From NCBI RefSeq assembly GCF_002007105.1, contig NZ_MVBC01000007.1, positions 62,001-126,000 of the forward strand: a DNA stretch of 64,000 nt. Reading direction: 5' to 3'. Below the pieces are notes generated by a model that saw only the letters and a program-made list of their open reading frames with translations, was not told the origin of the DNA and ran no database searches. The position numbers were made by a program, and so were the translations under genes. Shown in pieces: positions 1 to 64,000 of this stretch. Position 1 is the stretch's first letter, and every line of letters starts with the position of its first letter. The DNA is from Hymenobacter sp. CRA2. GTDB lineage: Bacteria; Bacteroidota; Bacteroidia; Cytophagales; Hymenobacteraceae.

Positions 1-518
1 GTGCCGTTGGTGCCGCCCCCGCTCACGCCCGGCAGGCTCTGTACCACCCGCGAGATGTCGAAGTTGCCGCCCGGGTTCGAGCGGATTTCCTCCACGCTCA
101 GCCGCTGCACCGACAGCGGCGTTTCGGCCGTGGCCACCCGGATGGCGCGGTTGGCCACCACCTGCACCTCGCCCAGCTGCTGAGCGGCCGGGTTCAGCTC
201 CAGATTCAGGATGTTGGCGTTGCCGCTGTTCACCAGCACGTTGGCCCGTAGCAGCGCGTCGTAGCCCACGAAGGAGGCCCGTAGGTTGTAGCTGCCGGTG
301 GGCACGCCGGTGAGGCGGTAGCGGCCCTGCTCATCCGTCACGGTGCCCACGTTGGCGCCTTCCACTACCACCGACACGCCCGGCAGCAACTCCTGCGTAC
401 GCCGGTCACGCACGGTGCCGGTGATGATGCCAGTCGTCTGCGCCAAGGCGGCGGTGCTGCTCAGCAGGACTGACGCAGCTACAACTATCGGACGCAGTGG
501 GGGTAGAAAAGGACGCAT
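1..518 (-). CDS. TonB-dependent receptor, N-terminal part (cut by window edge)
   Basis: The first 172 residues of an outer-membrane receptor are present; the rest lies before the window. A signal peptide ends near 'ALAQTTG'. It is followed by a carboxypeptidase-regulatory-like beta-sandwich (about residues 27-105, with 'GTVTDEQGRYRL' and 'ASFVGYDA') and the start of the plug ('ISRVVQSLPGVSGGG'). This order is standard for Bacteroidota SusC/TonB-type receptors, which take up ligands through the outer membrane using TonB energy. The ATG at 518 was chosen because it begins directly with the signal peptide. The substrate cannot be told from this part. The family assignment is firm. Confidence 0.85.
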   Translation of the reverse strand, partial: MRPFLPPLRPIVVAASVLLSSTAALAQTTGIITGTVRDRRTQELLPGVSVVVEGANVGTVTDEQGRYRLTGVPTGSYNLRASFVGYDALLRANVLVNSGNANILNLELNPAAQQLGEVQVVANRAIRVATAETPLSVQRLSVEEIRSNPGGNFDISRVVQSLPGVSGGGTNG

Positions 519-572
519 ATAGAATGTTTTTAGCCGTTATGGCCCGCAATGTTAGCGTGTTTGGTCTAAAAA

Positions 573-610
573 CGTTCTAAATGCTCAGATGTTTTAAATG
601 TTTTTCTACC
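573..610. promoter_or_regulatory. imperfect AT-rich inverted repeat between divergent genes
   Basis: In the 146-bp gap between the TonB receptor and the MarR-family gene, two arms of the form AAAAAC-TT-AAA face each other around a short spacer. It could be the operator of the neighbouring MarR-type regulator, since such proteins usually bind palindromes in their own promoter. This is inferred from position and symmetry only. Confidence 0.3.
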
Positions 611-664
611 TTTCGGTGTAAGTGGATATAGCCCGGGCGGCGTCTGCCCGCTGGCATTTGTTTT

Positions 665-1360
665 ATGGATTACAGCCTGGTCAAACAGCTGGTAGAGCTG
701 GCCGAGGAATTTCACCGCGACGCGTCCCCCACGGCTGACCCAGCCGCAGAACTAGCCGAATTCAGCCGTTGGCTGCAGGCCCGCACCGGTGCCGCCAGCA
801 GCCCCCGCCGCCAGACGGTGGAACGGGAGCCCAGCCACCCGATGGAAACGGCGGCTTCGGTTATCGGTAAGTTCGTCACGTTCATGTACCGCTACCTGCG
901 CACGTACTCGCGCTTGGCCCTGCTCAATACCCCGCTCATCACCTACGACGATTTTTCGTACCTGGCCGCCGTGTACGGGCGCGGCCCACTCAGCAAAAGC
1001 GAACTGATAACCCGCAACATTCACGAGAAGCCCACCGGCTCCGAAATCATCCGCCGCCTGCTGGCCGCCGGCCTGGTGCAGGAAGCTCCCCACGCCACCG
1101 ACCGCCGCCGCAAGTTGCTGAGCCTGACGGATCAAGGCAAACGGGTGCTTTTCGAAGCGTTTGCCAACATGAGCCAGGTAGCCGCTATGGCCGCCGGCAA
1201 CCTCACCGCCGCCGAGCAGGAGCAGCTGGCTTACCTGCTCACCAAGCTCGATGCATTTCACTTTCCCGTCTTCGCGGCCGCCCGTCCGGCCACGCTCGAG
1301 GAAATGCGCCGGAAGTACTTCCCGCACGTGCCCACCGACTGGCGCCCGACGGGCTACTAA
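665..1360 (+). CDS. MarR-family winged-helix transcriptional regulator
   Basis: This 231-residue protein has a winged-helix DNA-binding domain. The segment 'GPLSKSELITRNIHEKPTGS' (about 115-135) is the helix-turn-helix region, 'DRRRKLLSLTDQGKRVL' (about 143-160) is the wing with the usual D-R-R-x-K pattern, and a C-terminal helix follows for dimer formation. The N-terminal 60 residues are an extra hydrophilic extension beyond a typical 140-160-residue MarR protein. It is divergent from the TonB receptor, and the gap holds an AT-rich inverted repeat, so it may regulate itself or the receptor. The ligand is unknown. Confidence 0.8.
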   Translation: MDYSLVKQLVELAEEFHRDASPTADPAAELAEFSRWLQARTGAASSPRRQTVEREPSHPMETAASVIGKFVTFMYRYLRTYSRLALLNTPLITYDDFSYLAAVYGRGPLSKSELITRNIHEKPTGSEIIRRLLAAGLVQEAPHATDRRRKLLSLTDQGKRVLFEAFANMSQVAAMAAGNLTAAEQEQLAYLLTKLDAFHFPVFAAARPATLEEMRRKYFPHVPTDWRPTGY

Positions 1361-1366
1361 AACCAC

Positions 1367-1404
1367 AAGCGGCCCGCCGGTACAAAACCAGCGGGCCGCT
1401 TGTT
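1367..1404. terminator. bidirectional Rho-independent terminator
   Basis: A perfect 11-bp stem (arms 1367-1377 and 1391-1401) with a 13-nt loop and a short T-run lies between the convergent MarR and M28 peptidase genes, so it can serve both. Confidence 0.8.
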
Positions 1405-1436
1405 TGTCGGGCGGACTTCAGCCCGCGCCCGGCGTG

Positions 1437-3092
1437 CTACCGCCGGCCGGCTCCGAAGCGGCTGCCGAAAAAGTCACCCGCATTCCACTTGGGGCGCTGC
1501 GGGTCGTTGGCCACCTGGTAGCCGATAAGGAAGTTCAGCTGCACGTACTTCTTGCCCGCTTCAAAGTCAAACAGGCCGTTGATGTCGTCCTGGGGCTTGT
1601 GGTAGGTTTCGGCCCGCCACTTCTGCACCAGCTCGCTGAGGTTGTTCTTCCCGTCCTTGGTCTTGTTGCCGTACTTGATGTGCAGGGCCGGAATGCCCTG
1701 CATCACGAAGCTGTACTGGTCGGAGCGGATAAAGCGGTTTTGCTCGGGCTCCGGGTCGTCTTCCACGGTCAGCTCCAGGTAGGAGGCGGCGCGCTTCACT
1801 GGCTCCAGCAGCGACGAATGCTGCGCCCCCAGCGGCACCACCGACAGCAGCGGGGCAATGATGGTGGGCATGTCGGTGTTTACGTCGGCCACAATCTGGG
1901 CCTTCGGCACGGTGGGGTGCGAGGCGAAGTAGGCCGAACCCAACAGGCCCAGCTCCTCGCCCGTTTGCAGCACCAGCAGGATGCTACGCTTGGGCTTCTG
2001 CTTGACGTGGGAGTAGAGGCGCGCAATTTCCAGCACCGAAGCCACGCCCGAAGCGTTGTCGTGGGCGCCGTTGTAGAGGGAGTCGCCCTTCACCGGCGTG
2101 CTGATGCCGAGGTGGTCGAGGTGAGCCGAGTGCACCACGTACTCCTTGCCGAGCTGCTTGTCGGAGCCCGGAATCTTGCCCACCACGTTGTAGGAATCGA
2201 AGTCCTGATAAGTGCTGCCGAAATCGGCCCGGGCCGTGGTGCGCAGCGCGGCCGAGGCAGGCTTGCCGCTGCGCATGGCCGCCAGGGTGCGGGCCGTGTC
2301 CAGCTGCGCGGCCGTGAGCAGGCGGTTCAGCGTGGCCGCGTCCACCGAGGCCAGCAGGTTCAGGTTGTAGCCGGCGGCGTAGGTGCGCGAGGCCGCTACT
2401 TGGCCTTTCGCGTCGAGCACGCTGTAGGCACCGCGCTTCAGGTTCGGTACGCTGGCTTTGGGATTGGCACTGGCCACCAGCACGCCCAGCGCGCCGTGGC
2501 GGGCCGCGTTTTGCATCACCAGCAGCAGGTCCTGGCTGGCCGCCGATACGGTGGAGGGAAACGACTTGGGCGCCCCGCGCACCACCACCACGATTTTGCC
2601 GTTGGCGTCGAGGCCCTGGTAATCGTCGTATTTCAGCTCGGGCGCGGTGATGCCGTAGCCGGCAAACACCAGCGGGGCTTCCGTCTGCACGGTAGGGGCA
2701 GCCGGGTTGGGGTAGAAGGCGTAGTCGCGGCCGGCGGTGAGGGCCGTGGGTACGCCGCCCGCGTCGCGCAGCACCAGCAGCGGCTCGGGCTTCACGAAGG
2801 CGCGGCGCAGGCGCACTTTCTGCACAAAGGTGCCGTTGTCGCCGGCGGGCTGCACCCCGAAGGACTTGAGCTGCTGCGTGACGTAATCGACGGCCATCTG
2901 GTAGCCGGGCGTGCCGGGCTGGCGGCCCTGCAGCTTGTCATCAGCCAGGTACTGGATGTGGGCTTTGATATCGGCCGGCTTCACCTTTTTCAGGGCCGAA
3001 GCTGCCGGTTTATCAATAGCGGGAGACTGCGCCGCCACCGTCAGCGGCAGGCAAAAGCTGGCTAGGGCAAGCCAGGAACGAAGTGGCATCAT
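1437..3092 (-). CDS. secreted M28-family zinc aminopeptidase with PA domain
   Basis: A 551-residue exported peptidase with a signal peptide (MMPLRSW to TVAAQ). A PA-type insertion occupies roughly residues 100-290. The M28 catalytic domain follows. It shows 'SAHLDHLG' (H324 and H327), 'AHDNASG' (D345, bridging metal ligand), 'TGEELGLLGS' (E379/E380, general base and ligand) and 'NTDMP'. The family removes N-terminal amino acids using two zinc ions, here in the periplasm or outside the cell. The MM start at 3092 was chosen over an upstream in-frame start because it opens the signal peptide and has an exact -7 promoter box 20 bp before it. It probably feeds on peptides. Confidence 0.88.
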   Translation of the reverse strand: MMPLRSWLALASFCLPLTVAAQSPAIDKPAASALKKVKPADIKAHIQYLADDKLQGRQPGTPGYQMAVDYVTQQLKSFGVQPAGDNGTFVQKVRLRRAFVKPEPLLVLRDAGGVPTALTAGRDYAFYPNPAAPTVQTEAPLVFAGYGITAPELKYDDYQGLDANGKIVVVVRGAPKSFPSTVSAASQDLLLVMQNAARHGALGVLVASANPKASVPNLKRGAYSVLDAKGQVAASRTYAAGYNLNLLASVDAATLNRLLTAAQLDTARTLAAMRSGKPASAALRTTARADFGSTYQDFDSYNVVGKIPGSDKQLGKEYVVHSAHLDHLGISTPVKGDSLYNGAHDNASGVASVLEIARLYSHVKQKPKRSILLVLQTGEELGLLGSAYFASHPTVPKAQIVADVNTDMPTIIAPLLSVVPLGAQHSSLLEPVKRAASYLELTVEDDPEPEQNRFIRSDQYSFVMQGIPALHIKYGNKTKDGKNNLSELVQKWRAETYHKPQDDINGLFDFEAGKKYVQLNFLIGYQVANDPQRPKWNAGDFFGSRFGAGRR

Positions 3093-3111
3093 GGGCAAAC
3101 GCGGGAAAGCA

Positions 3112-3119
3112 CAAACATA
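3112..3119 (-). promoter_or_regulatory. Bacteroidota -7 promoter box for the M28 peptidase
   Basis: TATGTTTG on the minus strand is an exact match to the TAnnTTTG -7 element, 19 nt before the start at 3092. No clear -33 TTG was found at the expected distance. Confidence 0.55.
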
Positions 3120-3188
3120 CGGCGCGCGGCCGTGTGGGGTGGCATTGCTGCGCAAGTCCGCTATTTTGCCAGTTCTCAGCCTTCGTCT

Positions 3189-4007
3189 ATGAACCCTAAA
3201 GAATTTGCTCGGCACGTCAAACAGACGTGCGTGCTCTATAAACATTGGAACATCACCACCGGGCAGGCCGAGGCCATTGTGCGGTTTCAGCAGGACCAAG
3301 ACCTGATTCAGGGCTTCTGGGAAAGCACCGACTTTGAGTACGAAAACTTTCAGCGCATTTTAACGCCTGCGCAGTGGCCGCTATATCTGAGCGAGTATGA
3401 ACAAGCTATGGCGGAGCACGAGCAGCGGCTGCACCAACAGGATGCACAGGCCGCTGCTCAGCTACCAGTAGCGGAACAGATGCTGGATTATTACCGCCGA
3501 GAAATAGGAGATACGCTACAGCAGCTCACCTTAAAGCGGCCATTAAGCAGCCGCCAGGTTCATAAGGACATTTATGTGCTGGAAGAGTATCGCCAGTTTC
3601 TCAAACGAAAGAGGGAAGCCCTGTTGTCTGACCACTATCGCGAATACCGCCGTTTGGCGCCGCAAGTATTGCAGTTGGCGCTGTTGAGGCACAGCTTACT
3701 GGAGCATGTCCCAGCCCTTAGAGAGTTTGGGCGGGAAGCAGACGAAGCTACCAAAGCCATCTTGCATTATGTGCTGGCCGAAGTAGGCCGAGATTTGCAG
3801 ATTATGTACGAGAAGGAGCTAGCGGACCTCGAACAACGCTTGGAGAGCTTCAATAAACAGGTTCTGGCCGGTCCAAGGTCACACTGGTTGTTCGCTGCCT
3901 TACATGCCAAACCCGCGAACGAGGCAGAGCGCTACCACCATTGGGCATTTTGGCTGCTCTGGCTCGACCGTGACCGAATAATGAAAAGTGCTTTGGAAGC
4001 TCGTTAA
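3189..4007 (+). CDS. hypothetical helical protein of atypical composition
   Basis: A 272-residue protein that I do not recognise. It starts MNPKEFARHV. It has no signal peptide or membrane segment and is rich in Q, E, R, L and aromatic residues, suggesting an all-helical, partly coiled-coil soluble protein (for example 'YYRREIGDTLQQLTLKR'). The DNA is visibly richer in A/T and uses codons such as TTA, ATA and AGA that its neighbours avoid, which suggests recent acquisition. It is divergent from the M28 peptidase and convergent with the zinc-ribbon gene. No function is proposed. Confidence 0.6.
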   Translation: MNPKEFARHVKQTCVLYKHWNITTGQAEAIVRFQQDQDLIQGFWESTDFEYENFQRILTPAQWPLYLSEYEQAMAEHEQRLHQQDAQAAAQLPVAEQMLDYYRREIGDTLQQLTLKRPLSSRQVHKDIYVLEEYRQFLKRKREALLSDHYREYRRLAPQVLQLALLRHSLLEHVPALREFGREADEATKAILHYVLAEVGRDLQIMYEKELADLEQRLESFNKQVLAGPRSHWLFAALHAKPANEAERYHHWAFWLLWLDRDRIMKSALEAR

Positions 4008-4039
4008 GGCGCCAAAGCCAGCGCAGCTGAAACGTCTCA

Positions 4040-4648
4040 CTACGGCCGCTCCACCGCCAGCAGTTCGTGCTGCTGCTGCATGATCTGCAAATCCAGCTGC
4101 GTCAGGTCGAAGGGGTCGGGCTCATAGTTGGCGGGCTTGTTCAGCTGCCGGAAGTCGGCTTCGATGTTGGATTCGTACGCGTTCTGGCGCAGGCGCACGC
4201 TGTTGCCGTTCACTTCCACCACTTTCAGCAGGGTGAAGTAGCCCGGTGCCTCGCTTCTGATGCGGTACACGTCGCCCACGTGCGGGTGGGCCAGCCGCGT
4301 CTCGCCCTGGTACAGCTGCCACGCCCCGTGCGCCCAGTTGCCGAAGGCCACCGTGGCGGCGACCATAAACCAGGCAAAGTGCCAGCTAGGCGTGCGCACG
4401 CGGTTTTTCAGGGCCTGCCAGTGCGAGCGGTGCGTGGCCGGCAGCTCCCGCGGCTTGAGCACCACCTGGCAGTAGTTGCAGTGCAAGTGGCCGGTTTTGC
4501 CGAGGGTGAAGATGGGAATGCCGGACAAGTGCGCATAGCGCCCAAACACTCGCAGGCGCACGGCCCCGGCCTGCCCGCACGCCGGACACGGGGCCTCGGG
4601 GACTTTGGCCGTCCGCAGGTGAGTAGAGGTATAGCCGATAACTACCAT
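4040..4648 (-). CDS. zinc-ribbon membrane protein
   Basis: A 202-residue protein beginning MVVIGYTSTH. Near the N-terminus, 'CPACGQAG' and 'HCNYCQVV' form a four-cysteine zinc ribbon of the type found at the start of many bacterial zinc-ribbon membrane proteins. A single hydrophobic segment follows ('FAWFMVAATVAFGNWAHGAW', about 95-115). The C-terminal half is a soluble domain with 'PHVGDVYRI' and 'YFTLLKVVEVNGNSV', possibly a small beta-barrel. The ATG at 4648 was preferred to an upstream start inside the terminator stem. The product is probably anchored in the inner membrane. The function is unknown. Confidence 0.65.
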   Translation of the reverse strand: MVVIGYTSTHLRTAKVPEAPCPACGQAGAVRLRVFGRYAHLSGIPIFTLGKTGHLHCNYCQVVLKPRELPATHRSHWQALKNRVRTPSWHFAWFMVAATVAFGNWAHGAWQLYQGETRLAHPHVGDVYRIRSEAPGYFTLLKVVEVNGNSVRLRQNAYESNIEADFRQLNKPANYEPDPFDLTQLDLQIMQQQHELLAVERP

Positions 4649-4660
4649 GGTGACTCGCGA

Positions 4661-4706
4661 AAGAAAAACAGGCGGGGCCCGGCCGCTAAAGACCGGGCCC
4701 CGCCTG
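4661..4706 (-). terminator. Rho-independent terminator after the CZB-like gene
   Basis: A perfect 14-bp GC stem (arms 4669-4682 and 4693-4706) is followed on the minus strand by a T-rich run. It ends the PAS / CZB-like transcription unit. Confidence 0.85.
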
Positions 4707-4769
4707 CAAAATAGCACGAACCCGTGCTAAATCATGCGCAAAGGCGAGAATCTTGCGCCAAGCTCGACG

Positions 4770-5129
4770 CTAGGCCGCGGCGGCGCCCCGCTCCAGCTGC
4801 TGGAGCAGCCGCTCAATGCGGGCCGCGTGCACGTCCACCTGGTCGAGGCCGGCACGGGCTTCTTCGATCTGGCCGCGGCGGTACTGCGTCACCAGGTTTT
4901 GGCCCGCGTCCAGCATCTGCTGAATGGCGCGCTCCAGCTCCACGGTGGTAGGGGTACGCCCAAACTGCGGCCGCACGGTCGCTTCAAACCACTGGCCCAG
5001 CGGGTTGTCGCGCGCGGAGAACAACGTCGGGTCGGCTTCGCGCACGCCGTAGAGCACGGAGCGCAGCCGCGACTTGAAGAGCACCTGCTTGATCCTGGCT
5101 TGCTGGAAATCCAGGCTGGAAAGGCTCAT
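4770..5129 (-). CDS. degenerate CZB-like domain protein
   Basis: A 119-residue soluble helical protein. The pattern 'FKSRLRSVLYGVREAD', then 'DNPLGQWFEATV', then 'NLVTQYRRGQIEEA' and a final amphipathic helix 'VDVHAARIERLLQQLE' follows the order of the chemoreceptor zinc-binding (CZB) domain. In CZB domains three His and one Cys bind zinc. Here the Cys before LG-x-W is Asn, and the expected His positions hold other residues, so metal binding seems lost. It lies 48 bp downstream of the PAS protein on the same strand and shares its terminator, suggesting they work together. The domain assignment is by eye and tentative. Confidence 0.5.
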   Translation of the reverse strand: MSLSSLDFQQARIKQVLFKSRLRSVLYGVREADPTLFSARDNPLGQWFEATVRPQFGRTPTTVELERAIQQMLDAGQNLVTQYRRGQIEEARAGLDQVDVHAARIERLLQQLERGAAAA

Positions 5130-5177
5130 AGGAAGGGGAACAAAGAAAGCCGGCAGAATGGGGCGGAAGGGGAAGGG

Positions 5178-6482
5178 CTACTGGATGGTGCCGTTGAGGC
5201 GCTCCAGGGTCTTGCGGGCTTGCACGAGGTCCGTCACGTCGTAGGCAAACACGGTAATGCCCGCTTTCTGCCCCGCTTCGTGGAACAGCTGGTAGGTAAA
5301 GTTGAGGTACATCTGTCGCGCCGGGGTGCCGTCGTTGTCGTCGATCATAATCACGATTTCGTTGCCCAAATACGGCTCGCCGGTTTCGTAAACGCGGTCG
5401 AGCAGGTCCAGGAAGCCTTGTTCCAGCACTTCGGGCAGCGCTTCCGGCACGGTTTTGCCCACCAGCTGCCGGCCCGGGAACAGCTGCTGGTACAAGGGGT
5501 TGACGAAGTCGTAGCGGTGCTCGGCACCGCGCAGGATGCAGATCAGGGCCGGCGCCTGCATGAACAGGTTGTGGAACGTCTCGCGCTGGCTTTCGGCCAG
5601 CTGGTAGGCCTGGTAGGCCTGATCGGAGAGCAGGGCCTGCTGCTCGTTGGATTCCAGCAGCTCCTGCACCATCTGCTTCTGGTCGTGAATATCGGTGGCG
5701 CCGCCCACCCACATGGTAATCTGCCCATCGGCGCTGCGGCGGGGCACGCCGCGGGCCAGCAGCCAGCGGTACTGCCCGTCGTGGCGGCGCAGGCGGTATT
5801 CCTGCTGCGACTCGGCGCCGCTCTGGACGGCCTGCTGCCAGGTTTGCATTACCCGCTCCCGGTCGTCGGGGTGCAGGCTGTCGGTCCAGCCATGGTCGCG
5901 CAGCTGCTCCATGCTCAGGCCGGTAAACTGCAGCCAGCGCTGGTTGAAGTACTCGACTTCGCCCGTGGGCTTGGTGGTCCACACCATCATCGGCAGGGCT
6001 TCCAGAGTGAAGCGGGCGCGCTCCTGGCTTTCGGCCAGCTCGGCCTGAATGCGCAGGCGGTGCTGCTCGGCCAGGTGCCGCTCGGTCACGTCGTGGGAGC
6101 GTTGCAGGATGTAGAGCAAGTCGCCGTTGTCGTCGAGGATGGGGAAGTGCGTGGCTTCCCAGTAGCGCTGCTCGAAGCCGCCGCCCTGCTCCGTGGGCCG
6201 CTCCAGGTCGTAGCGAATCAGGGGCATGGTGTGCGGCTGCTTGTAGCGGCGCACATGCTCGTGCGATTCGCGGATGACGTTGGCTTCGTTCTGGTCCGCT
6301 ATCGGGTACGCCTCGAAGAAGGGCTTGCCGACCACACTTTCGCGGCTTTTCATCGCCACCGCGGCGTGGTTGTGGGTGTCGTCGAGAATGGTGGCGTCGG
6401 CGTCGGCGCCAATCACCAGGAAGTTATCCGGCAGCGCGCGAAACAGGCGTTGGTAGTCGATGGAAGTGGAGCGGTCGGCCAT
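5178..6482 (-). CDS. three-PAS-domain sensory protein without an output domain
   Basis: A 434-residue soluble protein with three PAS domains. PAS1 (about 10-135) ends with a PAC-like 'YILQRSHDVTERH'. PAS2 (about 150-275) has 'YFNQRWLQFTGLSMEQL', 'HPDDRERV' and 'WVGGATDIHDQK', typical of PAS_3/PAC. PAS3 (about 300-425) ends 'ITVFAYDVTDLVQARKTLER'. The region between PAS2 and PAS3 looks like a coiled coil. The protein then stops after 'LNGTIQ', exactly where a histidine-kinase dimerisation domain usually starts in related proteins. No kinase, GGDEF or methyl-accepting domain follows. It is probably the first gene of a two-gene operon with the CZB-like gene. Confidence 0.8.
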   Translation of the reverse strand: MADRSTSIDYQRLFRALPDNFLVIGADADATILDDTHNHAAVAMKSRESVVGKPFFEAYPIADQNEANVIRESHEHVRRYKQPHTMPLIRYDLERPTEQGGGFEQRYWEATHFPILDDNGDLLYILQRSHDVTERHLAEQHRLRIQAELAESQERARFTLEALPMMVWTTKPTGEVEYFNQRWLQFTGLSMEQLRDHGWTDSLHPDDRERVMQTWQQAVQSGAESQQEYRLRRHDGQYRWLLARGVPRRSADGQITMWVGGATDIHDQKQMVQELLESNEQQALLSDQAYQAYQLAESQRETFHNLFMQAPALICILRGAEHRYDFVNPLYQQLFPGRQLVGKTVPEALPEVLEQGFLDLLDRVYETGEPYLGNEIVIMIDDNDGTPARQMYLNFTYQLFHEAGQKAGITVFAYDVTDLVQARKTLERLNGTIQ

Positions 6483-6594
6483 AGAAATGCAGGCAGGAAG
6501 CCAGCCTGAAAAGAAGGGTGTGCGGGTTGCGGTACTTCGAAGCTACTACAGGGGCAGGCAGCGAGGCAAGTGAAAAGCGTTATCTGGTGCCGGG

Positions 6595-6616
6595 TAGTAT
6601 CAATGGCATGATACTA
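6595..6616. promoter_or_regulatory. 8-bp inverted repeat upstream of the PAS gene
   Basis: TAGTATCA and TGATACTA form a perfect inverted repeat with a 6-bp spacer, about 115 bp before the PAS gene start. It may be an operator. It is clearly A/T-rich compared with its surroundings. Confidence 0.35.
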
Positions 6617-6633
6617 AATGCTTGTTGGATAGG

Positions 6634-6666
6634 TAAAAGAAAGGCGCTGGCTACAAGGCCAGCGCC
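6634..6666 (-). terminator. Rho-independent terminator of the YflT-like gene
   Basis: A perfect 9-bp stem GGCGCTGGC (arms 6643-6651 and 6658-6666) is followed on the minus strand by a T-rich run. Confidence 0.8.
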
Positions 6667-6710
6667 GATAATCGAACCGAAAATAAGGGGGTAGAGCCCC
6701 CTTGCGTTAC

Positions 6711-7157
6711 CTATACCGGGCGCAGCGGCTGGCCGGGGCGCCGCTCCACGATGCGGCTGCGCTGCGGGCGCAGCTCGGCGTCCTGGGCCGTGCCGGCGGT
6801 GGCTCCGCGGTGCCCGATGCCGAGCTCGTGCACGTCTACGGCGCCGCCCGCGTCGAGCAGGTCGCGGGCGCGCTCGGCCTCGGCGTAGGTATCCACGTGC
6901 ACGGCCACGAAGCCGTGGCGGCGGGCGTCGTAGCGTGGGTGGGCGCTATCGGAGTGCGGGCCGAAGATGGCCATGATGAGGTGGTGGAACCCGTCGTTTT
7001 CCGGGAACTCGCCGGTGGGGTTTTCCGTGGTCGTGGTGTCGTGGTCGGCCACCTCTACGGCGCCGGTCGGAAAACCGTGTTGGGTGAGCTGGTCGGCCAC
7101 GCGCTGGGCGGCCTCGACGGTACCGAAGGCGCCGACGACGGTGTGTTGGTATGCCAT
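6711..7157 (-). CDS. YflT-like general stress protein
   Basis: A 148-residue protein starting MAYQHTVVGAFGTVEAAQRV. The fold seems to be the small ferredoxin-like 'general stress / YflT' domain, with two beta-alpha units: 'VVGAFGTVEAAQRVADQLTQ' and 'GFVAVHVDTYAEAERARDLL', separated by a variable acidic linker. The same arrangement opens the larger protein at 36363-37199 (MAQQTVIGMFDDANQAR), so the two are paralogues. The tail (about 125-148) is Arg-rich and disordered. The in-frame upstream extension was rejected because it is Arg-rich shadow sequence. The gene is monocistronic. Its role in stress is inferred from family. Confidence 0.65.
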   Translation of the reverse strand: MAYQHTVVGAFGTVEAAQRVADQLTQHGFPTGAVEVADHDTTTTENPTGEFPENDGFHHLIMAIFGPHSDSAHPRYDARRHGFVAVHVDTYAEAERARDLLDAGGAVDVHELGIGHRGATAGTAQDAELRPQRSRIVERRPGQPLRPV

Positions 7158-7303
7158 GGCAGGGAGGAAGGTTGGGGGTGAACGGGTACGCCAACGGCGG
7201 GGGCGCGGCTGGAAAGCAGCCACGGCAGCTCCGCGTCGGCGCAATAACCCTTAGCTCAACGCAGCAAGTCCGGCGCGGGTTGGGAACGACGGCGTGGCGC
7301 GGG

Positions 7304-8206
7304 CTACTTCTGCCACCAGAAGCGCCAGCGCAGCGGCCCGCTAAGGGCCCGGCGGCGCTGGGTAGGCGTGTGGCCCACGGCCTGCACGTCCCAGATCAGC
7401 CCCAGCCACTGCAGGGCGCGCACGGCGGGCCAGCCCAGGTCCACCTCGTACCAAGCCGCGCTCAGCTTGGCCGACTGCGGGTGGGCATGGTGATTGTTGT
7501 GCAGCCCTTCGCCGAAGGACAGCAGGCCCAGCAGCCAGTTGTTGTAGCCGCTTTCGGTGGCCCGCTCGATGCGGTAGCGCACGTAGCCGTAGGAGTGCGA
7601 CACGTAGTTGACGAACCAGTGACCCAGGATGGCCACGCTGATACGGGCGCAGCCGCAGACCACCGCCGTCTCGGGGCCGAAGACGAGGGCCAGCAGCCCG
7701 ATGCCGCCCAGCACGTGCCACTGCCAGGTGCGCTCCAGCCAGCGCAGCCACGGGTCGTGGAGCACGTCCGGGGGCAGCTCGTAGCGGGCGTCGTCGGCGG
7801 GGTGCACGCTCAGGTGCAGGTTCCAGAAATAGTCGCGCAGGGCCGAGTGGCGGTAGGCGAAGTAGCGCGGACAATCGGGCTGGTTCTGCCAGTAGTCGCG
7901 GTAGAAGTGCACGCGCACCCAGCTCAGCGGCCCGCCCATGCCCGCCTGCACGGCCAGGTATGCCAGCACCCGGCGCGTGCGCGGCGCGCAGCGGTAGGCC
8001 CGGTGAATCAGCCCGCGGTGCAGCCCGATGGAGTGGCCCACGCCCACCGTCAGGAACGTGAGCAGTACCGAGGCCACCGCCCGCGGCAGACTGACGGCCG
8101 CCGGGGCCCACAGCACCGCGGGCACCAGCATGAGGTACAGCCAACATACTTTCGGCCAGCCTACTACGAGCCGGTCGCCGGGCGGAACTATGCGGTCAGC
8201 GAGCAT
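7304..8206 (-). CDS. membrane fatty acid desaturase with unusual second His box
   Basis: A 300-residue integral membrane di-iron enzyme of the acyl-CoA / lipid desaturase type. Hydrophobic segments alternate with histidine motifs. Box 1 is 'HSIGLHR' (about 58-64) and box 3 is 'GEGLHNNHHAHP' (about 230-240). The canonical second box HRxHH is replaced by 'VRVHFYRDYWQNQ', followed by extra His in 'WNLHLSVHP'. The enzyme would introduce a double bond into membrane acyl chains using O2. It lies near a CYP152 gene that also acts on fatty acids. The desaturase family is firm; regiospecificity is not known. Confidence 0.8.
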   Translation of the reverse strand: MLADRIVPPGDRLVVGWPKVCWLYLMLVPAVLWAPAAVSLPRAVASVLLTFLTVGVGHSIGLHRGLIHRAYRCAPRTRRVLAYLAVQAGMGGPLSWVRVHFYRDYWQNQPDCPRYFAYRHSALRDYFWNLHLSVHPADDARYELPPDVLHDPWLRWLERTWQWHVLGGIGLLALVFGPETAVVCGCARISVAILGHWFVNYVSHSYGYVRYRIERATESGYNNWLLGLLSFGEGLHNNHHAHPQSAKLSAAWYEVDLGWPAVRALQWLGLIWDVQAVGHTPTQRRRALSGPLRWRFWWQK

Positions 8207-8430
8207 ACCATCACGACGTCTGAGTGCCTAACGGTAAGCAACTGCCGGCACGCGGAAAAGTTGGGTGCGGCGGCCGGCTTTTTGCTGGCTGCTGCCGGCC
8301 GGTGTAGGTCGTCGGGTTCTACTCGGGTTTTCTGCTGGTTTTGGCGTTTATTGCGCCTCTGAGCGGGCAACGCCGGCGTTGGCCCGTTCGTTAGTAACTC
8401 TGCACACTCACCCCCAATCTCTTCTCCATC

Positions 8431-8547
8431 ATGGCCAAAGCCCAAGACGCCCGCAAGGAAAAAAAAAAGGAGCCCACCAAAACCGCCAAAGAGAAAAAAG
8501 CGGCGAAGGACGAAAAGAAAAAGCAGCGCGACCGGAGCAGCGAATAG
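8431..8547 (+). CDS. small lysine-rich protein
   Basis: A 38-residue open frame, MAKAQDARK to RDRSSE. Nearly 40 percent of the residues are Lys, with many Glu and Ala, predicting one long charged helix. It is too short for routine calling, but it begins with ATG and ends 23 bp before a good hairpin terminator, which supports real expression. It resembles small basic nucleoid or RNA-associated proteins in composition only; no function can be assigned. Confidence 0.55.
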   Translation: MAKAQDARKEKKKEPTKTAKEKKAAKDEKKKQRDRSSE

Positions 8548-8569
8548 CCGCGGCTTCTCGTGCCGAACT

Positions 8570-8598
8570 AAGGCTGCCCCGCCGGGGTGGCCTTTTTT
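8570..8598 (+). terminator. Rho-independent terminator after the Lys-rich gene
   Basis: A stem of 11 pairs, including two G-T wobbles, has a short loop and is followed by six T residues. Confidence 0.8.
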
Positions 8599-8770
8599 AT
8601 GGCCGAGGCCAGCGGGCGGGAAATCAGGGCTAAAGCGCGGACGGCAGCGGCGGGCCAGCTCGACCGTTGTATCCTGATGAACGGGCGTGCGTAGGCAAGG
8701 CACGGTGCCTCTGCGCTGGCCGGTACTGGCACCGGCCACAGGGCGCCGCCTACCTGCTTTTTGGCCCGCT

Positions 8771-10033
8771 ATGAACGCAACTATTCCCCGCGACCCCAGC
8801 CTCGACAGCACCGTGGCGCTGCTGCGCGAAGGCTTTCCCTTCATCAACAACCGCTGCCGCCGCCTCGGTACCGACGTGTTCCAGATGCGCCTGCTGGGCA
8901 TGACCACCATCTGCCTGCACGGCCCGGAGGCGGTGCGCCTGTTCTACGATCAGGGCCATTTTGTGCGCACGGGGGCCATTCCGAAGCCGGTGCAGAAAAC
9001 CTTGCTCGGTGAAAACGGCGTGCAAACCATGGACGACGCGCCCCACCGGCACCGCAAGGCCATGTTTATGTCGGTGATGACGCCCCAGAACATCCGCCGC
9101 CTGATGACGCTGATGCAGGAGCACTGGGAAGCCTACGCCGCCGGCTGGGAGCAGCAAGAGGAAATCCGGCTGTTTGAGCAAGCGCAGGAAGTGCTGTGCC
9201 GCGCCGCCTGCGCTTGGGCCGGGGTGCCGCTGTCGGAGGCTGATGCGCCGCGCCGCGCCCGTGACTTTGCCACCATGGTCGACGCCTTCGGCACCATGGC
9301 GCCGCGGCACTGGCGCGGCCGCGCGGCCCGCAGCCGCGCCGAGCATTGGATTCGGGGCGTTATCCGCCAGATTCGCAAGGGCGAACTGGCCCCGGCCGTG
9401 GATTCGCCGGCCTATGTGGTGGCCTGGCACCGCAACCTCGACGACGAGCTGCTGAGCGTGCAAATGGCCGCCGTGGAGCTCATCAACCTTATCCGGCCCA
9501 TCGTGGCCATTGCGTGGTACGTCACCTTCGCGGCGCTGGCGCTGCACCAGCACCCCGAGTGCCGCGCTCAGCTGCTGGCCGACCGCAGCTACCTGGAGCT
9601 GTTCGTGCACGAGGTGCGGCGTTTTTACCCCTTTGCACCCTTCACCGGCGCCCGCGTCCGGGCCGATTTTGACTGGCAGGGCTACCACTTTCCGCAGGGC
9701 ACACTGGTGCTGCTGGATGTGTACGGCACCAACCGCGACGCCCAGCGCTGGCAGCGGCCGGACGAGTTCGAGCCCGAACGGTTTCGGCACTGGCAGGAAA
9801 ACCCCTTCGACTTTATTCCGCAGGGCGGCGGCGACTTCCTCGGCGGGCACCGCTGCGCCGGCGAGTGGATTACCATCGAAGCCACCAAAGTGGCCGTGCA
9901 GTTTCTCGTCAACCTCGCCTACGAGGTGCCCGAGCAGGACCTGAGCTTCAGCCTGGCGCGCATGCCCACCTACCCGCGCAGCAAGTTCATCATGCGCAAC
10001 GTGTGGCGGCTCGGGCCCTACAAGCCGCTGTAG
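8771..10033 (+). CDS. CYP152-type cytochrome P450 fatty acid peroxygenase
   Basis: A 420-residue P450 of the H2O2-dependent fatty acid hydroxylase class. The heme Cys is C362 in 'GGHRCAGEW'. The I-helix lacks the acid-alcohol pair and instead has 'IRPIVAIAWYVTF' with R242-P243, the carboxylate-binding pair of CYP152. Residue 85 is Gln ('NGVQTMDD'). In Bacillus subtilis P450BSbeta the same position is Gln (hydroxylation), while in OleT it is His (decarboxylation), so hydroxylation is expected. The ExxR motif is 'HEVRRF'. The ATG at 8771 gives the usual length; the longer frame adds Arg-rich sequence. No redox partner gene is nearby, as expected for a peroxygenase. Confidence 0.88.
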   Translation: MNATIPRDPSLDSTVALLREGFPFINNRCRRLGTDVFQMRLLGMTTICLHGPEAVRLFYDQGHFVRTGAIPKPVQKTLLGENGVQTMDDAPHRHRKAMFMSVMTPQNIRRLMTLMQEHWEAYAAGWEQQEEIRLFEQAQEVLCRAACAWAGVPLSEADAPRRARDFATMVDAFGTMAPRHWRGRAARSRAEHWIRGVIRQIRKGELAPAVDSPAYVVAWHRNLDDELLSVQMAAVELINLIRPIVAIAWYVTFAALALHQHPECRAQLLADRSYLELFVHEVRRFYPFAPFTGARVRADFDWQGYHFPQGTLVLLDVYGTNRDAQRWQRPDEFEPERFRHWQENPFDFIPQGGGDFLGGHRCAGEWITIEATKVAVQFLVNLAYEVPEQDLSFSLARMPTYPRSKFIMRNVWRLGPYKPL

Positions 10034-10067
10034 TAGCGTGCCTGATGATACGCCTTGCTCTAAACGA

Positions 10068-10100
10068 AACGGCCCCGGTGCAGATAGCACCGGGGCCGTT
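10068..10100. terminator. bidirectional Rho-independent terminator
   Basis: A perfect 13-bp stem (arms 10068-10080 and 10088-10100) with a 7-nt loop lies between the convergent CYP152 and T9SS-protein genes. Confidence 0.8.
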
Positions 10101-10118
10101 GCCAATTAATGGCAGACG

Positions 10119-11831
10119 TTAGCGCGTGACGACAAACCGTTGGGTGGCCGCAGTGGCGGGGCCGGCCTGCACGCGCAGCACATAGGTGCCGCTAGCCAGC
10201 TGCGTCACGGGTACCTGGCTCAGCAGGCCGGCTTCCGTCACGGCCTCGGTGCGCTGTAGCACCACCCGGCCCAGCATATCCAGTACCTGCAGGCGCACCG
10301 GCGCGGCGCCGGCTGTGGGCAGGCGTACCCACAGGGCGTTGGTGGCAGGGTTGGGGAATACTTCCAGGCTACTGGCCGGAGTGTTGAATACAGACGATTG
10401 GGTGTCCGTCAGGCCCAGCAGCAGGATTTGCGGCGTATCGAGTGGGGTGGCCGGCAGCTGGCCGAGCTGCGCGGAAGGCGGCAAGCCAGCGGCCAGGTAC
10501 AGCTGCTGGCCGCTCTGGGCAAAGGCGTACGCGTGGCCGTTGGTGGCGCCGTGGGCTTCGCGCACCCAGTCAAAATTGCTCATTTCGCCCAGGTCGGTAA
10601 GCCGGGTGACGAACACGCCGGTGCCGATGCTGGCCTGGCGCCGGAAGTGCAGGTTGCCGAAGCGGTTGTCGCCGCTGTTCAGCTCGCCGCTCACGTACAG
10701 CACGTTGCCTTGCACGGCCACGCTCCTGGCTTCTTCGTAGCCTGCGCCGCCGCCCGTCTGCACCCACTTAAAGGCTGCACTTGGCCCGGCGTCTACGAGC
10801 TTGGCTACCACCATGTCCAGCGTGCCGGCGGTGCGCGCCTTCAGCGGGCCAAAGTCCACGGCGGTGCCGATGGAGCCCACTGCGTACACGTTCGGGCCCT
10901 GCACGGCCACGCCCGAAAACTGGTCGTGAAACCAGCCACCGGCTCCCCGGGCCCACACAAACTGCCCGCGCGAACCGTTGTCGGTAAGCTTGGCCACAAA
11001 AGCGTCGGAGGTGTGGCGTTCGGGGTCGTTGTTGGGCAGATCCGTGCTGCCGAAGCGGGCTACGGGGCTATAGAAGGCACCCGAAAGGTAGATCTGGTGC
11101 CCCGACACGGCCAGGGCCGTCGGAAAATCGTCGCGGATACCGCCGGCCCGATCGGCCCACGCCACGGAGGCGCTGCTGCCTTGGTCGTCCACGGCCGCTA
11201 CGAAGATATCCTGGGTGCCGTAGCCGGGTAGGTTGTTGTTCGGCAGCGTGAATGTGGCAAAGCGCAAAGGCCCGTAGAAGGTGCCGGCCGCGTACACGCG
11301 GGAGCCCTCCACGGCCAGGGCCGTGCCTTGGGCCTGGCCGGTACCGAGGGGCTGCACCCAGGCGAAGCTGCTGCTAGGGCCGGCGTCGGTGAGCTTGGCC
11401 ACGAAGGCTTCGGTGTTGCCGGTGAAGCCCGCGTTGCGCCGGTGCAGCGCGCCGAAAGTATAATCCGTGCTCTGGCACTCACCCGTCAGGTAGAGGTAGG
11501 GGCCGCGCCGCACCAGTTGGGCCGCGTGGTCGGCTTCGGGGCCGCCGGCGCGCTGCACCCACACAAACCGCTGGGTCGTGCGGTTCCACTTCGCCACGAA
11601 GATGTCCTCAGAGCCCTGGCTGGTCAGGGAGAGGTGGCCGAAGGTGGCGGTGTCGTAGAACGAGCCGGCCAGGTACACGTTGTCGCTGGAATCGGCCACG
11701 ATGGATTGGATCAGCACCGGGGAAGCGCCGCCGACCGGCAGGGCCAGGTTCCAGTCGGGCGTTTGGGCCGTGGCGCGGGCCGCAAAGCCGGCGGCCAGTA
11801 GCATAAGCGAATAGCGGAGTAAGCGTGTCAT
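10119..11831 (-). CDS. secreted beta-propeller-like repeat protein with T9SS sorting domain
   Basis: A 570-residue exported protein with a signal peptide ending at 'RATAQ'. At least six repeats of about 60-65 residues carry the pattern 'D-x-FVAKL ... F-x-WV(Q/R)-x-(A/G)GG', as in 'DAFVAKLTDNGSRGQFVW'. This is an SBBP-like seven-bladed-propeller style array. The last 85 residues ('SLEVFPNPATNALWVRLP' to 'GTYVLRVQAG ... QRFVVTR') are a type A T9SS sorting domain, so the protein should pass the outer membrane and be attached or released. A second protein of the same length and plan is encoded at 38046-39758. The ligand or substrate is unknown. Confidence 0.85.
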   Translation of the reverse strand: MTRLLRYSLMLLAAGFAARATAQTPDWNLALPVGGASPVLIQSIVADSSDNVYLAGSFYDTATFGHLSLTSQGSEDIFVAKWNRTTQRFVWVQRAGGPEADHAAQLVRRGPYLYLTGECQSTDYTFGALHRRNAGFTGNTEAFVAKLTDAGPSSSFAWVQPLGTGQAQGTALAVEGSRVYAAGTFYGPLRFATFTLPNNNLPGYGTQDIFVAAVDDQGSSASVAWADRAGGIRDDFPTALAVSGHQIYLSGAFYSPVARFGSTDLPNNDPERHTSDAFVAKLTDNGSRGQFVWARGAGGWFHDQFSGVAVQGPNVYAVGSIGTAVDFGPLKARTAGTLDMVVAKLVDAGPSAAFKWVQTGGGAGYEEARSVAVQGNVLYVSGELNSGDNRFGNLHFRRQASIGTGVFVTRLTDLGEMSNFDWVREAHGATNGHAYAFAQSGQQLYLAAGLPPSAQLGQLPATPLDTPQILLLGLTDTQSSVFNTPASSLEVFPNPATNALWVRLPTAGAAPVRLQVLDMLGRVVLQRTEAVTEAGLLSQVPVTQLASGTYVLRVQAGPATAATQRFVVTR

Positions 11832-12226
11832 CAGAATGAGAACAATAAACGGTGGTAGACTCGGCGAAAGGCGAAACTGCTTCGGGCCAACCAGGCGCAG
11901 TAGGAGGGAGGCTGCCCGGCAGTGCTGAAAGCCTCAGCAAGTACGTCGCCGACAGCCCTTGCCACCACACCAAAGTGTGGTTTAAGCTGACTTTAGGCCA
12001 ATCTGAATAAATGCGCCAATAGGTATATTGGCAGCGGTTTTTGGCTGCGTTTTGGCTGGTATATTCTGACTTTTTGATGCGCCAAAACCAGGCCTTGCCG
12101 TATGCGCAGATACTGCTTTGCCAGTAAGTGCTAAGCAAGCCGCCCGCTGATGCGCAGCGGGCGGGAAGTAGCAGGCAGGGAGCAAGGTCCGTGGTTTGGG
12201 CACGGTAGCAGCATTGGCTTGGCTGA
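11832..12226. other. 395-bp intergenic region without a recognised gene
   Basis: No convincing coding frame was seen; overlapping frames are composition shadows. Two small inverted repeats are visible: ACCACAC/GTGTGGT at 11964-11981 and GCCAAT/ATTGGC with a 6-bp spacer at 12013-12030. The stretch 12000-12120 is A/T-richer than its surroundings. It may hold the promoter for the T9SS protein gene, which starts at 11831. Confidence 0.5.
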
Positions 12227-13198
12227 TTATGCTGAGGGCAGCACCTGCGGATTGGCAATGCCCTGCGGGCGGCCAGCGGCAAAGGCCACCACATTCTCGA
12301 AGGCCTTGCCGAAGTATAGCTCGTAGCTGCTGCGCTCCACGTAGCCTAGGTGCGGGGTGCACAGCACGTTGGGCAGTTGCAGCAAGGGGTGGTTGGGGTC
12401 GAATATGGGCTCCTGCTCGTACACATCCACGGCGGCGAAGCCCGGGCGGCCCCGGCGCAGCGTCGCTTCCAGCGCGCCCGGCTGCAGCAGCTCGGCCCGG
12501 CTGATGTTGACCAGCAGGGCGTCGGGCTTCATGCGCGCCAGGTCCGCGGGGCCGATGAGGTGGCGCGTGGCGTCGGTCAGGCGCAAGTGCAGGCTCACAA
12601 TGTCGGCCTCGGCGAAAAAGGCCTCGCGGTTGCTGGCGGCTTGGTGCCCATCGGCCACGGCCGCCCGGCGCGAGGCTTCGCTGCCCCACACCAGCACCGG
12701 CACCTCGAAGGCCTGGGCGTAGTGGGCCACGCGCCGCCCGATTTTGCCGTAGCCCCAGATACCCAGCGTCTGGCCTTGCAGGGCGCGGCCCATGTTGACC
12801 TGCCAGCGGCCCTGCTTCATGGCCGCTATGGCGGCCGGTAGTTCGCGCCGCGCATTCAGCATCAGGGCCCAGGCCAGCTCGGCCGGCGCCACGGGTGAGC
12901 CGACGCCCTCGGCCACCGCCACACCGCGGGCCGTGCAGGCCTCCAGGTCGAGGTGGCTGGAAATCTTGCCCGTCTGGCTGATGAGGCGCAGCTTGGGCAG
13001 ACGCGCCAGCAATTCAGCTGTGATGCTGGTCCGTTCGCGCGTGAGCACCAGGGCATCGGCCTCCTGAAAGCGGCTGGCCAGCGTGTCGAGGTCAGTGGCT
13101 GCGTCGTGGTAAATACTAACCCGGTGGCCGTCGAGCAGACGGAAGCAGTCCAGGGTCTGAATGACGTGCTGGTAGTCGTCGGGAATGATGATGTGCAT
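12227..13198 (-). CDS. D-isomer-specific 2-hydroxyacid dehydrogenase
   Basis: A 323-residue NAD-dependent dehydrogenase. The Rossmann glycine motif is 'GIWGYGKIGRR' (about 146-156). The catalytic set is Arg in 'VNISRAEL' (about 233), Glu in 'DVYEQEP' (about 262) and His in 'CTPHLGY' (about 281). The family interconverts 2-keto and D-2-hydroxy acids (glycerate, phosphoglycerate and others). It lacks the C-terminal ACT domain of long SerA forms. It lies 69 bp downstream of the Gfo/Idh/MocA gene on the same strand, so co-transcription in sugar-acid metabolism is plausible. The start MHIIIPDDYQ fits the fold. The exact substrate is unknown. Confidence 0.85.
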   Translation of the reverse strand: MHIIIPDDYQHVIQTLDCFRLLDGHRVSIYHDAATDLDTLASRFQEADALVLTRERTSITAELLARLPKLRLISQTGKISSHLDLEACTARGVAVAEGVGSPVAPAELAWALMLNARRELPAAIAAMKQGRWQVNMGRALQGQTLGIWGYGKIGRRVAHYAQAFEVPVLVWGSEASRRAAVADGHQAASNREAFFAEADIVSLHLRLTDATRHLIGPADLARMKPDALLVNISRAELLQPGALEATLRRGRPGFAAVDVYEQEPIFDPNHPLLQLPNVLCTPHLGYVERSSYELYFGKAFENVVAFAAGRPQGIANPQVLPSA

Positions 13199-13267
13199 GG
13201 GGCAGGCGCAGGAGAATCGGGCATAATGACGGCATGTCTTTGGCTCCAACCAAAGCGAATTCAGCCT

Positions 13268-14476
13268 TTAACCTTTGCCCACCCGGTCCAGCACGTCCTT
13301 TACGTCCTTGGTTGATACCTTCTGCCCGGTTTCGGCGGCGCGGTAAATGGCCAGCAGCAGTTGCACGTCGCGCAGGCCCATTTCGCCGGGCACGCGGGTG
13401 AGCTTGTTGTTGAGCACGCAGTCGGCGAAGTCGTCCATCTGCGCAGCCTGTTGGTTCACGTTCCGAATGTTCATCCCGCCCTGGCTGGTGCGCCCCTCAA
13501 TGCCGCCGTACCCGAAGGCGGACTGCAGCTCAAACCAACCCTTGGAGGCTTCGGCGCGCAGGCGGCTCTGCATGTTTTCGGCGTAGCTGGTGCGGCAATC
13601 AGCCACCGAGCCGTCGGCAAACTGCAGCTGCCAGTCCACGCCGGCTTCCACTTCCTTAAACAGGTCGCCACCGGGCTTGGGCGTGAACTTCGCCGTAACC
13701 GACACGGGCACCTGTCCTTTGGTGTAGAGCGCGCCCTGCAGGCAATAAATGCCCATATCCATCAGTGGCCCGCCGCCGCTCAGCTCCCGGTCCACGCGCC
13801 AGGGCGTGTCGTTGTTGAACCGGAAGCCGTTATCGGCCAGGATGCGCTTCACCGGCCCAAGCACCTGCTGCTGACCCAGGCGCATCATTTCGCGGTGGTG
13901 CGGCTCGGAGTGCAGGCGGTAGCCGATGCCCAGCTTCTTGCCCGCTTTCTGACTGGCCGCAATCATGCGTTGCGCGTCGGCCACGGTGGTAGCCATCGGC
14001 TTTTCGCAGATGACGTGCTTGCCTGCCTGCAGGGCGCGCACCGTGTACTCGGCATGCAAGGCATTGGGCAGCACCACGTACACAATGTCGATGTCGGGGT
14101 TGTCGGCAATGCGGTCGAAGGTCTTGTAGTCGTATGTGCTCTTGGCCGCAATACCGTATTGCTGCTGCCATTGCTGCGCCTTGCCCGGCGTACCCGTCAC
14201 GATGCCCGCGAGGCGGCAGAGCCTGGTTTGTTGCAACGCCGGGGCGAGCTGGCCGCTGCTGTACTTGCCCAGGCCCACCAGCGCCACGCCCAGCTTGCGG
14301 CCCTGGCGCAGGGCCTCCAGGCTGGCCGGGCCGTAGGGCATTTCTTCCAGCCAGGAAAAGGGGGCGCCCAACACCGACGAGCCCACGAGCGTGGCGCCCA
14401 GGCCCAAAGCCGCGGTGCGGATAAATTCGCGCCGTGAGGCGGTAGCCGGTGAGGAGGAAGGGTCAACGCTTTTCAT
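13268..14476 (-). CDS. Tat-exported Gfo/Idh/MocA-family oxidoreductase
   Basis: A 402-residue NAD(P)-dependent sugar oxidoreductase related to glucose-fructose oxidoreductase. A twin-arginine signal is present ('ASRREFIRTAALGLGATLVG', R15-R16). The Rossmann segment 'KLGVALVGLGKYSSG' follows at about 61-75. 'VICEKPMATT' supplies the conserved E-K-P cofactor and catalytic lysine region. The C-terminal half has 'GGGPLMDMGIYCLQG', the GGGxxxDxGxY motif of the substrate domain. It is probably periplasmic and folded before export with its cofactor. It is followed by a D-2-hydroxyacid dehydrogenase. Its substrate is probably a free sugar, but this is an inference. Confidence 0.85.
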   Translation of the reverse strand: MKSVDPSSSPATASRREFIRTAALGLGATLVGSSVLGAPFSWLEEMPYGPASLEALRQGRKLGVALVGLGKYSSGQLAPALQQTRLCRLAGIVTGTPGKAQQWQQQYGIAAKSTYDYKTFDRIADNPDIDIVYVVLPNALHAEYTVRALQAGKHVICEKPMATTVADAQRMIAASQKAGKKLGIGYRLHSEPHHREMMRLGQQQVLGPVKRILADNGFRFNNDTPWRVDRELSGGGPLMDMGIYCLQGALYTKGQVPVSVTAKFTPKPGGDLFKEVEAGVDWQLQFADGSVADCRTSYAENMQSRLRAEASKGWFELQSAFGYGGIEGRTSQGGMNIRNVNQQAAQMDDFADCVLNNKLTRVPGEMGLRDVQLLLAIYRAAETGQKVSTKDVKDVLDRVGKG

Positions 14477-14768
14477 AACTCAAGGTAGTTGTGGAGGATG
14501 ACGGAGCCGTTGCTGTAGTACCGGCAAAAAGCCGACTGGGTTATCGGGAAGGCGGCGAATGTTTGCCCGCAGCTCGGCCTGCTACCAAGCCGTTGCCGGA
14601 CAGGAGCTTGGCATCGTAAGCAGGCCTGCTTGAGAGGGCAGGGCACTGCCAAGGCGGGAAATCGAATTTTAGTGGCTGCTCTCTTGTTTAAATATGGCAC
14701 GAAATTGTCTTGAGTAGTGCCCGAAGCTTCCGCAAGGAAGCCATTGTTGCACAAAACGATAGTGAGCC

Positions 14769-15038
14769 ATGAGAGCCTTAAGTCTTGTTCTGTTGTTCGT
14801 CACCAGCCTGTTTTTTGCCAGCTGTTCCGGCCGCACCACCGGGGCCATTCTGGGTGGCTCGGCCGGCGCCGTTACCGGCAGCGCCATCGGGGGTAAAAAA
14901 GGGGCCGTGATTGGCGGTGCCGCCGGGGTTGTGGGCGGGGCCATCATTGGCAATGCCCGCGACAAGAAGAAAGAACGCGAAAAAGAGGAGCGGCGCGATG
15001 AGCGTCGGCGCCAGCGCGAAGTAGCCCGCAACCGATAG
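14769..15038 (+). CDS. glycine-zipper lipoprotein
   Basis: An 89-residue small lipoprotein. The signal peptide ends in a lipobox 'FFASC' (Cys19). A glycine-zipper region follows ('TGAILGGSAGAVTGSAIGG' and 'GAVIGGAAGVVGGAIIG'), then a highly charged coiled-coil tail rich in Lys, Arg and Glu. Glycine-zipper lipoproteins of the SlyB/OsmB kind sit in the outer membrane and are often envelope-stress genes. It is a single-gene unit with its own strong terminator. The class is firm; the biological role is not known. Confidence 0.75.
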   Translation: MRALSLVLLFVTSLFFASCSGRTTGAILGGSAGAVTGSAIGGKKGAVIGGAAGVVGGAIIGNARDKKKEREKEERRDERRRQREVARNR

Positions 15039-15061
15039 GAACTGCAGCAGTGCAGGTAGCA

Positions 15062-15090
15062 AAAAAAGACCGCCCGGAGCGGTCTTTTTT
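15062..15090 (+). terminator. Rho-independent terminator of the glycine-zipper gene
   Basis: A 12-bp perfect stem (arms 15062-15073 and 15079-15090) ends in six T residues. The A-run on the left arm also allows function on the minus strand. Confidence 0.9.
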
Positions 15091-15165
15091 GTGCCCGGTT
15101 GCGTATGCCGTCTGTTGTTACCGAATCATCTCACTGGCCGCTCGCTGCGGCCCGTTTCGTCAGTT

Positions 15166-16146
15166 ATGGACTACATCCGCCTCGGAAATACCGGCCTGAA
15201 AGTTTCGCGCATTTGCCTCGGCACTATGACCTACGGCCGCCCCACCGAGCGGTGGCCCTGGGCCTTGGAAGAGGAAGCCAGTCGGCCATTTATTCAGCAG
15301 GCCCTGGAGCTGGGCATCAACTTCTTTGATACGGCTGACGTGTACTCCAACGGGGCCAGTGAGGAAGTGCTGGGCCGCGCCCTGCGCGACTTCGCCAAGC
15401 GCGACGAGGTGGTGCTGGCTACCAAAGTGTACAACCCCATGGGCCCCGACCCGAATAACCGCGGCCTTTCGCGCAAGCACATCATGAGTGCCATCGACGC
15501 GAGCCTGAAGCGCCTTGGCACCGATTACGTCGACCTCTACCAGATTCACCGCTGGGACTACAACACGCCCATTGAAGAGACGCTGGAAGCCCTGCACGAC
15601 GTGGTAAAGGCCGGCAAGGCGCGCTACATCGGTGCCTCCAGCATGTACGCGTGGCAGTTTGCCCAGGCCCTCTACCTGGCCGACAAGCACAACTGGACGC
15701 GCTTCGTGTCGATGCAGCCGCACTACAACTTGGTGTACCGCGAGGAGGAGCGCGAAATGCTGCCGCTGTGCCAGGACCAGAGAATTGGCGTAATTCCCTG
15801 GTCGCCGCTGGCGCGCGGGCTGCTTTCGGGCAAGCGCCGCAAGGAGGGCAACGAAACCGAGCGTGCCCGCACCGACGCTTTCGCCAAGAGCATGTACTCC
15901 CGCGACGATGATTTTCAGGTAGCCGACCGCGTCTCGGCGCTGGCCGAACAACGGGGCCTACCCGCCGCGCAAATTGCCCTGGCCTGGTTGCTGTCGAAGT
16001 CGGTGGTGACGGCGCCCATCGTCGGGGCCAGCAAGCCTGGGCACCTGGAAGACGCCGTGGCCGCCGTATCGGTCAAGCTGTCGGGCCAGGAAATCAAGCA
16101 GCTGGAAGAGCTGTATCAGCCGCACCCGGTACTAGGCTTTTCGTAA
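15166..16146 (+). CDS. aldo/keto reductase
   Basis: A 326-residue NADPH-dependent reductase with the TIM-barrel AKR fold. The catalytic tetrad is visible: Asp in 'NFFDTADVYSNG', Tyr in the same motif, Lys in 'VLATKVYNPM' and His in 'LYQIHRWDYN'. The C-terminal cofactor region 'APIVGASKPGHLEDAV' is also typical. It belongs with the YajO/Gfo-like bacterial AKRs that reduce sugar aldehydes or ketones. The ATG at 15166 (MDYIRLGNTG) was chosen because it begins the first barrel strand. It is close to the uronate cluster, but a role there is only an inference. Confidence 0.88.
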   Translation: MDYIRLGNTGLKVSRICLGTMTYGRPTERWPWALEEEASRPFIQQALELGINFFDTADVYSNGASEEVLGRALRDFAKRDEVVLATKVYNPMGPDPNNRGLSRKHIMSAIDASLKRLGTDYVDLYQIHRWDYNTPIEETLEALHDVVKAGKARYIGASSMYAWQFAQALYLADKHNWTRFVSMQPHYNLVYREEEREMLPLCQDQRIGVIPWSPLARGLLSGKRRKEGNETERARTDAFAKSMYSRDDDFQVADRVSALAEQRGLPAAQIALAWLLSKSVVTAPIVGASKPGHLEDAVAAVSVKLSGQEIKQLEELYQPHPVLGFS

Positions 16147-16202
16147 GCTTTCGGGGAGGATCAGGAGAGCCCCTGAACAGCAGGCGCAGCTTGGTGCCAC
16201 TT

Positions 16203-16310
16203 GAGCTTTCCGCAAGCGTCAGCCTGCATCGGGCGTACGGCGCAGCCGAAAGGCCTTTTGCTGTGCCATGCGCCAAATGCAGGCTGACTCGTGTGCTCAC
16301 GGATGAGCTT
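16203..16310. repeat. long imperfect palindrome (about 106 bp)
   Basis: Two arms of about 50 nt face each other around the centre AAAGGCCTTT (16250-16258). A perfect 12-bp block GTCAGCCTGCAT / ATGCAGGCTGAC (16218-16229 and 16277-16288) is flanked by matching stretches with scattered mismatches, most of which would be G-U pairs in RNA. It fills the gap between the convergent aldo/keto reductase and LacI-type genes. It could be a terminator, a MITE-like remnant or a structured RNA. Confidence 0.65.
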
Positions 16311-16372
16311 GCCCCGCCGCGTGCTCTTGGTACTGCATCAGGAGCCGCGGGGCCGGCTTCCCGGAATCAAGG

Positions 16373-17491
16373 TCAAAAGCCCTGCAACGGAGCCGGGTCC
16401 GAGGCAAGAGCGTTTTCGGTGTAATGGGCGGGGCGGCGGACGCAGTACGCCGCCAAAGCCGCCGCACGGGCCTGGCTTTGCTCCAGGCTGGTGGAAGCCC
16501 GGATAACCAGCTCCGATTTCAGCTCCTGGCTGTGACCCAAGGAAATGGGGCGGTTTTTCGTGATGGCCTGAAACAGCAGCCGGGCCGCTTCCTTGCCGAT
16601 GGAGTACGCCGGCTGCGTGATGGTGGTGAGGGGCGGATCGAGCAGGGAGGCTATTTCCAGGTTGGAAAAGCCAATGACTTTGACGTCCTGCGGGATGCGC
16701 AGGCCCAGGTTGTGGCAGGCTTCGTAGCTGCACATGGCCAGGCTCTCGATGGAGGCAAAAATGCCGTCGATGCGGCGCTGCCGGAGCAGTTGCTCGATGG
16801 CGTCGATATCCTGCGTCCGGTTCGTGCCGCCCTGCAGTACCAACGATTCATCGAAGGGCACGCCCGCGTCGCGCAGGGCGTCGATGTAGCCCTGCATGCG
16901 CCGGCGACTAATGGACAAGCTGGGAGAGAGGGTGAGGTGGGCAATGCTGCGGCAGCCCACCTCGAGCAGGTGCCGCGTGGCTCGGTAGCCGCTGTCGTAG
17001 TCGTCGGTGGTGACTTTGGCCGTGGCCATGTCGTCGTACACCCGGTCGAAAAACACCATCGGAATGCCCCGCTCGCGCAGCATGTCCAGGTGGCCCAAAT
17101 CGTGGCTGGTGCTGGCTACCGAGAGCAGCACCCCGTCGACGCGGCCGCCGGCCAGCAACCGCACAATGGACGCTTCTTGCTGGTAATCCTCGTGGGTGAG
17201 GTACACCAGCACGTGGTAGTTGTTGTTGCGGGCCACTTCCTCGATGCCGTTGATGGCGAGGGAGAAGAAGTGGTTGGCGACTTCCGGAATCACCACGCCG
17301 ATGGTTTTGCTGCGCTGCCGCCGCAGGCTGCTGGCGTAGGGGTTGGGTTCGTAGTTGAGCTTGTTGGCCAGTTCGCGCACCCGGTCTTTCGTCGCCTGCG
17401 AGATGTCATACCGGTCGTTGAGCGCGCGGGAGACTGTGGCCACGGAGAGGTTCAGCTCCTCGGCCAGTTTCTTCAGGTTCACCGATTTCAT
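16373..17491 (-). CDS. LacI-family transcriptional regulator of the uronate cluster
   Basis: A 372-residue repressor-type protein. An N-terminal helix-turn-helix 'LKKLAEELNLSVATVSRALN' (about 6-25) and hinge helix 'YEPNPYASSLRRQRS' are followed by a periplasmic-binding-protein-like domain ('IGVVIPEVANHFFSLAINGI', 'VDGVLLSVAST', 'VIGFSNLEIASLLDPPLTTI'). The last 30 residues are an extra tail. It is transcribed away from the SDR/uxuA/GH genes, and a 14-bp palindrome typical of LacI operators lies between them. It is therefore probably the local regulator, sensing a uronate-derived sugar and also controlling itself. Confidence 0.88.
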   Translation of the reverse strand: MKSVNLKKLAEELNLSVATVSRALNDRYDISQATKDRVRELANKLNYEPNPYASSLRRQRSKTIGVVIPEVANHFFSLAINGIEEVARNNNYHVLVYLTHEDYQQEASIVRLLAGGRVDGVLLSVASTSHDLGHLDMLRERGIPMVFFDRVYDDMATAKVTTDDYDSGYRATRHLLEVGCRSIAHLTLSPSLSISRRRMQGYIDALRDAGVPFDESLVLQGGTNRTQDIDAIEQLLRQRRIDGIFASIESLAMCSYEACHNLGLRIPQDVKVIGFSNLEIASLLDPPLTTITQPAYSIGKEAARLLFQAITKNRPISLGHSQELKSELVIRASTSLEQSQARAAALAAYCVRRPAHYTENALASDPAPLQGF

Positions 17492-17560
17492 AATCCAAGG
17501 TAGGTAGGCCGCGCGGGCTTACCCCACTTGCTCAGGGCGGTAGCAGCTATTGCGTTGGTT

Positions 17561-17568
17561 TTACGTAA
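17561..17568. promoter_or_regulatory. TTACGTAA site near the LacI-type gene start
   Basis: A perfect 8-bp palindrome 70 bp upstream of the regulator start. The same 8 bases occur at 17722-17729 as part of the larger operator, so it may be a second, weaker site for the regulator. Confidence 0.4.
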
Positions 17569-17712
17569 CAAAATCAGGCTTTTCGCTGGCTTATGTCAGT
17601 TGAAGTAAGTGCGTGATTACATGTTGTAAATTACTGATAGTGAAAGTGTAATTAAGGCGCGTGGGCCGCTGAGGTAACCCTATCGGCAATGGGTGAGTGC
17701 GCGCTCATGTTC

Positions 17713-17726
17713 CGTAAACGTTTACG
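17713..17726. promoter_or_regulatory. putative LacI-family operator
   Basis: CGTAAACGTTTACG is a perfect 14-bp palindrome with the central CG that LacI/GalR-family proteins require. It lies between the regulator and the operon it probably controls, about 200 bp before the SDR start. Confidence 0.7.
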
Positions 17727-17927
17727 TAAATAAAGTCGCCTTACAGCGTTTTTGCGACTCGCAGTTTGCGGAGATTTCCACCATCAATTCTCCTGAGCAA
17801 GCCGCGACCTGCCCTAGACGACCGTCCTGTCTCTGCCGCTGTTAGCGCCGGCAAGCTCCGCGAGCGTGCCTGTTGCGGTTTTTCGGCGCCGCGTGTGCTG
17901 CGCCGTTTTTACCTTTTTTCAAGTACC

Positions 17928-18743
17928 ATGACCGATAGTTTTTCCCTGCGCGGTAAGGTGGTCGTCGTCACCGGCGGCACCGGCATCCTGGGCCAGGCCT
18001 TCATCAGCGGCATTGCCGACGCGGGCGGCACCGTCGCCATTCTGGGCCGCAACGCCGCGGTAGCGCACGAGCGCGCCGAGGCCATCAAAAGCCAGGGCGG
18101 CGATGCGCTGGCGCTGGTGGCCGACGTACTGGATGAAGACCAGCTGCGCGCCGCCTGCCAGCAGGTAATGAGCACCTACGGCCGCATCGACGGGCTGGTG
18201 AATGCCGCCGGCGGCAACGGTCCCGACGGCGTGCTCGACCCGGCGGAGGACGTATTCAAGATGAACCTGGCGGGCATGAAGCGCGTGATGGACCTGAACC
18301 TCTGGGGGGCGGTGCTGCCCACGCAGGTATTTGGCGAGGCACTGGCCCAGTCGGGCACGGGCAGCATCGTCAACATCTCCTCCATGAACTCCAAGCGCGC
18401 CATCACCAAGGTGCTGGGCTACAACATGGGCAAGGCCGCCCTGGACTGCTACAACCAATGGTTTGCGGTGGAAATGGCGCACCGCTACGGCGACCGGCTG
18501 CGCATGAACGCGCTGGCCCCGGGCTTCTTCCTCACCGAGCAAAACCGCGCTCTGCTCACCAATGCGGACGGCTCCTTTACCGAGCGTGGCGAGAAAGTCA
18601 TTCGCCAGACGCCGTTCAAACGCTTCGGCCACCCCGACGAGCTGCAGGGCGCCCTGGTCTGGCTGCTCAGCGACGCTTCCAAATTCGTGACCGGCTCCAT
18701 GATTTGCGTCGACGGCGGGTTCTCCATCTTTGGCGGCGTATAA
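17928..18743 (+). CDS. SDR, probable D-mannonate oxidoreductase (fructuronate reductase)
   Basis: A 271-residue short-chain dehydrogenase. The NAD(P) motif is 'TGGTGILG' (15-22). The catalytic Ser is in 'NISSMNS' and the Tyr-x-x-x-Lys is 'YNMGK'. 'NAAGGNGP' is the NAG-like motif, and '[11 protein letters not shown]' forms the substrate loop. SDRs of this kind next to uxuA convert D-fructuronate to D-mannonate, replacing the unrelated long-chain UxuB. The stop codon and the uxuA start are separated by one base, so translational coupling is likely. The start at 17928 was chosen because upstream sequence is low-quality Arg/Ala-rich extension. The function is inferred mainly from the neighbour. 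Confidence 0.8.
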
Positions 18744-18744
18744 C

Positions 18745-19932
18745 ATGACGCAGCCGATGAACCTCTACCTGATGGAGCAGACCATGCGCTGGTTTGGCCC
18801 CAACGACCCCGTTTCCCTAGCCGACATCCGCCAGGCCGGCTGCACCGGCGTAGTCACCGCCCTGCACCACGTGCCCAACGGCGAGGTGTGGCCAGTCGAC
18901 GAAATTCAGCGCCGCAAAGCCGAAATCGAGGCTGCGGGCCTCGTATGGAGCGTGGTGGAAAGCGTGCCAGTGCACGAAGCCATCAAAACCCAGACCGGCG
19001 ACTTCCAGCGCTACATCCTCAACTACCAGCAGAGCCTGCGCAACCTGGCCGCCTGCGACGTACGCGTGGTGACCTACAACTTCATGCCCGTGCTCGACTG
19101 GACGCGCACCGACCTCAGCTACGAAGTGGCCGACGGCTCCCGCGCCCTGCGCTTCGAGCGCGCCGCCTTCGTGGCCTTCGATGCGCTGCTGCTCCGGCGC
19201 CCCGGCGCCGAAGCCGAGTACCCAGCCGAGGAGCTGGGCCGCGCCGAAGCCCGGCTGGCAGGCATGAGCGAGGCCGAGCGGCAGCTGCTGGTGCGCAACA
19301 TCATTGCCGGCCTGCCCGGTTCGGAGGAAAGCTTCACCCTGCAGCAGTTTCAGCAGGCCTTGGATACGTATCAGGGCATCGACGCCGACAAGCTGCGCCA
19401 GCATCTGATCTACTTCCTGCAGCAGGTGGCGCCGGTGGCCGAGGAAGCGGGCGTGAAGCTGGTAATTCACCCCGACGACCCGCCGTACCCCATCCTGGGG
19501 CTGCCGCGCGTGGTGAGCACCGCCGCCGATGTACAAGCGTTGTTCGAGGCGGTGCCTTCGCCCAGCAACGGGCTATGCTTCTGCACCGGCTCCTTCGGCG
19601 TGCGCCCCGACAACGACCTGCCCGCCATGGTGCGCCAGTTTGCCGACCGCATCCACTTTGTGCACCTGCGCAGCACCCGCCGCAACGAGCACGGCGACTT
19701 TTTCGAGGACAACCACCTCGAGGGCGACGTGGACATGTACGGCGTGATGCGCGAGCTGGTAGCCGTGATGCAGCAGCGCCAACTCAGCTTGGCCGTGCGC
19801 CCCGACCACGGCCACCAGATGCTCGACGACCTGACCAAGAAAACCAACCCCGGCTACTCCGCCATAGGCCGCCTGCGCGGCCTCGCGGAGCTGCGCGGCC
19901 TGGAGCTGGGCATAGCCCGCAGCCTGCACTAG
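18745..19932 (+). CDS. uxuA: mannonate dehydratase
   Basis: A 395-residue enzyme (EC 4.2.1.8) converting D-mannonate to 2-keto-3-deoxy-D-gluconate. The length matches UxuA. Metal and active-site motifs are visible: 'VIHPDDPP' (H242), '[10 protein letters not shown]' (C280), '[11 protein letters not shown]' and '[11 protein letters not shown]'. The N-terminal '[16 protein letters not shown]' and '[15 protein letters not shown]' are strongly conserved in the family. It is the second gene of the operon, coupled to the SDR. The product would feed the Entner-Doudoroff route through 2-keto-3-deoxygluconate kinase and aldolase, which are not in this window. Confidence 0.95.
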
Positions 19933-19946
19933 GAATTTGTGCCGTT

Positions 19947-20048
19947 TGTCATCCTGAGCCGCAGGCGAAGGACCTTATTCCGCGTGCTCGACCTGCGTCA
20001 GCTACTAGCCGACGTGGTAAGGTCCTTCGCCTTTAGCTCAGGATGACA
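19947..20048. repeat. MITE/REP-like inverted-repeat element, copy 1
   Basis: Terminal 13-bp arms TGTCATCCTGAGC (19947-19959) and GCTCAGGATGACA (20036-20048) match perfectly. A second pair, 15 bp long (19963-19977 and 20018-20032), lies just inside. The element can fold into one long hairpin. A shorter relative with identical 13-bp ends is at 29963-30035. It lies between uxuA and the first GH2 gene, so it could end or modulate transcription inside the cluster. Confidence 0.8.
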
Positions 20049-20103
20049 GACAATTTCGCAGCTCTACTAAGCCATTCCCTTTACTCCACTCTTGGAGCCC
20101 TGC

Positions 20104-22584
20104 GTGAGTACTTTCAGAACCATTTGCACGCCCATATTGGCCGCCGCACTGCTGCTCCTGACAGCGGCTGCGGCGGCTGTCGGGCAGCAGCGTGTGCGGC
20201 TCAATGCCGGCTGGGAGTTTGTGCGCCAGGACCTCGGCGGCGTGTGGGAAGCCGTGCGTCCCGTGGGGGCCGGCAACCCGGAGGGCGTGCCGCTGTGGGA
20301 GCCCGTGCCCGTGCCCCACTGCTTCAACGCCCGCGACGCCGTGGACCCGGACGTGAACTACTACCAGGGGCCGGGCTGGTACCGCACCCAGCTCGAAGTA
20401 AAGAACCCGTACCCTGGCGGCCGTACCGTGCTGCACTTCGAGGGCGCCGGGCAGAAAACGGAGGTGTACCTGTACACCACCAAAGTCGGCAGCCACGTGG
20501 GCGGCTACGACGAATGGACGGTAGACCTGACCCAGGCCATTGCCGACTTCCAGAAGACCGACGTCTACCAGAAGCAGTTCAAGGGCAAGGTGCCGCTCAG
20601 CATCCGCTGCGACAATTCTCGCGACCTGGAAATGATACCGTCCGACCTCTCGGACTTCAACCTCTACGGTGGCCTCTACCGCTACCTCAATCTGGAGTAC
20701 CTGCCTGCTGTGGCCCTGGAGCGGGTGGCGGCCAAGGCCGAAGTGGACGCGGCGGGCAAGGCAGGCACGCTCACCGTCAAGGCCACGCTCTATAACCCAA
20801 CCGGCAGCAGCGCGGCCCCCGTCACGGTGCGGGTACTGGACCCGCGCGGCAAGCAGATAGAGCAGTTCAAAGGCCCGTTGCCGCTGCATGCCGGCGAGCA
20901 AGCCGTGCACCAGTTCAAGCTCAAGAACCCGCGGCTCTGGTCGCCGGAAACGCCGCAGCTCTACGCGGTGGAAGTCTCCGTGGGAACCGGCGCGCAGGCC
21001 TACCGGCAGACGGAGAAAGTGGGCTTCCGGCACATTGAGTTCGTGGAAAAAGGCCCGTTCAAGCTCAACGGGCAGCGCCTGCTGCTGCGCGGTACCCACC
21101 GCCACGAAGACCACGCCGGCGTGGCCGCGGCTATGACCGAGCCCATGATTCAGCAGGAAATGGTGATGATGAAGCAAATGGGCGTCAACTTCATTCGCCT
21201 CGGCCACTACCAACAGTCGCCCATCGTGCTCAACCTCTGCGACTCGCTGGGCATCCTGGTCTGGGAGGAAATTCCCTGGTGCCGCGGCGGCCTCGGTGGG
21301 CCGGTGTACCAGGCGCAGGCCAAGCGCATGCTGACCAACATGATTCAGCAGCACTACAACCACCCGGCCGTCATCATCTGGGGCCTGGGCAACGAAAACG
21401 ACTGGCCCGGCGACTTTCCCGAGTTCGACAAGCAGCAGATCCGCGCCTTCATGACCGAGCTGAATGACCTCTCGCACCAGCTCGACCCGGCGCGTTACAC
21501 CGCCATCCGCCGCTGCGACTTCTGCAAGGACATCGTCGACGTGTACTCGCCCTCCATCTGGGCCGGCTGGTACCGCGGCATTTACACCGAGTACAAGGAG
21601 GCCAGCCGCAAGGAATTTGAGGGCGTGAAGCGCTTCCTGCACGTGGAGTGGGGCGGCGACTCGCATGCCGGCCGCCACTCCGAAACCCCCGACAACGCCC
21701 TGGCCAAAATCAGCGCTGGGCAGGGCGCCGACGAGCGCGCCGGCGACGCTTCGTTGGTGGGCGGTGCGGCCCGCGTATCCAAGGACGGCGACTGGAGCGA
21801 ATCCTACCTCTGCAACCTCGTGGACTGGCACCTCAAGGAGCAGGAAACCATGCCCTGGCTCAGTGGCGCGGCCTACTGGCCCTTCAAGGACTTCAGCACG
21901 CCCGTGCGCCCCGACAACCCTGTGCCTTACATGAACCAGAAGGGCGTGGTGGAGCGCGACTTCACGCCCAAGGAGGCCTACTACGTGTTCCAGTCGTACT
22001 GGACCGCGCAGCCGATGGCCCACATCTACGGCCACGGCTGGCCGGTGCGCTGGGGCGAGGAAGGCGAACTGAAAATGGTGAAGGTGTACTCCAACTGCGC
22101 CGAGGCCGAGCTATTCGTCAACGGCAAAAGCTACGGCGTGAAAAAGCGCAGCAGCCAGGACTTTCCCGCCGCCAGCCTGCACTGGAACGTGCCCCTCATC
22201 AGCGGCCAAAACGAGGTGCGCGTGGTGGCCCGCCAGGGCAAGCAGACGGTTACCGACCAGCTCAGCTTCCGTTACCAGACGCAGAAATGGGGCAAGCCGG
22301 CCAAGCTCACGCTGGAGAAAGTAGGGGACGCCAACGGGCTGACCACCGTGGAAGTCAAGCTCTACGACGCGCAGGGCGTGCAGTGCCTCGATGCCGCCAA
22401 CTGGGTAAACTTCTCCCTGGCCGGCGCCGGCCAACTGCTCGATGACCTGGGCACCAGCAGCGGCTCGCGTAAGGTGCAGGCCTACAACGGCCGCGCCATC
22501 ATCCGCCTGCGCGCCCCGCAAAAGGGCAAAACCGCCGTGGCCGTTCAGTCGCCGGGCCTCGAAACTGTGTTGCTGACGCTGTGA
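20104..22584 (+). CDS. glycoside hydrolase family 2 enzyme
   Basis: An 826-residue secreted GH2 enzyme (beta-galactosidase / beta-glucuronidase type). A signal peptide (about 1-28) is followed by the sugar-binding jelly-roll ('VLHFEGAGQKTEVYLYTTKV'), an Ig-like domain and a TIM barrel. The acid/base is E431 in 'GLGNENDW' and the nucleophile is probably E515 in 'LHVEWGGDS'. The C-terminal domains resemble the DUF4982-type Ig fold. There is no ATG; GTG at 20104 was preferred to TTG at 20092. The stop overlaps the next start by one base. Given uxuA, a beta-glucuronidase role is possible, but family members vary. Confidence 0.85.
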   Translation: MSTFRTICTPILAAALLLLTAAAAAVGQQRVRLNAGWEFVRQDLGGVWEAVRPVGAGNPEGVPLWEPVPVPHCFNARDAVDPDVNYYQGPGWYRTQLEVKNPYPGGRTVLHFEGAGQKTEVYLYTTKVGSHVGGYDEWTVDLTQAIADFQKTDVYQKQFKGKVPLSIRCDNSRDLEMIPSDLSDFNLYGGLYRYLNLEYLPAVALERVAAKAEVDAAGKAGTLTVKATLYNPTGSSAAPVTVRVLDPRGKQIEQFKGPLPLHAGEQAVHQFKLKNPRLWSPETPQLYAVEVSVGTGAQAYRQTEKVGFRHIEFVEKGPFKLNGQRLLLRGTHRHEDHAGVAAAMTEPMIQQEMVMMKQMGVNFIRLGHYQQSPIVLNLCDSLGILVWEEIPWCRGGLGGPVYQAQAKRMLTNMIQQHYNHPAVIIWGLGNENDWPGDFPEFDKQQIRAFMTELNDLSHQLDPARYTAIRRCDFCKDIVDVYSPSIWAGWYRGIYTEYKEASRKEFEGVKRFLHVEWGGDSHAGRHSETPDNALAKISAGQGADERAGDASLVGGAARVSKDGDWSESYLCNLVDWHLKEQETMPWLSGAAYWPFKDFSTPVRPDNPVPYMNQKGVVERDFTPKEAYYVFQSYWTAQPMAHIYGHGWPVRWGEEGELKMVKVYSNCAEAELFVNGKSYGVKKRSSQDFPAASLHWNVPLISGQNEVRVVARQGKQTVTDQLSFRYQTQKWGKPAKLTLEKVGDANGLTTVEVKLYDAQGVQCLDAANWVNFSLAGAGQLLDDLGTSSGSRKVQAYNGRAIIRLRAPQKGKTAVAVQSPGLETVLLTL

Positions 22585-25340
22585 TGAAAAAGATGACCAA
22601 GCACCGCGCAAACCGCGCCAGCCCAGGATTTACCCTCCGGGCTGGTCAGTGGCGCGTTTCCTCGGCGTTATGCCTGGTGCTGCTCGTGCTGCTGGGGCCG
22701 CCCGCCTTGGCCCAGCGCCTCACGCAGACCATCAACACCGGTTGGCAGTTCGCCAAAGCGCCCGGCCAGGACTTCGCCAGTGCCCAGGCCCCGGCCAGCG
22801 GCTGGGAAAAGGTGGCCTTGCCCCACACCTGGAATGCCACTGACGTGCTCGACGACGAACCGGGCTACTACCGCGGCGTGGGCTGGTACAAAAAGACCCT
22901 GCAGGTGCCCACCGACTGGCAGCCGCGCCGCGTGTACCTACGCTTTGAGGGCGCCAGCCAGGAGACCGAGGTGTACGTGAACGGGCAATTGGCCGGCCGC
23001 CACGCTGGCGGCTACACGGCCTTCCGGGTGCCCGTAAGCCAGTGGCTGAAGTTCGGTGCCGGGGCTGCCAACGAAGTACTGGTCAAGCTCACCAACCGGC
23101 ATAACGTGGACATCCCGCCGCTTTCGGCCGACTTCACTTTTTACGGCGGCATCTACCGCGACGTGCACCTGGAGGCCGCCGACCCCGTGCACTTCGACCT
23201 CGACAATCACGCTTCCAGCGGGGTCTTCGTCAGCACGCCGGCCGTGTCGGCGGCGGCGGCGGAAGTGGTGGTGAGCGGGGCCGTAAGCAACGATTCGGAA
23301 CGCAGCCGCAAGGTGGCGGTGCTCACGCAGGTGCTCGACCCGAGCGGCCGCGTGGTGGCGCGGCAGCAAACCAGCGTTGCGCTGAAAGCAGGGGAGAGGC
23401 GGCCCTTCCGGCAGCAGCTGCCAAAACTGCTAACGCCCCGGCTTTGGTCGCCGGACGCGCCTGCCCTGTACCGGGTGGTGTCCTCCATCACCGAAGGCCA
23501 GCAGCAGCTCGACGAGGTGACCAACCCGCTGGGCTTGCGCTGGTTTCGCTTCGATGCCGACAAGGGCTTTTTCCTGAACGGGCAGCCGCTCAAGCTCATC
23601 GGCACCAACCGCCACCAGGACCAGCCCGGCCTCGGCAACGCCCTGCCCAATGCCCTGCACGAGCGCGACGTGCGGCTGCTCAAGCAGATGGGCGGCAACT
23701 TTCTGCGCGTGTCGCACTACCCCCAGGACCCCGCGGTGCTCGAAGCCTGCGACCGGCTCGGCATTCTGGCCTCGGTGGAAATTCCCATTGTCAACGCCAT
23801 TACGCCCTCGGCAGGCTTTACCCAGAACTGCCTGACCATGCAGCGGGAGATGATCCGCCAGGGCTTCAACCACCCGTCGGTCATCATCTGGGCTTACATG
23901 AACGAGGTGCTGCTGCGCCTGCCCGAGGGCATCAAGCGCGACAACGAGGCCGGCAAGGTGTACCTGCAGCAGGTCAATGAGCTGGCCCGGCAGCTCGAGG
24001 ACCTCACCCGGCGCGAAGACCCGGGCCGCGCCACCATGCTCGTGAACCACGGCGACTGGAACCTCTACCAGCAGGCAGGCCTGACGCAGATTCCGATGCT
24101 TGTGGGCTGGAACCTCTACCAGGGCTGGTACTCCGGCGAGCTGACCGGCTTTGCCGAATTCTTGGACAAGCACCACCGCGAGCTGCCCACCAAGCCGGTC
24201 CTCATTACCGAGTACGGCGCCGATTCCGACGTGCGCCTGCACAGCTTCCAGCCCCGGCGCTTCGACAAGACCATGGAGTACGCCAACCGCTACCACCAGT
24301 ACTACCTGGAGCAGATTCTGGCCCGGCCCTTCGTGGCGGGCAGCACCGTCTGGAACCTGGCCGAGTTCAACTCTGAAACCCGGCAGGAAGCCGTGCCGCA
24401 CGTCAACAACAAGAGCCTGCTCACCGGGGAGCGGCAGCCCAAGGACACCTATTTCTACTACCAGGCCAAGCTGCTGAAAACGCCCTTCCTCAAAATCGGC
24501 TCCCGCGGCTGGGTACTGCGCAGCGGCCTGGCCGCCGGGCCCGATTCGCTCTACTGTCCGCAGCCCGTGGACGTGTACACCAACCAGCCCGCCGTGCGCC
24601 TGCTGCTCAACGGCCGCGACCTGGGCACCCAGCCTGCCGAAGGCGGTATTGCCCGCTTCCGGGTTCCCTTCGCCAACGGCCGGAACCAGCTGCACGCCGA
24701 AGCACCTAATCAGCCGCTCAGCGACCAAGCAGATATCGAGTTCCGGCTCGTGCCCACCGACCTGCGCGCCGCCGCGCTGTCCTTCACCGAGCTGAACGTG
24801 AGCCTGGGCGACGCCCGCATCTTCACCGACGACAAGCTGCAGCAGGTGTGGCTGCCCGAGCAGGAATACCGGCCCGGCGGCTGGGGCTACGTGGGCGGGC
24901 AGGTGTACAAGCTGCCCGGTGAGCGGCTGCCCTACGGCTCCGACCGCAACATCCTCGGCACCGACTACGACGCCATCTACGAAACCCAGCGGGTAGGCCT
25001 GCAGCAGTTCCGCGCCGACGTGCCCGACGGCGAGTACGAAGTCACGTTGCACTTCGCCGAGCTGGAAGCCGTGCCCCAGGCCGAGCAACTGGTCTACAAC
25101 CTCTCAGCCAGTACCGCCGCGGGTAGCGTGGCTACGAAGCCCACGCGGACCTTCGCAGTGCTGCTGAACGGGCTACCGGTGCTGCCCGCGCTGGGCGCTG
25201 CTACGGGGCTGCTGCCGCTGCAAGCCACTAGCTTCACCTTTCCGGCGTCAGCGCGGGCGGGGCAGGGCATTATTGTCGATTTCAAGCCGCTCGTGGGCGA
25301 GGCCGTGCTCAACGGTATCCAGCTCCGGCGGCGCTACTGA
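22584..25340 (+). CDS. GH2 enzyme with C-terminal malectin domain
   Basis: A 918-residue secreted GH2 enzyme. A long signal region ends near 'PPALAQRL'. The jelly-roll ('VYLRFEGASQETEVYVNGQL'), Ig-like and TIM-barrel domains follow. The acid/base is E441 in 'IIWAYMNEV' and the nucleophile E543 in 'VLITEYGADS'. After residue 700 comes an Ig-like domain, then a malectin-type carbohydrate-binding domain ('YRPGGWGYVGG', 'YETQRVGLQQFRADVPDGEY', 'LHFAELEA'), common in Bacteroidota GH2 enzymes. It is similar to the preceding GH2 in its first 650 residues and so arose by duplication, with the malectin part added or lost. Its substrate is unknown. Confidence 0.87.
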   Translation: MKKMTKHRANRASPGFTLRAGQWRVSSALCLVLLVLLGPPALAQRLTQTINTGWQFAKAPGQDFASAQAPASGWEKVALPHTWNATDVLDDEPGYYRGVGWYKKTLQVPTDWQPRRVYLRFEGASQETEVYVNGQLAGRHAGGYTAFRVPVSQWLKFGAGAANEVLVKLTNRHNVDIPPLSADFTFYGGIYRDVHLEAADPVHFDLDNHASSGVFVSTPAVSAAAAEVVVSGAVSNDSERSRKVAVLTQVLDPSGRVVARQQTSVALKAGERRPFRQQLPKLLTPRLWSPDAPALYRVVSSITEGQQQLDEVTNPLGLRWFRFDADKGFFLNGQPLKLIGTNRHQDQPGLGNALPNALHERDVRLLKQMGGNFLRVSHYPQDPAVLEACDRLGILASVEIPIVNAITPSAGFTQNCLTMQREMIRQGFNHPSVIIWAYMNEVLLRLPEGIKRDNEAGKVYLQQVNELARQLEDLTRREDPGRATMLVNHGDWNLYQQAGLTQIPMLVGWNLYQGWYSGELTGFAEFLDKHHRELPTKPVLITEYGADSDVRLHSFQPRRFDKTMEYANRYHQYYLEQILARPFVAGSTVWNLAEFNSETRQEAVPHVNNKSLLTGERQPKDTYFYYQAKLLKTPFLKIGSRGWVLRSGLAAGPDSLYCPQPVDVYTNQPAVRLLLNGRDLGTQPAEGGIARFRVPFANGRNQLHAEAPNQPLSDQADIEFRLVPTDLRAAALSFTELNVSLGDARIFTDDKLQQVWLPEQEYRPGGWGYVGGQVYKLPGERLPYGSDRNILGTDYDAIYETQRVGLQQFRADVPDGEYEVTLHFAELEAVPQAEQLVYNLSASTAAGSVATKPTRTFAVLLNGLPVLPALGAATGLLPLQATSFTFPASARAGQGIIVDFKPLVGEAVLNGIQLRRRY

Positions 25341-25600
25341 GGTGGTTCATCGAGCCGCGTCATGTTGATTTTTGCCATCGGGAACCCGCGCGTCGGGCTA
25401 CAAGGGAAAGGGCCGCCGGCCGGGCAGCCCTGCTGAAAAAGGAAGGTGCGTGGGAACACCTCCGGCGAGCAGTACCCTTGCGGCCACGGCGCTGCGGGCG
25501 CCCGATGTGCATACAGTCGCCGCTATTCCTGGTGAATACGCGGCCTTACTTCTACCCGGCGCTGCACGGGCAGCGTCAACCTTTGCCTTACTCCAAACCA

Positions 25601-27913
25601 ATGATTTTCAGATCGTGGAAGCTGGCTCCGACCAGCGTAAAATCAACGCTTTCCGCCGCCCAAACCCTGCTGTTGCTCGGGGCCCTGCTGGCGCCGGCCG
25701 CCCCCGCGGCCGCGCAGCGCAAGGCAGCTAAATCGGCGGTAAAAGCGGCCCCGGCGGCCAACGTCGAGCAGCGCGTGGCAGCGCTGCTGGCGCAGATGAC
25801 GCTGGAGGAGAAAATCGGGCAGCTGACCCAGTACTCCGGCCGCGAGGTGACCGGGCCGGTAAACCCGCGGCAGACCGACCTGCTCAACCAGATTCGCTCC
25901 GGCCAGGTAGGCTCCATGCTGAACGTGAAGGGTGTGGCCGATACGCGCGCCATTCAGGCCGAAGCGCTGAAGGCACGCCTGAAAATTCCGCTGCTCTTCG
26001 GCCTCGACGTGATTCACGGCTACCAGACGGTGTTTCCGGTGCCGCTGGGCGAGGCCGCCAGCTGGGACCTGGATGCCATCCGCTTGTCGGCGCACGTAGC
26101 GGCGCGCGAAGCCGCCGCCTCGGGCGTGCACTGGACCTTCGCGCCTATGGTGGACGTGGGCCGCGACCCGCGCTGGGGCCGCGTGATGGAAGGCGCCGGC
26201 GAAGACACCTACCTCGGCAGCCAGATTGCCCGGGCGCGGGTGCTGGGCTTCCAGGGCGAGCGGCTCGGCGGCACCGATGCCATCATGGCCTGCGCCAAGC
26301 ACTTTGCCGCCTACGGCGCCGCCATTGCCGGCCGCGACTACAACGCCGTGGACCTGAGTCCGCAGCAGCTGTGGGAGGTGTATTTGCCGCCCTTCAAAGC
26401 GTCCGTCGATGCCGGCGTGGCCACGTTCATGAACTCCTTCAATACCCTGAACGGGCAGCCCGCCACCGGCAGTAGCTACCTGCAGCGCGACATTCTGAAG
26501 GGCCAGTGGAAGTACCCCGGCTTCGTGGTGTCCGACTGGGGCTCCATCCGCGAAATGGTGCCCTGGGGCTACGCCCCGACGCCCGCCGACGCGGCCCAGA
26601 AAGCCCTGGTGGCCGGCAACGACATGGACATGGAAAACGACGTGTACCGCACCACCCTGGCCCAGCTGGTCAAGGACGGCAAGGTAGACGTAGCCCTGGT
26701 TGACGACGCGGCCGGCCGCATCCTGCGCAAGAAGTTTGAGTTGGGCCTCTTCGACGACCCCTATAAGTTCTCGGACCTGAAGCGCGAAAAGCAGGTGCTG
26801 GCCGACCCGCAGCACCGCACCGCCGCCCGCGAGGTGGCCCGCAAGTCCATGGTGCTGCTCAAAAATGAGCGCAACACCCTGCCGCTGAGTGCGCAACAGC
26901 GGCGTATTGTCGTCATCGGTCCGCTGGCCAAGAGCAAGCGTGACTTGGCCGGGAGCTGGACGGTGTACGCCGACACCACGCAAATCGTGTCGATGTACGA
27001 CGGGCTGCAGCAGCGCGCCGGCAAGAGCGCCGAGCTGCGCTACGCCAAGGGCTGCGACATCACGGGCAGCTCGCGCGCGGGCTTTGCGCAGGCGGTGGAA
27101 GCGGCCAAAAACGCCGATGTGGTGGTGCTAGCCGTGGGGGAGAGCTGGGATATGAGCGGCGAGGCCAAGTCGCGGGTCGACATTCACCTGCCCGGCATGC
27201 AGGAGGAGTTGTTTCAGGCGCTGAAAGCCACCGGCAAGCCCGTGGTAGCGGTGGTCTTTGGGGGCCGTCCGCTCATCTTCAACCAGATTGCTGAGCAGGC
27301 CGACGCCATTCTCTACGCCTGGTTTCCCGGCTCGGAAGGCGGCCACGCCCTGGCCGACGTGCTCTACGGCGACTACAACCCCGCGGGTAAGCTGCCGAGC
27401 ACCTTCCCGCGCTCGGTGGGCCAGCTGCCCTTGCCCTACACCCAGTACAACACCGGCCGGCCCGTCACCAAGCCCGGCGACATCCGCTACAAGTCGGCCT
27501 ATATCGACGAGCTGAACACGCCGCGCTACGCCTTCGGCCACGGCCTGAGCTACACCACGTTCCGCTACGACAACCTGCAGCTGAGCCAGCCCAAGCTCGG
27601 CACTGGCCAGACCGCGCAGCTGCAATGCACCGTCACCAATACCGGCCAGCGGGCCGGCGAGGAGGTGGTGCAACTCTATGTGCGCGACCTGGTGGCCTCG
27701 GTGGTGCGCCCGCTCCGGGAGCTGAAGGGCTTCCAGAAAATCAACCTCAAGCCCGGCGAATCCCGCACCGTCACCTTCACCATCGGCCCCGATCAGCTGG
27801 CCTTCTACAACGCGCAGCTGCAGTGGGCGGCCGAGCCCGGTGAGTTCGAGCTGATGATTGGCTCTGCCTCCGACGACATTCGCCAGCAGACCAAGCTGGA
27901 GCTGCTGCCGTAG
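25601..27913 (+). CDS. bglX: GH3 beta-glucosidase
   Basis: A 770-residue secreted GH3 enzyme of the BglX kind. Signal peptide about 1-36. The (beta/alpha)8 domain includes 'KHFAAYGAA' and the nucleophile D312 in 'GFVVSDWGS'. The second domain carries the probable acid/base in 'GESWDMSGEAKSR'. A C-terminal FnIII-like domain ('GEEVVQLYVRDLVASVVRP') closes the protein. It removes beta-linked glucose or related sugars from oligosaccharide ends, probably in the periplasm. Start at 25601 (MIFRSWKLAP) because the upstream extension is unlike a signal peptide. It lies 260 bp after the GH2 pair on the same strand. BglX proteins often accept several sugars. Confidence 0.88.
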   Translation: MIFRSWKLAPTSVKSTLSAAQTLLLLGALLAPAAPAAAQRKAAKSAVKAAPAANVEQRVAALLAQMTLEEKIGQLTQYSGREVTGPVNPRQTDLLNQIRSGQVGSMLNVKGVADTRAIQAEALKARLKIPLLFGLDVIHGYQTVFPVPLGEAASWDLDAIRLSAHVAAREAAASGVHWTFAPMVDVGRDPRWGRVMEGAGEDTYLGSQIARARVLGFQGERLGGTDAIMACAKHFAAYGAAIAGRDYNAVDLSPQQLWEVYLPPFKASVDAGVATFMNSFNTLNGQPATGSSYLQRDILKGQWKYPGFVVSDWGSIREMVPWGYAPTPADAAQKALVAGNDMDMENDVYRTTLAQLVKDGKVDVALVDDAAGRILRKKFELGLFDDPYKFSDLKREKQVLADPQHRTAAREVARKSMVLLKNERNTLPLSAQQRRIVVIGPLAKSKRDLAGSWTVYADTTQIVSMYDGLQQRAGKSAELRYAKGCDITGSSRAGFAQAVEAAKNADVVVLAVGESWDMSGEAKSRVDIHLPGMQEELFQALKATGKPVVAVVFGGRPLIFNQIAEQADAILYAWFPGSEGGHALADVLYGDYNPAGKLPSTFPRSVGQLPLPYTQYNTGRPVTKPGDIRYKSAYIDELNTPRYAFGHGLSYTTFRYDNLQLSQPKLGTGQTAQLQCTVTNTGQRAGEEVVQLYVRDLVASVVRPLRELKGFQKINLKPGESRTVTFTIGPDQLAFYNAQLQWAAEPGEFELMIGSASDDIRQQTKLELLP

Positions 27914-27931
27914 CGGTGGCGTACCGTGGGG

Positions 27932-27978
27932 CTTCCGCCCGTCGTGCAGCGGCCCGGCCGAAACACGACGGGCGGAAG
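27932..27978 (+). terminator. hairpin between the GH3 and GH88 genes
   Basis: A perfect 15-bp inverted repeat (27932-27946 and 27964-27978) with a 17-nt loop, followed by only three T residues. It may be a weak terminator or an mRNA-stabilising stem that sets relative expression within the cluster. Confidence 0.55.
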
Positions 27979-28048
27979 TTTGCAGCCAGAGCTTGAATAC
28001 CAATCCGGACCGCCCGGCGTGCTACCTATTCCTCTTTCCTTCGATACC

Positions 28049-29299
28049 ATGAACCGAAAGCTTCTTCCCATCAGCTTAGGCCTGAGCCTGCTCGTGGCCC
28101 CGGCCTGGGCGCAGGACGCCCTCTACAAAAAGACGCTGAAGCTGGCCGAAACGCAGGCCAACCTGATGCTGCAGGAAGTGCCCAAAGCCGTGCAGCAAAA
28201 GCCCACCGCGGCCGGCAAGCCCGCCCCGGTGTCGCCGCGTAGCCTCACGCCCGCGGGCGAGCTGGCAGTGGTGCCCTCGCCCGACTGGACCAGCGGCTTC
28301 TTTCCCGCCGAGCTGTGGCTGCTTTACCAGGCCACCGGCAAGGCGGAGTGGCAAACCGCCGCCCGCACGTACACGGCCCGGATCGAGCCGGAGCAGTACA
28401 ACAAGACCACCCACGACCTGGGCTTCATGGTGTACTGCCCCGTGGGCAAGGGCTACGAGTTGACGCAGGACGCGCACTACAAACCGGTGATTCTGCAGGC
28501 GGCCCGCAGCCTGAGCAGCCGCTTCAACGCCAAGACCGGCACGCTGCGCTCCTGGGACCATAACCGCGACAACTGGCAGTTTCCGGTCATCATCGACAAC
28601 ATGATGAACCTGGAGCTGCTCTTCGAAGCCACCCGGCTCAGCGGCGACTCTTCGTTCTACCAACTGGCCGTGACGCACGCCAACACCACCCTGCGCAACC
28701 ACTTCCGGCCCGACTTCAGCTCCTACCACGTGGTGGACTACGACCCGGCAACCGGCCAGGTGCGCCAGCGCCAGACGGCCCAGGGCTACGCCGACGAATC
28801 GGCGTGGGCGCGCGGGCAGGCCTGGGGCCTGTACGGCTACACCATGTGCTACCGCGAAACCAGGAACAAGGTCTATCTGCAGCAGGCCGAAAACATTGCC
28901 CGGTTTATCCTCAACCACCCCAATATGCCGAAAGACCTGGTGCCGTACTGGGACTACAACGCACCCGATATTCCCGCTGCCCCGCGCGACGCCTCCGCCG
29001 CAGCCATTACGGCTTCGGCCCTGTACGAGCTGAGTACTTACAGCGCCGCCAACGCCGCGCTCTACCGCAGCAAGGCCGAGCAGATGGTCAAGAGCCTCGC
29101 CAAGTCCTACACCGCGCAGCCCGGCGGCAGCCACGGCTTCCTGCTGCTGCACAGCACCGGCCACAAACCGGCCAACAGCGAAATCGACGTGCCGCTGATC
29201 TACGCCGATTATTACTTCCTGGAAGCGCTGCAGCGGCGCAAGAACCTGGCTACTGGCACCAACGTGCTGCAGGCCGGCGCCAGCCAGGCCACGCGCTAA
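28049..29299 (+). CDS. GH88 unsaturated glucuronyl hydrolase
   Basis: A 416-residue secreted enzyme with a signal peptide ending at 'APAWAQ'. The (alpha/alpha)6 barrel shows 'PSPDWTSGFFPAELW', 'VIIDNMMNLELLF' with the catalytic-type D183, and 'YADESAWARGQAWGLYG' with D249. GH88 enzymes cleave the 4,5-unsaturated uronic acid that polysaccharide lyases leave at the oligosaccharide end. No lyase gene is in the cluster, so the substrate oligosaccharide may be made by an enzyme encoded elsewhere. The released sugar spontaneously opens to a keto-uronate that joins the same downstream pathway as UxuA's product. Confidence 0.9.
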   Translation: MNRKLLPISLGLSLLVAPAWAQDALYKKTLKLAETQANLMLQEVPKAVQQKPTAAGKPAPVSPRSLTPAGELAVVPSPDWTSGFFPAELWLLYQATGKAEWQTAARTYTARIEPEQYNKTTHDLGFMVYCPVGKGYELTQDAHYKPVILQAARSLSSRFNAKTGTLRSWDHNRDNWQFPVIIDNMMNLELLFEATRLSGDSSFYQLAVTHANTTLRNHFRPDFSSYHVVDYDPATGQVRQRQTAQGYADESAWARGQAWGLYGYTMCYRETRNKVYLQQAENIARFILNHPNMPKDLVPYWDYNAPDIPAAPRDASAAAITASALYELSTYSAANAALYRSKAEQMVKSLAKSYTAQPGGSHGFLLLHSTGHKPANSEIDVPLIYADYYFLEALQRRKNLATGTNVLQAGASQATR

Positions 29300-29323
29300 C
29301 CTGGCGGCCGGGGCGCATCCGTC

Positions 29324-29356
29324 GTGCCAGTCAACGAGCCGTTGGCTGGCACTGGT
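29324..29356 (+). terminator. probable terminator of the glycan cluster
   Basis: A 13-bp stem with one wobble (arms 29324-29336 and 29340-29352), followed shortly by TGGTGTTTT. It also lies beyond the end of the convergent elaA gene. Confidence 0.5.
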
Positions 29357-29384
29357 GTTTTCGGTAGGTAGTGCAGTCGAGTCG

Positions 29385-29834
29385 TTATGCCCGCAGCATG
29401 TAGATGTGCGGAATGCCATCCTCCAGATACCCTTCACCCTGCTGCTCAAAGCCGAAGCTTTCGTAGAAGTGCTTCAGGTACAGCTGCGCCCCGATCTTGA
29501 TGGGCTGCGCGCCGAACAGCGTCTCGCACTGGCTTATGGCTTGCCCCATGAGTTGGCGGCCGAAGCCGTAGCGCCGGAAGCGCGGCGACGCCACCACGCG
29601 GCCGATGCTCACCTGCGCGTAGCTCAGCCCCGGCCCGAACAAGCGTGCATAGGCCGCCAGGTCGCCTTCCGGGGTGTGGCCCAGCAGGTGGTAGGCCACC
29701 TGGTCCTGCCCGTCGATGTCCTGAAAGGCGCAGGTCTGCTCCACCACGAACACCTCGCTGCGCAGCTGCAACAGGGCGTAAAGCTCGGCGAGGAAAAGGT
29801 CGGCAAACGGCTTGGTGGTCCAGGTCAGCGTCAT
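29385..29834 (-). CDS. elaA: ElaA-family GNAT acetyltransferase
   Basis: A 149-residue N-acetyltransferase. The start is typical of ElaA: 'LYALLQLRSEVFVVEQTCAF' followed by 'DIDGQDQVAYHLLG'. The acetyl-CoA loop is 'RRYGFGRQLMGQAI' (R/Q-x-x-G-x-G/A), and the end 'YESFGFEQQGEGYLEDGIPH' is also typical. The acyl acceptor in this family is not settled. The ATG at 29834 begins the fold directly; a longer frame adds unlike sequence. An exact -7 box lies 21 bp upstream. Confidence 0.9.
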   Translation of the reverse strand: MTLTWTTKPFADLFLAELYALLQLRSEVFVVEQTCAFQDIDGQDQVAYHLLGHTPEGDLAAYARLFGPGLSYAQVSIGRVVASPRFRRYGFGRQLMGQAISQCETLFGAQPIKIGAQLYLKHFYESFGFEQQGEGYLEDGIPHIYMLRA

Positions 29835-29855
29835 TGGGAAGGCAAATATGGGCGG

Positions 29856-29863
29856 CAAAAGTA
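29856..29863 (-). promoter_or_regulatory. Bacteroidota -7 promoter box for elaA
   Basis: TACTTTTG on the minus strand is an exact TAnnTTTG match, 21 nt before the elaA start. Confidence 0.55.
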
Positions 29864-29962
29864 CGGGGCAACTGGCAGCGGAGCTACGCCCGCCTTGCTT
29901 CATTTGGCGCCCGGCGCAGCCGAAAAAGCTGCTTCCTCGCTGGCCTGAGTCGTTGTTCACCT

Positions 29963-30035
29963 TGTCATCCTGAGCGACTGGCTTTAGAGTATTATCCAAC
30001 GTGAGCAGGCCCTTCGCCCATTGCTCAGGATGACA
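29963..30035. repeat. MITE/REP-like inverted-repeat element, copy 2
   Basis: The 13-bp ends TGTCATCCTGAGC and GCTCAGGATGACA (29963-29975 and 30023-30035) are identical to those of the element at 19947-20048. The interior is shorter and diverged. It lies between elaA and the aldo/keto reductase gene. Confidence 0.8.
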
Positions 30036-30072
30036 GCGGAAGTATGTGCGTTGAACAAGAACACACTTTCAC

Positions 30073-30894
30073 CTACAACCCGCGCACGTAAGCCGCCATT
30101 TTCTCGCGCATCGGCTCGTCGGGCAGCTCGCCTTCGGCGGCGCGCAGGTTATCGGCCATATGCTCGGGGCTGCTGGTGCCGGGGATGACGCAGGTGACGG
30201 CCGGGTGCGAAAGGATGAACTTAAGTAGAAACTGCGGCCAGCTGCCGATGCCCAGCTCGGCGGCCCATTCGGGCAGGGTGCGGCCGCGCAGGCGCTGGAG
30301 CAGGCGTCCCTCGCCGTAGGGGCGGTTGATGAGCGTGGCCACGCCGCGGGCCGCGGCCGCGGGCAGCAGGCGCTGCTCGGCGTGGCGGTCGAGGATGGAG
30401 TAGTTGAACTGCACGAAGTCCACGGGCTCCTGCGTGAGCACGCGCTCCAGCTCGGCGTGCATGCCGTCGGTGTAGTGCGTGATGCCGAGGTAGCGCACCC
30501 GGCCGGCCGCCTGCCAGTCGCGCAGCGTGGGCAGGTGCGTTTGCCAGTCCACCAGGTTATGAATCTGCATCAGGTCGAGGCTTGGGCGGCGCAGCTTGCG
30601 CAGCGAGCCCTCCATCTGCGCGATGCCCGCTTGGCGCCCCTGGGTCCAGACTTTGGTGGCGTAGAAAAACGTGTCGGCAGCGGGCAGTTGCTGCGTCAGC
30701 TCGCCCACCACGCTTTCGGCCCGCCCGTACATCGGCGACGAGTCGATGACCGCGCCGCCGTGGGTGTGCAGGGTTTCCAGCGTTTGGCGCAGACCGGGCT
30801 GGGCGCCGGGGTTGGGCGCGTCAAAGGTTTGCCAGGTGCCTAGCCCCACGGCGGGCAGCGGCTGCTGGCTGGACGGAATCAGGCGGGTAAGCAT
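30073..30894 (-). CDS. aldo/keto reductase
   Basis: A 273-residue AKR. The catalytic residues are Asp and Tyr in 'AVIDSSPMYGRAE', Lys in 'FYATKVWTQG' and His in 'LMQIHNLVDW'. The barrel end 'AVTCVIPGTSSPEHMADNL' binds the cofactor phosphate. It is shorter than the AKR at 15166-16146 and only distantly like it. The start MLTRLIPSS was chosen because it begins the first strand; the upstream frame is Arg/Pro-rich. The substrate is unknown. Confidence 0.87.
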   Translation of the reverse strand: MLTRLIPSSQQPLPAVGLGTWQTFDAPNPGAQPGLRQTLETLHTHGGAVIDSSPMYGRAESVVGELTQQLPAADTFFYATKVWTQGRQAGIAQMEGSLRKLRRPSLDLMQIHNLVDWQTHLPTLRDWQAAGRVRYLGITHYTDGMHAELERVLTQEPVDFVQFNYSILDRHAEQRLLPAAAARGVATLINRPYGEGRLLQRLRGRTLPEWAAELGIGSWPQFLLKFILSHPAVTCVIPGTSSPEHMADNLRAAEGELPDEPMREKMAAYVRGL

Positions 30895-31072
30895 AGCAGG
30901 GCAAGGATGGTCGGAAGCGTGTACGCAAGCTGGCGCCCGAGGCTGCCGGCCGCGGCCGGAATTGCCGGCTGGCACCGCCGGGTAAAGTCGAGCTGTGCGT
31001 TGCGAATGTGGTTTTTGCAGAACGTGGCCCACGGCAGTTGCGTAAGCGCTACCTCCATTCTACCGAAACACC

Positions 31073-31462
31073 ATGAGCAAGAAATCCGTGAAATTTGCCA
31101 AGGCCCAGCGCCCGAGCGGGGCCTCGACCAGCGCCGAGCACCCGAGCACCGCCAAGGAGCAGGGCTACAAGTCCAAAGGAAAAGGCCCGAGCACCGGCAC
31201 CATCATGGGCGCCTCGTTGCTGGCCGTGGGTGCCGGCGTCCTCATCGCCCTCACGCGCCGCAGCTGGCCCATCAAGCAAGCGCAGGAAGCCGCCACCGGC
31301 CTCTTCAAAGGCAAGAGCCAGGACAACAAGGACCAAGGACAGGGCCAAGCCGTGAAAGGCGTCGACCCGGACCTGAGCGCCGAAGTGGCCAACGCCACCC
31401 AATCGAGCCCACAGAACGAGGGCAACTTCACCGACGAAGGCGCCACCGGCAACAACGACTAA
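31073..31462 (+). CDS. small single-pass membrane protein, unknown
   Basis: A 129-residue protein with a Lys/Ser-rich, probably disordered N-terminal 40 residues. One hydrophobic segment follows ('GTIMGASLLAVGAGVLIAL', about 42-60) with positive residues after it. The C-terminal tail is disordered and rich in Gln, Asn and acidic residues. I do not recognise a family. The composition resembles that of hydrophilic, stress-related proteins. The gene stands alone with its own terminator. Confidence 0.6.
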   Translation: MSKKSVKFAKAQRPSGASTSAEHPSTAKEQGYKSKGKGPSTGTIMGASLLAVGAGVLIALTRRSWPIKQAQEAATGLFKGKSQDNKDQGQGQAVKGVDPDLSAEVANATQSSPQNEGNFTDEGATGNND

Positions 31463-31489
31463 GCCGCTCTGCGGCGCACGACCCACTGC

Positions 31490-31518
31490 AAAAGGCCCCG
31501 GCTTGCCGGGGCCTTTTT
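31490..31518. terminator. bidirectional Rho-independent terminator
   Basis: A 13-bp stem (arms 31490-31502 and 31505-31517) with a T-run on the plus strand and an A-run on the left arm. It serves the small membrane gene and the convergent fabH-like gene. Confidence 0.85.
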
Positions 31519-31554
31519 GCGTGTAAGTAAGCCGTTCAGGCTGCCTGGCAGCCG

Positions 31555-32514
31555 TTACGCGGCGCCTTCGCGGGTCAGCAGCATGGCACCGTAGGAGTAG
31601 CCCCCACCGAACACCGTCACTACCACCCGGTCGTGGGGCTGCAGCTGCGCCCAGGTATCGGCCAGGCCGATGGCGGCACCCGCGCAGCCCGTGTTGCCAA
31701 GCCGCTCCACGTTGGATACCACGCGCTCGGGCGCCAGGCCGGTGTTGCGCACCACCACGTCGCTGATGCGCTTGTTGGCCTGGTGCGGAATCAGCCAGCG
31801 CAAGTCCTGCACGGTCAGGCCGTGGCGTTCCAGCACCTGTTCGGTTACGCGGGTCATGTACTGGCAGGCGTACTGAAACACGTCGCGGCCGTGGGGCATC
31901 ACGATGCCGCGCTCCACCGGTTTCAGCGTCACGCTGGTGGTGGCTTTGCCCACCGTGGCGGCCCCGGCGGTGATGACTTCATCCACCCGCAAATCGGTGT
32001 CGGCGAGCTTTTCCGGCGTGAGCAGCAGCGCCGCGGCGCCGTCGCCCCAGAGGTGGCCAGCCACGGTGTCCTGCTCGTTGTTGTAGGCCGTGTTGTGCTC
32101 CGAGGTGACGACCAGCGCGCGGCGGGCCTTGCCCAAGGCGAAGTAGCCCTGCACGATTTCTACCGCGTTCAGCAGCGAGGAGCAGGCCGAGGAGATGCTC
32201 ACCACCGGGATGTCGGCCACGCCCAGGGCGTGCTGCACGGCGTGGGCCAGCGTCACGATGGTATCGTGGGGCGTGTAGGTGGCGCCCACGATGAGGTCGA
32301 TGTCGGCCGCTTCGATGCCGGGCGCTTCCTGCAGAACCCGCTGGCTGGCCGCAATGGCCATGGTGTTGGTGTTTTCGCCTTTGCCGGCGCGGCGTCGTTC
32401 ACGGATGCCGGTTCGTTCGATAATCCAGTCCGACGAAAGGCCGTTGAGCTGGGTGAAGTGGTCGTTAGAAACGACGGTAGCGGGCAAATACGCCGCGACG
32501 TGGTGGAGGTACAC
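31555..32514 (-). CDS. fabH: beta-ketoacyl-ACP synthase III
   Basis: A 319-residue condensing enzyme. The catalytic triad falls at the same numbers as in E. coli FabH when counted from the GTG at 32514: C111 in 'SISSACSSLL' (C112 in E. coli), H244 in 'LIPHQANKR' and N274 in 'LGNTGCAG'. The glycine-rich C-terminus 'FGGGYSYGAMLL' is typical. It joins an acyl-CoA starter to malonyl-ACP to begin fatty acid synthesis. No ATG lies near the domain start, so GTG (MYLHHVAAYLP) is chosen. It stands alone without other fab genes, so it may be a second FabH with a special starter or a role in a side pathway. Confidence 0.88.
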   Translation of the reverse strand: MYLHHVAAYLPATVVSNDHFTQLNGLSSDWIIERTGIRERRRAGKGENTNTMAIAASQRVLQEAPGIEAADIDLIVGATYTPHDTIVTLAHAVQHALGVADIPVVSISSACSSLLNAVEIVQGYFALGKARRALVVTSEHNTAYNNEQDTVAGHLWGDGAAALLLTPEKLADTDLRVDEVITAGAATVGKATTSVTLKPVERGIVMPHGRDVFQYACQYMTRVTEQVLERHGLTVQDLRWLIPHQANKRISDVVVRNTGLAPERVVSNVERLGNTGCAGAAIGLADTWAQLQPHDRVVVTVFGGGYSYGAMLLTREGAA

Positions 32515-32733
32515 AGAAACGATGGGGGTAGGCAGACAACAAAAGCGGCGCGGTAACGGGGGAAAGACGTCTGGCCGGGCCCAAGTTAGGCAGCCTTTGC
32601 GTACGGGGCGGGCTGGGCCGCGTTGCGCCGGGTGTGGCCGCGGTAACTCGGGCGCCGAGGGCCCGTACCGTCTACTACCGCGGCGGCCGCGGACCGGGGC
32701 CTCTCCCGGCCGCCGGTGGCTGCGCCCGCATCG

Positions 32734-33166
32734 TATGTGGATTATCTTTTCATTGCTGGCCGCTATATCCGCCGCCGTGGTCGTAACCCTCTCGAAGGTA
32801 GGCATCAAGCACGTCGACCCCGTCCTGGCCTTTGCCATTCAGGCCGTGCTGATCTTGCTGGTGTCGTGGGGCGTGGTGGCCTGGCAGGGCAAGCTGGGCG
32901 GGCTGGCCGAGGTGCCCCGCCGCGACCTGCTGTATCTGGTGGCAGCCGGCGTCATCACCTGCCTCTCGTCGCTGTTTTCTTTTCAGGCTCTCAAGCTCGG
33001 GGCGGCCTCCCGCGCCGGTGTGCTCGATAAAGTGTCGCTGGTGTTCGTGGTGATTCTGGCCGTCGTCTTTCTGAAGGAAAAGCTGAACTGGCAGCTCGTG
33101 GTGGGCGCCGTGCTGATGGTGGCCGGCGCCGTGTTTATCGCCTGGTCGCAGAAGCAGGCCGGGTAG
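32734..33166 (+). CDS. EamA/EmrE-like single-domain transporter
   Basis: A 143-residue integral membrane protein with five likely membrane helices: 'IIFSLLAAISAAVVVTLSKV', 'LAFAIQAVLILLVSWGVVAW', 'LLYLVAAGVITCLSSLFSFQ', 'VSLVFVVILAVVFLKE' and 'LVVGAVLMVAGAVFIAW'. The order and the 'KEKLNWQLVVGAVLMVAGA' end match one half of an EamA-type drug/metabolite transporter. Such half-size proteins work as dimers. The substrate is unknown. It is divergent from fabH. Confidence 0.8.
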
Positions 33167-33214
33167 CGGATCAGGCCTACTTCTGCTGTAAGTGCCCCGA
33201 CTAACGGCGGCAGA

Positions 33215-33706
33215 CTATTCCGCGAAGGTGATAGGTTCGGTACGGGCCACCACCGTGGAGCGGTGCGCCGAAGTGTACTTCACCAAATAGTAGGAGCAGG
33301 TGAGCGGGTGCTTGATGACCGGGTTGTTCCACACGCGGTCCAGGGACGTGACGACGTCCAGGGTGCCGCTGCCCGGCGTCAGCTTCGGGAGTGACCCCGA
33401 AGTAGGGGCTCCCACGGTGCGGCCATCGGCCAGCGTGGTGGCAAACTGCACAAACAAGCTGTAGCCATACGTAGCCGTATCGGCCGCCGGCACGGTGTAG
33501 GCCAGCCGGGCCCGGATGGTGCTGGCCGCGCTGAGCTGGCTGCCCGCCGCCGGATTCAGCGACAGGATTTCGATGGTGGGCTTCGTCACTGTGGCCGCTG
33601 CTTGCGGGGCTGCCGGCGCGCTGCGGGGAGCGGTACAGGACGTCGTGGCGAGGATCAGCGTAGCGGTGGCGGCCAATGCGGCGGTACACAGGGTAAATGG
33701 TTTCAC
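33215..33706 (-). CDS. putative secreted or lipoprotein, unknown
   Basis: A 163-residue protein with a signal peptide that may end in a weak lipobox ('ATTSC', Cys24), followed by an Ala/Pro-rich linker and an Ig-like beta-rich domain ('IEILSLNPAAGSQLSAAS', 'RARLAYTVPA'). No family recognised. The only good start is GTG at 33706; a near-match to the -7 box (TACTTTTC, 33710-33717) lies 3 nt before it, suggesting a leaderless message. Confidence 0.55.
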   Translation of the reverse strand: MKPFTLCTAALAATATLILATTSCTAPRSAPAAPQAAATVTKPTIEILSLNPAAGSQLSAASTIRARLAYTVPAADTATYGYSLFVQFATTLADGRTVGAPTSGSLPKLTPGSGTLDVVTSLDRVWNNPVIKHPLTCSYYLVKYTSAHRSTVVARTEPITFAE

Positions 33707-33901
33707 GGGGAAAAGTATCAGGTTGGATAATCAGCTGCCAAGGCAGGCGTGCAGATTTCCGAAAATACGCCCCGCCAATCAAATCAACCCGCTTTGGCCG
33801 GCAACGATGGACGCCGGCGCGTATAATCCGTTGTTAGTCAAACATCAGGCGCTACGGAGTGCCTTCAGGCCCCGCGCCGCGTCAACCTTGCTCTTTTAGT
33901 C

Positions 33902-34450
33902 ATGCGCAAACTGCTTTTGCTGCTGTTGCTGCCTTTTCTGGCTGCCTGCTCCACCACCGACATCAAATCGACCACCGAGACGCCCGGTATCAACCTGGCC
34001 GGCTACAAAACCTACAACTTCCTCGACGCAACGGCCCGCAACGAAGCCGCCTTCGACGCCCCGCCCGGCGCCATCGACGCGCTAAAGCAAGCCGTGGGAC
34101 GCGAGCTGCAACGCCGCGGCTACCGTCAGGCCGCCACCCCCGACGTATGGGTGAACATCGGCGTGGTAACGGAAGAAAAGGTGCAGACGCGCCAGACGAA
34201 TTTTATCACCGACGGCGCCCCGCAGTACATCGGGCAGCGCAACTACCACTGGAAAAGTGAGGAAGTGCCGGTGAGCACTTACGCCGTGGGCACCGCCACC
34301 GTGGAGCTGGTGGATGCGGCCCGCAACGAAGCCGTGTGGCAGGGCGTGGCCGCCAGCACGCTCACCAAAGACCCCGAAAAGCTCACCAGGCGCATCGACG
34401 ACGCCATGGCCGAGCTGTTCGAGCGGTTCCCGGTGGCGCCGCGGCATTAG
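33902..34450 (+). CDS. DUF4136-type lipoprotein
   Basis: A 182-residue lipoprotein with a signal peptide and lipobox 'LAAC' (Cys16). The mature part shows the DUF4136 pattern: 'NLAGYKTYNFLDA', 'LKQAVGRELQRRGYRQ', 'PDVWVNIGVV', then 'GTATVELVDAARNEAVWQGV' and 'IDDAMAELFERFP'. Proteins of this family are envelope lipoproteins of unknown role. The gene stands alone and ends at a strong bidirectional hairpin. Confidence 0.8.
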   Translation: MRKLLLLLLLPFLAACSTTDIKSTTETPGINLAGYKTYNFLDATARNEAAFDAPPGAIDALKQAVGRELQRRGYRQAATPDVWVNIGVVTEEKVQTRQTNFITDGAPQYIGQRNYHWKSEEVPVSTYAVGTATVELVDAARNEAVWQGVAASTLTKDPEKLTRRIDDAMAELFERFPVAPRH

Positions 34451-34542
34451 CCGGGAAATGGCTGGCCCCCCGCGTATCGTTTTGCTTGATAGACCCGGCA
34501 GCGAGGCACGCTGAACGATGTGGCCGCGCCTCAGAAAGTCGT

Positions 34543-34585
34543 AGCGGCCGGGTTCACCAAACTCCTCTTGGTGAACCCGGCCGCT
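34543..34585. terminator. bidirectional hairpin terminator
   Basis: A perfect 18-bp stem (34543-34560 and 34568-34585) with a 7-nt loop lies between convergent genes. The T-run is poor, so it may rely on stem strength. Confidence 0.7.
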
Positions 34586-34610
34586 GCGCACATTTTGGCC
34601 CGTGCCGGAA

Positions 34611-35045
34611 TTAGTGAGCCGCGCGGTTCTTCGGGTTACTCAAGCTATTGAGCACTATCGGCACCAATCCCAGGTATACCGGGAAGCGCCGGTAGCGCCA
34701 GGGGATACCCGGCGTAAGGGCTGCCAAGGCTAGATACATGGGCGAGGCCAGCAGGCCGATGCGGATGTGGTTCCGAAAGCTGATCAGCGGCAGCAGGCTA
34801 GGCGGAAAATCGGTAATGCCGGCAATGGTGCCCTCGCCCAACGCATTGAACAGTACCAAAGCTGCCGCCGCGCTGTTGCGCTTGCGTAGCCAGGCCGACA
34901 GCCCCAGCATAGCCGGGAAGGCCAGCAGGTCAATCCACGCGTGGGTCTGGGGCGACACGGGCTTGGGTATGTAGCTGTTTGCCTGGCCAAGCACATGCTG
35001 CGCTTCGGCCAGCGCAGTAGCCAGGGAGGGCCGGGAAGTGGTCAT
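34611..35045 (-). CDS. integral membrane protein, unknown
   Basis: A 144-residue protein beginning MTTSRPSLAT, with about four hydrophobic segments ('WIDLLAFPAMLGLSAWL', 'AAAALVLFNALGEG', 'IRIGLLASPMYLALAALTPG', 'FPVYLGLVPIVLNSL'). The pattern resembles small SPW/DUF-type membrane proteins, but I do not assign a family. It lies 35 bp downstream of the SDR on the same strand and is probably co-transcribed with it. Confidence 0.6.
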   Translation of the reverse strand: MTTSRPSLATALAEAQHVLGQANSYIPKPVSPQTHAWIDLLAFPAMLGLSAWLRKRNSAAAALVLFNALGEGTIAGITDFPPSLLPLISFRNHIRIGLLASPMYLALAALTPGIPWRYRRFPVYLGLVPIVLNSLSNPKNRAAH

Positions 35046-35080
35046 TTCAGCGTTGATGAAAGGGTAGCTGTCAGATGATG

Positions 35081-36094
35081 TCAGGAGCGCGGCCGCGCCA
35101 GCAGCCAAGCCGCGCCGCCCACGCCTGCCAAGGCCAGCGCGGCCAGCCAGGGCCGCTTTTGCGCTTTCACGTAGTAGCTGCCGGAGCGAAACCAACCTTC
35201 GTGCGAACCGTGCTCCTGCAGGCCGTAACCCGCCTCGTACAGCGCGCTGGTTTCCGGGTTTTTGGAGGGGCGCTTCGGGTCAATTTGGGTAGGCGGAATC
35301 AGTGCCTCCATCAGCTTATCCATAAACCGCGGGGCCACGTGGCCGACTACCGCCAGGGCCTTGGCCTGAAAACCCACGAACATATCCCGCTTAGGGTGCT
35401 CGGCGGCAAACAGGACGGCTTCGGCGACAGACTCGGGAGGGTAAACCATGCCGCGGTGCGCCACCTGGTGCTCGTAGTAGCTTTGGGCGTGCTCGTTGTA
35501 GGGCGTGTCGATGCGGCCGGGGTGAACAAGCGTCACCGACACCGGCGCCTTCTCCATTTCCAGCTCCATGCGCAAGGCATCTGTCCAGCCGTGCAGGGCG
35601 TGCTTGGCGCTGCAGTAAGTGCTCTGAACCGGCGTGGCCCGGTCGCCGAAGAAGCTGCCGATGTTGATGAGCGCGCCCGCCTCGCCGCGCTGCTTGTAGT
35701 GCGCCACGGCCAGGCGCGAGCCGTACACCGCCCCCCAATACACCGTATCGAACATGCGCTTCATGTCGGGTATTGACACCTCGTCGCAGTAGCCGAAGAT
35801 GCTCACGCCGGCGTTGTTGACCCAGGTGTCGAAGGTGCCGAATTCGGCCACGGCTGCCGCCGCCAGGCGCATCATCTCCTCCTCGCTGCCGACATCGGTG
35901 GGCACGGCCAGCGCCTGCCCGCCCTGCGCGCGGATTTCATCAGCCAACTCGCGCAGGGCTTCGGCGTTGCGGGCGGCCAGCACTACCTTGGCGCCCTGCC
36001 TGGCGGCCATACGCGCCGTTACCAGCCCGATGCCGGACGACGCGCCGGTGATGACAATGACTTGTTGAGCAAGGGGTTTAAGCTTGAGTTTCAT
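35081..36094 (-). CDS. SDR oxidoreductase with C-terminal membrane segment
   Basis: A 337-residue short-chain dehydrogenase. It has 'VITGASSGIGLVTARM' (about 14-29), 'NNAGVSIFG', Ser in 'INIGSFFGD' and the Tyr-x-x-x-Lys 'YCSAKHAL'. The extra C-terminal 90 residues include 'WLAALALAGVGGAAWLLARP', one membrane-anchoring segment. This arrangement is common in a Bacteroidota/proteobacterial SDR group of unknown substrate, possibly lipid- or sterol-like. It is the first gene of a pair with the small membrane protein. Confidence 0.83.
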   Translation of the reverse strand: MKLKLKPLAQQVIVITGASSGIGLVTARMAARQGAKVVLAARNAEALRELADEIRAQGGQALAVPTDVGSEEEMMRLAAAAVAEFGTFDTWVNNAGVSIFGYCDEVSIPDMKRMFDTVYWGAVYGSRLAVAHYKQRGEAGALINIGSFFGDRATPVQSTYCSAKHALHGWTDALRMELEMEKAPVSVTLVHPGRIDTPYNEHAQSYYEHQVAHRGMVYPPESVAEAVLFAAEHPKRDMFVGFQAKALAVVGHVAPRFMDKLMEALIPPTQIDPKRPSKNPETSALYEAGYGLQEHGSHEGWFRSGSYYVKAQKRPWLAALALAGVGGAAWLLARPRS

Positions 36095-36301
36095 AGCGGG
36101 TGTTTAGAGGAAAAAAGGGCAGTGCTGAACGCAGACAATTCGCGCAGCCTCCGGGCCGCACCAGCTGCCCGGGTGCGCCTGACGTGAGTTGGGTGAAACG
36201 GGAGGCTGCCCCGCAGGTTAGTGTCGAGATACGGCTATGGATCAGCTCATTATTCGCTTTGGTGGCTATGGAAGCGGATTTTGTGGAACCGGCGCCAGCA
36301 T

Positions 36302-36335
36302 AAAAAACGGGCCGCTGCACACGCAGCGGCCCGTT
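36302..36335 (-). terminator. Rho-independent terminator of the YsnF/AvaK gene
   Basis: A perfect 13-bp stem (36306-36318 and 36323-36335) is followed by a T-run on the minus strand. Confidence 0.85.
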
Positions 36336-36362
36336 CTGGCAATAGGTGGTGGGAGCCGGCTA

Positions 36363-37199
36363 CTACAGCCCGCTGCCGCGGTTGGTGTCGTCGTCATCGT
36401 CGGAGGTCATGCGGCGCTGCTGAAAGGCCTGGTCGCCTTCCATACGCTCCACTTCCACGTCGGTGCGGCGCACCGTGCCGCGGATAGTTTCGTCGCGCTC
36501 CTCCACGTCTTTGCCCAGGCGCACTTCCTCCACCACGCGGGCCTCTTTGCCCACTACGGGCACCTCGGCGCGCTCGGTAATTTCCATTTCGCCTTCGCGG
36601 AAGTTCTGAATATCAGCCTCCGTGGCCGGGCGGTTTACGGGGATGCGCTCCACGTTCACGTGTTCCTCGCGCAGGCGCAGGTGCTCTTCTACCGGGCGCT
36701 CGATGATGCGGCTGCGCAGGCGGGCGCCACCGGTTTCTACTACGCGCTTGCCCACTTGCATCTGCTCCTCAATGATGGGAATAGCGCCGGTGGTTTGTTG
36801 CTGATCTGTCAGGTTCTGGGCGCCGGTTTGCTGCTGGCTGGCATCCATCCAGCCGCTGCGGTATTGCTGGGCGCGCTCATCCACGTCCACGGCCCCGAAA
36901 CGGTCCAGGATGTCGCGGGCGCGCTCGGCTTCCTGCGTGGTGTCGGCGTGCACGGTAACGAGGGCGCCGCGGCGCGCTACCTCCGAGTAGTTCTGCACTT
37001 CGTCGTCGCTGCTGAACAGCGAGCGGAAAAACCCGCCGATGGAGTCGTCACTCGACGACTGAGTGGTTTGCTGGGTGCCGGCGCTTTGGGCCGATACATC
37101 TATATGGTCGCGGGTAACCCCGATGGATTCCAGTTGTTGAGCGGCCTGACGCGCCTGGTTGGCGTCGTCGAACATGCCGATGACGGTTTGTTGTGCCAT
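36363..37199 (-). CDS. YflT domain fused to YsnF/AvaK (DUF2382) domain
   Basis: A 278-residue stress-type protein. Residues about 1-115 form the YflT-like domain ('TVIGMFDDANQARQAAQQL', 'GALVTVHADTTQEAERARDI'), paralogous to the protein at 6711-7157. A Gln/Thr-rich linker leads into a YsnF/AvaK domain (about 140-265). Its hallmarks are 'IIEEQMQVGKRVVETGGARL', 'EEHLRLREEHVNVERIPVNR' and 'VVGKEARVVEEVRLGKDVEE'. The acidic tail is disordered. YsnF proteins are general-stress proteins of unknown biochemistry. It is followed upstream by a second YsnF-type gene on the same strand, so the two are likely co-expressed. Confidence 0.82.
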   Translation of the reverse strand: MAQQTVIGMFDDANQARQAAQQLESIGVTRDHIDVSAQSAGTQQTTQSSSDDSIGGFFRSLFSSDDEVQNYSEVARRGALVTVHADTTQEAERARDILDRFGAVDVDERAQQYRSGWMDASQQQTGAQNLTDQQQTTGAIPIIEEQMQVGKRVVETGGARLRSRIIERPVEEHLRLREEHVNVERIPVNRPATEADIQNFREGEMEITERAEVPVVGKEARVVEEVRLGKDVEERDETIRGTVRRTDVEVERMEGDQAFQQRRMTSDDDDDTNRGSGL

Positions 37200-37241
37200 G
37201 GTGTTTGGGTAAGGTTTAGGTTGGGGAAATAAAACGGCGGG

Positions 37242-37703
37242 TCAGGCACTGATGCCCGAGCCCGCCGGTGGGGGCGTGGCGCCGCTGACGCGTTCCACGA
37301 TGATTTCTTCCTGGCGCAGTGTGACGGGCTGCGTGGTTTCGGCGTGCACCTGCCGCTTGGTGATGCGCACTTCTTCCACGAACAGAATGCGCTTTTCCAC
37401 CACCAGCACTTCGCGCAGCACGGGCATGATGGTGGTGTCGCCCTCTTGGCGCACGGCCGGTGGGGCCACGTCCACGTACTGGTTGATGGGCACGCGCTGC
37501 ACCTCGATTTCCTCGCGCACCGTGGGAGCCGTGATGTCGTGGTGTTCCTCGTGTACCTGCTTGGTTACGCGCACGCGGCCGGTTTCCACCACTTCCGTCC
37601 CGACGCGCAACTGCTCTTCGATGACCGGAATCACCAGCTGCGGCTCAATGGACTGGGGCGCATTAAAGTCGTCGGAGGGGGTGGGGGCGGCAGGGGGAAG
37701 CAT
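37242..37703 (-). CDS. YsnF/AvaK-domain stress protein
   Basis: A 153-residue protein that consists mainly of a YsnF/AvaK (DUF2382) domain: 'VIPVIEEQLRVGTEVVETGR', 'EEIEVQRVPINQYVD' and 'EVLVVEKRILFVEEVRITKR'. It lacks the YflT-like N-terminus of its neighbour 42 bp downstream. The ATG at 37703 follows a TTG that was rejected. Role in stress is inferred from family. Confidence 0.8.
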   Translation of the reverse strand: MLPPAAPTPSDDFNAPQSIEPQLVIPVIEEQLRVGTEVVETGRVRVTKQVHEEHHDITAPTVREEIEVQRVPINQYVDVAPPAVRQEGDTTIMPVLREVLVVEKRILFVEEVRITKRQVHAETTQPVTLRQEEIIVERVSGATPPPAGSGISA

Positions 37704-38045
37704 GCGCAAGCGTGGCTAGCGCCCAGTGGAGAACTGGGCCGGGTGAAACATCCCGCAGGTGACTAAAGCGGTAAATCACCTGAGCTTACGCGTGCCTTGT
37801 TGACTTGTTATTGTCCAGATTAGGATAAAAAATACAACACACGAGCTTAGCGGTAGCCTATCTGATTGCCGGATATTAATATATAATATTTAAGCTATTT
37901 ATTTGAAAATAAACAGTTTGCTAGTTGGCATGTCGTCTGAAAGCGGTTTTTGCTCATCTTGAATTGTCCGGCTCCGAATGTGCGGGCGCCAGGCGCCGCC
38001 AAACCATGCCAGCATTTTCAAATGCAGCGTAAAAAGCCGCGTCAG
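37704..38045. other. 342-bp intergenic region with an AT-rich island
   Basis: Bases about 37790-37930 are strikingly A/T-rich for this genome (ATATTAATATATAATATT at 37874-37891). No coding frame is credible. It probably holds the promoter of the YsnF/AvaK pair (start 37703) and could be a binding site for a nucleoid protein. Confidence 0.55.
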
Positions 38046-39758
38046 CTACTCCACCATCAGGCGTTGGCTCTGCTGAGCCGCGCCCTGCGTCAGGCGCAGC
38101 TGGTAAGCGCCCGCGGGCAAGCCGCGCACGTCTAGGCTGGGGCTGGTTACCGCCTCGGGCCACGTGGCCTGCCGCACCAGCTGCCCCAGGCTGTTGAGGA
38201 GCACCGCGCTGCCGGCCCCGCGGCCGGGTAGCTGCACACTCACGTTCCGGGAAGCCGGGTTCGGATAAACCTGCGCGCTGAGGATTCCGGGTTGACGCGG
38301 GCTGGCCGCCGTTGTCGCGCCGCCGAGCTGGGCCACGAAGGCATCGAGGCTGGTGCTGCTGAGCGCGGGCAGCCCGCCGAAGCTCACCTGCTGACCGAAG
38401 TAGCCCGTAACGGTCAGCCGGCCGCTAGGGGCCACGGCCACGCCGTTGCCGCTGTCGTGGCTGGTGCCGCCGGCACGCAATGCCCAACCCCAACGGTTGA
38501 GCGGGCGGTTCAGCTGGGCCACAAACAGGTCGCGGGCGCCGACGCTGGTCAGGGACGGTTGCGTACCGAAGGTGGCCGTAGCATTGAAGTAGCCGACCAC
38601 CACCGCGCCATCCGTTCCACTGATGACCACGTCGTTGGCGGTGTCGTCGCCGGGGCCGCCGGCGCGCTGGGCCGTCAGCCACTGCCCGGTGCCGTCGAGC
38701 CGCGCCACAAACACGTCGTTGGAGCCGGCACTGACCAGCGCACTGCCCGCCAGCGTCACCGTTCCCGCGAAGTTGCCCGCCACCACCACTTCGTCGGTGG
38801 GCACGCTGATGGCTATGGCCGAGCCGGTTTGGCCGGCGCTGCCAATGGCCCACGTCCACTCGCCGGTGGTGCCTTGCAGCCGCGCCACAAACATATTGCG
38901 TCCTGTGGTGCCCGTGAGCGGAGGCAGGTTGTCGAAGGTGGCGCCGCGGGTGGTATTGGTGTAAGCACCCACTACCACGGCGTCGCCGTTGGCGGTCAGA
39001 GCCAGGTCGTTGGCACCGTCGGTGCCGGTGCTGCCGGCCTGCGTGGCCCAGTGCCAGGAGGCCAGGTTGCTGGTTAGCCGGGCCACAAACACGTCTTCGC
39101 CGCCGTTGGTCGTCAGCTGATGAGTCGGCCCAAAGGCAACCACCTGGCTGAAGCTTCCGGCCACCACGACTTCGTCGTTGGCCGTCACCACCAGGCTGCT
39201 GCAGTTGTCGAGGCCGACGCCGCCCGCGTGCTGTGTGGCGAGCCACTGGCCGTTGGCGGCGGCTAAGCGCGCCACAAAGACGTCCTGGCCACCGGCGCTG
39301 ACCACACCTGGCAGTGAGCCAAACCGGGCGGTGCCCACGAAGTTGCCCGCTACCAGCACCTCGCCGGTGGAACTCAGACCAATGCTGGTGGCGTAATCTG
39401 CCCCGGAGCCACCGGCCGATTGGGCCCACAGCCACTGCCCCGCGGGGCTGAGCTTGGCCACGAAAATGTCGCTGTTGCCGCGGCTGGTCAGCGCGGGCAG
39501 CGTGCCGAAGTTCAGCACGTCGTTGAAGCTGCCCACCACGAAGACGTTGCCGCCGGCATCGACGGCGCAGCGCATGGCATTGACGCCGGACACCGACGTG
39601 GTGCGGCTTTGAGCCGTCAGCAGCCAGCTCGGCGGCGCCTGGGCGCGGGCGCGGTGCCCCGGCAGGCCGGTGGCCAGCAGCAGAACCAGGAAGCGGAGCA
39701 ACGGGCGCAGGCAGCGCGCCGTGTGCCGGCGCAGCGGGGTAGAAAGGGCAATAGGCAT
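38046..39758 (-). CDS. secreted beta-propeller-like repeat protein with T9SS sorting domain
   Basis: A 570-residue exported protein. A long signal peptide ends near 'HRARAQA'. About seven repeats of roughly 60 residues carry 'D-x-FVA(K/R)L ... W-x-(A/T)-Q-x-AGG', for example 'GQDVFVARLAAANGQWLATQ'. The final 80 residues ('LSAQVYPNPASRNVSVQLPG' to 'AYQLRLTQG') are a type A T9SS sorting domain. It matches the protein at 10119-11831 in plan and length, though the spacing and sequence of repeats differ. It is divergent from a TonB receptor. The surface role is unknown. Confidence 0.85.
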   Translation of the reverse strand: MPIALSTPLRRHTARCLRPLLRFLVLLLATGLPGHRARAQAPPSWLLTAQSRTTSVSGVNAMRCAVDAGGNVFVVGSFNDVLNFGTLPALTSRGNSDIFVAKLSPAGQWLWAQSAGGSGADYATSIGLSSTGEVLVAGNFVGTARFGSLPGVVSAGGQDVFVARLAAANGQWLATQHAGGVGLDNCSSLVVTANDEVVVAGSFSQVVAFGPTHQLTTNGGEDVFVARLTSNLASWHWATQAGSTGTDGANDLALTANGDAVVVGAYTNTTRGATFDNLPPLTGTTGRNMFVARLQGTTGEWTWAIGSAGQTGSAIAISVPTDEVVVAGNFAGTVTLAGSALVSAGSNDVFVARLDGTGQWLTAQRAGGPGDDTANDVVISGTDGAVVVGYFNATATFGTQPSLTSVGARDLFVAQLNRPLNRWGWALRAGGTSHDSGNGVAVAPSGRLTVTGYFGQQVSFGGLPALSSTSLDAFVAQLGGATTAASPRQPGILSAQVYPNPASRNVSVQLPGRGAGSAVLLNSLGQLVRQATWPEAVTSPSLDVRGLPAGAYQLRLTQGAAQQSQRLMVE

Positions 39759-39944
39759 GCAGGCAAGCGAGCGGACAAAACAGGTCGGGTAAGTTACGGG
39801 ACTGGCGCCGCAGAACCTACGGGCCGCGCCGGCCTCATCGGCCCGCCGCGACGCTTCGTCCTGACCAGCCGACGCTTCGGCAACGGCAAGTGGCGGCCAG
39901 GGGAGCATGGCGGCCACCTTTGGAGCATTCCAAACGCCCCAGCC

Positions 39945-42167
39945 ATGAACCGTCCGCTACTTCTCGCCCTGCCGCTGCTGCTCGCCTCCACCAGCGTCGT
40001 CGTTGCCCAAACCACGCTCAGCGGCACCGTGCGCGACGCGGCCGGCCAGCCGCTGCCCGGCGCCAATGTGTTCCTGAAAACCACCTTCGACGGCGCCACC
40101 ACCGACTCGCTCGGCCGCTTCCGCTTCAGTACCCGCCAGACGGGCACGCTGCCGCTGCTGGTCACGCTGCTGGGCTACCAGCCCCAGGAGCAGCCCGCCG
40201 TGCTCGACGGGCAGATTCACCGCCTTGCCCTCACGCTGAAGGAAGTGCGCAACCAGCTCGGCGACGTGACCATTACGGCCGGCTCCTTCGAGGCCAGCGA
40301 CGAAAAGCGCAGCACGGTGCTCACCACCCGCGACGTGCAAACCACCGCCGGGGCGCTGGCCGACGTAAGCGGGGCACTGAATACCTTGCCGGGCACCTCG
40401 CGGGTAGGAGAGGAGGGCAAGCTGTTCGTGCGCGGCGGGGCGGCCGGCGAAACCCGGCAGTACCTCGACGGCCTGCCCCTGCAAAGCCCCTATAACGCGT
40501 CGGTGGCCGGCGTTCCTTCGCGCGGGCGCTTCTCGCCGAATTTGTTCAAGGGCACCGTGTTCAGCACCGGCGGCTACTCGGCCGAGTACGGGCAGGCGCT
40601 GTCGGCGGTGGTGGGGCTGAACTCCTACGACCTGGCGCCCGAAACGCAGACCGGCATTTCGCTCTTGTCGGTGGGGCTGAGTCTTTCGCACCAGCAGCGC
40701 TTCGAGCGCAGCTCGGTGGCCATGACGGGCGACTACACGAACCTACAACCTTATTACCGCTTAGTGCCCCAGCGCTGGGGCTGGACCACGGCCCCGCAGT
40801 CGGCGGGCGGCTCGGTGGCCGTGCGGCAGCGCGTAGGCGAGCTGGGCATGCTGAAAGTGTACGGCGCCGTCACCCGCTCGCGCTTTGCCCTGCGCCAGCC
40901 CGACCCGGCTTTCGACGGCGGCCGGCCCGTGGCCCTTGGCAACAACAACGAATACCTGAACGCCACTTTCCGCAGCCCGTTGCGGCGCGGCTGGAGCCTG
41001 CAGACGGGCCTGGCCGGCACCCGCGACGAGCAGGAAATCCGCCCCGACGTGCAGCGCGTGCACGAGCTGGAGCAGAGCCTGGTAGGCCGCGTGGTGCTCA
41101 CCAACGACTCGGCCAGCACTTACTGGAACCTAAAGCTCGGCGCCGAGGGCTTGGCCCAACGCTTCCGGCAGCAGTACCAGTCCAACACGGAAGGTGCCGC
41201 CCCGGAGCTGCGCTCGGGCTTCGACGAAACCCGTGCCGCCGCCTTCGCCGAATCCGACATTGCTTTCAGCAACAAGCTGGTGGCCCGCGCCGGTGCTCGT
41301 GCCGAATACTCGCGGGTGCTGGGCCGCTGGAACGCTGCCCCGCGCCTGGCCCTAGCTTATCAGTTCCGTGAAGGCTCGCAGCTGTCGGGCGCCTGGGGCT
41401 ACTTCTACCAGACGCCGGCCAACGATTTGCTGCGCTTCGGACAGTATAACCCCGCGCTGCGCTTCGAGCGGGCCACGCACTACCTCGTCAGCTATCAGCG
41501 CGTGAAAAATGAGCGCACGCTGCGCTTGGAAGCCTACTACAAAGACTACGCCCGCCTCGTGCGCTACGCGCCGCTGGCCCTGACCGGCAACGTGCTACTG
41601 CCCTTCAGCCCAAGCAGCTATCAGAGCACCGGCCAGGGCTACGCCCGCGGCGTGGACCTGTTCTGGCGCGACAAAAAGACGGTAAAAGGCCTCGACTACT
41701 GGGTGAGCTACGGCTTGGTGGACACGCGCCGGCAGCAGCGCCAAGACCCGGTGCTGGCCGTGCCCACCTTCGCCTCGCGCCACAATCTCTCGGTAGTCGG
41801 CAAGTACTGGATTCAGCCGCTGCACACGCTGCTGGGCGCTACCTACAGCTACGGCTCGCCGCGCGCCTACTACGACCCCAACCAGCCCGGCTACAACCAG
41901 GCCCGCACGCCCAACTACCAGGACCTGAGCCTGAACCTGAGCTACGTGACGAGCATCCGCCGCAACCTGACCATCGTGCACGTTTCCTGCTCCAACGTGC
42001 TGGGCCGCAACAACGTGTTCGGCTACCGCTACGCCGCTACGCCCGACGCCAGCGGCCACTACCAGGGCACGGCCGTGACGCCCGCCGCACCGCGCATGCT
42101 GTTTGTGGGCCTGCTCATCTCCATCAACAAAAAGCGCCCCGCCGACACCGAAACCGCACCGGAGTAG
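39945..42167 (+). CDS. TonB-dependent receptor with carboxypeptidase-regulatory domain
   Basis: A 740-residue outer-membrane receptor. A signal peptide ends at 'SVVVAQ'. A carboxypeptidase-regulatory-like domain (about 24-105, 'TLSGTVRDAAGQPLPGANVF') and plug (about 110-225, 'LNTLPGTSRVGEEGKLFVRG') follow. The remaining part is a barrel of alternating beta strands ending 'MLFVGLLISINKKRP'. No SusD partner follows; instead a secreted helical-repeat protein and a LytS/LytTR pair do. The ATG at 39945 was chosen because it begins the signal peptide. The ligand is unknown. Confidence 0.88.
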   Translation: MNRPLLLALPLLLASTSVVVAQTTLSGTVRDAAGQPLPGANVFLKTTFDGATTDSLGRFRFSTRQTGTLPLLVTLLGYQPQEQPAVLDGQIHRLALTLKEVRNQLGDVTITAGSFEASDEKRSTVLTTRDVQTTAGALADVSGALNTLPGTSRVGEEGKLFVRGGAAGETRQYLDGLPLQSPYNASVAGVPSRGRFSPNLFKGTVFSTGGYSAEYGQALSAVVGLNSYDLAPETQTGISLLSVGLSLSHQQRFERSSVAMTGDYTNLQPYYRLVPQRWGWTTAPQSAGGSVAVRQRVGELGMLKVYGAVTRSRFALRQPDPAFDGGRPVALGNNNEYLNATFRSPLRRGWSLQTGLAGTRDEQEIRPDVQRVHELEQSLVGRVVLTNDSASTYWNLKLGAEGLAQRFRQQYQSNTEGAAPELRSGFDETRAAAFAESDIAFSNKLVARAGARAEYSRVLGRWNAAPRLALAYQFREGSQLSGAWGYFYQTPANDLLRFGQYNPALRFERATHYLVSYQRVKNERTLRLEAYYKDYARLVRYAPLALTGNVLLPFSPSSYQSTGQGYARGVDLFWRDKKTVKGLDYWVSYGLVDTRRQQRQDPVLAVPTFASRHNLSVVGKYWIQPLHTLLGATYSYGSPRAYYDPNQPGYNQARTPNYQDLSLNLSYVTSIRRNLTIVHVSCSNVLGRNNVFGYRYAATPDASGHYQGTAVTPAAPRMLFVGLLISINKKRPADTETAPE

Positions 42168-42461
42168 CGGTGAACTGGTAAGATGGTGAAAATAGTGAGT
42201 TGGCAGAACGGCTCCATGAATCACCCAACTCTTCCAGCTCACCCCAAAGCTTGATGCGCATTCTCTTTTCGGAGAGAGGCAGCCGGTAAGGCGAAACCGC
42301 AGAACAATTCGGCCCTGCGCGCCAACGCTTCATCCGCCCCATCCGACGCTTGGGCAACCCAAAGTTTCGGCCCGGAAAGCCGGCCCCCACTTTTGAATCA
42401 CCAGCGCGGCAAACGCCCGCCGCCTTCTTCCAAACCTCAACCTCCAACCGCCTCAATCACC
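42168..42461. other. 294-bp gap with GTGA-rich motifs
   Basis: No gene seen. Near 42185-42242, strings such as GGTGAAAATAGTGAGTTGG and CCAACTC resemble those at 44376-44470, hinting at a repeated element. A promoter for the next gene may lie here, but no exact -7 box was found. Confidence 0.45.
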
Positions 42462-43166
42462 ATGAAAACGTCCCTGCTCTTCTTCGCCCTGCTCGCCGCT
42501 TCGCTGACTCCCGCTGCCGCGCAGACTCAACCCAAAACTACCGCCGCGCAAGCCGCCCCCGCCGGCTACCACGACATGCTCGCGGCCACCATCCAGGACA
42601 TCATGAGCACCGGCGACGCGGTGCAGCTGAAGGAGCTGGCCAGCAAGATGGAGCGCGCCGCCGCCGTGGCCCCGCAGGACTGGCTGCCGCGCTACTACCA
42701 GAGCTACGCCTTGCTCATTGCCACCTTTCAGAGCAAGGAAGACGGCGACGTGAAGGATAAGCAGCTCGACCAGGCTGAAACCGCCCTGCAGCAGGCCCGC
42801 AAGCTTGGGGGCGACAAATCGGAGCTGCTGGTGCTGCAGGCCTACATCTACCAGGCCCGCCTGAGCATTTCGCCCATGATGCGCTCCATGCAGTTGTCGC
42901 CGAAGGTCAACGAGGCGCTGGCCGCGGCCAAAGAGTTGAACCCGGGTAACCCACGCATCTACCTGGTGCAGGCCAACAACCTGTACTTCACGCCCAAGAT
43001 GTTCGGAGGCGGAGCCGAGGCCGCCAAGCCCGTGTACGACGAAGCCAAAGCCCGCTACGCCGCCTTCCGGCCTGCTACGCCGCTCGCCCCCAGCTGGGGC
43101 GAGCGGCAGCTGATGGGCCGCCTGAAGCAGTACGAAACGGCCGCCAGCACCCAGGCCTCGAAGTAA
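42462..43166 (+). CDS. secreted helical-repeat (TPR-like) protein
   Basis: A 234-residue protein with a signal peptide ending near 'PAAAQTQ'. The mature part is made of helical pairs, for example 'QLDQAETALQQARKLGGDKS' followed by 'ELLVLQAYIYQARLSISP', as in TPR-like repeats. The gene lies between a TonB receptor and a LytS kinase on the same strand. It could be a periplasmic partner of the receptor or kinase. That role is an inference from position. Confidence 0.7.
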   Translation: MKTSLLFFALLAASLTPAAAQTQPKTTAAQAAPAGYHDMLAATIQDIMSTGDAVQLKELASKMERAAAVAPQDWLPRYYQSYALLIATFQSKEDGDVKDKQLDQAETALQQARKLGGDKSELLVLQAYIYQARLSISPMMRSMQLSPKVNEALAAAKELNPGNPRIYLVQANNLYFTPKMFGGGAEAAKPVYDEAKARYAAFRPATPLAPSWGERQLMGRLKQYETAASTQASK

Positions 43167-43290
43167 CCACCGCCGCTGCCCGGCTGGCCTGCCCCAGCGC
43201 AGGAGCGGCCGGGCAGCGGCGTAGAACAGCATATCCGCGCTTATCTTGCCCTGCCCAATGCCCGCCGCCCACGCCGTTTTTGCTCCCGCC

Positions 43291-44394
43291 ATGCCCGCCG
43301 ACCGCTCCACCCAGATTCCCCCGGTACGCCGCTGGTCGCTCCAGAACCGGCGGCGCTGGCTGCGGCTGCTGCTGTCCGTGCTGGTTCTGTCGGTATTCAC
43401 CAGCATCAGCACCTGCCCCCGGTGCTGGCAAGGCGACGGCGAGGCCATGCTGGTCAACTTCGTCATGAACTTTACCTACTCGATGGGCCTGTGGCTGAGC
43501 AACGGCTACTCTGTCGACTGGCTCGACGGCTACGTGTCGTGGCGGGAGGAGCCGATCCGGCGCCTGCTGCTCACCTTGCTCATTTCCATCGGCGGCTCGC
43601 TGCTGGTGGTGCTGCTCATCAACTTCGGCTTTCTGGTGCTCTACCTGGGCCGCCCGGTGGAGATACTGTGGTCGGCGGCTATCTGGCCGCGCTACGTGTT
43701 TCCGCTGTTCATGGCCATGCTGATTTCGCTGGTGCTGCACAGCCGTTCCTTCCTGCTGAGCTGGCGCGAGGCGCTGGTGAAAAACGAGCGGCTGCAGAAG
43801 GAAATGGCCCAGGCCGAGGCCGAAACCCTGCGCCAGCAGCTCGATCCGCACTTCATGTTCAACGCCCTGAACGCGCTGACCTCGCTGGTGGAAGAAGAGC
43901 CGAAAGTGGCCGTGCGCTTCATTCGCCAACTTTCGCTGGTGTACCGCTACGTGCTCGACGCCCGCGGCCGCGACGTGGTGCCGCTGCACGACGAGCTGGC
44001 CTTCGCCGAGTCCTACCTTTTCCTGCAGCGCATCCGCTACGGCGAGGCTCTGGCCGTGACCATGCCCGACGCCACCGCCGTACCCGCCGACGCCGTGGTG
44101 CCGCCGCTGAGCTTGCAGCTGCTCATCGAAAACGCCCTGAAGCACAACGTAGCCACCGCCAGCCAGCCCCTGCAATTGCGCATCGAGCTGGACGAAGCGG
44201 GCCGCCGCCTGCGCGTGGTGAACACGCTGCGCCCGCGCCGGGTAGCGCCGGGCGAGTCCACGTGTATCGGGCTGCCCAACCTGCAGGGCCGCTACCGCCA
44301 CCTCACCGCCGAGCCGGTGCAGGTGGAGCGCGACGCCGCGGAGTTCAGCGTGACGCTGCCCGTGCTGGCGCTGAGTGGTGAGTTGGTGGGGTAG
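43291..44394 (+). CDS. LytS/YehU-type sensor histidine kinase
   Basis: A 367-residue membrane kinase. N-terminal membrane segments ('RLLLSVLVLSVFTSIST', 'LLLTLLISIGGSLLVVLLIN', 'FPLFMAMLISLVLH') are followed by a coiled coil and the His_kinase domain. The phospho-acceptor is H187 in 'QQLDPHFMFNALNAL', and the ATPase part has 'LQLLIENALKHN' and 'GLPNLQGRY'. The ATG at 43258 is an alternative start; a TATCTTGC box at 43243-43250 favours the one at 43291. It is followed 80 bp on by its probable LytTR partner. Confidence 0.87.
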   Translation: MPADRSTQIPPVRRWSLQNRRRWLRLLLSVLVLSVFTSISTCPRCWQGDGEAMLVNFVMNFTYSMGLWLSNGYSVDWLDGYVSWREEPIRRLLLTLLISIGGSLLVVLLINFGFLVLYLGRPVEILWSAAIWPRYVFPLFMAMLISLVLHSRSFLLSWREALVKNERLQKEMAQAEAETLRQQLDPHFMFNALNALTSLVEEEPKVAVRFIRQLSLVYRYVLDARGRDVVPLHDELAFAESYLFLQRIRYGEALAVTMPDATAVPADAVVPPLSLQLLIENALKHNVATASQPLQLRIELDEAGRRLRVVNTLRPRRVAPGESTCIGLPNLQGRYRHLTAEPVQVERDAAEFSVTLPVLALSGELVG

Positions 44395-44469
44395 TGAAAT
44401 GGTGAGCATCGTTCTATTTGCGCAAGCTGCGCGGCCCCGCACCTCCTAAATATCAACTCACCATTTCAC
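44394..44469. repeat. inverted repeat between kinase and regulator genes
   Basis: GTGAAATGGTGAG (44394-44406) and CTCACCATTTCAC (44457-44469) match perfectly over 13 bp. The left arm starts on the last base of the kinase stop codon, and the right arm ends just before the regulator start. It may form an mRNA stem that adjusts the regulator's translation. Confidence 0.6.
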
Positions 44470-44474
44470 CGCCC

Positions 44475-45260
44475 ATGACCGCCTTTGTAGTTGAAGACGA
44501 GCCGCTGGCCGCCCGCCGCCTCACCGACCTGCTGCGCCGCCAGGAGCCGCCCGTGCAGGTGCTGGCCACCGCCGATTCGGTGGAGGCCGCCGTGACTCTG
44601 CTGCAAACGGCTGCCGCACCGCCCGACGTGCTCTTCCTCGACATTCACCTGGCCGATGGGCTGAGCTTCGAGCTGTTTGAGCGGGTGCAGGTGCGCTGCC
44701 CGGTCATCTTCACCACCGCCTACGACCAATATGCGCTGCGCGCTTTCAAGGTCAACAGCGTGGATTATTTGCTCAAGCCCATCGACGAGGAGGAACTGCA
44801 GGCGGCTCTGCGCAAGCTGCGCACCATGCGCGCCGCCGCGCCGGCTGCTGCCCCGCCCGCCTTCGATTCCGCGCTGCTGGCGCAGATGCTGCAGCAACTG
44901 CAGCCGCAGCAAAATCAGTACAAGAAGCAGTTTGTGGTGAAAGTGGGGGAGCACCTGAAAGTGGTGCCCGTGGAGCAGGTGAGTTATTTCTTCAGCCTGG
45001 AAAAAGCCACCTTCGTGCAGACGCGCGAAAACCGCCGCTTCGTGCTCGACCAAACACTGGAGCAGCTGGAGAAGCTGCTCGATCCGCAGCAATTTTTCCG
45101 CCTCAACCGCGCCTACCTCGTGCACCACGAGGCCATTCAGGACATTATTCACTACACCAACTCGCGCCTGAAAACCACCCTGCAGCCCGCCAGCCCCGAA
45201 GGCGACGTGCTCGTCAGCCGCGAGCGGGTACCGGCCTTCCGCGCCTGGCTGGACCGCTGA
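44475..45260 (+). CDS. LytTR-family response regulator
   Basis: A 261-residue response regulator. The receiver domain has acidic 'VVEDEPLAARRL', the phospho-acceptor D56 in 'LFLDIHLADG', Thr in 'IFTTAYDQYAL' and Lys in 'DYLLKPIDEEE'. A linker leads to a LytTR DNA-binding domain (about 155-258: 'FVVKVGEHLKVVPVEQVSYF', 'FFRLNRAYLVHHEAI', 'VLVSRERVPAFRAWL'). It is the partner of the preceding kinase. LytTR proteins bind direct repeats; none was identified with confidence here. Confidence 0.92.
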   Translation: MTAFVVEDEPLAARRLTDLLRRQEPPVQVLATADSVEAAVTLLQTAAAPPDVLFLDIHLADGLSFELFERVQVRCPVIFTTAYDQYALRAFKVNSVDYLLKPIDEEELQAALRKLRTMRAAAPAAAPPAFDSALLAQMLQQLQPQQNQYKKQFVVKVGEHLKVVPVEQVSYFFSLEKATFVQTRENRRFVLDQTLEQLEKLLDPQQFFRLNRAYLVHHEAIQDIIHYTNSRLKTTLQPASPEGDVLVSRERVPAFRAWLDR

Positions 45261-45359
45261 GCAGGCCTAATAGTGCCGGAGCACGAGCGGCCCCACCCGA
45301 AGGCATGCTGCCAACCCCCACGACAGGGGCGCGTACTGCCTGCAACAACTCCGTTGCTT

Positions 45360-45893
45360 ATGCCCACGCCCGAACTCGTTGCCCTGCAGGATACGCTCAC
45401 GCGTGCCGACTCGCCCGAAACTGTCCTGAACGAGGCGCTGGCCCTCATTGGCCCGCACGTGGGGGCCGACCGCTGCTTTCTGTACGTACGCGACCCGGCG
45501 CGGGGGCGCGGCCGCATTGCCCTGCTCTGGCGCCTCGACGAGGCCGTGCCCGATCCGCGCCACCCGTGGCAGGACGATACCGGCGCGCTGCCCACCGAAG
45601 ACCCGCTGTTTCGGGCCGCCCTGGCCGCTGAGCCCACAGTGTATGTCGACGATGTGGACGCTGCCGGGCCGGAGGTGCTCAACCGCGACTTCGAGCGCCG
45701 CACCTTCGGGCACCGGGCGTTGGTGCATGCGCCCATCCTCGATGCGGACAGACAGCTCTGGGGTATTCTGCAGCCCTGCGTCTTTGGCCACCCGCACCAC
45801 TGGACGGCCGGCCAGCGCGAGTACCTGGAAGCCGCCTTGCCGCTGCTGCTGCCGGTGGTACAGGCCTATATGCAAGGCCAGGCGGTGGAATAA
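45360..45893 (+). CDS. GAF-domain protein
   Basis: A 177-residue soluble protein that is essentially one GAF domain: 'NEALALIGPHVGADRCFLYV', 'RIALLWRLDEAVPDP' and 'HRALVHAPILDADRQLWGIL'. GAF domains bind small ligands or chromophores in signalling proteins. No output domain is attached. It lies 99 bp behind the LytTR gene and may modulate that pathway; this is an inference from position. Confidence 0.75.
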   Translation: MPTPELVALQDTLTRADSPETVLNEALALIGPHVGADRCFLYVRDPARGRGRIALLWRLDEAVPDPRHPWQDDTGALPTEDPLFRAALAAEPTVYVDDVDAAGPEVLNRDFERRTFGHRALVHAPILDADRQLWGILQPCVFGHPHHWTAGQREYLEAALPLLLPVVQAYMQGQAVE

Positions 45894-46032
45894 GGCCCCG
45901 CTGCAAAAGTTTAGCTCTTTCTACACCGGCAGGCGCCTTCGCGAGGTAACTTGTGGAGTTGTTGCCGCCATGCAAGTTCGTATGCACCTTGCATTGGTCG
46001 GCAACATATTCCAGCCCCAAGCCTTCTGAGCC

Positions 46033-46569
46033 ATGGCCAAGCACTTTACCGAATTAGAAGCCGCCCACCGGGCCTTTATCGAGCAGCAGAAAGTCTTCTT
46101 CGTGGGCACGGCCGCCCCGGAAGGCCGGGTCAACGTTTCGCCCAAAGGCCAGGACACGTTGCGGGTGCTCGACAGCCGGCGGGTGGCTTGGCTGAACCTG
46201 ACGGGCAGTGGCAACGAAACGGCCGCCCACCTGCTCGAACAAAATCGCATGACGCTGATGTTTTGCGCTTTCGAGGGCAAGCCCAACATTCTGCGGCTGT
46301 ACGGTACGGCGGTAATTTTTCATCCGCGCGACGCCGAATGGGCGGAGCTGATGGCGCTGTTTCCGCCGCTGCCCGGTGCCCGGCAAATCTTCGTCATGGA
46401 CCTCGACCTGGTCACGACTTCCTGCGGCATGGCCGTTCCGCTGATGGATTTTCGGAGCGAGCGGGACGAGCTAAACCACTCCTTGGAAAAGAAGGGCCCG
46501 GCGAAGGTGCAGGAATACTGGGAGCAGCGCAATGCCCTGAGCCTGGACGGCAAACCCACCGGCATTTAG
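46033..46569 (+). CDS. pyridoxamine 5'-phosphate oxidase-like protein
   Basis: A 178-residue flavin-binding split-barrel protein. The start 'VFFVGTAAPEGRVNVSPKG' and 'NEDT-like' position 'SGNETAAHLLEQNRMTLMF' fit the PNPOx-like family that binds FMN or F420. The C-terminal part ('ALFPPLPGARQIFVMDLDLV') is typical of its short members. The specific reaction is unknown; such proteins rarely make pyridoxal phosphate. Confidence 0.82.
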   Translation: MAKHFTELEAAHRAFIEQQKVFFVGTAAPEGRVNVSPKGQDTLRVLDSRRVAWLNLTGSGNETAAHLLEQNRMTLMFCAFEGKPNILRLYGTAVIFHPRDAEWAELMALFPPLPGARQIFVMDLDLVTTSCGMAVPLMDFRSERDELNHSLEKKGPAKVQEYWEQRNALSLDGKPTGI

Positions 46570-46610
46570 CCGCCATGCGGCCAGCCGCCGGTGCGGCACC
46601 CCATTAACTA

Positions 46611-47252
46611 TTAATTCTGCGCCCCGCCGTCCAGCTCGCGCTGCAAGGCTTCGTAGAACAGGCCCACGTGGTAGCCGTCGGCCAGGCCGTGGTGCACGTG
46701 AATGCTCACCGGTAACAGCAGTTGCGCGCCCTGCCGGCGGTAGCGGCCCACCGAAATTTTGGGGATGCTGTCGGGGTGGGGGAAGTGGCGGGCGTGGCTG
46801 AGGCTGGTGAAGGCCACCCACGGCAGGGCCGAGAAGTGCACCACGTCGAGGCGGGCGGAGTCGCCGCCGAGGCGCAGGCCGGTGCTGGCGCGCACCGCGT
46901 CCATTTCCCGTTGCAGGCCCGGCCCGAAGTCCGCCAGCGAAGCCGTATAGGGCACGAAACTGAAGGCAAACGTATGGTCGGGGCGGGTGAGCGTAGCCGA
47001 GGCGTGCACCTCGTCGAAGCAGACTACCTGCCCGTCCTCCACGCGGTAGCGCAGGGCCTCCACCGCATTGGCGGCGCGCAGCACCGCGTGCAGGTACAGC
47101 TGAAAAAACGATACGTTCAGCGTCTTGGCCCGCTCGTAGGCGCGTGCCGCGTCGAGTTCGGCCACCAGCCCAAAAAATGGCTCGGCGAAGCCCGAAAAAA
47201 AGGCGAAATGCTCGCGCCGATTCCAGGTAGATAGGTCGAGTAAATGTTTCAT
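46611..47252 (-). CDS. chloramphenicol-acetyltransferase-like enzyme
   Basis: A 213-residue protein of the CatA-type trimeric acetyltransferase fold. Features are the start 'STWNRREHFAFFSGF', the segment 'DSIPKISVGRYRRQG' and the catalytic histidine motif 'SIHVHHGLADGYHVGLF'. Chromosomal members in Bacteroidota are often not known to confer resistance, so the true acyl acceptor is open. It shares a divergent promoter region with the HAD gene. Confidence 0.82.
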   Translation of the reverse strand: MKHLLDLSTWNRREHFAFFSGFAEPFFGLVAELDAARAYERAKTLNVSFFQLYLHAVLRAANAVEALRYRVEDGQVVCFDEVHASATLTRPDHTFAFSFVPYTASLADFGPGLQREMDAVRASTGLRLGGDSARLDVVHFSALPWVAFTSLSHARHFPHPDSIPKISVGRYRRQGAQLLLPVSIHVHHGLADGYHVGLFYEALQRELDGGAQN

Positions 47253-47258
47253 GGGGCA

Positions 47259-47276
47259 CAAAGTTCGGTAACTTTG
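47259..47276. promoter_or_regulatory. back-to-back -7 boxes in an 18-bp near-palindrome
   Basis: CAAAGTT and AACTTTG (47259-47265 and 47270-47276) face outward around 4 bp. On the plus strand TAACTTTG (47269-47276) is an exact -7 box for the HAD gene. On the minus strand GAACTTTG (47259-47266) differs by one base and would serve the CAT-like gene. Both cannot be occupied by RNA polymerase at once. Confidence 0.6.
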
Positions 47277-47328
47277 CCGGGCTGCCGCTGCACTAATCCA
47301 CGTCCGCGCAGCAGCTTTGCTCTTTGCT

Positions 47329-48024
47329 ATGTCCCTTCCCAAGCTGGTGGCCTTCGATGCCGACGACACGCTGTGGCCCAATCAGCCGCACTACGACGCC
47401 GCCGAAGCCCGTCTCTACGAGTTACTTACCCATTACGCCGACGCCGCTACATTGGGCCAGCGCTTTTTTGAAGTGCAGCGCCACAACCTACCCCTGCTCG
47501 GCTACGGCGCCAAATCCTTTATGCTCTCGATGGTCGAGACGGTAATCCAGCTGACCGACGGAGCCGTGAGCGGCCGCGAAATCCAGCAGATTCTCGACCA
47601 CGGCAAGCGCTTGCTGGACTTCCACATCGAGCCCTTGCCGCACGTAGTGGACGTGCTCAGCACGCTGCAGGCGCACGGCCTGCCGCTGATGCTGCTCACC
47701 AAGGGCGACCTGTTCGACCAGGAAAGCAAGCTGGCCCGTTCCGGCCTCGACGCCTACTTCGAGCACGTGGAAATCGTGAGCGAGAAAAACGAGGCCTCGT
47801 ATCAGCGCATCCTCGCGCGCTACCAGGTGGCGCCGGCGGAGTTTGTCATGATCGGCAACTCCCTTAAGTCGGATATTCTGCCGGTGGCGCGGCTGGGGGC
47901 GCGGGCCGTGCACGTGCCCTACCACACCACCTGGATCATGGAAGAAGTGCCCGCCGAGCAACTGCAGGGCGTGGCCTTCGAGCAGGTGGCGTCGCTGGCC
48001 GAAGTCCCGGCCTTGCTGTGCTAA
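47329..48024 (+). CDS. HAD-superfamily hydrolase
   Basis: A 231-residue phosphatase-type enzyme. Motif I is 'AFDADDTLW' (Asp nucleophile and acid/base), motif II Thr is in 'LMLLTKGD', motif III Lys is in 'VSEKNEASY', and motif IV is 'MIGNSLKSDI'. The cap is inserted after motif I (C1 type), so small phosphorylated metabolites are the likely substrates. The start MSLPKLVAFD lies just before motif I. Confidence 0.88.
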   Translation: MSLPKLVAFDADDTLWPNQPHYDAAEARLYELLTHYADAATLGQRFFEVQRHNLPLLGYGAKSFMLSMVETVIQLTDGAVSGREIQQILDHGKRLLDFHIEPLPHVVDVLSTLQAHGLPLMLLTKGDLFDQESKLARSGLDAYFEHVEIVSEKNEASYQRILARYQVAPAEFVMIGNSLKSDILPVARLGARAVHVPYHTTWIMEEVPAEQLQGVAFEQVASLAEVPALLC

Positions 48025-48083
48025 CCAGAAACTCCTTTACGCCCCTCTTTCCGGGCGCCCCCACGCGGGGTTTATAGCTTTCT

Positions 48084-49283
48084 ATGTCCCTATCTACCCC
48101 TCGCAAGCGGGCTTATTTCGCCAATCTGGACGGCCTGCGCGGTTTGTTTTTCATCTTAGTGTTCATTGCCCACGGCTGCAGCTACCAAGCGCCGGAGCTG
48201 GAAAAGCATTGGGTGAAGCCGCTCGTGCAATTTGGCTCGGTGCACAACCCGTCGCTGGTCATGGCCTTTTTCTTCGTGATGAGCAGCTTTATCATCACGT
48301 TGCTGCTGCTGCGCGAGCGGGCGCACACGGGCCGCATCGGCGTCGGGGCGTTTTACCTGCGCCGGCTGCTGCGCATCTGGCCGCTGTATTACGCGGTGCT
48401 GTTCGTGGGCTTCTGCGCGTTTCCCTGGCTGAGTCGTTTCGGCTCCCATCCGTACCAGGAAGCGGCGGCGCTGTGGCCCTACGTGTTGTTTCTGCAAAAT
48501 ATCGACCACTTGAGCCCCGCGCCCACCTTTTTCGGGCTCGGTCCGCTCTGGTCGCTGGCCATTGAGGAGCAGTTCTACCTAGTGTGGCCCGTGCTGCTGG
48601 CGCTGCTACCGGTGCGCGCCTACCTACCCGCCATGCTGGCCATCCTGGCCGCGTCGATTGGCTGGCAATGGGCGCACCCGGCCACTGGCTACCACACGTT
48701 TACGTGCACCTCCGATCTGGCCGTGGGGGGGCTGGCCGCCCTGGGCGTGTTCTACGCCGAGCAGGTGCGTCACCCGTGGGCCCGCCGCTGGCTGCTGGCT
48801 GTGCGGCAGCTGCCCCGCTGGGGCGTAGCGCTGCTCTGGATTGCGGCCGTTTACCTGTACCGCCACGGCCTGCAGGCCCTGCCCACGCTGCAGCCCCTGG
48901 AGCGTCCGCTCATCGACGCGGTGGCGGTGCTGGTGCTGCTGGAGCAGAACTACGGGCGGCACTCGCTCTTCAAGCTGGGCCGGCGCAAGATGCTGCGCCG
49001 CCTGGGGCAGCTGGCTTACGGCCTGTACCTGCTGCACGGTATTGCCATCGTGGCCATGTACGGGGTGTACCGCCTGTTCGGCCTACGCAAAGACGTTTGG
49101 GACATGATCTGGTGGATTCCCGTGTGGTCCTTCGGCCTGACCGTCGTTGCCGCTTACGTCAGCTTCTGGTACTTCGAGCTACCATTCCTGCGGCTGTACG
49201 GCAGGTTGATGCCCGCCGTGCTGCCCCCGCCGGTAGCTGCCGAGGAACCCACAAACGCTGCCGCGCCAGCAGCCGTGGCGTAG
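48084..49283 (+). CDS. acyltransferase 3 (OafA/YrhL-type) membrane protein
   Basis: A 399-residue protein with about ten membrane helices. The N-terminal motif 'LDGLRGLFFILVFIAHGCSY' contains the catalytic His found in the family, and 'FYLRRLLRIWPLYY' (R-x-x-R-I-x-P-x-Y-Y) and 'LGPLWSLAIEEQFYLVWPVL' are standard. These enzymes move acetyl or other acyl groups from the cytoplasm to envelope sugars. It follows the HAD gene by 59 bp; a TAGCTTTC near-match to the -7 box lies a few bases before the start, so it may have its own promoter. Confidence 0.9.
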   Translation: MSLSTPRKRAYFANLDGLRGLFFILVFIAHGCSYQAPELEKHWVKPLVQFGSVHNPSLVMAFFFVMSSFIITLLLLRERAHTGRIGVGAFYLRRLLRIWPLYYAVLFVGFCAFPWLSRFGSHPYQEAAALWPYVLFLQNIDHLSPAPTFFGLGPLWSLAIEEQFYLVWPVLLALLPVRAYLPAMLAILAASIGWQWAHPATGYHTFTCTSDLAVGGLAALGVFYAEQVRHPWARRWLLAVRQLPRWGVALLWIAAVYLYRHGLQALPTLQPLERPLIDAVAVLVLLEQNYGRHSLFKLGRRKMLRRLGQLAYGLYLLHGIAIVAMYGVYRLFGLRKDVWDMIWWIPVWSFGLTVVAAYVSFWYFELPFLRLYGRLMPAVLPPPVAAEEPTNAAAPAAVA

Positions 49284-49303
49284 CGTCTGGGCCCGCCGGC
49301 AGC

Positions 49304-50074
49304 TCAGCCTTCCAGCCAGCTTTTGACGGCGGTGGCCTTCTCGCGACTCACGATGACCTCGTCGGCGGGGGCGGGCTGCAGGTCCAGCTTTAGCTTGCCG
49401 TTGAACCACGGGTGCAGGCGGTGCACGGCCGGTAGCTGGGCAATGAACTGGCGGTTGAGCCGGAAAAACTGCCGCCCGTCCAGCAACTGCTCCAGCTGCT
49501 CGAGGGTGTAGTCGACGAGGTAGCGCTGCCCGGCCAGCGTGACGAGCGTCACGGTTTCGTTGCGGCTCTGAAACCAGGCAATATCGGCAGCCTGCACGGG
49601 CAGCAGCTGCTCGCCTTGTCGCACCAGAAAGCGGGATTTGGGGGCCGCAGCCGCACCGGTCGGCACGTTGAGCAGGTTTTGCAGCCGTTGGGCCACCTCC
49701 GAGGCGGCCAGCGCCGGGCTGTGCCACTGGCGCAGCTTCTGCAGCGCGGTTTGCAGCTCGGCCAGCTTGATGGGCTTGAGCAGGTAGTCCACGCTGTGCG
49801 TTCTAAAAGCCTGCAGGGCGTACTGGTCGTAGGCGGTGGTGAAGATGACAGGCGTGGTCACCACCAGCTGGTCGAACACATCTAGGCTGATGCCGTCGGC
49901 GAGGTGAATATCGGCCAGGATAAGCTGCGGCTCGGGGTGGGTGCGCAGCCATTCCACGGCGCCGGCCACGGTATCGAGGTGGGCCACCACGGTAGCTTCG
50001 GGCGCCGCCTGGGCCAGCAGGCGCTGCAGACGCTCGGCGGCCGGGTATTCGTCTTCGAGGAGCAGGACGTTCAT
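49304..50074 (-). CDS. LytTR-family response regulator
   Basis: A 256-residue response regulator. Receiver: 'LLLEDEYPAAERL', D55 in 'LILADIHLADG', 'IFTTAYDQYAL' and 'DYLLKPIKLAE'. LytTR domain about 150-253: 'RFLVRQGEQLLPVQAADIAW', 'FFRLNRQFIAQL', 'VIVSREKATAVKSWL'. It is the probable partner of the LytS kinase at 50852-51886, although an oppositely directed hydrolase gene separates them. It is convergent with the acyltransferase gene, with only 20 bp between the stop codons. Confidence 0.9.
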   Translation of the reverse strand: MNVLLLEDEYPAAERLQRLLAQAAPEATVVAHLDTVAGAVEWLRTHPEPQLILADIHLADGISLDVFDQLVVTTPVIFTTAYDQYALQAFRTHSVDYLLKPIKLAELQTALQKLRQWHSPALAASEVAQRLQNLLNVPTGAAAAPKSRFLVRQGEQLLPVQAADIAWFQSRNETVTLVTLAGQRYLVDYTLEQLEQLLDGRQFFRLNRQFIAQLPAVHRLHPWFNGKLKLDLQPAPADEVIVSREKATAVKSWLEG

Positions 50075-50157
50075 GGCAGGGGACGGACAAACACAGGGCA
50101 AAGACAATACGCCGGGCTGAAAGTAGCATCTTTGGACTCCACCCTTGGCTGTTGCAC

Positions 50158-50697
50158 GTGTCACTTGAGGTATTAACTTTTCCGGGCTGGGGCAGCTCCG
50201 ATTCTGAGCACTGGCAAACCCAGTGGGAGCAGCACTACGGCTACCGGCGCATCGTGCCCGGCAGCTGGGACGAGCCCGACCGCGCCGACTGGCTGCACAC
50301 CCTGGAATGCGCTGTGGCTGCTGCAGGGCCGAACGTGGTGCTGGCCGCGCACAGCCTGGCATGCCTGGCCGTGGCGCACTGGGCCGGCGCCACCAGCCTG
50401 CGCGTGGCCGGCGCCCTGCTGGTCGCGCCGCCCGATGCCGACCGGCCCGACTTTCCGGCGGTGCTGCGGGGTTTTGGCCCGATGCCGCGCCGGCGGCTGC
50501 CGTTTCCGACCATGGTGGTCGGCAGCACCACCGACGAGTACATCAGCCTGGAGCGGGCCCGGCAGCTGGCGCAGGATTGGGGCAGCCGTTTCGTGAACAT
50601 GGGGCCTCACGGTCACCTCAACTCAGCCTCCGGGCTCGGTCTGTGGCCCGAAGGCCACGCCCTGTTGCAAACGCTGACAAACCCAGCCCCTTCCTAG
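50158..50697 (+). CDS. RBBP9/YdeN-type alpha/beta hydrolase
   Basis: A 179-residue serine hydrolase. The family start 'LTFPGWGSSDSEHWQTQWE' is clear. The nucleophile Ser is in 'VVLAAHSLACLAVAHW', the Asp in 'GSTTDEYISL' and the His in 'NMGPHGHLNSASGLG'. No ATG is present; GTG at 50158 begins the fold, with a near-match -7 box (CATCTTTG, 50129-50136) before it. It points opposite to the kinase and regulator on either side and was probably inserted between them. The substrate is unknown. Confidence 0.86.
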   Translation: MSLEVLTFPGWGSSDSEHWQTQWEQHYGYRRIVPGSWDEPDRADWLHTLECAVAAAGPNVVLAAHSLACLAVAHWAGATSLRVAGALLVAPPDADRPDFPAVLRGFGPMPRRRLPFPTMVVGSTTDEYISLERARQLAQDWGSRFVNMGPHGHLNSASGLGLWPEGHALLQTLTNPAPS

Positions 50698-50699
50698 GT

Positions 50700-50845
50700 T
50701 GTGCCTGAAAAGTCGTTTTGGGCTTATTGAGCGTCTTGCTGAGCGGAGCATCTTTACTGCTTCGTTGCGCCTCACCCCCGGCCCCTCTCCGAAAAGGAGA
50801 GGGGGAGCCAGATGGAGCATGACCGTTTTCGAGTTTTCAGACACA
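50700..50845. repeat. MITE-like element with 16-bp terminal inverted repeats
   Basis: The ends TGTGCCTGAAAAGTCG (50700-50715) and CGAGTTTTCAGACACA (50830-50845) are inverted copies with two mismatches. Inside lies a perfect 9-bp hairpin, CCCCTCTCC / GGAGAGGGG (50782-50790 and 50796-50804). It has no coding capacity and fills the gap between the hydrolase and kinase genes. Confidence 0.75.
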
Positions 50846-50851
50846 GCTTGG

Positions 50852-51886
50852 CTAGCCCGCCGTCGGCACAGCAGCCGCAGCCCCGAGCAGCGGCAGGCGC
50901 ACCGTAAACGTGGCCGGCTCGTCGTGAATCTGCACGGGCTGCCGCGCGGCCAGCAGGGCGTACCGCTCCCGGATGTTGCGCAGGCCCAGGCCGGTGCTCG
51001 GCCCGAGGCTGGTGGTGCGGGCGCGGCGCGGGTTCTGCACCGTCAGCCAGCCCTCCGCTGCCGTTACGCGCACCCGTAGCGGGTGCCGGCGCGAGGCTTC
51101 GTTGTGCTTGAGCGCGTTTTCGATCAGCAGCTGCACGCTCAGCGGGGCTACCTGCTCGTCGAGCAGCGCCCCGGGTACTTCCACGCTCACCTGCAGATTG
51201 TCGCGTAGGCGAGCTTTCTGCAGCGCCACATACGCCTCCACGAAGGCCAGTTCCTCGCGCAGCGGCACGGTGAGCCGCTCGCGGCTCAGCAGCACGTAGC
51301 GGTACACGTCGGCGAGCTGCTCCACAAATTGCTGGGCCGGGGCGTTGTCGGGCTCCACCAGGGCGGCCAGGGTGTTGAGCGAGTTGAAGAGAAAGTGCGG
51401 GTCGAGCTGCTGCTGCAGGGCCTGTAGCTCGGCCCGTTGGCTGGCGCTTTGCAGCTGCTCGGCCCGGCGCACGTTTTCGGCCCAGCGCAGAAAGAACATC
51501 CGGCTTTCGTACACCAGCATCACAATGCTGGTGGGCACTAGGTTGAACTTGATCTGCTCGGCCAGGTACCGCGGCGTGAACGAGAAATACTGCGGCAGAA
51601 ACAGTTGCAGCAGCGCCACAATGGCGACGGTGGCCACGCTGGTATAGAGCAGGCAGGCTGGCACCAGCAGCCACAGCCGGCGCGAGGTGTGCTCCACCCG
51701 CGGAAAACGCTGCACCAGCAGCGCCCAAATGCTGCGCACGCCCAGCCACAGCACGGCCGTAAACAGGGCAGAAATGCCCCAGCTCACGACAAAATTCGCC
51801 ACTGACTCCTGGTACCACCCATTCAGCAGCACAATCAGCAGGCTCAGCAGCGGAATGCCCAGCAGGCGTAGGCGACGGTCGTCCAT
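50852..51886 (-). CDS. LytS/YehU-type sensor histidine kinase
   Basis: A 344-residue membrane kinase. Four hydrophobic segments are seen ('LGIPLLSLLIVLLNGW', 'FVVSWGISALFTAVLW', 'LWLLVPACLLYTSVATVAIV', 'LVPTSIVMLVYES'). The His_kinase domain has H164 in 'LQQQLDPHFLFNSLNTL', then 'LSVQLLIENALKHN' and 'STGLGLRNIRERY'. The ligand is unknown. Its cognate LytTR regulator is probably the one at 49304-50074. Confidence 0.88.
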   Translation of the reverse strand: MDDRRLRLLGIPLLSLLIVLLNGWYQESVANFVVSWGISALFTAVLWLGVRSIWALLVQRFPRVEHTSRRLWLLVPACLLYTSVATVAIVALLQLFLPQYFSFTPRYLAEQIKFNLVPTSIVMLVYESRMFFLRWAENVRRAEQLQSASQRAELQALQQQLDPHFLFNSLNTLAALVEPDNAPAQQFVEQLADVYRYVLLSRERLTVPLREELAFVEAYVALQKARLRDNLQVSVEVPGALLDEQVAPLSVQLLIENALKHNEASRRHPLRVRVTAAEGWLTVQNPRRARTTSLGPSTGLGLRNIRERYALLAARQPVQIHDEPATFTVRLPLLGAAAAVPTAG

Positions 51887-52076
51887 GGCAAATGAGAAGT
51901 ACTGAGGCTGACGTAGGGCGCCTGCGCCGGGGAGTGTGGCTGACAGAAGTCAGCTGCCGGGCCGAAGCAGCGCAAAATACGTCCACGCCAGAGTAATATA
52001 GGCTGCGGCCCGCAGCGGAAGGTAGGAGCATAGCGGCCGGACAATAAGGTGCCCCGCCAGCAACCAGGCCCCGAAC

Positions 52077-52925
52077 CTACAGCAGCGGCAGGCCCTGCAT
52101 GGCGTGCCAGTACAGCCAGGCCACAGCGGCTACGTACAGCGCCGCGAACAGGACCACGCCCAATGTCTGCACGGCGGCCCGGCGCGTGACGTAGCGCTCC
52201 AGCAGCCAGCCGACCAGCGGCAGCGCCTGCAAGGCGTGCAGACCCAGGAAGTGCGCGGCGCGCAGGTCGCCGTGGCGGGTGCTCCAGCCCAGCACGGGCA
52301 GGCCTGCACCCCCGTCGGCGGCGCCCACGGTGTGGGCCATGCGCCCGGCCATCACGCCGCCCACGGCGCTGCCCACCAGAAACAGAATCAGGCCCAGCCG
52401 GATGCCCCATACCCAGGCCGCCGAGCCAAAAGGCCGCCGGCGAAACACCAGCACAATGGCCCACACGATGGCGGCCGAATTGAGCATGATGAACACGCCC
52501 ATGATCTGAAACAGCACAGCGTCGAAGACCGAATCGATGTTGAAGTGCGAGGTAGTGCCCCGGGCTGCCTGCAGCACGATGCAGGCCATTTCGACTACCA
52601 GCGACAGCGCCACCAGCCGGCCAATACGGCGGGCGCTGCGCTGGTCCTGGGCAGGCACGTCGGCCAGCAGCCAGGCCAGCGTCCAGAGGTAAATCAGCCC
52701 CGAGGCACTGAACTTCGCGGGCTTGATCCACACGTTCAGGCCCGTTACCACGCGGTCATCTACCAGCCACAGGGCCAGGGCCAGCACCAGCAACGCCACG
52801 TGCAGCCAACCGGTCCAGGCCAGCGCGGGCTGGCAGCCGTGAATGATGCGCAGCCAGGCCGGGCGCCAGCTAGCCAGGGCCTGAGGACGAGAAGGCAGGG
52901 TAAGGGTAAGAGCAGCAGTTTTCAT
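52077..52925 (-). CDS. polytopic membrane protein, unknown
   Basis: A 282-residue protein with about seven hydrophobic segments, e.g. 'WLHVALLVLALALWLVD', 'LIYLWTLAWLLADV', 'LGLILFLVGSAVGGVMAG' and 'VVLFAALYVAAVAWLYW'. His and Gly occur in loops ('GWSTRHGDLRAAHFLGLHAL'). I do not recognise a family. It lies 45 bp behind the ABA4-like gene on the same strand, so they may form an operon. Confidence 0.65.
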   Translation of the reverse strand: MKTAALTLTLPSRPQALASWRPAWLRIIHGCQPALAWTGWLHVALLVLALALWLVDDRVVTGLNVWIKPAKFSASGLIYLWTLAWLLADVPAQDQRSARRIGRLVALSLVVEMACIVLQAARGTTSHFNIDSVFDAVLFQIMGVFIMLNSAAIVWAIVLVFRRRPFGSAAWVWGIRLGLILFLVGSAVGGVMAGRMAHTVGAADGGAGLPVLGWSTRHGDLRAAHFLGLHALQALPLVGWLLERYVTRRAAVQTLGVVLFAALYVAAVAWLYWHAMQGLPLL

Positions 52926-52970
52926 AGTCGGCAAGGGTAGAAGAATAGATTCCGAAGTAGGAGCAGGTAC

Positions 52971-53426
52971 TTAAGCCGGGATTGCCGGCGCGCCGGGCGC
53001 GGGCGTCGGCCGCAGCTGGCGCAGGGCAGCGTACAGCAGCAGCCCAATGGGCCCAACCAAGAACGTGAGCACCAGCGCGGGCAGCAGCAGAATGTGCGGC
53101 AGGCCGCGGCGTTCGGCGTCGCGCACTTCCCAGATGCCCACGCACAGATCGAAGCAGAGGTAGTGGGCCCAGCCGGCCGTGAGAGCCCACGGGTCACGAA
53201 ACAGCGCGGCCACCTCGGCCAGGGAGCTGAAGCTGCCTTCGGTGGCGTGGGGACTGAGGTAGTGCACCACCAGCAGAGCGGCGTAGGTGGCGGCGAGCAG
53301 CAGGGGCCAGGCACCGCTGCGGATGAGGCGGCGCGTCAGCCCCCAGCGCGGGGCCACGGCCAGCAGCAGCCAGGCGGGCAGCACGGCCGTGTTGGCCAGC
53401 GAAAACACGAGTTCGGGCGTGAGCAT
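52971..53426 (-). CDS. ABA4-like (DUF4281) membrane protein
   Basis: A 151-residue protein with four membrane helices. It has the family features 'VFSLANTAVLPAWLLLAVAP' at the start, 'SLAEVAALFRDPWALTAGW' and 'HYLCFDLCVGIWEVRDA', and ends with 'GPIGLLLYAAL'. In plants ABA4 is needed for neoxanthin formation; bacterial members are uncharacterised, though carotenoid-linked roles are sometimes suggested. It is divergent from a beta-barrel-type gene across a set of 21-bp-spaced repeats. Confidence 0.82.
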   Translation of the reverse strand: MLTPELVFSLANTAVLPAWLLLAVAPRWGLTRRLIRSGAWPLLLAATYAALLVVHYLSPHATEGSFSSLAEVAALFRDPWALTAGWAHYLCFDLCVGIWEVRDAERRGLPHILLLPALVLTFLVGPIGLLLYAALRQLRPTPAPGAPAIPA

Positions 53427-53489
53427 CGGGGGTAGAAGTAAGGTTCGGCTCAAAACTACGCGGCGGGGCGGGGCAGCCGTAGCCCAAGC

Positions 53490-53542
53490 CGGGTGAACCG
53501 CCGGCAGGGGCGGGTGAACCGGGAGGCGGACCGGGTGAACCG
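53490..53542. repeat. three 11-bp direct repeats with 21-bp period
   Basis: CGGGTGAACCG occurs exactly at 53490, 53511 and 53532, a spacing of two helical turns, between the divergent ABA4-like and beta-barrel-type genes. Each unit is also nearly symmetric (CGG...CCG). This looks like a multi-site operator for a transcription factor. Confidence 0.75.
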
Positions 53543-53583
53543 CTGGCTGACCGAGGCGCTACAACTTCCTGCCCGGCACCGCG

Positions 53584-53591
53584 TAGCTTTG
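53584..53591 (+). promoter_or_regulatory. -7 box five bases from a GTG start (leaderless candidate)
   Basis: TAGCTTTG is an exact -7 match that ends 4 nt before the GTG at 53596. Transcription would begin at or next to the start codon. Confidence 0.6.
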
Positions 53592-53595
53592 CGGC

Positions 53596-54294
53596 GTGAA
53601 CTGCTTCGTCCGGAAAGCCTCCGTCTGCGTGGCGGCCGCTGCGCTGCTGCCCGTGGCCGCAGCCGCCCTGCCACCTCCCGATTCCAGCCTCGTGCGGCAG
53701 ACGCACCGGCGCGTCGTGTTTCAGTTCGACCAGCGGTACTCCCTGCTGCAGGGCGCACTGGTGGGCATCAACGGCGTGAAGCTGGGCGTGGAGTGGCGCG
53801 GCCGCTTGCGCACGGGTGTGGGCTTGTACTTTCTCAGCAGCGCCGTGCCCACCCGCGAAACGCCGCCCGTCTTCGTGCCGCCCGGCGCCGAGGACAAGGT
53901 GCGCTTCCGCTACGCGGCGCTCTACGGCGAGTACGTGCTCATCGGCAACCCGCGCTGGGAGCTGAGCACGCCCGTGCAGGCCGGGGTGGGGCGCTACTAC
54001 ACCCGTTACCAGTACCCCGACGGCACGGTGTACCACTCGCCCCGCCGCACCATCTGGCTGATCGAGCCCACGGTGGGCGGGCACATGCGCGTGTTTCGCT
54101 GGGTGGGCATCGGGGGCGGGGTAGGGTACCGCCAGGCCCTGCTCACCGCCGATAAGCTCGAAGACGACATCAGCGGCGTGATTTTCTACGGCCGCGTCAA
54201 GCTCTTCCTCGGCGACCTGTACAAAGTAGTGCGGGGTCGCGAGCGGCTGTTTTCGCAGCGGGGCCTGCACCGCCGCGACTGGCCGGCCCGGTAG
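53596..54294 (+). CDS. putative outer-membrane beta-barrel protein
   Basis: A 232-residue exported protein. The N-terminal 25 residues act as a signal peptide. The rest shows alternating hydrophobic/polar strands rich in Tyr, Gly, Arg and aromatic residues ('GVEWRGRLRTGVGLYFLSS', 'YAALYGEYVLIG', 'GGHMRVFRWVGIGGGVGYR'), as in small outer-membrane barrels. GTG is the only good start and sits behind a perfect -7 box. It lies beyond three direct repeats, which may control it. Confidence 0.65.
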   Translation: MNCFVRKASVCVAAAALLPVAAAALPPPDSSLVRQTHRRVVFQFDQRYSLLQGALVGINGVKLGVEWRGRLRTGVGLYFLSSAVPTRETPPVFVPPGAEDKVRFRYAALYGEYVLIGNPRWELSTPVQAGVGRYYTRYQYPDGTVYHSPRRTIWLIEPTVGGHMRVFRWVGIGGGVGYRQALLTADKLEDDISGVIFYGRVKLFLGDLYKVVRGRERLFSQRGLHRRDWPAR

Positions 54295-54369
54295 CCTGCG
54301 GGCCGTACGCCGGTCCGAAATGCGCAAATGTTGGCTACGACCCAGTTGACGGTGAATTCATAGAAAGCA

Positions 54370-54407
54370 AAAAACGGCCGCTCCTGACGTCAGGAGCGGC
54401 CGTTTTT
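54370..54407. terminator. bidirectional terminator, perfect 38-bp palindrome
   Basis: Two 19-bp arms meet with no loop in between (54370-54388 and 54389-54407), with A5 and T5 at the ends. It lies between the convergent barrel-type and protease genes. Confidence 0.9.
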
Positions 54408-54425
54408 GATCGGTGCCCGGGTACC

Positions 54426-56030
54426 TTAATCGGCGTACTGCAGCTGCAGCGCCTCGCCCACCTGCTCGGCCGGAATGGCAAAGCCGATGCCCTCGATGCC
54501 GCGCCCCACCAGCTTGGCGTTGACGATGCCTACCAGTTCGCCGGAGCGGGCCACCAGGGCGCCGCCGGAGTTGCCGGGGTTGATGCTCACATCGGTTTGC
54601 AGGATGGTGTGGCCCTCCACCTTGCGGCGGCCGCTGATGATGCCCTTGGTGATGGTCTGGCCCAGCTCCTTGTCGGCGGGCGTGCCGATGGCAAACACGT
54701 CGGTGCCCAGGTCGGCGGCGCCGGCCGTGGGCAGCAGGAAGGGCGTGAGGCCGTCCACGTCCACTTTCAGCAGCGCCAGGTCCATTTCGGGGTTGGTGCG
54801 CACCACTTTAGCTTTGGCCTCCAGCCCGTCGGGCAGGTTTACTTTCACTTCCTCCTGCTCGCCCACCACGTGGAAGTTGGTCACGATGTAGCCGTCAGCG
54901 GAGATGATGCAGCCGCTGCCGTGGCCGCCGGCGGTTTCCACCGTCACCACGCGGCGCGCGGCCGCCCCGATTTCGTTGCCGTTGGCGGCTGGCTTCAGCG
55001 CGGTGCGGTGCAGCACGATGGGCGCCTGCTTTTCCTCGGGGGCGTCGCCGGCCGGTTTGGCCAGGGCCGTGGTTACCTGCTTGCTACCCACGAAGGCATA
55101 TAGCGCGTTTTCGAAGGCGTCTTCGAAGGCTGCCGAGCCGCCCTTCTCAAACTTGAGCGCGTCGCCGGTGGTCTTCTGCTCGAAGACGGTTTGGCGGTTG
55201 CGGTTCAGCAGCTTCCAGGTCACTTCCACCGAGCAGCGCGTTTCGTAGCGGGCCAGGGCCTCGTAGGGGCTGGAGGCGCGGACATCGAGGTGCACGGTGC
55301 GCATCTCGCCCTGCAGGGTGTAGCGCGTGTTGGCCCCGGTCGAAAACAGGCTCTTGGCTTCCGTGGCCGGCACGGCGTAGCCCAGGTCCTTAAGCGAGCT
55401 GTTCACGGTTTGCTTCAGGTGGTCCGAGTCCACGTCCAGCGACTTGCCGAAGTACAGCGTTTCGGTCTCGCCCTTGTGAACGGAGGCGGTGCCCATTTTG
55501 TCGCCGCCCTTGAGGTGCACGTTCAGCACCGTGCACTGCACCGTCTGGCTCCCGGCTACCTGGGTAGGCTTGCGCACCAGCTGCGCCCCGATGGTCTTCT
55601 TGTTCAGGCGCTTGTGCGAGCCGGTGGCCAGATCGATCAGATAGGGCGCAAACCCCAGAACCAGCCCCGTGCCGTGCAGGTCGATGTCGTTGGCCTGGGT
55701 GTAGAGGGGGGCGGCCAGGGCGCCCAGGCTGAGGTACACCGTGGAGTTCCACTTGTCGGGGTAGAGCATTTCCACGTGGTCCTTGTAGCCCTCGTGCTTC
55801 ACGCGCACCTCCGAGTTCTTGTTGCGTCGCAGCCGGATCTTCACCTCGCCGGGGTTGCCGGCAATGGGGCGGGTCTTCACCTCCTTGTCGTTCACTAAAA
55901 TGGTGCTGCCCGCCGGCTGGCCCACCACCTTCACCGTTTGCCACGGCGTGGAGAGAATGGTGGCGCAGCTGGGCAGCAACGTGGAGCTGATGAGCAGGCC
56001 GCTGATAACTAGGGTAGAGCGTTTTGTCAT
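54426..56030 (-). CDS. PEGA-like / trypsin-like serine protease lipoprotein, paralogue 1
   Basis: A 534-residue lipoprotein with the lipobox 'LLPSC' (Cys22). Residues about 33-85 are PEGA-like ('GQPAGSTILVNDKEV', 'VRVKHEGYKDHVEMLYP'). A region of about 200 residues unlike any family I know follows ('TVNSSLKDLGYAVPATEAKS', 'FEKGGSAAFEDAFENALYAF'). The C-terminal third is a DegP/HtrA-type S1C protease: H387 in 'VTNFHVVG', D417 in 'MDLALLKVD' and S488 in 'NPGNSGGAL'. No PDZ domain follows. The active site is complete. The gene at 56937-58484 encodes a close paralogue with the same plan. Confidence 0.86.
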   Translation of the reverse strand: MTKRSTLVISGLLISSTLLPSCATILSTPWQTVKVVGQPAGSTILVNDKEVKTRPIAGNPGEVKIRLRRNKNSEVRVKHEGYKDHVEMLYPDKWNSTVYLSLGALAAPLYTQANDIDLHGTGLVLGFAPYLIDLATGSHKRLNKKTIGAQLVRKPTQVAGSQTVQCTVLNVHLKGGDKMGTASVHKGETETLYFGKSLDVDSDHLKQTVNSSLKDLGYAVPATEAKSLFSTGANTRYTLQGEMRTVHLDVRASSPYEALARYETRCSVEVTWKLLNRNRQTVFEQKTTGDALKFEKGGSAAFEDAFENALYAFVGSKQVTTALAKPAGDAPEEKQAPIVLHRTALKPAANGNEIGAAARRVVTVETAGGHGSGCIISADGYIVTNFHVVGEQEEVKVNLPDGLEAKAKVVRTNPEMDLALLKVDVDGLTPFLLPTAGAADLGTDVFAIGTPADKELGQTITKGIISGRRKVEGHTILQTDVSINPGNSGGALVARSGELVGIVNAKLVGRGIEGIGFAIPAEQVGEALQLQYAD

Positions 56031-56165
56031 AGGGTAAACACAGGAGGAGAAGGACTGAATTGTCGGGATTAAGCCCGTAGGCAAAACCCGTCCAAGGTAA
56101 GCACAATTCGCAGGGCCGTGGTACTGAAAGCAGGCCGGGAGAAGGATTTTTTTGGGGCCAGCAAA

Positions 56166-56224
56166 AACATCGCCCCGGGCGGAGTCACCGGTTCCTGGCG
56201 AACCAATGGCCTCCGCCCGGGGCG
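56166..56224 (-). terminator. Rho-independent terminator of the 136-residue gene
   Basis: A perfect 13-bp stem (56171-56183 and 56212-56224) with a 28-nt loop is followed by a T-run on the minus strand. Confidence 0.75.
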
Positions 56225-56261
56225 GTCCGGGATGCGCCTGCGGGGCGCGGTAAAGAGGACC

Positions 56262-56672
56262 TTACGGCTTGGTAACGGTGACGCCCGTCGAGGAGCGCAG
56301 CCGGCGCATCACGTAGTAGCGGTCGGTGTCGTGCGCGGTGGTTTTGGTTGGGGTGGGGCGGTCGGGCTGGTACACCTGCACCAGTTCCCAGCCCAGGGAG
56401 CCCAGGTAGTTGAGGGCACTGATGGGCGTGGCAAATACCTGGAGCTTACCCACTTCCAGTTTCGATAGCTCGGGGCCGCCCAGCTTCTCGCGGCCGTAGC
56501 CAAAGTCGGCGTACACGTTGCTGCTGCCGGTCACGTGCACTTCGCAGTACTCATAGCGGCTGGCCTCGGGAGTGGACTGGGGCTGGGACCGGTTGTTCTG
56601 GGCCTGCGCACCGGCCGCTGCAGTTAGCAGAAAGAGGAATGCGAATAGCCAGGTTTGTAGCGTGCGGGTCAT
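56262..56672 (-). CDS. secreted DUF4177-like small protein
   Basis: A 136-residue protein with a signal peptide ending at 'AGAQAQ'. The mature part has 'YEYCEVHVTGSSNVYADFGY', 'ALNYLGSLGWELVQVY' and 'DRYYVMRRLRS'. The pattern 'LN-x-LG-x-x-GWELV ... Y-x-(M/L)-(R/K)-R' is that of DUF4177-type small domains. It lies between the two protease paralogues on the same strand but has its own terminator. Function unknown. Confidence 0.65.
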   Translation of the reverse strand: MTRTLQTWLFAFLFLLTAAAGAQAQNNRSQPQSTPEASRYEYCEVHVTGSSNVYADFGYGREKLGGPELSKLEVGKLQVFATPISALNYLGSLGWELVQVYQPDRPTPTKTTAHDTDRYYVMRRLRSSTGVTVTKP

Positions 56673-56861
56673 GGGGATGGAGAAGAAAAGGGGGAACGTG
56701 AAACGTAGCGAATAAACGCAAAAGCCCGCTATACGCTATCTGTAGGCCGGAAAGACGAGGTCTGGGCAGTGGCTTGTCGGGCGACTGGCACAGCGACTCA
56801 GTTACAAGTATGATGTGGCACAGGGCTTTAGCTCGTCAGTCGCAGCCGTACCGCACCGCGT

Positions 56862-56903
56862 CCAAAAACACACAAGCCGGCTGCGCGAGGCGCAGCCGGC
56901 TTG
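56862..56903 (-). terminator. Rho-independent terminator of protease paralogue 2
   Basis: A perfect 13-bp stem (56873-56885 and 56891-56903) and a following T-run on the minus strand. Confidence 0.8.
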
Positions 56904-56936
56904 GGCAGGCAGACCACCGGGGCCCGCCACACGGAG

Positions 56937-58484
56937 TTAGTTGATGTACTTCAGGTGCAGCGCCTGCAGCACCTGCGGGGCCGGAATAGCAAAGCCCAGG
57001 CCTTCAATGCCGCGGCCCATCAGCTTGGCGTTGATGACGCCCAGCAGGTTGCCGGTGCGGTTCACCAGGGCCCCGCCCGAGTTGCCAGGGTTGATGCTCA
57101 CGTCGGTCTGGATAAAGCTGCGGCCTTCCACCTTGCGCTGGGCGCTGATGATGCCCTTGGTCACGGTCTGGCCCAGGTCGCGGTCGGCGGGCGTGCCGAT
57201 GGCAAACACGTCGGTGCCCAGGTCCACGCCGCCTTCTTCCACCAGGCGCAGCGGCTGCAGCGGCTTGCCGGCCTTCACCTTCAGCAGGGCCAGGTCCATG
57301 GTTTCGTTTACGCGTACGATGTCGGCCTTGAGGCTGTCACCGCTCTGCAGCACCACGCGCACTTCGTTGGCCCCGTCCACCACGTGGAAGTTGGTCACGA
57401 TGTAGCCGTCGGCCGAGAGGATGCAGCCGCTGCCGTGCCCATCGGTGGTTTCCACCGTCACCACGCCCTTGGCCGCGCGGCTGATGTCGTTGCTTTCCTG
57501 CGTGCTCGTCACGGGGCGGGCCAGGCTGATTTCCTTTTCCTCCTCCGTGTCCACCGTCGTTTTCGGGGCCGATTTGCTCAGCAGCTCGTAGGGCTTCTTG
57601 TTGTAGAGGAAGGCGTAGAACGCGTTTTCAAAGGAGTCTTCGAAAGCCGCCGAGCCGCCCTTCTCAAACTTGTCGGCGTTGCCCGTGGTCTTTTGCTCGA
57701 ATACGACCTCCTTTTTGCGGTTGAGCAGCTTCCAGTTGACGGTGGTTTCGCAGCGGGTAAAGTACTTGGCGTACGCCTCGTAGCGGTGCGTGGCCACCAC
57801 GTCGTAGCGGATGTTCTGCAGCTCGCCCACCACGGTGTACTTCGCCGAGGTGCCGGCCGAAAATAGGCTCTTGGCTTCCGTATCGGGCACCGAGAAGCCA
57901 GCTTCCTTCAGGGCGCTGTTCACGTTTTCCTTCAGGTGGTTGGCGTCGGTGTCCAGCGACTTGCCGTAGTACAGGATTTCCTCCGGGCTGTTCTTGACGT
58001 AGAAGTTGCCCAGTTTGTCGCCGCCCTTGAAGCGCACCGTCACGCCGCTGCATGCCACGGGCAGGCTGCCGTCAATCTTGTTCGGCAGCTTGATCATCGG
58101 GGCGTTGACCTCGCTCTTGTTGAGGCGGTACACCGCGCCGGTGCCCATGTCCACCAGGTACGGAATCAGCAGGGTCGGAATGCTGGCAATTAGGTCGAGG
58201 ATGGCCAACGGGTTGGTCTTATCCGGGTACAGAATTTCCGTGTGGTCCTTGTAGCCCTCGGCCTTCAGCGTGATTTCCGAGGTCTTCTTGCGCGACAGGC
58301 GCACCCTCGGCGGCGTGGTGTTGCTGTTCTTGGCCGGCGTGCTGTTGACGTAGACTACTGTGCCCGCCGGCGCGCCCGTGATGTGCACCGTTTGCTTGGG
58401 TGTGGAAATGATGGTGGCGCAGCTTTGCAGCAGCATCGAGCTGATCAGCAGGCTGCCCACCGCTGGGGTAAAAAGTTTTTTCAT
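56937..58484 (-). CDS. PEGA-like / trypsin-like serine protease lipoprotein, paralogue 2
   Basis: A 515-residue lipoprotein with the lipobox 'LLQSC' (Cys22, the same position as paralogue 1). The PEGA-like domain (about 33-85) has 'GAPAGTVVYVNSTPA' and 'LKAEGYKDHTEILYPDK'. The middle contains a hydrophobic stretch ('AILDLIASIPTLLIPYLVDM') and the shared 'FEKGGSAAFEDSFENAFYAF'. The protease triad is H367, D397 and S469 ('NPGNSGGAL'). There is no PDZ domain. The two genes probably arose by tandem duplication, with a small secreted-protein gene now between them. The substrate is unknown. Confidence 0.86.
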   Translation of the reverse strand: MKKLFTPAVGSLLISSMLLQSCATIISTPKQTVHITGAPAGTVVYVNSTPAKNSNTTPPRVRLSRKKTSEITLKAEGYKDHTEILYPDKTNPLAILDLIASIPTLLIPYLVDMGTGAVYRLNKSEVNAPMIKLPNKIDGSLPVACSGVTVRFKGGDKLGNFYVKNSPEEILYYGKSLDTDANHLKENVNSALKEAGFSVPDTEAKSLFSAGTSAKYTVVGELQNIRYDVVATHRYEAYAKYFTRCETTVNWKLLNRKKEVVFEQKTTGNADKFEKGGSAAFEDSFENAFYAFLYNKKPYELLSKSAPKTTVDTEEEKEISLARPVTSTQESNDISRAAKGVVTVETTDGHGSGCILSADGYIVTNFHVVDGANEVRVVLQSGDSLKADIVRVNETMDLALLKVKAGKPLQPLRLVEEGGVDLGTDVFAIGTPADRDLGQTVTKGIISAQRKVEGRSFIQTDVSINPGNSGGALVNRTGNLLGVINAKLMGRGIEGLGFAIPAPQVLQALHLKYIN

Positions 58485-58855
58485 GCAGACTGGAAAGGGT
58501 GGTAAAAGAAGCAGCCGACAGAAGTCAAAATGAATAAAAATGAGCCCCGAACGGACTGGTGTAATCAGGGTAAAGTAACCGCTAAATTCTTGAATAATTC
58601 TATACTGCTAGATAAAATTAAATAACGTGTTTGTCCGCTCTGGTCGGCGGGCTAAAGTCGTTTCTGCATCCGCACAGTTCGGCAACGCGGCCAGAATCGA
58701 AGCCAGTCCGCGGCTTGGCTACTGACTGATTAGCAGTAAGGTGCGTGGCGGTTCGACAAGGCCAATGAATTGACGGTAGCCGCCAGCGCACAGGCTGAGG
58801 CCCAAACGATGGCGGCTAACGATAAGCGAAATTGGGCTTCTGTTGGGTAAGCGCG
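58485..58855. other. 371-bp intergenic region with an AT-rich tract
   Basis: The tract at about 58530-58640 is A/T-rich (for example AATAAAAATGAG and GATAAAATTAAATAACG) and probably holds the promoter of protease paralogue 2. No gene or clear repeat was seen in the remainder. Confidence 0.5.
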
Positions 58856-60001
58856 TTACCCTTGATTGGCCTCATCAGCTGCGGCCAGCCCGGCGGCGTG
58901 CAGCGTGCGGCGGCGGTCCAGCTTGCCGCTGGCCGTTTGGGCAAATTGCGCCGCGTAGTGCACCGCGCGCGGCACTTCGTAGCGGCCCAGCCGTTCGCGC
59001 AGCAGCGCCAGGACCTCCGCTTCGGCTGCTTCCGGCAGCGGTTCGCCTTCGACTACGGCCGTTACCTGCTGGCCCAGCCGCTCGTCGGGCAGGCCCGTGA
59101 CGAAGGCGCGGCGGCCCAGGTGACCCAATTCGGCCAGCGTCACTTCCAGTACCTGCTCTACTTTCTCGGCCGGCACTTTCACCCCGCCCGAGTTGATGAC
59201 GAAATCGGCGCGGCCCAGCCATTCGAACAGGTGGTGGTCGTGCTCGGCGAAGCGCACCAGGTCGTTGGTCTGGATCAGCTCCTGGCTGGTCACGTCGCCG
59301 CGGATGGCGAGGCAGCCGCGCGCGTCCTGCTCCACGTGCAGGCCGGGCAGCACGCGGTAGTAGGCGGAGGCGTCGGGGCCGTTGAGGCGGCGCAGGGCAA
59401 TGTGGGAGCAGGTTTCCGTCATGCCGTAGGTGTGGTAGAGCGGCACCCGCAGGCCTTGGGCCAGCTGCGTGAGCGAATAATCCACGGCCGCCCCCCCGAT
59501 GAGAATGGCCTGCATGCGTTCCAGCTGGGGAGCGTGGCCATGCTCCAGCACCGTGCGCAGCTGCAGCGGCACGAAGGAGCCGAAGTCGAACTCCGCATCC
59601 TCCGGCACCCAGGCAAACGGATCGGCCACGGGCTCGGTAATGGTCAGGTGAAGGCCGTGTTCAAAGGCGCGCACCAGCATCATCAGCCCGCCGATAAACT
59701 CGCAGTTCAGGCACACGAGCATGCGCTGGCCCAGCCCCAGGCCCAGGTGGCTCATGGTCCGCTGGGCACTGGCTACGAGCTGGCTGCGGCGCAGGGTAAT
59801 GGGCTGCGGTGTGCCCGTGGAGCCGGAGGTGGTAAGCACAAACTCCTGCACGCCGTTGAGCCATTGCCGGCAAAAATCCAGGATGCGGGCCTCGTAGCCG
59901 TTGATGTCGGCGCCGGCATGACCGGGGTACTCCTGAATGTCGGCGTAGCGGTAGCGGCGGCCGTTGAGCAGCAAGGAATCGGGGGCGGTGGTAGCGGGCA
60001 T
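58856..60001 (-). CDS. menE: o-succinylbenzoate-CoA ligase
   Basis: A 381-residue adenylate-forming enzyme. The phosphate loop is 'LTTSGSTGTPQPITL' (A3), then 'YGMTETCSH' (A5), 'GRADFVINSGGVKVPAEKVE' (A7-A8) and the C-terminal catalytic Lys in 'TASGKLDRR' (A10). The N-terminus is shorter than that of general acyl-CoA synthetases, matching the short MenE form of Bacteroidota. It activates o-succinylbenzoate to its CoA ester in menaquinone synthesis. Other men genes are not nearby. ATG at 60001 gives MPATTAPDS; the longer frame crosses the promoter region. Confidence 0.88.
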   Translation of the reverse strand: MPATTAPDSLLLNGRRYRYADIQEYPGHAGADINGYEARILDFCRQWLNGVQEFVLTTSGSTGTPQPITLRRSQLVASAQRTMSHLGLGLGQRMLVCLNCEFIGGLMMLVRAFEHGLHLTITEPVADPFAWVPEDAEFDFGSFVPLQLRTVLEHGHAPQLERMQAILIGGAAVDYSLTQLAQGLRVPLYHTYGMTETCSHIALRRLNGPDASAYYRVLPGLHVEQDARGCLAIRGDVTSQELIQTNDLVRFAEHDHHLFEWLGRADFVINSGGVKVPAEKVEQVLEVTLAELGHLGRRAFVTGLPDERLGQQVTAVVEGEPLPEAAEAEVLALLRERLGRYEVPRAVHYAAQFAQTASGKLDRRRTLHAAGLAAADEANQG

Positions 60002-60205
60002 GAGCAGGAGTAGACCGGAGGAAAGTCGTATGCTGATACCGGTCGGGGCAAAGAAAGGATGCAGCGCGTAAAGCCAGAGCCATGGCCCGCCCACTAGAAA
60101 GTGGTGGCTTGGCGATGTTGTTGTATTGGTTTGTATTGTGAGTGAGTGGACGCTTACCGGTAAATTCCGTATCTTACGGATAGCTGTACCAACTTTCTTA
60201 CTGCC

Positions 60206-60424
60206 ATGAACACGTTCGTCCGCCCCGCCAAGACCTCGGTCCAGACCCAGCCGCAGGCAGCTACTACTTCGGCTCAGCTGCCGGAATACCCGTATGCGGC
60301 TGCCACGCCCGCACCGCAGCCCGCGCGGCCTCTGCCCGACGAGGAAGACGAAAAGGACGCTCAAACCAAGCGTGATTTTTACGCCTGGTGCTCCGGCTGC
60401 GAGGGCTTCGGCTCTATTTTCTAG
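60206..60424 (+). CDS. small protein with C-terminal Cys-x-x-Cys
   Basis: A 72-residue protein with no recognised family. Residues 1-40 are Thr/Gln/Pro/Ala-rich and disordered; an acidic patch 'DEEDEKDAQTKRD' precedes the end 'FYAWCSGCEGFGSIF'. The two Cys, with Gly and aromatic residues, could bind metal, form a disulfide or be modified. There is no signal peptide. Its 3' end overlaps the convergent membrane-protein gene by 11 bp. Confidence 0.6.
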   Translation: MNTFVRPAKTSVQTQPQAATTSAQLPEYPYAAATPAPQPARPLPDEEDEKDAQTKRDFYAWCSGCEGFGSIF

Positions 60425-60866
60425 CCCAGTGCTGCGAGAGCAGCCAGCGCTGGTACCGGTGCTGGGTGGGCCAGCTGAGCGTCGTCAGGCCAAGCAGCAG
60501 CAGCACGTAATAGCACAAATGAATAGGGTCGCCGGTGGTTTGGTAAAACAGCAGCGGCGGCAAGCCCAGCAAGCCCAGCAGGCTGTTGTACAGCAGCTGG
60601 CGGCTGCGGTATACCCGGCGGTTTTCGCGGATGGGCCGGCGCAGATCGGGCCGCATGTACCGTGAAAGAGTGTAAAGGCTGCTGCCCACCATCAAAACCA
60701 GCAGGAAAGCCAGCAATATATACGGCCCCAGCGCCGGCGCGGCCCCTCCCGGGCCGGGCACCGCCCGCAGCCCACGGCCCGTCCAGAGCACGAGTGCCGC
60801 CATAAGTGTCCCCTGTACGGTATAGTGCACCGCGTGGAAAAACTGCGTCAGGCGAATAGGCGCCAT
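60414..60866 (-). CDS. membrane protein, unknown
   Basis: A 150-residue protein starting MAPIRLTQFFHAVHY. About four hydrophobic segments: 'GTLMAALVLWTGRGL', 'PYILLAFLLVLMVGSSLYTL', 'LLYNSLLGLLGLPPLLFYQ' and 'HLCYYVLLLLGLTTLSW'. Positive loops and the 'RRPIRENRRVYRSRQLLY' segment lie between. No family recognised. Confidence 0.6.
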   Translation of the reverse strand: MAPIRLTQFFHAVHYTVQGTLMAALVLWTGRGLRAVPGPGGAAPALGPYILLAFLLVLMVGSSLYTLSRYMRPDLRRPIRENRRVYRSRQLLYNSLLGLLGLPPLLFYQTTGDPIHLCYYVLLLLGLTTLSWPTQHRYQRWLLSQHWARK

Positions 60867-61011
60867 AGGAGCACGGATGGAGCTAGGTTGGGACTTGTGA
60901 GATACGAAATGCCCAGGCAAAGGTCAAGCCCTACGGCAACTGGAACGGACAATGCTATAAGTGATTAAACGCTACCTATAGCTCCGGCGCAGGGTAGCTG
61001 CCCGGCATCAA

Positions 61012-61067
61012 GGCGCATAAAAACGGCCCGGTACGCACGAGGCGAACCGGGCCGTTTTTATGCGCCT
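61012..61067 (-). terminator. hairpin terminator after the amidase gene
   Basis: A stem of about 20 bp with one bulge (arms 61012-61033 and 61047-61067) just beyond the amidase stop. The A/T-runs lie inside the stem ends, so it can work on both strands. Confidence 0.75.
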
Positions 61068-61074
61068 TCGGAGG

Positions 61075-63333
61075 CTACTGCACCAGCAGCTTGAGCTTCT
61101 GCACATGGGTGCGCAACTGCACCGTCAGCACGTACACGCCGCGCCGCAAATTGCCGGGCAGGGGGTAGGCCAGCGGGCGGTTGGCCACAAATTCCACGGG
61201 CAGGCTGCTGCCGATGGGCTGGCCCTGGGCGTCGCGCAGCTGCAGCTCGGCCGGACCTTCGTAGCCCGTTACCGTGAGCTGGGCCTGCTGCCCAGCCTCC
61301 ACCGGGTTGGTGATTTTGACCACCGGCTGCTCTGCCAAGGATTTTTTATCGGAACTGCTCAGGTCAGTAGTGCGGGCCACGGCAGGAGCAGACCACGTGG
61401 TAGACTGGGTCGAGACGCGCAGGGTGTAGGCCGAGGCACTGGTGTTGCCGTTGTAGCCGTACACTTTCACGTAGTAAGTGGCCGCCGGCGCGCCGTTGTA
61501 CACGACGGTTTCGGCCGTGGTGCCCGGCTGCGTCGAGGAGTAGAGCAGCGTGCCGCTGGCATTATACAGCTCCAGGTCGTAGTCGACGGGCACGTTGGTC
61601 AGCGTCACCTTCAGGTTGTTGTTGGTCGTGGAGCTCGTGAACTTGTACCAGTCCACGTCGCCGGCGGGGCACACGTAGGCGGTGTTGTTCACGTTCACGC
61701 CGATGGCCGGCGCGGCGGCCAGGGTTTCGTTGGCTTCGTAGCTGTCGGTGGGGCAGGCGGTGGTGCTGCCACCGGTGGAGGTCCAGCGGGCCGTAAAGCC
61801 CGGGCGCGTGGTAGCGCAGTCGCTGCGGAACTCCAGAAACATCTTGCCCGACGAAGCCGTGAGCGTGGCCGGCAGCGAGGTGCCGGAAAACTTGCCGAGC
61901 AGCGGGGCGCGGTTGTTCGCGCCGTTGAACACCAGCAGGTGGTCGTAGCCACTCTCTACGTCGAAGCTGCTGAAGCTCAGCGTCACGCTGGTCGCGCCCG
62001 TGGGGGCTATAAGCTGGCACTGGCGCGCGTCGTCCGCGTAGTTGGCGGCGCTGCCGCCCGGGTCGTACACGTTGCCCGAAGCCGCCGTCAGCGTGCTCAC
62101 CGTCGGGTTGTTGTTCACCAAGGTGTAGAAGTACTCCCAGTTCCAGTTCACGCCCGGGTCGGTATGCGTCTGGTTGGGGTAGTGTTGGTGGCCTTTGATC
62201 TTGACGCAGGCGCCAGTGCTGTAGGTGCCGGTGGTAGCTGCGCCGTAGAACGTGCGCAACCCATTGATGCCGTAGCCACTGCCCACAATATCGCGTGCCA
62301 GCGCCGCCGAGCTTGTGTACATGGCCGTGGTGTACCACGAGGCGTCGTCCACGTAGCCCTCGTGCTCCGTGCCGATGGTGTAGGGGTTTTCCGAGCCGAT
62401 GTGCCAGGCTTTGTTGGCTTCGCTGACCATCTGTGTCACCTGCCCGTCGCTGGAGCGGATGACGTAGTGGGCCGATACCTGCGCCGAGCAGTTCTTGAAC
62501 CACGAAAGCGTGCCCGCGTAGGAGCCCTGCGTGGTGTGAACGGCGTAGTGGGTTACGGCCGTGCCGCTGCGCGAGCTGTAGTTGCAGGTGGTCAGGTCAG
62601 TATTGGCCGGGCCGTAGTCCGTCGAGGCCGTGCGTGCGGCTGTGGAGCTAGCCGGGTCGTAGCGCTGGCCGTCGGCTTCCACGCTTCTATCGGATACCTG
62701 CGTGGTGCTGGCGCTCAAAATGCGGTAGTTGGCGCTGAAGATGGCCGGCAAATAGAGGTGGTAATCCGGGAAGCGGTAACGCTGCTGGTTTTCCGCCTTG
62801 GTCAGGAAGGTGAGCACGCTGTACAAATGCGAGTCCAGGGCGTAGCTGTTCACCGCGTCCTTTTCCAGGGGCAGCTCGCTCAGCGCGATGAGCACCGGCA
62901 GGTGCTTGCCAGGGTTATCAGCCGTGAGCTGTTGTTGCTCGGCCAGCTTGGCATAGGCAGCGGCATAGGCCAGAATATTAGCGCCGGGCTCCTGCTGAAT
63001 GCGCGTGACGCTGATGCCCGAAAGCTGCGCCACTACTTTCAGGTTCTCGCGGAAATAATCTTTGCCATCGGCGAACAGGCCCATCACCCCCACTGGCAGC
63101 GGCATACCAGTGCAGCTCGTCGGCTCTGCCGGACCAATGTGGCGGATGTGGGTTTGGGTGTAGGCCACAGCCTCCAGCATGCCCCGCGGAATGATTGGGT
63201 ACTGCCGGTACGCCGCGGCAAAGTCGGCAGCGTAGGGCACTTCCGCCTCAAGGGTTTGGTAGGGCGCAGTTTGGGCGTGCGCGGCCATGGGCAGGCCCAG
63301 CAGGCCTGCCCAGAGCAGTAAAGTTGTTTTCAT
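61075..63333 (-). CDS. large secreted N-acetylmuramoyl-L-alanine amidase with CUB and T9SS-type end
   Basis: A 752-residue exported protein. After the signal peptide is a region starting 'PIIPRGMLEAVAYTQTHIRH' (about 45-65), which resembles lysozyme-like domains. An amidase_2 domain spans about 245-425, with 'HYAVHTTQGSYAG', 'GTEHEGYVDD' and 'KGHQHYPNQTHTDPG' holding the zinc ligands. A CUB-like domain (about 435-540, 'FSSFDVESGYDHLLVFNG') and a PPC-type domain (about 555-650, 'DVDWYKFTSS') follow. The last 80 residues are a T9SS-type C-terminal domain ('VYVLTVQLRTHVQKLKLLVQ'). It cuts the amide bond between muramic acid and the peptide, and probably acts outside the cell, on other bacteria or in wall turnover. 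Confidence 0.87.
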   Translation of the reverse strand: MKTTLLLWAGLLGLPMAAHAQTAPYQTLEAEVPYAADFAAAYRQYPIIPRGMLEAVAYTQTHIRHIGPAEPTSCTGMPLPVGVMGLFADGKDYFRENLKVVAQLSGISVTRIQQEPGANILAYAAAYAKLAEQQQLTADNPGKHLPVLIALSELPLEKDAVNSYALDSHLYSVLTFLTKAENQQRYRFPDYHLYLPAIFSANYRILSASTTQVSDRSVEADGQRYDPASSTAARTASTDYGPANTDLTTCNYSSRSGTAVTHYAVHTTQGSYAGTLSWFKNCSAQVSAHYVIRSSDGQVTQMVSEANKAWHIGSENPYTIGTEHEGYVDDASWYTTAMYTSSAALARDIVGSGYGINGLRTFYGAATTGTYSTGACVKIKGHQHYPNQTHTDPGVNWNWEYFYTLVNNNPTVSTLTAASGNVYDPGGSAANYADDARQCQLIAPTGATSVTLSFSSFDVESGYDHLLVFNGANNRAPLLGKFSGTSLPATLTASSGKMFLEFRSDCATTRPGFTARWTSTGGSTTACPTDSYEANETLAAAPAIGVNVNNTAYVCPAGDVDWYKFTSSTTNNNLKVTLTNVPVDYDLELYNASGTLLYSSTQPGTTAETVVYNGAPAATYYVKVYGYNGNTSASAYTLRVSTQSTTWSAPAVARTTDLSSSDKKSLAEQPVVKITNPVEAGQQAQLTVTGYEGPAELQLRDAQGQPIGSSLPVEFVANRPLAYPLPGNLRRGVYVLTVQLRTHVQKLKLLVQ

Positions 63334-63792
63334 AAAACGAACGGTGGTTAGGTGCTTTGGTATCGGTAAAGTAATGTTATTCTGGTATTGTCAATAACAT
63401 ATTCGGTTATATTTTGTAAAATTTTTAAAGCCTTTCGGAGTTGGGCGTTAGCTGTAAAGATCGATCCTATGATAGGGTAGGGGGACAAACCTTCAGGTCA
63501 TCCATACCCCTGCGCGGAACGTGTAAGGGGGCTTAACAATGTGTATGATCATGGGTGAATTTAATATTGATTAAGTGCAAATATTACTGCGCTTGCGAAG
63601 TCCCTGATTTATTGAGTTGACTGGCTGATTGTCTGATTAGTTGGATGCAATAATGAAGCGTTTATAATTCGTCAGGAATAAACACTTCCTTAAAAGATAA
63701 ACCACTGATTTTAGGCTTACCAGCTTGTTGTTACCTACTTTTTTGCTCAGCTTAAGGGCCGCTTAGCTCCTACTTTTCCCATAGTTCCTGAT
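63334..63792. other. 459-bp AT-rich divergent intergenic region
   Basis: Markedly A/T-rich DNA between the amidase and the last gene. ATGTTATT / AATAACAT (63374-63381 and 63393-63400) form an 8-bp inverted repeat upstream of the amidase, a candidate operator. TACTTTTC at 63770-63777 is a near -7 box for the last gene. No coding frame is credible. Confidence 0.5.
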
Positions 63793-64000
63793 ATGCGCCT
63801 TTTTATTCTTGCCCTGCCCTTGTTGCTAGCACTGCCTGTTGCGGCCCAGCACGGCGGAAGTCCAAAAACCAAAGCAGTGCCGGCTGCCAAGCCGGTAACG
63901 GTACCAGCGCCGGTGGCGCACTCGCCGCAGGTGCTGGATCAGCAGTACGGCTTCCGCGGGGTGAAGCTGGAGGCCGACAGCACCAGCCTGAGCGCTCTGG
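63793..64000 (+). CDS. exported protein, N-terminal part (cut by window edge)
   Basis: The first 69 residues are visible. A signal peptide ends at 'LPVAAQH', followed by a Pro/Ala/Lys-rich linker and then 'QQYGFRGVKLEADSTSLSAL'. The rest lies beyond the window. No family can be assigned from this part. Confidence 0.65.
   Translation, partial: MRLFILALPLLLALPVAAQHGGSPKTKAVPAAKPVTVPAPVAHSPQVLDQQYGFRGVKLEADSTSLSAL

Follow-up and report, generated by a model that had tools for sequence, protein, structure and literature searches.

Proteases of the HtrA type (MEROPS S1C), such as DegS, DegP, DegQ and MucD, are usually viewed as a protease domain combined with PDZ domains, and PDZ normally steers proteases of this type. 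They are built on trimers, and those of the DegP/DegS type act in the periplasm. In the MarP-type and MamO-type S1 proteases an S1C-like catalytic domain is joined to an unrelated membrane-anchoring part. Another group of proteins, mostly outer-membrane lipoproteins, includes CsgG, PelC, PqiC, LptE, the N-terminal domain of TolB (TolB-N) and TraT; we know of none in this group that carries a protease. How Bacteroidota carry out envelope quality control at the outer membrane is poorly known. An HtrA-type protease that is naturally without PDZ has already been described, Deg5 of Arabidopsis, which is found in the thylakoid lumen (PMC3640471).

Here we analyzed two tandem genes in a 64,000-nucleotide stretch of DNA from Hymenobacter sp. 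CRA2 (the window). Their products resemble DegS, DegP, DegQ and MucD in the catalytic domain, including an intact triad, but have no PDZ, a predicted lipid-anchored N-terminus and two extra domains. They also differ from the MarP and MamO types, which are anchored by transmembrane helices, in that their predicted anchor is a lipid. The explanation that we favor, with a probability of roughly 0.55, is that they are PDZ-less HtrA-type proteases tethered at the outer membrane and facing the periplasm, in which a domain with a CsgG/LptE-like fold does the job of PDZ. Such proteins would represent an alternative way to tether, and perhaps to regulate, an HtrA-type protease at the outer membrane. 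A search of the literature, which covered few subscription papers, found no description of this architecture or of an HtrA protease paired with a CsgG/LptE-like fold.

Gene pair and domain layout

The genes lie on the minus strand; their products, of 534 and 515 aa, are 53% identical end to end in a pairwise alignment. We call them paralogues A and B. The features of the region are as follows.

54370..54407, minus strand: terminator hairpin 3' of paralogue A (-32 kcal/mol, z -7.6)
54426..56030, minus strand: paralogue A (P0001, 534 aa), lipoprotein (predicted) with PEGA-like/hydrophobic module, CsgG/LptE-like domain (predicted fold) and PDZ-less S1C protease
54429..54950, minus strand: paralogue A residues 361-534, HtrA-type protease domain, His387/Asp417/Ser488, without PDZ
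55059..55544, minus strand: paralogue A residues 163-324, alpha/beta domain with the predicted CsgG/PqiC/PelC/LptE/TolB-N fold
55596..55967, minus strand: paralogue A residues 22-145, PEGA-like beta domain, then hydrophobic segments and DxxTG[AS] motif
55968..56030, minus strand: paralogue A signal peptide, lipobox LLPS|C22
56171..56223, minus strand: hairpin followed by a T run, 3' of the small gene (-57.4 kcal/mol for a 91-nt stretch, z -4.3)
56262..56672, minus strand: small predicted secreted protein, 136 aa, between paralogues B and A
56873..56903, minus strand: terminator hairpin 3' of paralogue B (-31.1 kcal/mol, z -6.2)
56937..58484, minus strand: paralogue B (P0002, 515 aa), architecture as in paralogue A
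56940..57464, minus strand: paralogue B residues 341-515, HtrA-type protease domain, His367/Asp397/Ser469, without PDZ
57576..58061, minus strand: paralogue B residues 142-303, CsgG/LptE-like domain, assigned by alignment to paralogue A
58113..58421, minus strand: paralogue B residues 22-124, PEGA-like/hydrophobic module

The start of paralogue A was placed at the ATG at 56030 and not at the upstream TTG at 56084. An earlier reading of the DNA, made from the sequence only, had noted a lipobox Cys at residue 22 and a shared FEKGGSAAFED[A/S]FENA motif, and both are present in both proteins (lipobox LLPSC in A, LLQSC in B). Cys22 was invariant in the 25 intact full-length proteins that made up our member set. 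Judging from the type II signal peptide with its lipobox Cys, both proteins would be lipidated lipoproteins. The sequence-only reading had treated residues ~90-330 as one unrecognised region; they actually fall into two parts: the PEGA/hydrophobic module ends within them, and a distinct folded domain follows. As tandem paralogues, the two proteins likely have overlapping roles.

Protease domain

The Pfam family Trypsin_2 matched both window proteins (E 2.9e-31 and 7.8e-32), and the His-Asp-Ser triad is complete in each, as had been proposed. The proposal that these are S1C proteases without PDZ also held: Trypsin_2 was found in 25 of 25 members, and the Pfam scan detected PDZ in none of them, nor in either window protein. 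Across the members the C-terminus lies ~45-55 residues past the catalytic Ser. Because the catalytic domain itself extends about 45 residues past that Ser, no space is left for a PDZ domain. Among known structures, those of DegS-deltaPDZ and MucD matched the fold of the full-length model best.

The HtrA/DegP model TIGR02037 matched with E values of 4.3e-45 and 4.9e-50, but the scores of 154 and 171 bits are far under its cut-off of 416, because the catalytic domain alone is common to protein and model. None of the NCBIfam cut-offs (degP_htrA_DO, DegS, DegQ, HhoA, MarP) was reached by the window proteins; for MarP, the match was E 6.3e-24, or 85 bits against a cut-off of 250. In a tree of protease domains all 25 members fell into one clade (support 99/96), and the conventional HtrA of the source genome (L016) and the generic plasmid HtrA proteins fell outside it. 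The clade also included an S1C protein of Manganitrophus (L046) with a different N-terminus. Thus, this catalytic domain has been joined to more than one front end, and the protease is not dependent on the middle domain.

The comparison with Deg5 raises the alternative that the window proteins are catalytically silent or chaperone-like, since no protease activity was detected for that PDZ-less plant protein (PMC3640471). We consider this quite unlikely, because the triad and the GNSGG sequence were unchanged in all 25 full-length relatives over a long divergence, which argues for selection on catalysis. Deg5 also lacks, to our knowledge, a lipoprotein signal as well as PEGA and CsgG/LptE-like domains. 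On this reading the window proteins would be active proteases.

Distribution and phylogeny

The gene was present in 9 of 150 genomes of the family, and the same genes were recovered from named Hymenobacter species. With an improved profile, 15 of 271 genomes of the order gave a match, one of which (G055) was an unrelated ORF and was discarded, as was a glycogen-synthase-like ORF in G323. That left 14 of the 271 genomes, from six families, that encode all three parts (PEGA, middle domain, protease); in two of the 14 (L055, L058) the reading frame was broken at the start of the protease. In four more distant Bacteroidota (G210, G383, G347 and G730) the lipobox, middle domain and protease were present without PEGA. 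The survey of PEGA-S1C fusions suggested by the sequence-only reading thus uncovered a recurrent protein family: it occurs in six or more families of one order, and relatives are present in further Bacteroidota lineages. Because the four genomes of other lineages keep the middle domain and protease without PEGA, that pair is the core of the architecture. In the genomes surveyed, the architecture is conserved but rare, with a patchy distribution in the order.

The protease-domain tree identified paralogue A as the orthologue of the single-copy Hymenobacter gene. Paralogue B branched outside paralogue A and all of the Hymenobacter genes (support 99/98), which indicates a paralogue of older origin or of faster evolution. 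Tandem copies also occurred in G877 and G907, where each pair was lineage-specific (support 100/99 and 100/100).

Plasmids were searched by tblastn. The middle domain alone gave no match, and a whole relative gave generic HtrA proteins and one true member, a three-part protein on the Persicobacter plasmid pPP1. This plasmid copy, the patchy and sometimes tandem occurrence of the gene, and a match of the PADLOC RT-Protease_XI model to the protease region (E 1.4e-16) could be taken to indicate a protease for defence against phages or mobile elements. That match, however, is limited to the shared trypsin-like part, and Pfam detected no reverse transcriptase domain in the window proteins. Plasmid pPP1 is ~1.07 Mb and typed as non-mobilizable. 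Three Hymenobacter loci share both flanks with the window, that of menE and that of the outer-membrane protein, and this conservation of neighbors points to vertical inheritance. An envelope lipoprotein would also be an unusual site for a defence effector; we regard a defence role as very unlikely.

Middle domain

The middle region had no meaningful Pfam match in the window proteins or in 16 middle domains. None of the 16 reached the Pfam cut-offs for CsgG, LptE or PqiC (ABC_trans_aux), the best being a single ABC_trans_aux match at E 0.13, and a profile search against the PDB gave nothing better than E 0.2. Matches to Pfam zf_C2H2_ZHX (E about 0.003-0.04) were taken as chance. At the level of sequence profiles, then, the region is unrecognised, as first described, but its fold is recognisable. 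Because the middle part was weakly predicted in the full-length model, the domain was modelled separately. AlphaFold2, given an alignment of 16 relatives, produced a model with a pLDDT of 80.8 and a pTM of 0.79, in which the FEKGGSAAFED[A/S]FENA motif forms the C-terminal helix. Foldseek searches with this model gave E values down to 1.3e-6, and nearly all of the top rows were outer-membrane lipoproteins. With VIA-align 2 the best match was Cj1090c (Z 11.2 over 126 residues), and others were PqiC (10.1), CsgG (9.9), FlgT (9.9), PelC (9.6), TolB (8.2), LptE (8.2) and TraT (7.7). Most rows belonged to a single fold group; when one group fills the list at Z above 8, this exceeds what the tool terms common.

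These results predict for the middle region an alpha/beta fold that is shared by accessory lipoproteins of the outer membrane and their kin (CsgG, PqiC, PelC, LptE, TolB-N and TraT). It is not, therefore, the unprecedented domain that had been envisaged, and the model and its matches led us to reject a new fold. Sequence identity to the structures of this group was ~10%, so the claim concerns the fold and neither family membership nor function. This supplies a predicted domain assignment for a stretch that had no Pfam annotation.

The favored explanation, a PDZ-less protease tethered at the outer membrane, builds on what is seen in sequence or model: the order of the domains, a complete triad, the lack of PDZ, the predicted fold and the recurrent pairing. 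The lipoprotein signal and Cys22 would lead to lipidation and thus to a tether at the outer membrane, with the PEGA-like beta module and a hydrophobic segment lying between the lipid anchor and the middle domain. The CsgG/LptE-like domain would dock to, or assemble at, outer-membrane partners and would deliver clients to the protease, which is the role of PDZ in DegP and DegS. These clients would be proteins located at the outer membrane or close to it, and cleavage would serve their quality control or processing. The middle domain may instead bind a partner other than an outer-membrane one.

The closest folds include those of ring formers (the PelC dodecamer, CsgG and the TraT decamer), and the two paralogues could alternatively belong to a ring-forming outer-membrane complex, with the CsgG/PelC/TraT-like domain as the ring, the hydrophobic segments as a helical barrel and the proteases as a gate or chamber. 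TraT protomers are anchored by membrane helices (PMC11733297). The members have hydrophobic segments as well as the TraT-like predicted fold: of ten Hymenobacteraceae members examined, most show such segments beside the middle domain; in several, however, these are weak or single. Furthermore, LptE, PqiC and TolB-N have this fold and are not known to us as such rings, and HtrA trimers would create a symmetry mismatch. A ring is improbable on these grounds, and it is rather doubtful that a ring or barrel of these domains and segments holds the HtrA domains in a fixed array. If true, it would be a membrane-bound proteolytic gate controlled by an outer-membrane lipoprotein fold and not by PDZ.

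N-terminal module and location

The PEGA family (PF08308) matched the window proteins at 12.7 and 14.5 bits (E 0.13 and 0.034), below the Pfam cut-off of 20.8. The PEGA-like assignment of the sequence-only reading finds its support in relatives and not in these scores: PEGA matched 9 of the 25 members at E values up to 0.1 (best 3.5e-9), E 2.1e-5 was reached in a relative with the same N-terminus, and the homologous N-terminus of L042 passed the cut-off. The window-type module aligned to that of L042 with E 6.8e-14 (hhalign). In L042 the same lipobox-PEGA-hydrophobic-DxxTGA module precedes a caspase-like C14 domain, and it is also present on other proteins (L075, L081 and L084) that are caspase-like by sequence resemblance. 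It was further seen on other regions without an assignment, and alone as lipoproteins of 150-170 aa. Because these Bacteroidota PEGA lipoproteins share the module and differ in cargo, or have none, it is a generic anchor module. Of the other PEGA matches in the genome, the two that could be read as proteins (L002 and L003) resembled the N-termini of TonB-dependent receptors and were not taken as relatives.

The suggestion that an anchoring N-terminus with PEGA takes the place of PDZ was not borne out. Since the four members that lack PEGA have the middle domain and protease, PEGA is probably not a PDZ substitute, and the middle domain is the better candidate. A hydrophobic segment that spans or dips into the membrane could change the topology of these proteins.

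An acidic residue (D or E) at positions +2 to +6 after the Cys, which would correspond to a lipoprotein export signal, was found in 0 of 25 members. The published surface-export signals of Bacteroidota are acidic (K-(D/E)2, SDDDD and SDDFE); they were tested in Capnocytophaga and derive from three genera that lie outside the Cytophagales (PMC5080379). The lack of acidic residues, in contrast to the known signals, favors the periplasmic face of the outer membrane, where the lipidated proteins would reside on a comparison with signals from outside the Cytophagales. A surface-exposed lipoprotein protease with extracellular substrates would agree with the lipoprotein signal, with the many lipoproteins that Bacteroidota send to the surface, with the description of PEGA in proteins on the surface of archaeal and bacterial cells (PMC2447325), and with the extracellular ring of TraT, which has the fold of the middle domain (PMC11733297). 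We nevertheless judge it unlikely, given the missing acidic signal and the periplasmic action of the DegP/DegS-type relatives. The proposed surface or periplasmic protease family is thus retained as an envelope-anchored, PDZ-less S1C family that recurs in Bacteroidota, with the surface disfavored.

Neighboring genes

The small secreted protein encoded between the paralogues had been suggested as their partner. It had no match in eight related Hymenobacter loci, and all three genes end in terminators of their own. A three-part system is therefore not supported, and the strong separate terminators (n = 3) make an operon unlikely. The Bacteroidota-type promoter pattern gave 0 matches in the window. 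At all three genes the hairpin is followed by a T-rich tail, and the terminator of paralogue A is common to the convergent gene at 53596.

Relatives of the protease family and of its anchor module

Two further tandem pairs of the PDZ-less S1C protease family were observed, L054 with L063 in genome G877 and L056 with L064 in genome G907; each of these duplications is separate from that of the window's pair. In family members L055 and L058 the frame is broken where the protease domain begins, and these are either pseudogenes or assembly errors. An S1C protease from a Candidatus Manganitrophus plasmid falls in the same protease clade as the family and has a different N-terminus; as judged by eye, the middle domain is absent.

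L046:1038-2576, S1C protease, Candidatus Manganitrophus plasmid

In lipoproteins L042 and L075, a caspase-like domain lies behind the same PEGA/hydrophobic anchor as in the protease family. This domain matched Peptidase_C14 in L042 (Pfam, E 7.1e-22) and was assigned by eye in L075; L081 and L084 were assigned the same two parts by eye, from resemblance. Four stand-alone lipoproteins of 156–169 aa (L083, L086, L087, and L088) consist of scarcely more than the PEGA/hydrophobic/DxxTGA anchor module.

Neighboring genes and the intergenic repeat

Three Hymenobacter loci encode a predicted secreted protein (~240–285 aa, DUF481-like by eye) close to the protease, and in two of them the two genes adjoin; no such gene was seen in the window between menE and the protease genes.

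L024:4554-5408, predicted secreted protein
L025:4550-5401, predicted secreted protein
L028:7465-8190, predicted secreted protein

The product of the gene adjoining a PEGA-less member has an initial stretch that is TolB-N/CsgG-like by eye.

L031:162-1136, (−) strand, gene adjoining the PEGA-less member

The window also contains a near-perfect inverted repeat, likely a two-way terminator between convergent genes.

54370-54407, inverted repeat of 17 bp with A/T runs flanking both sides (z −7.6)
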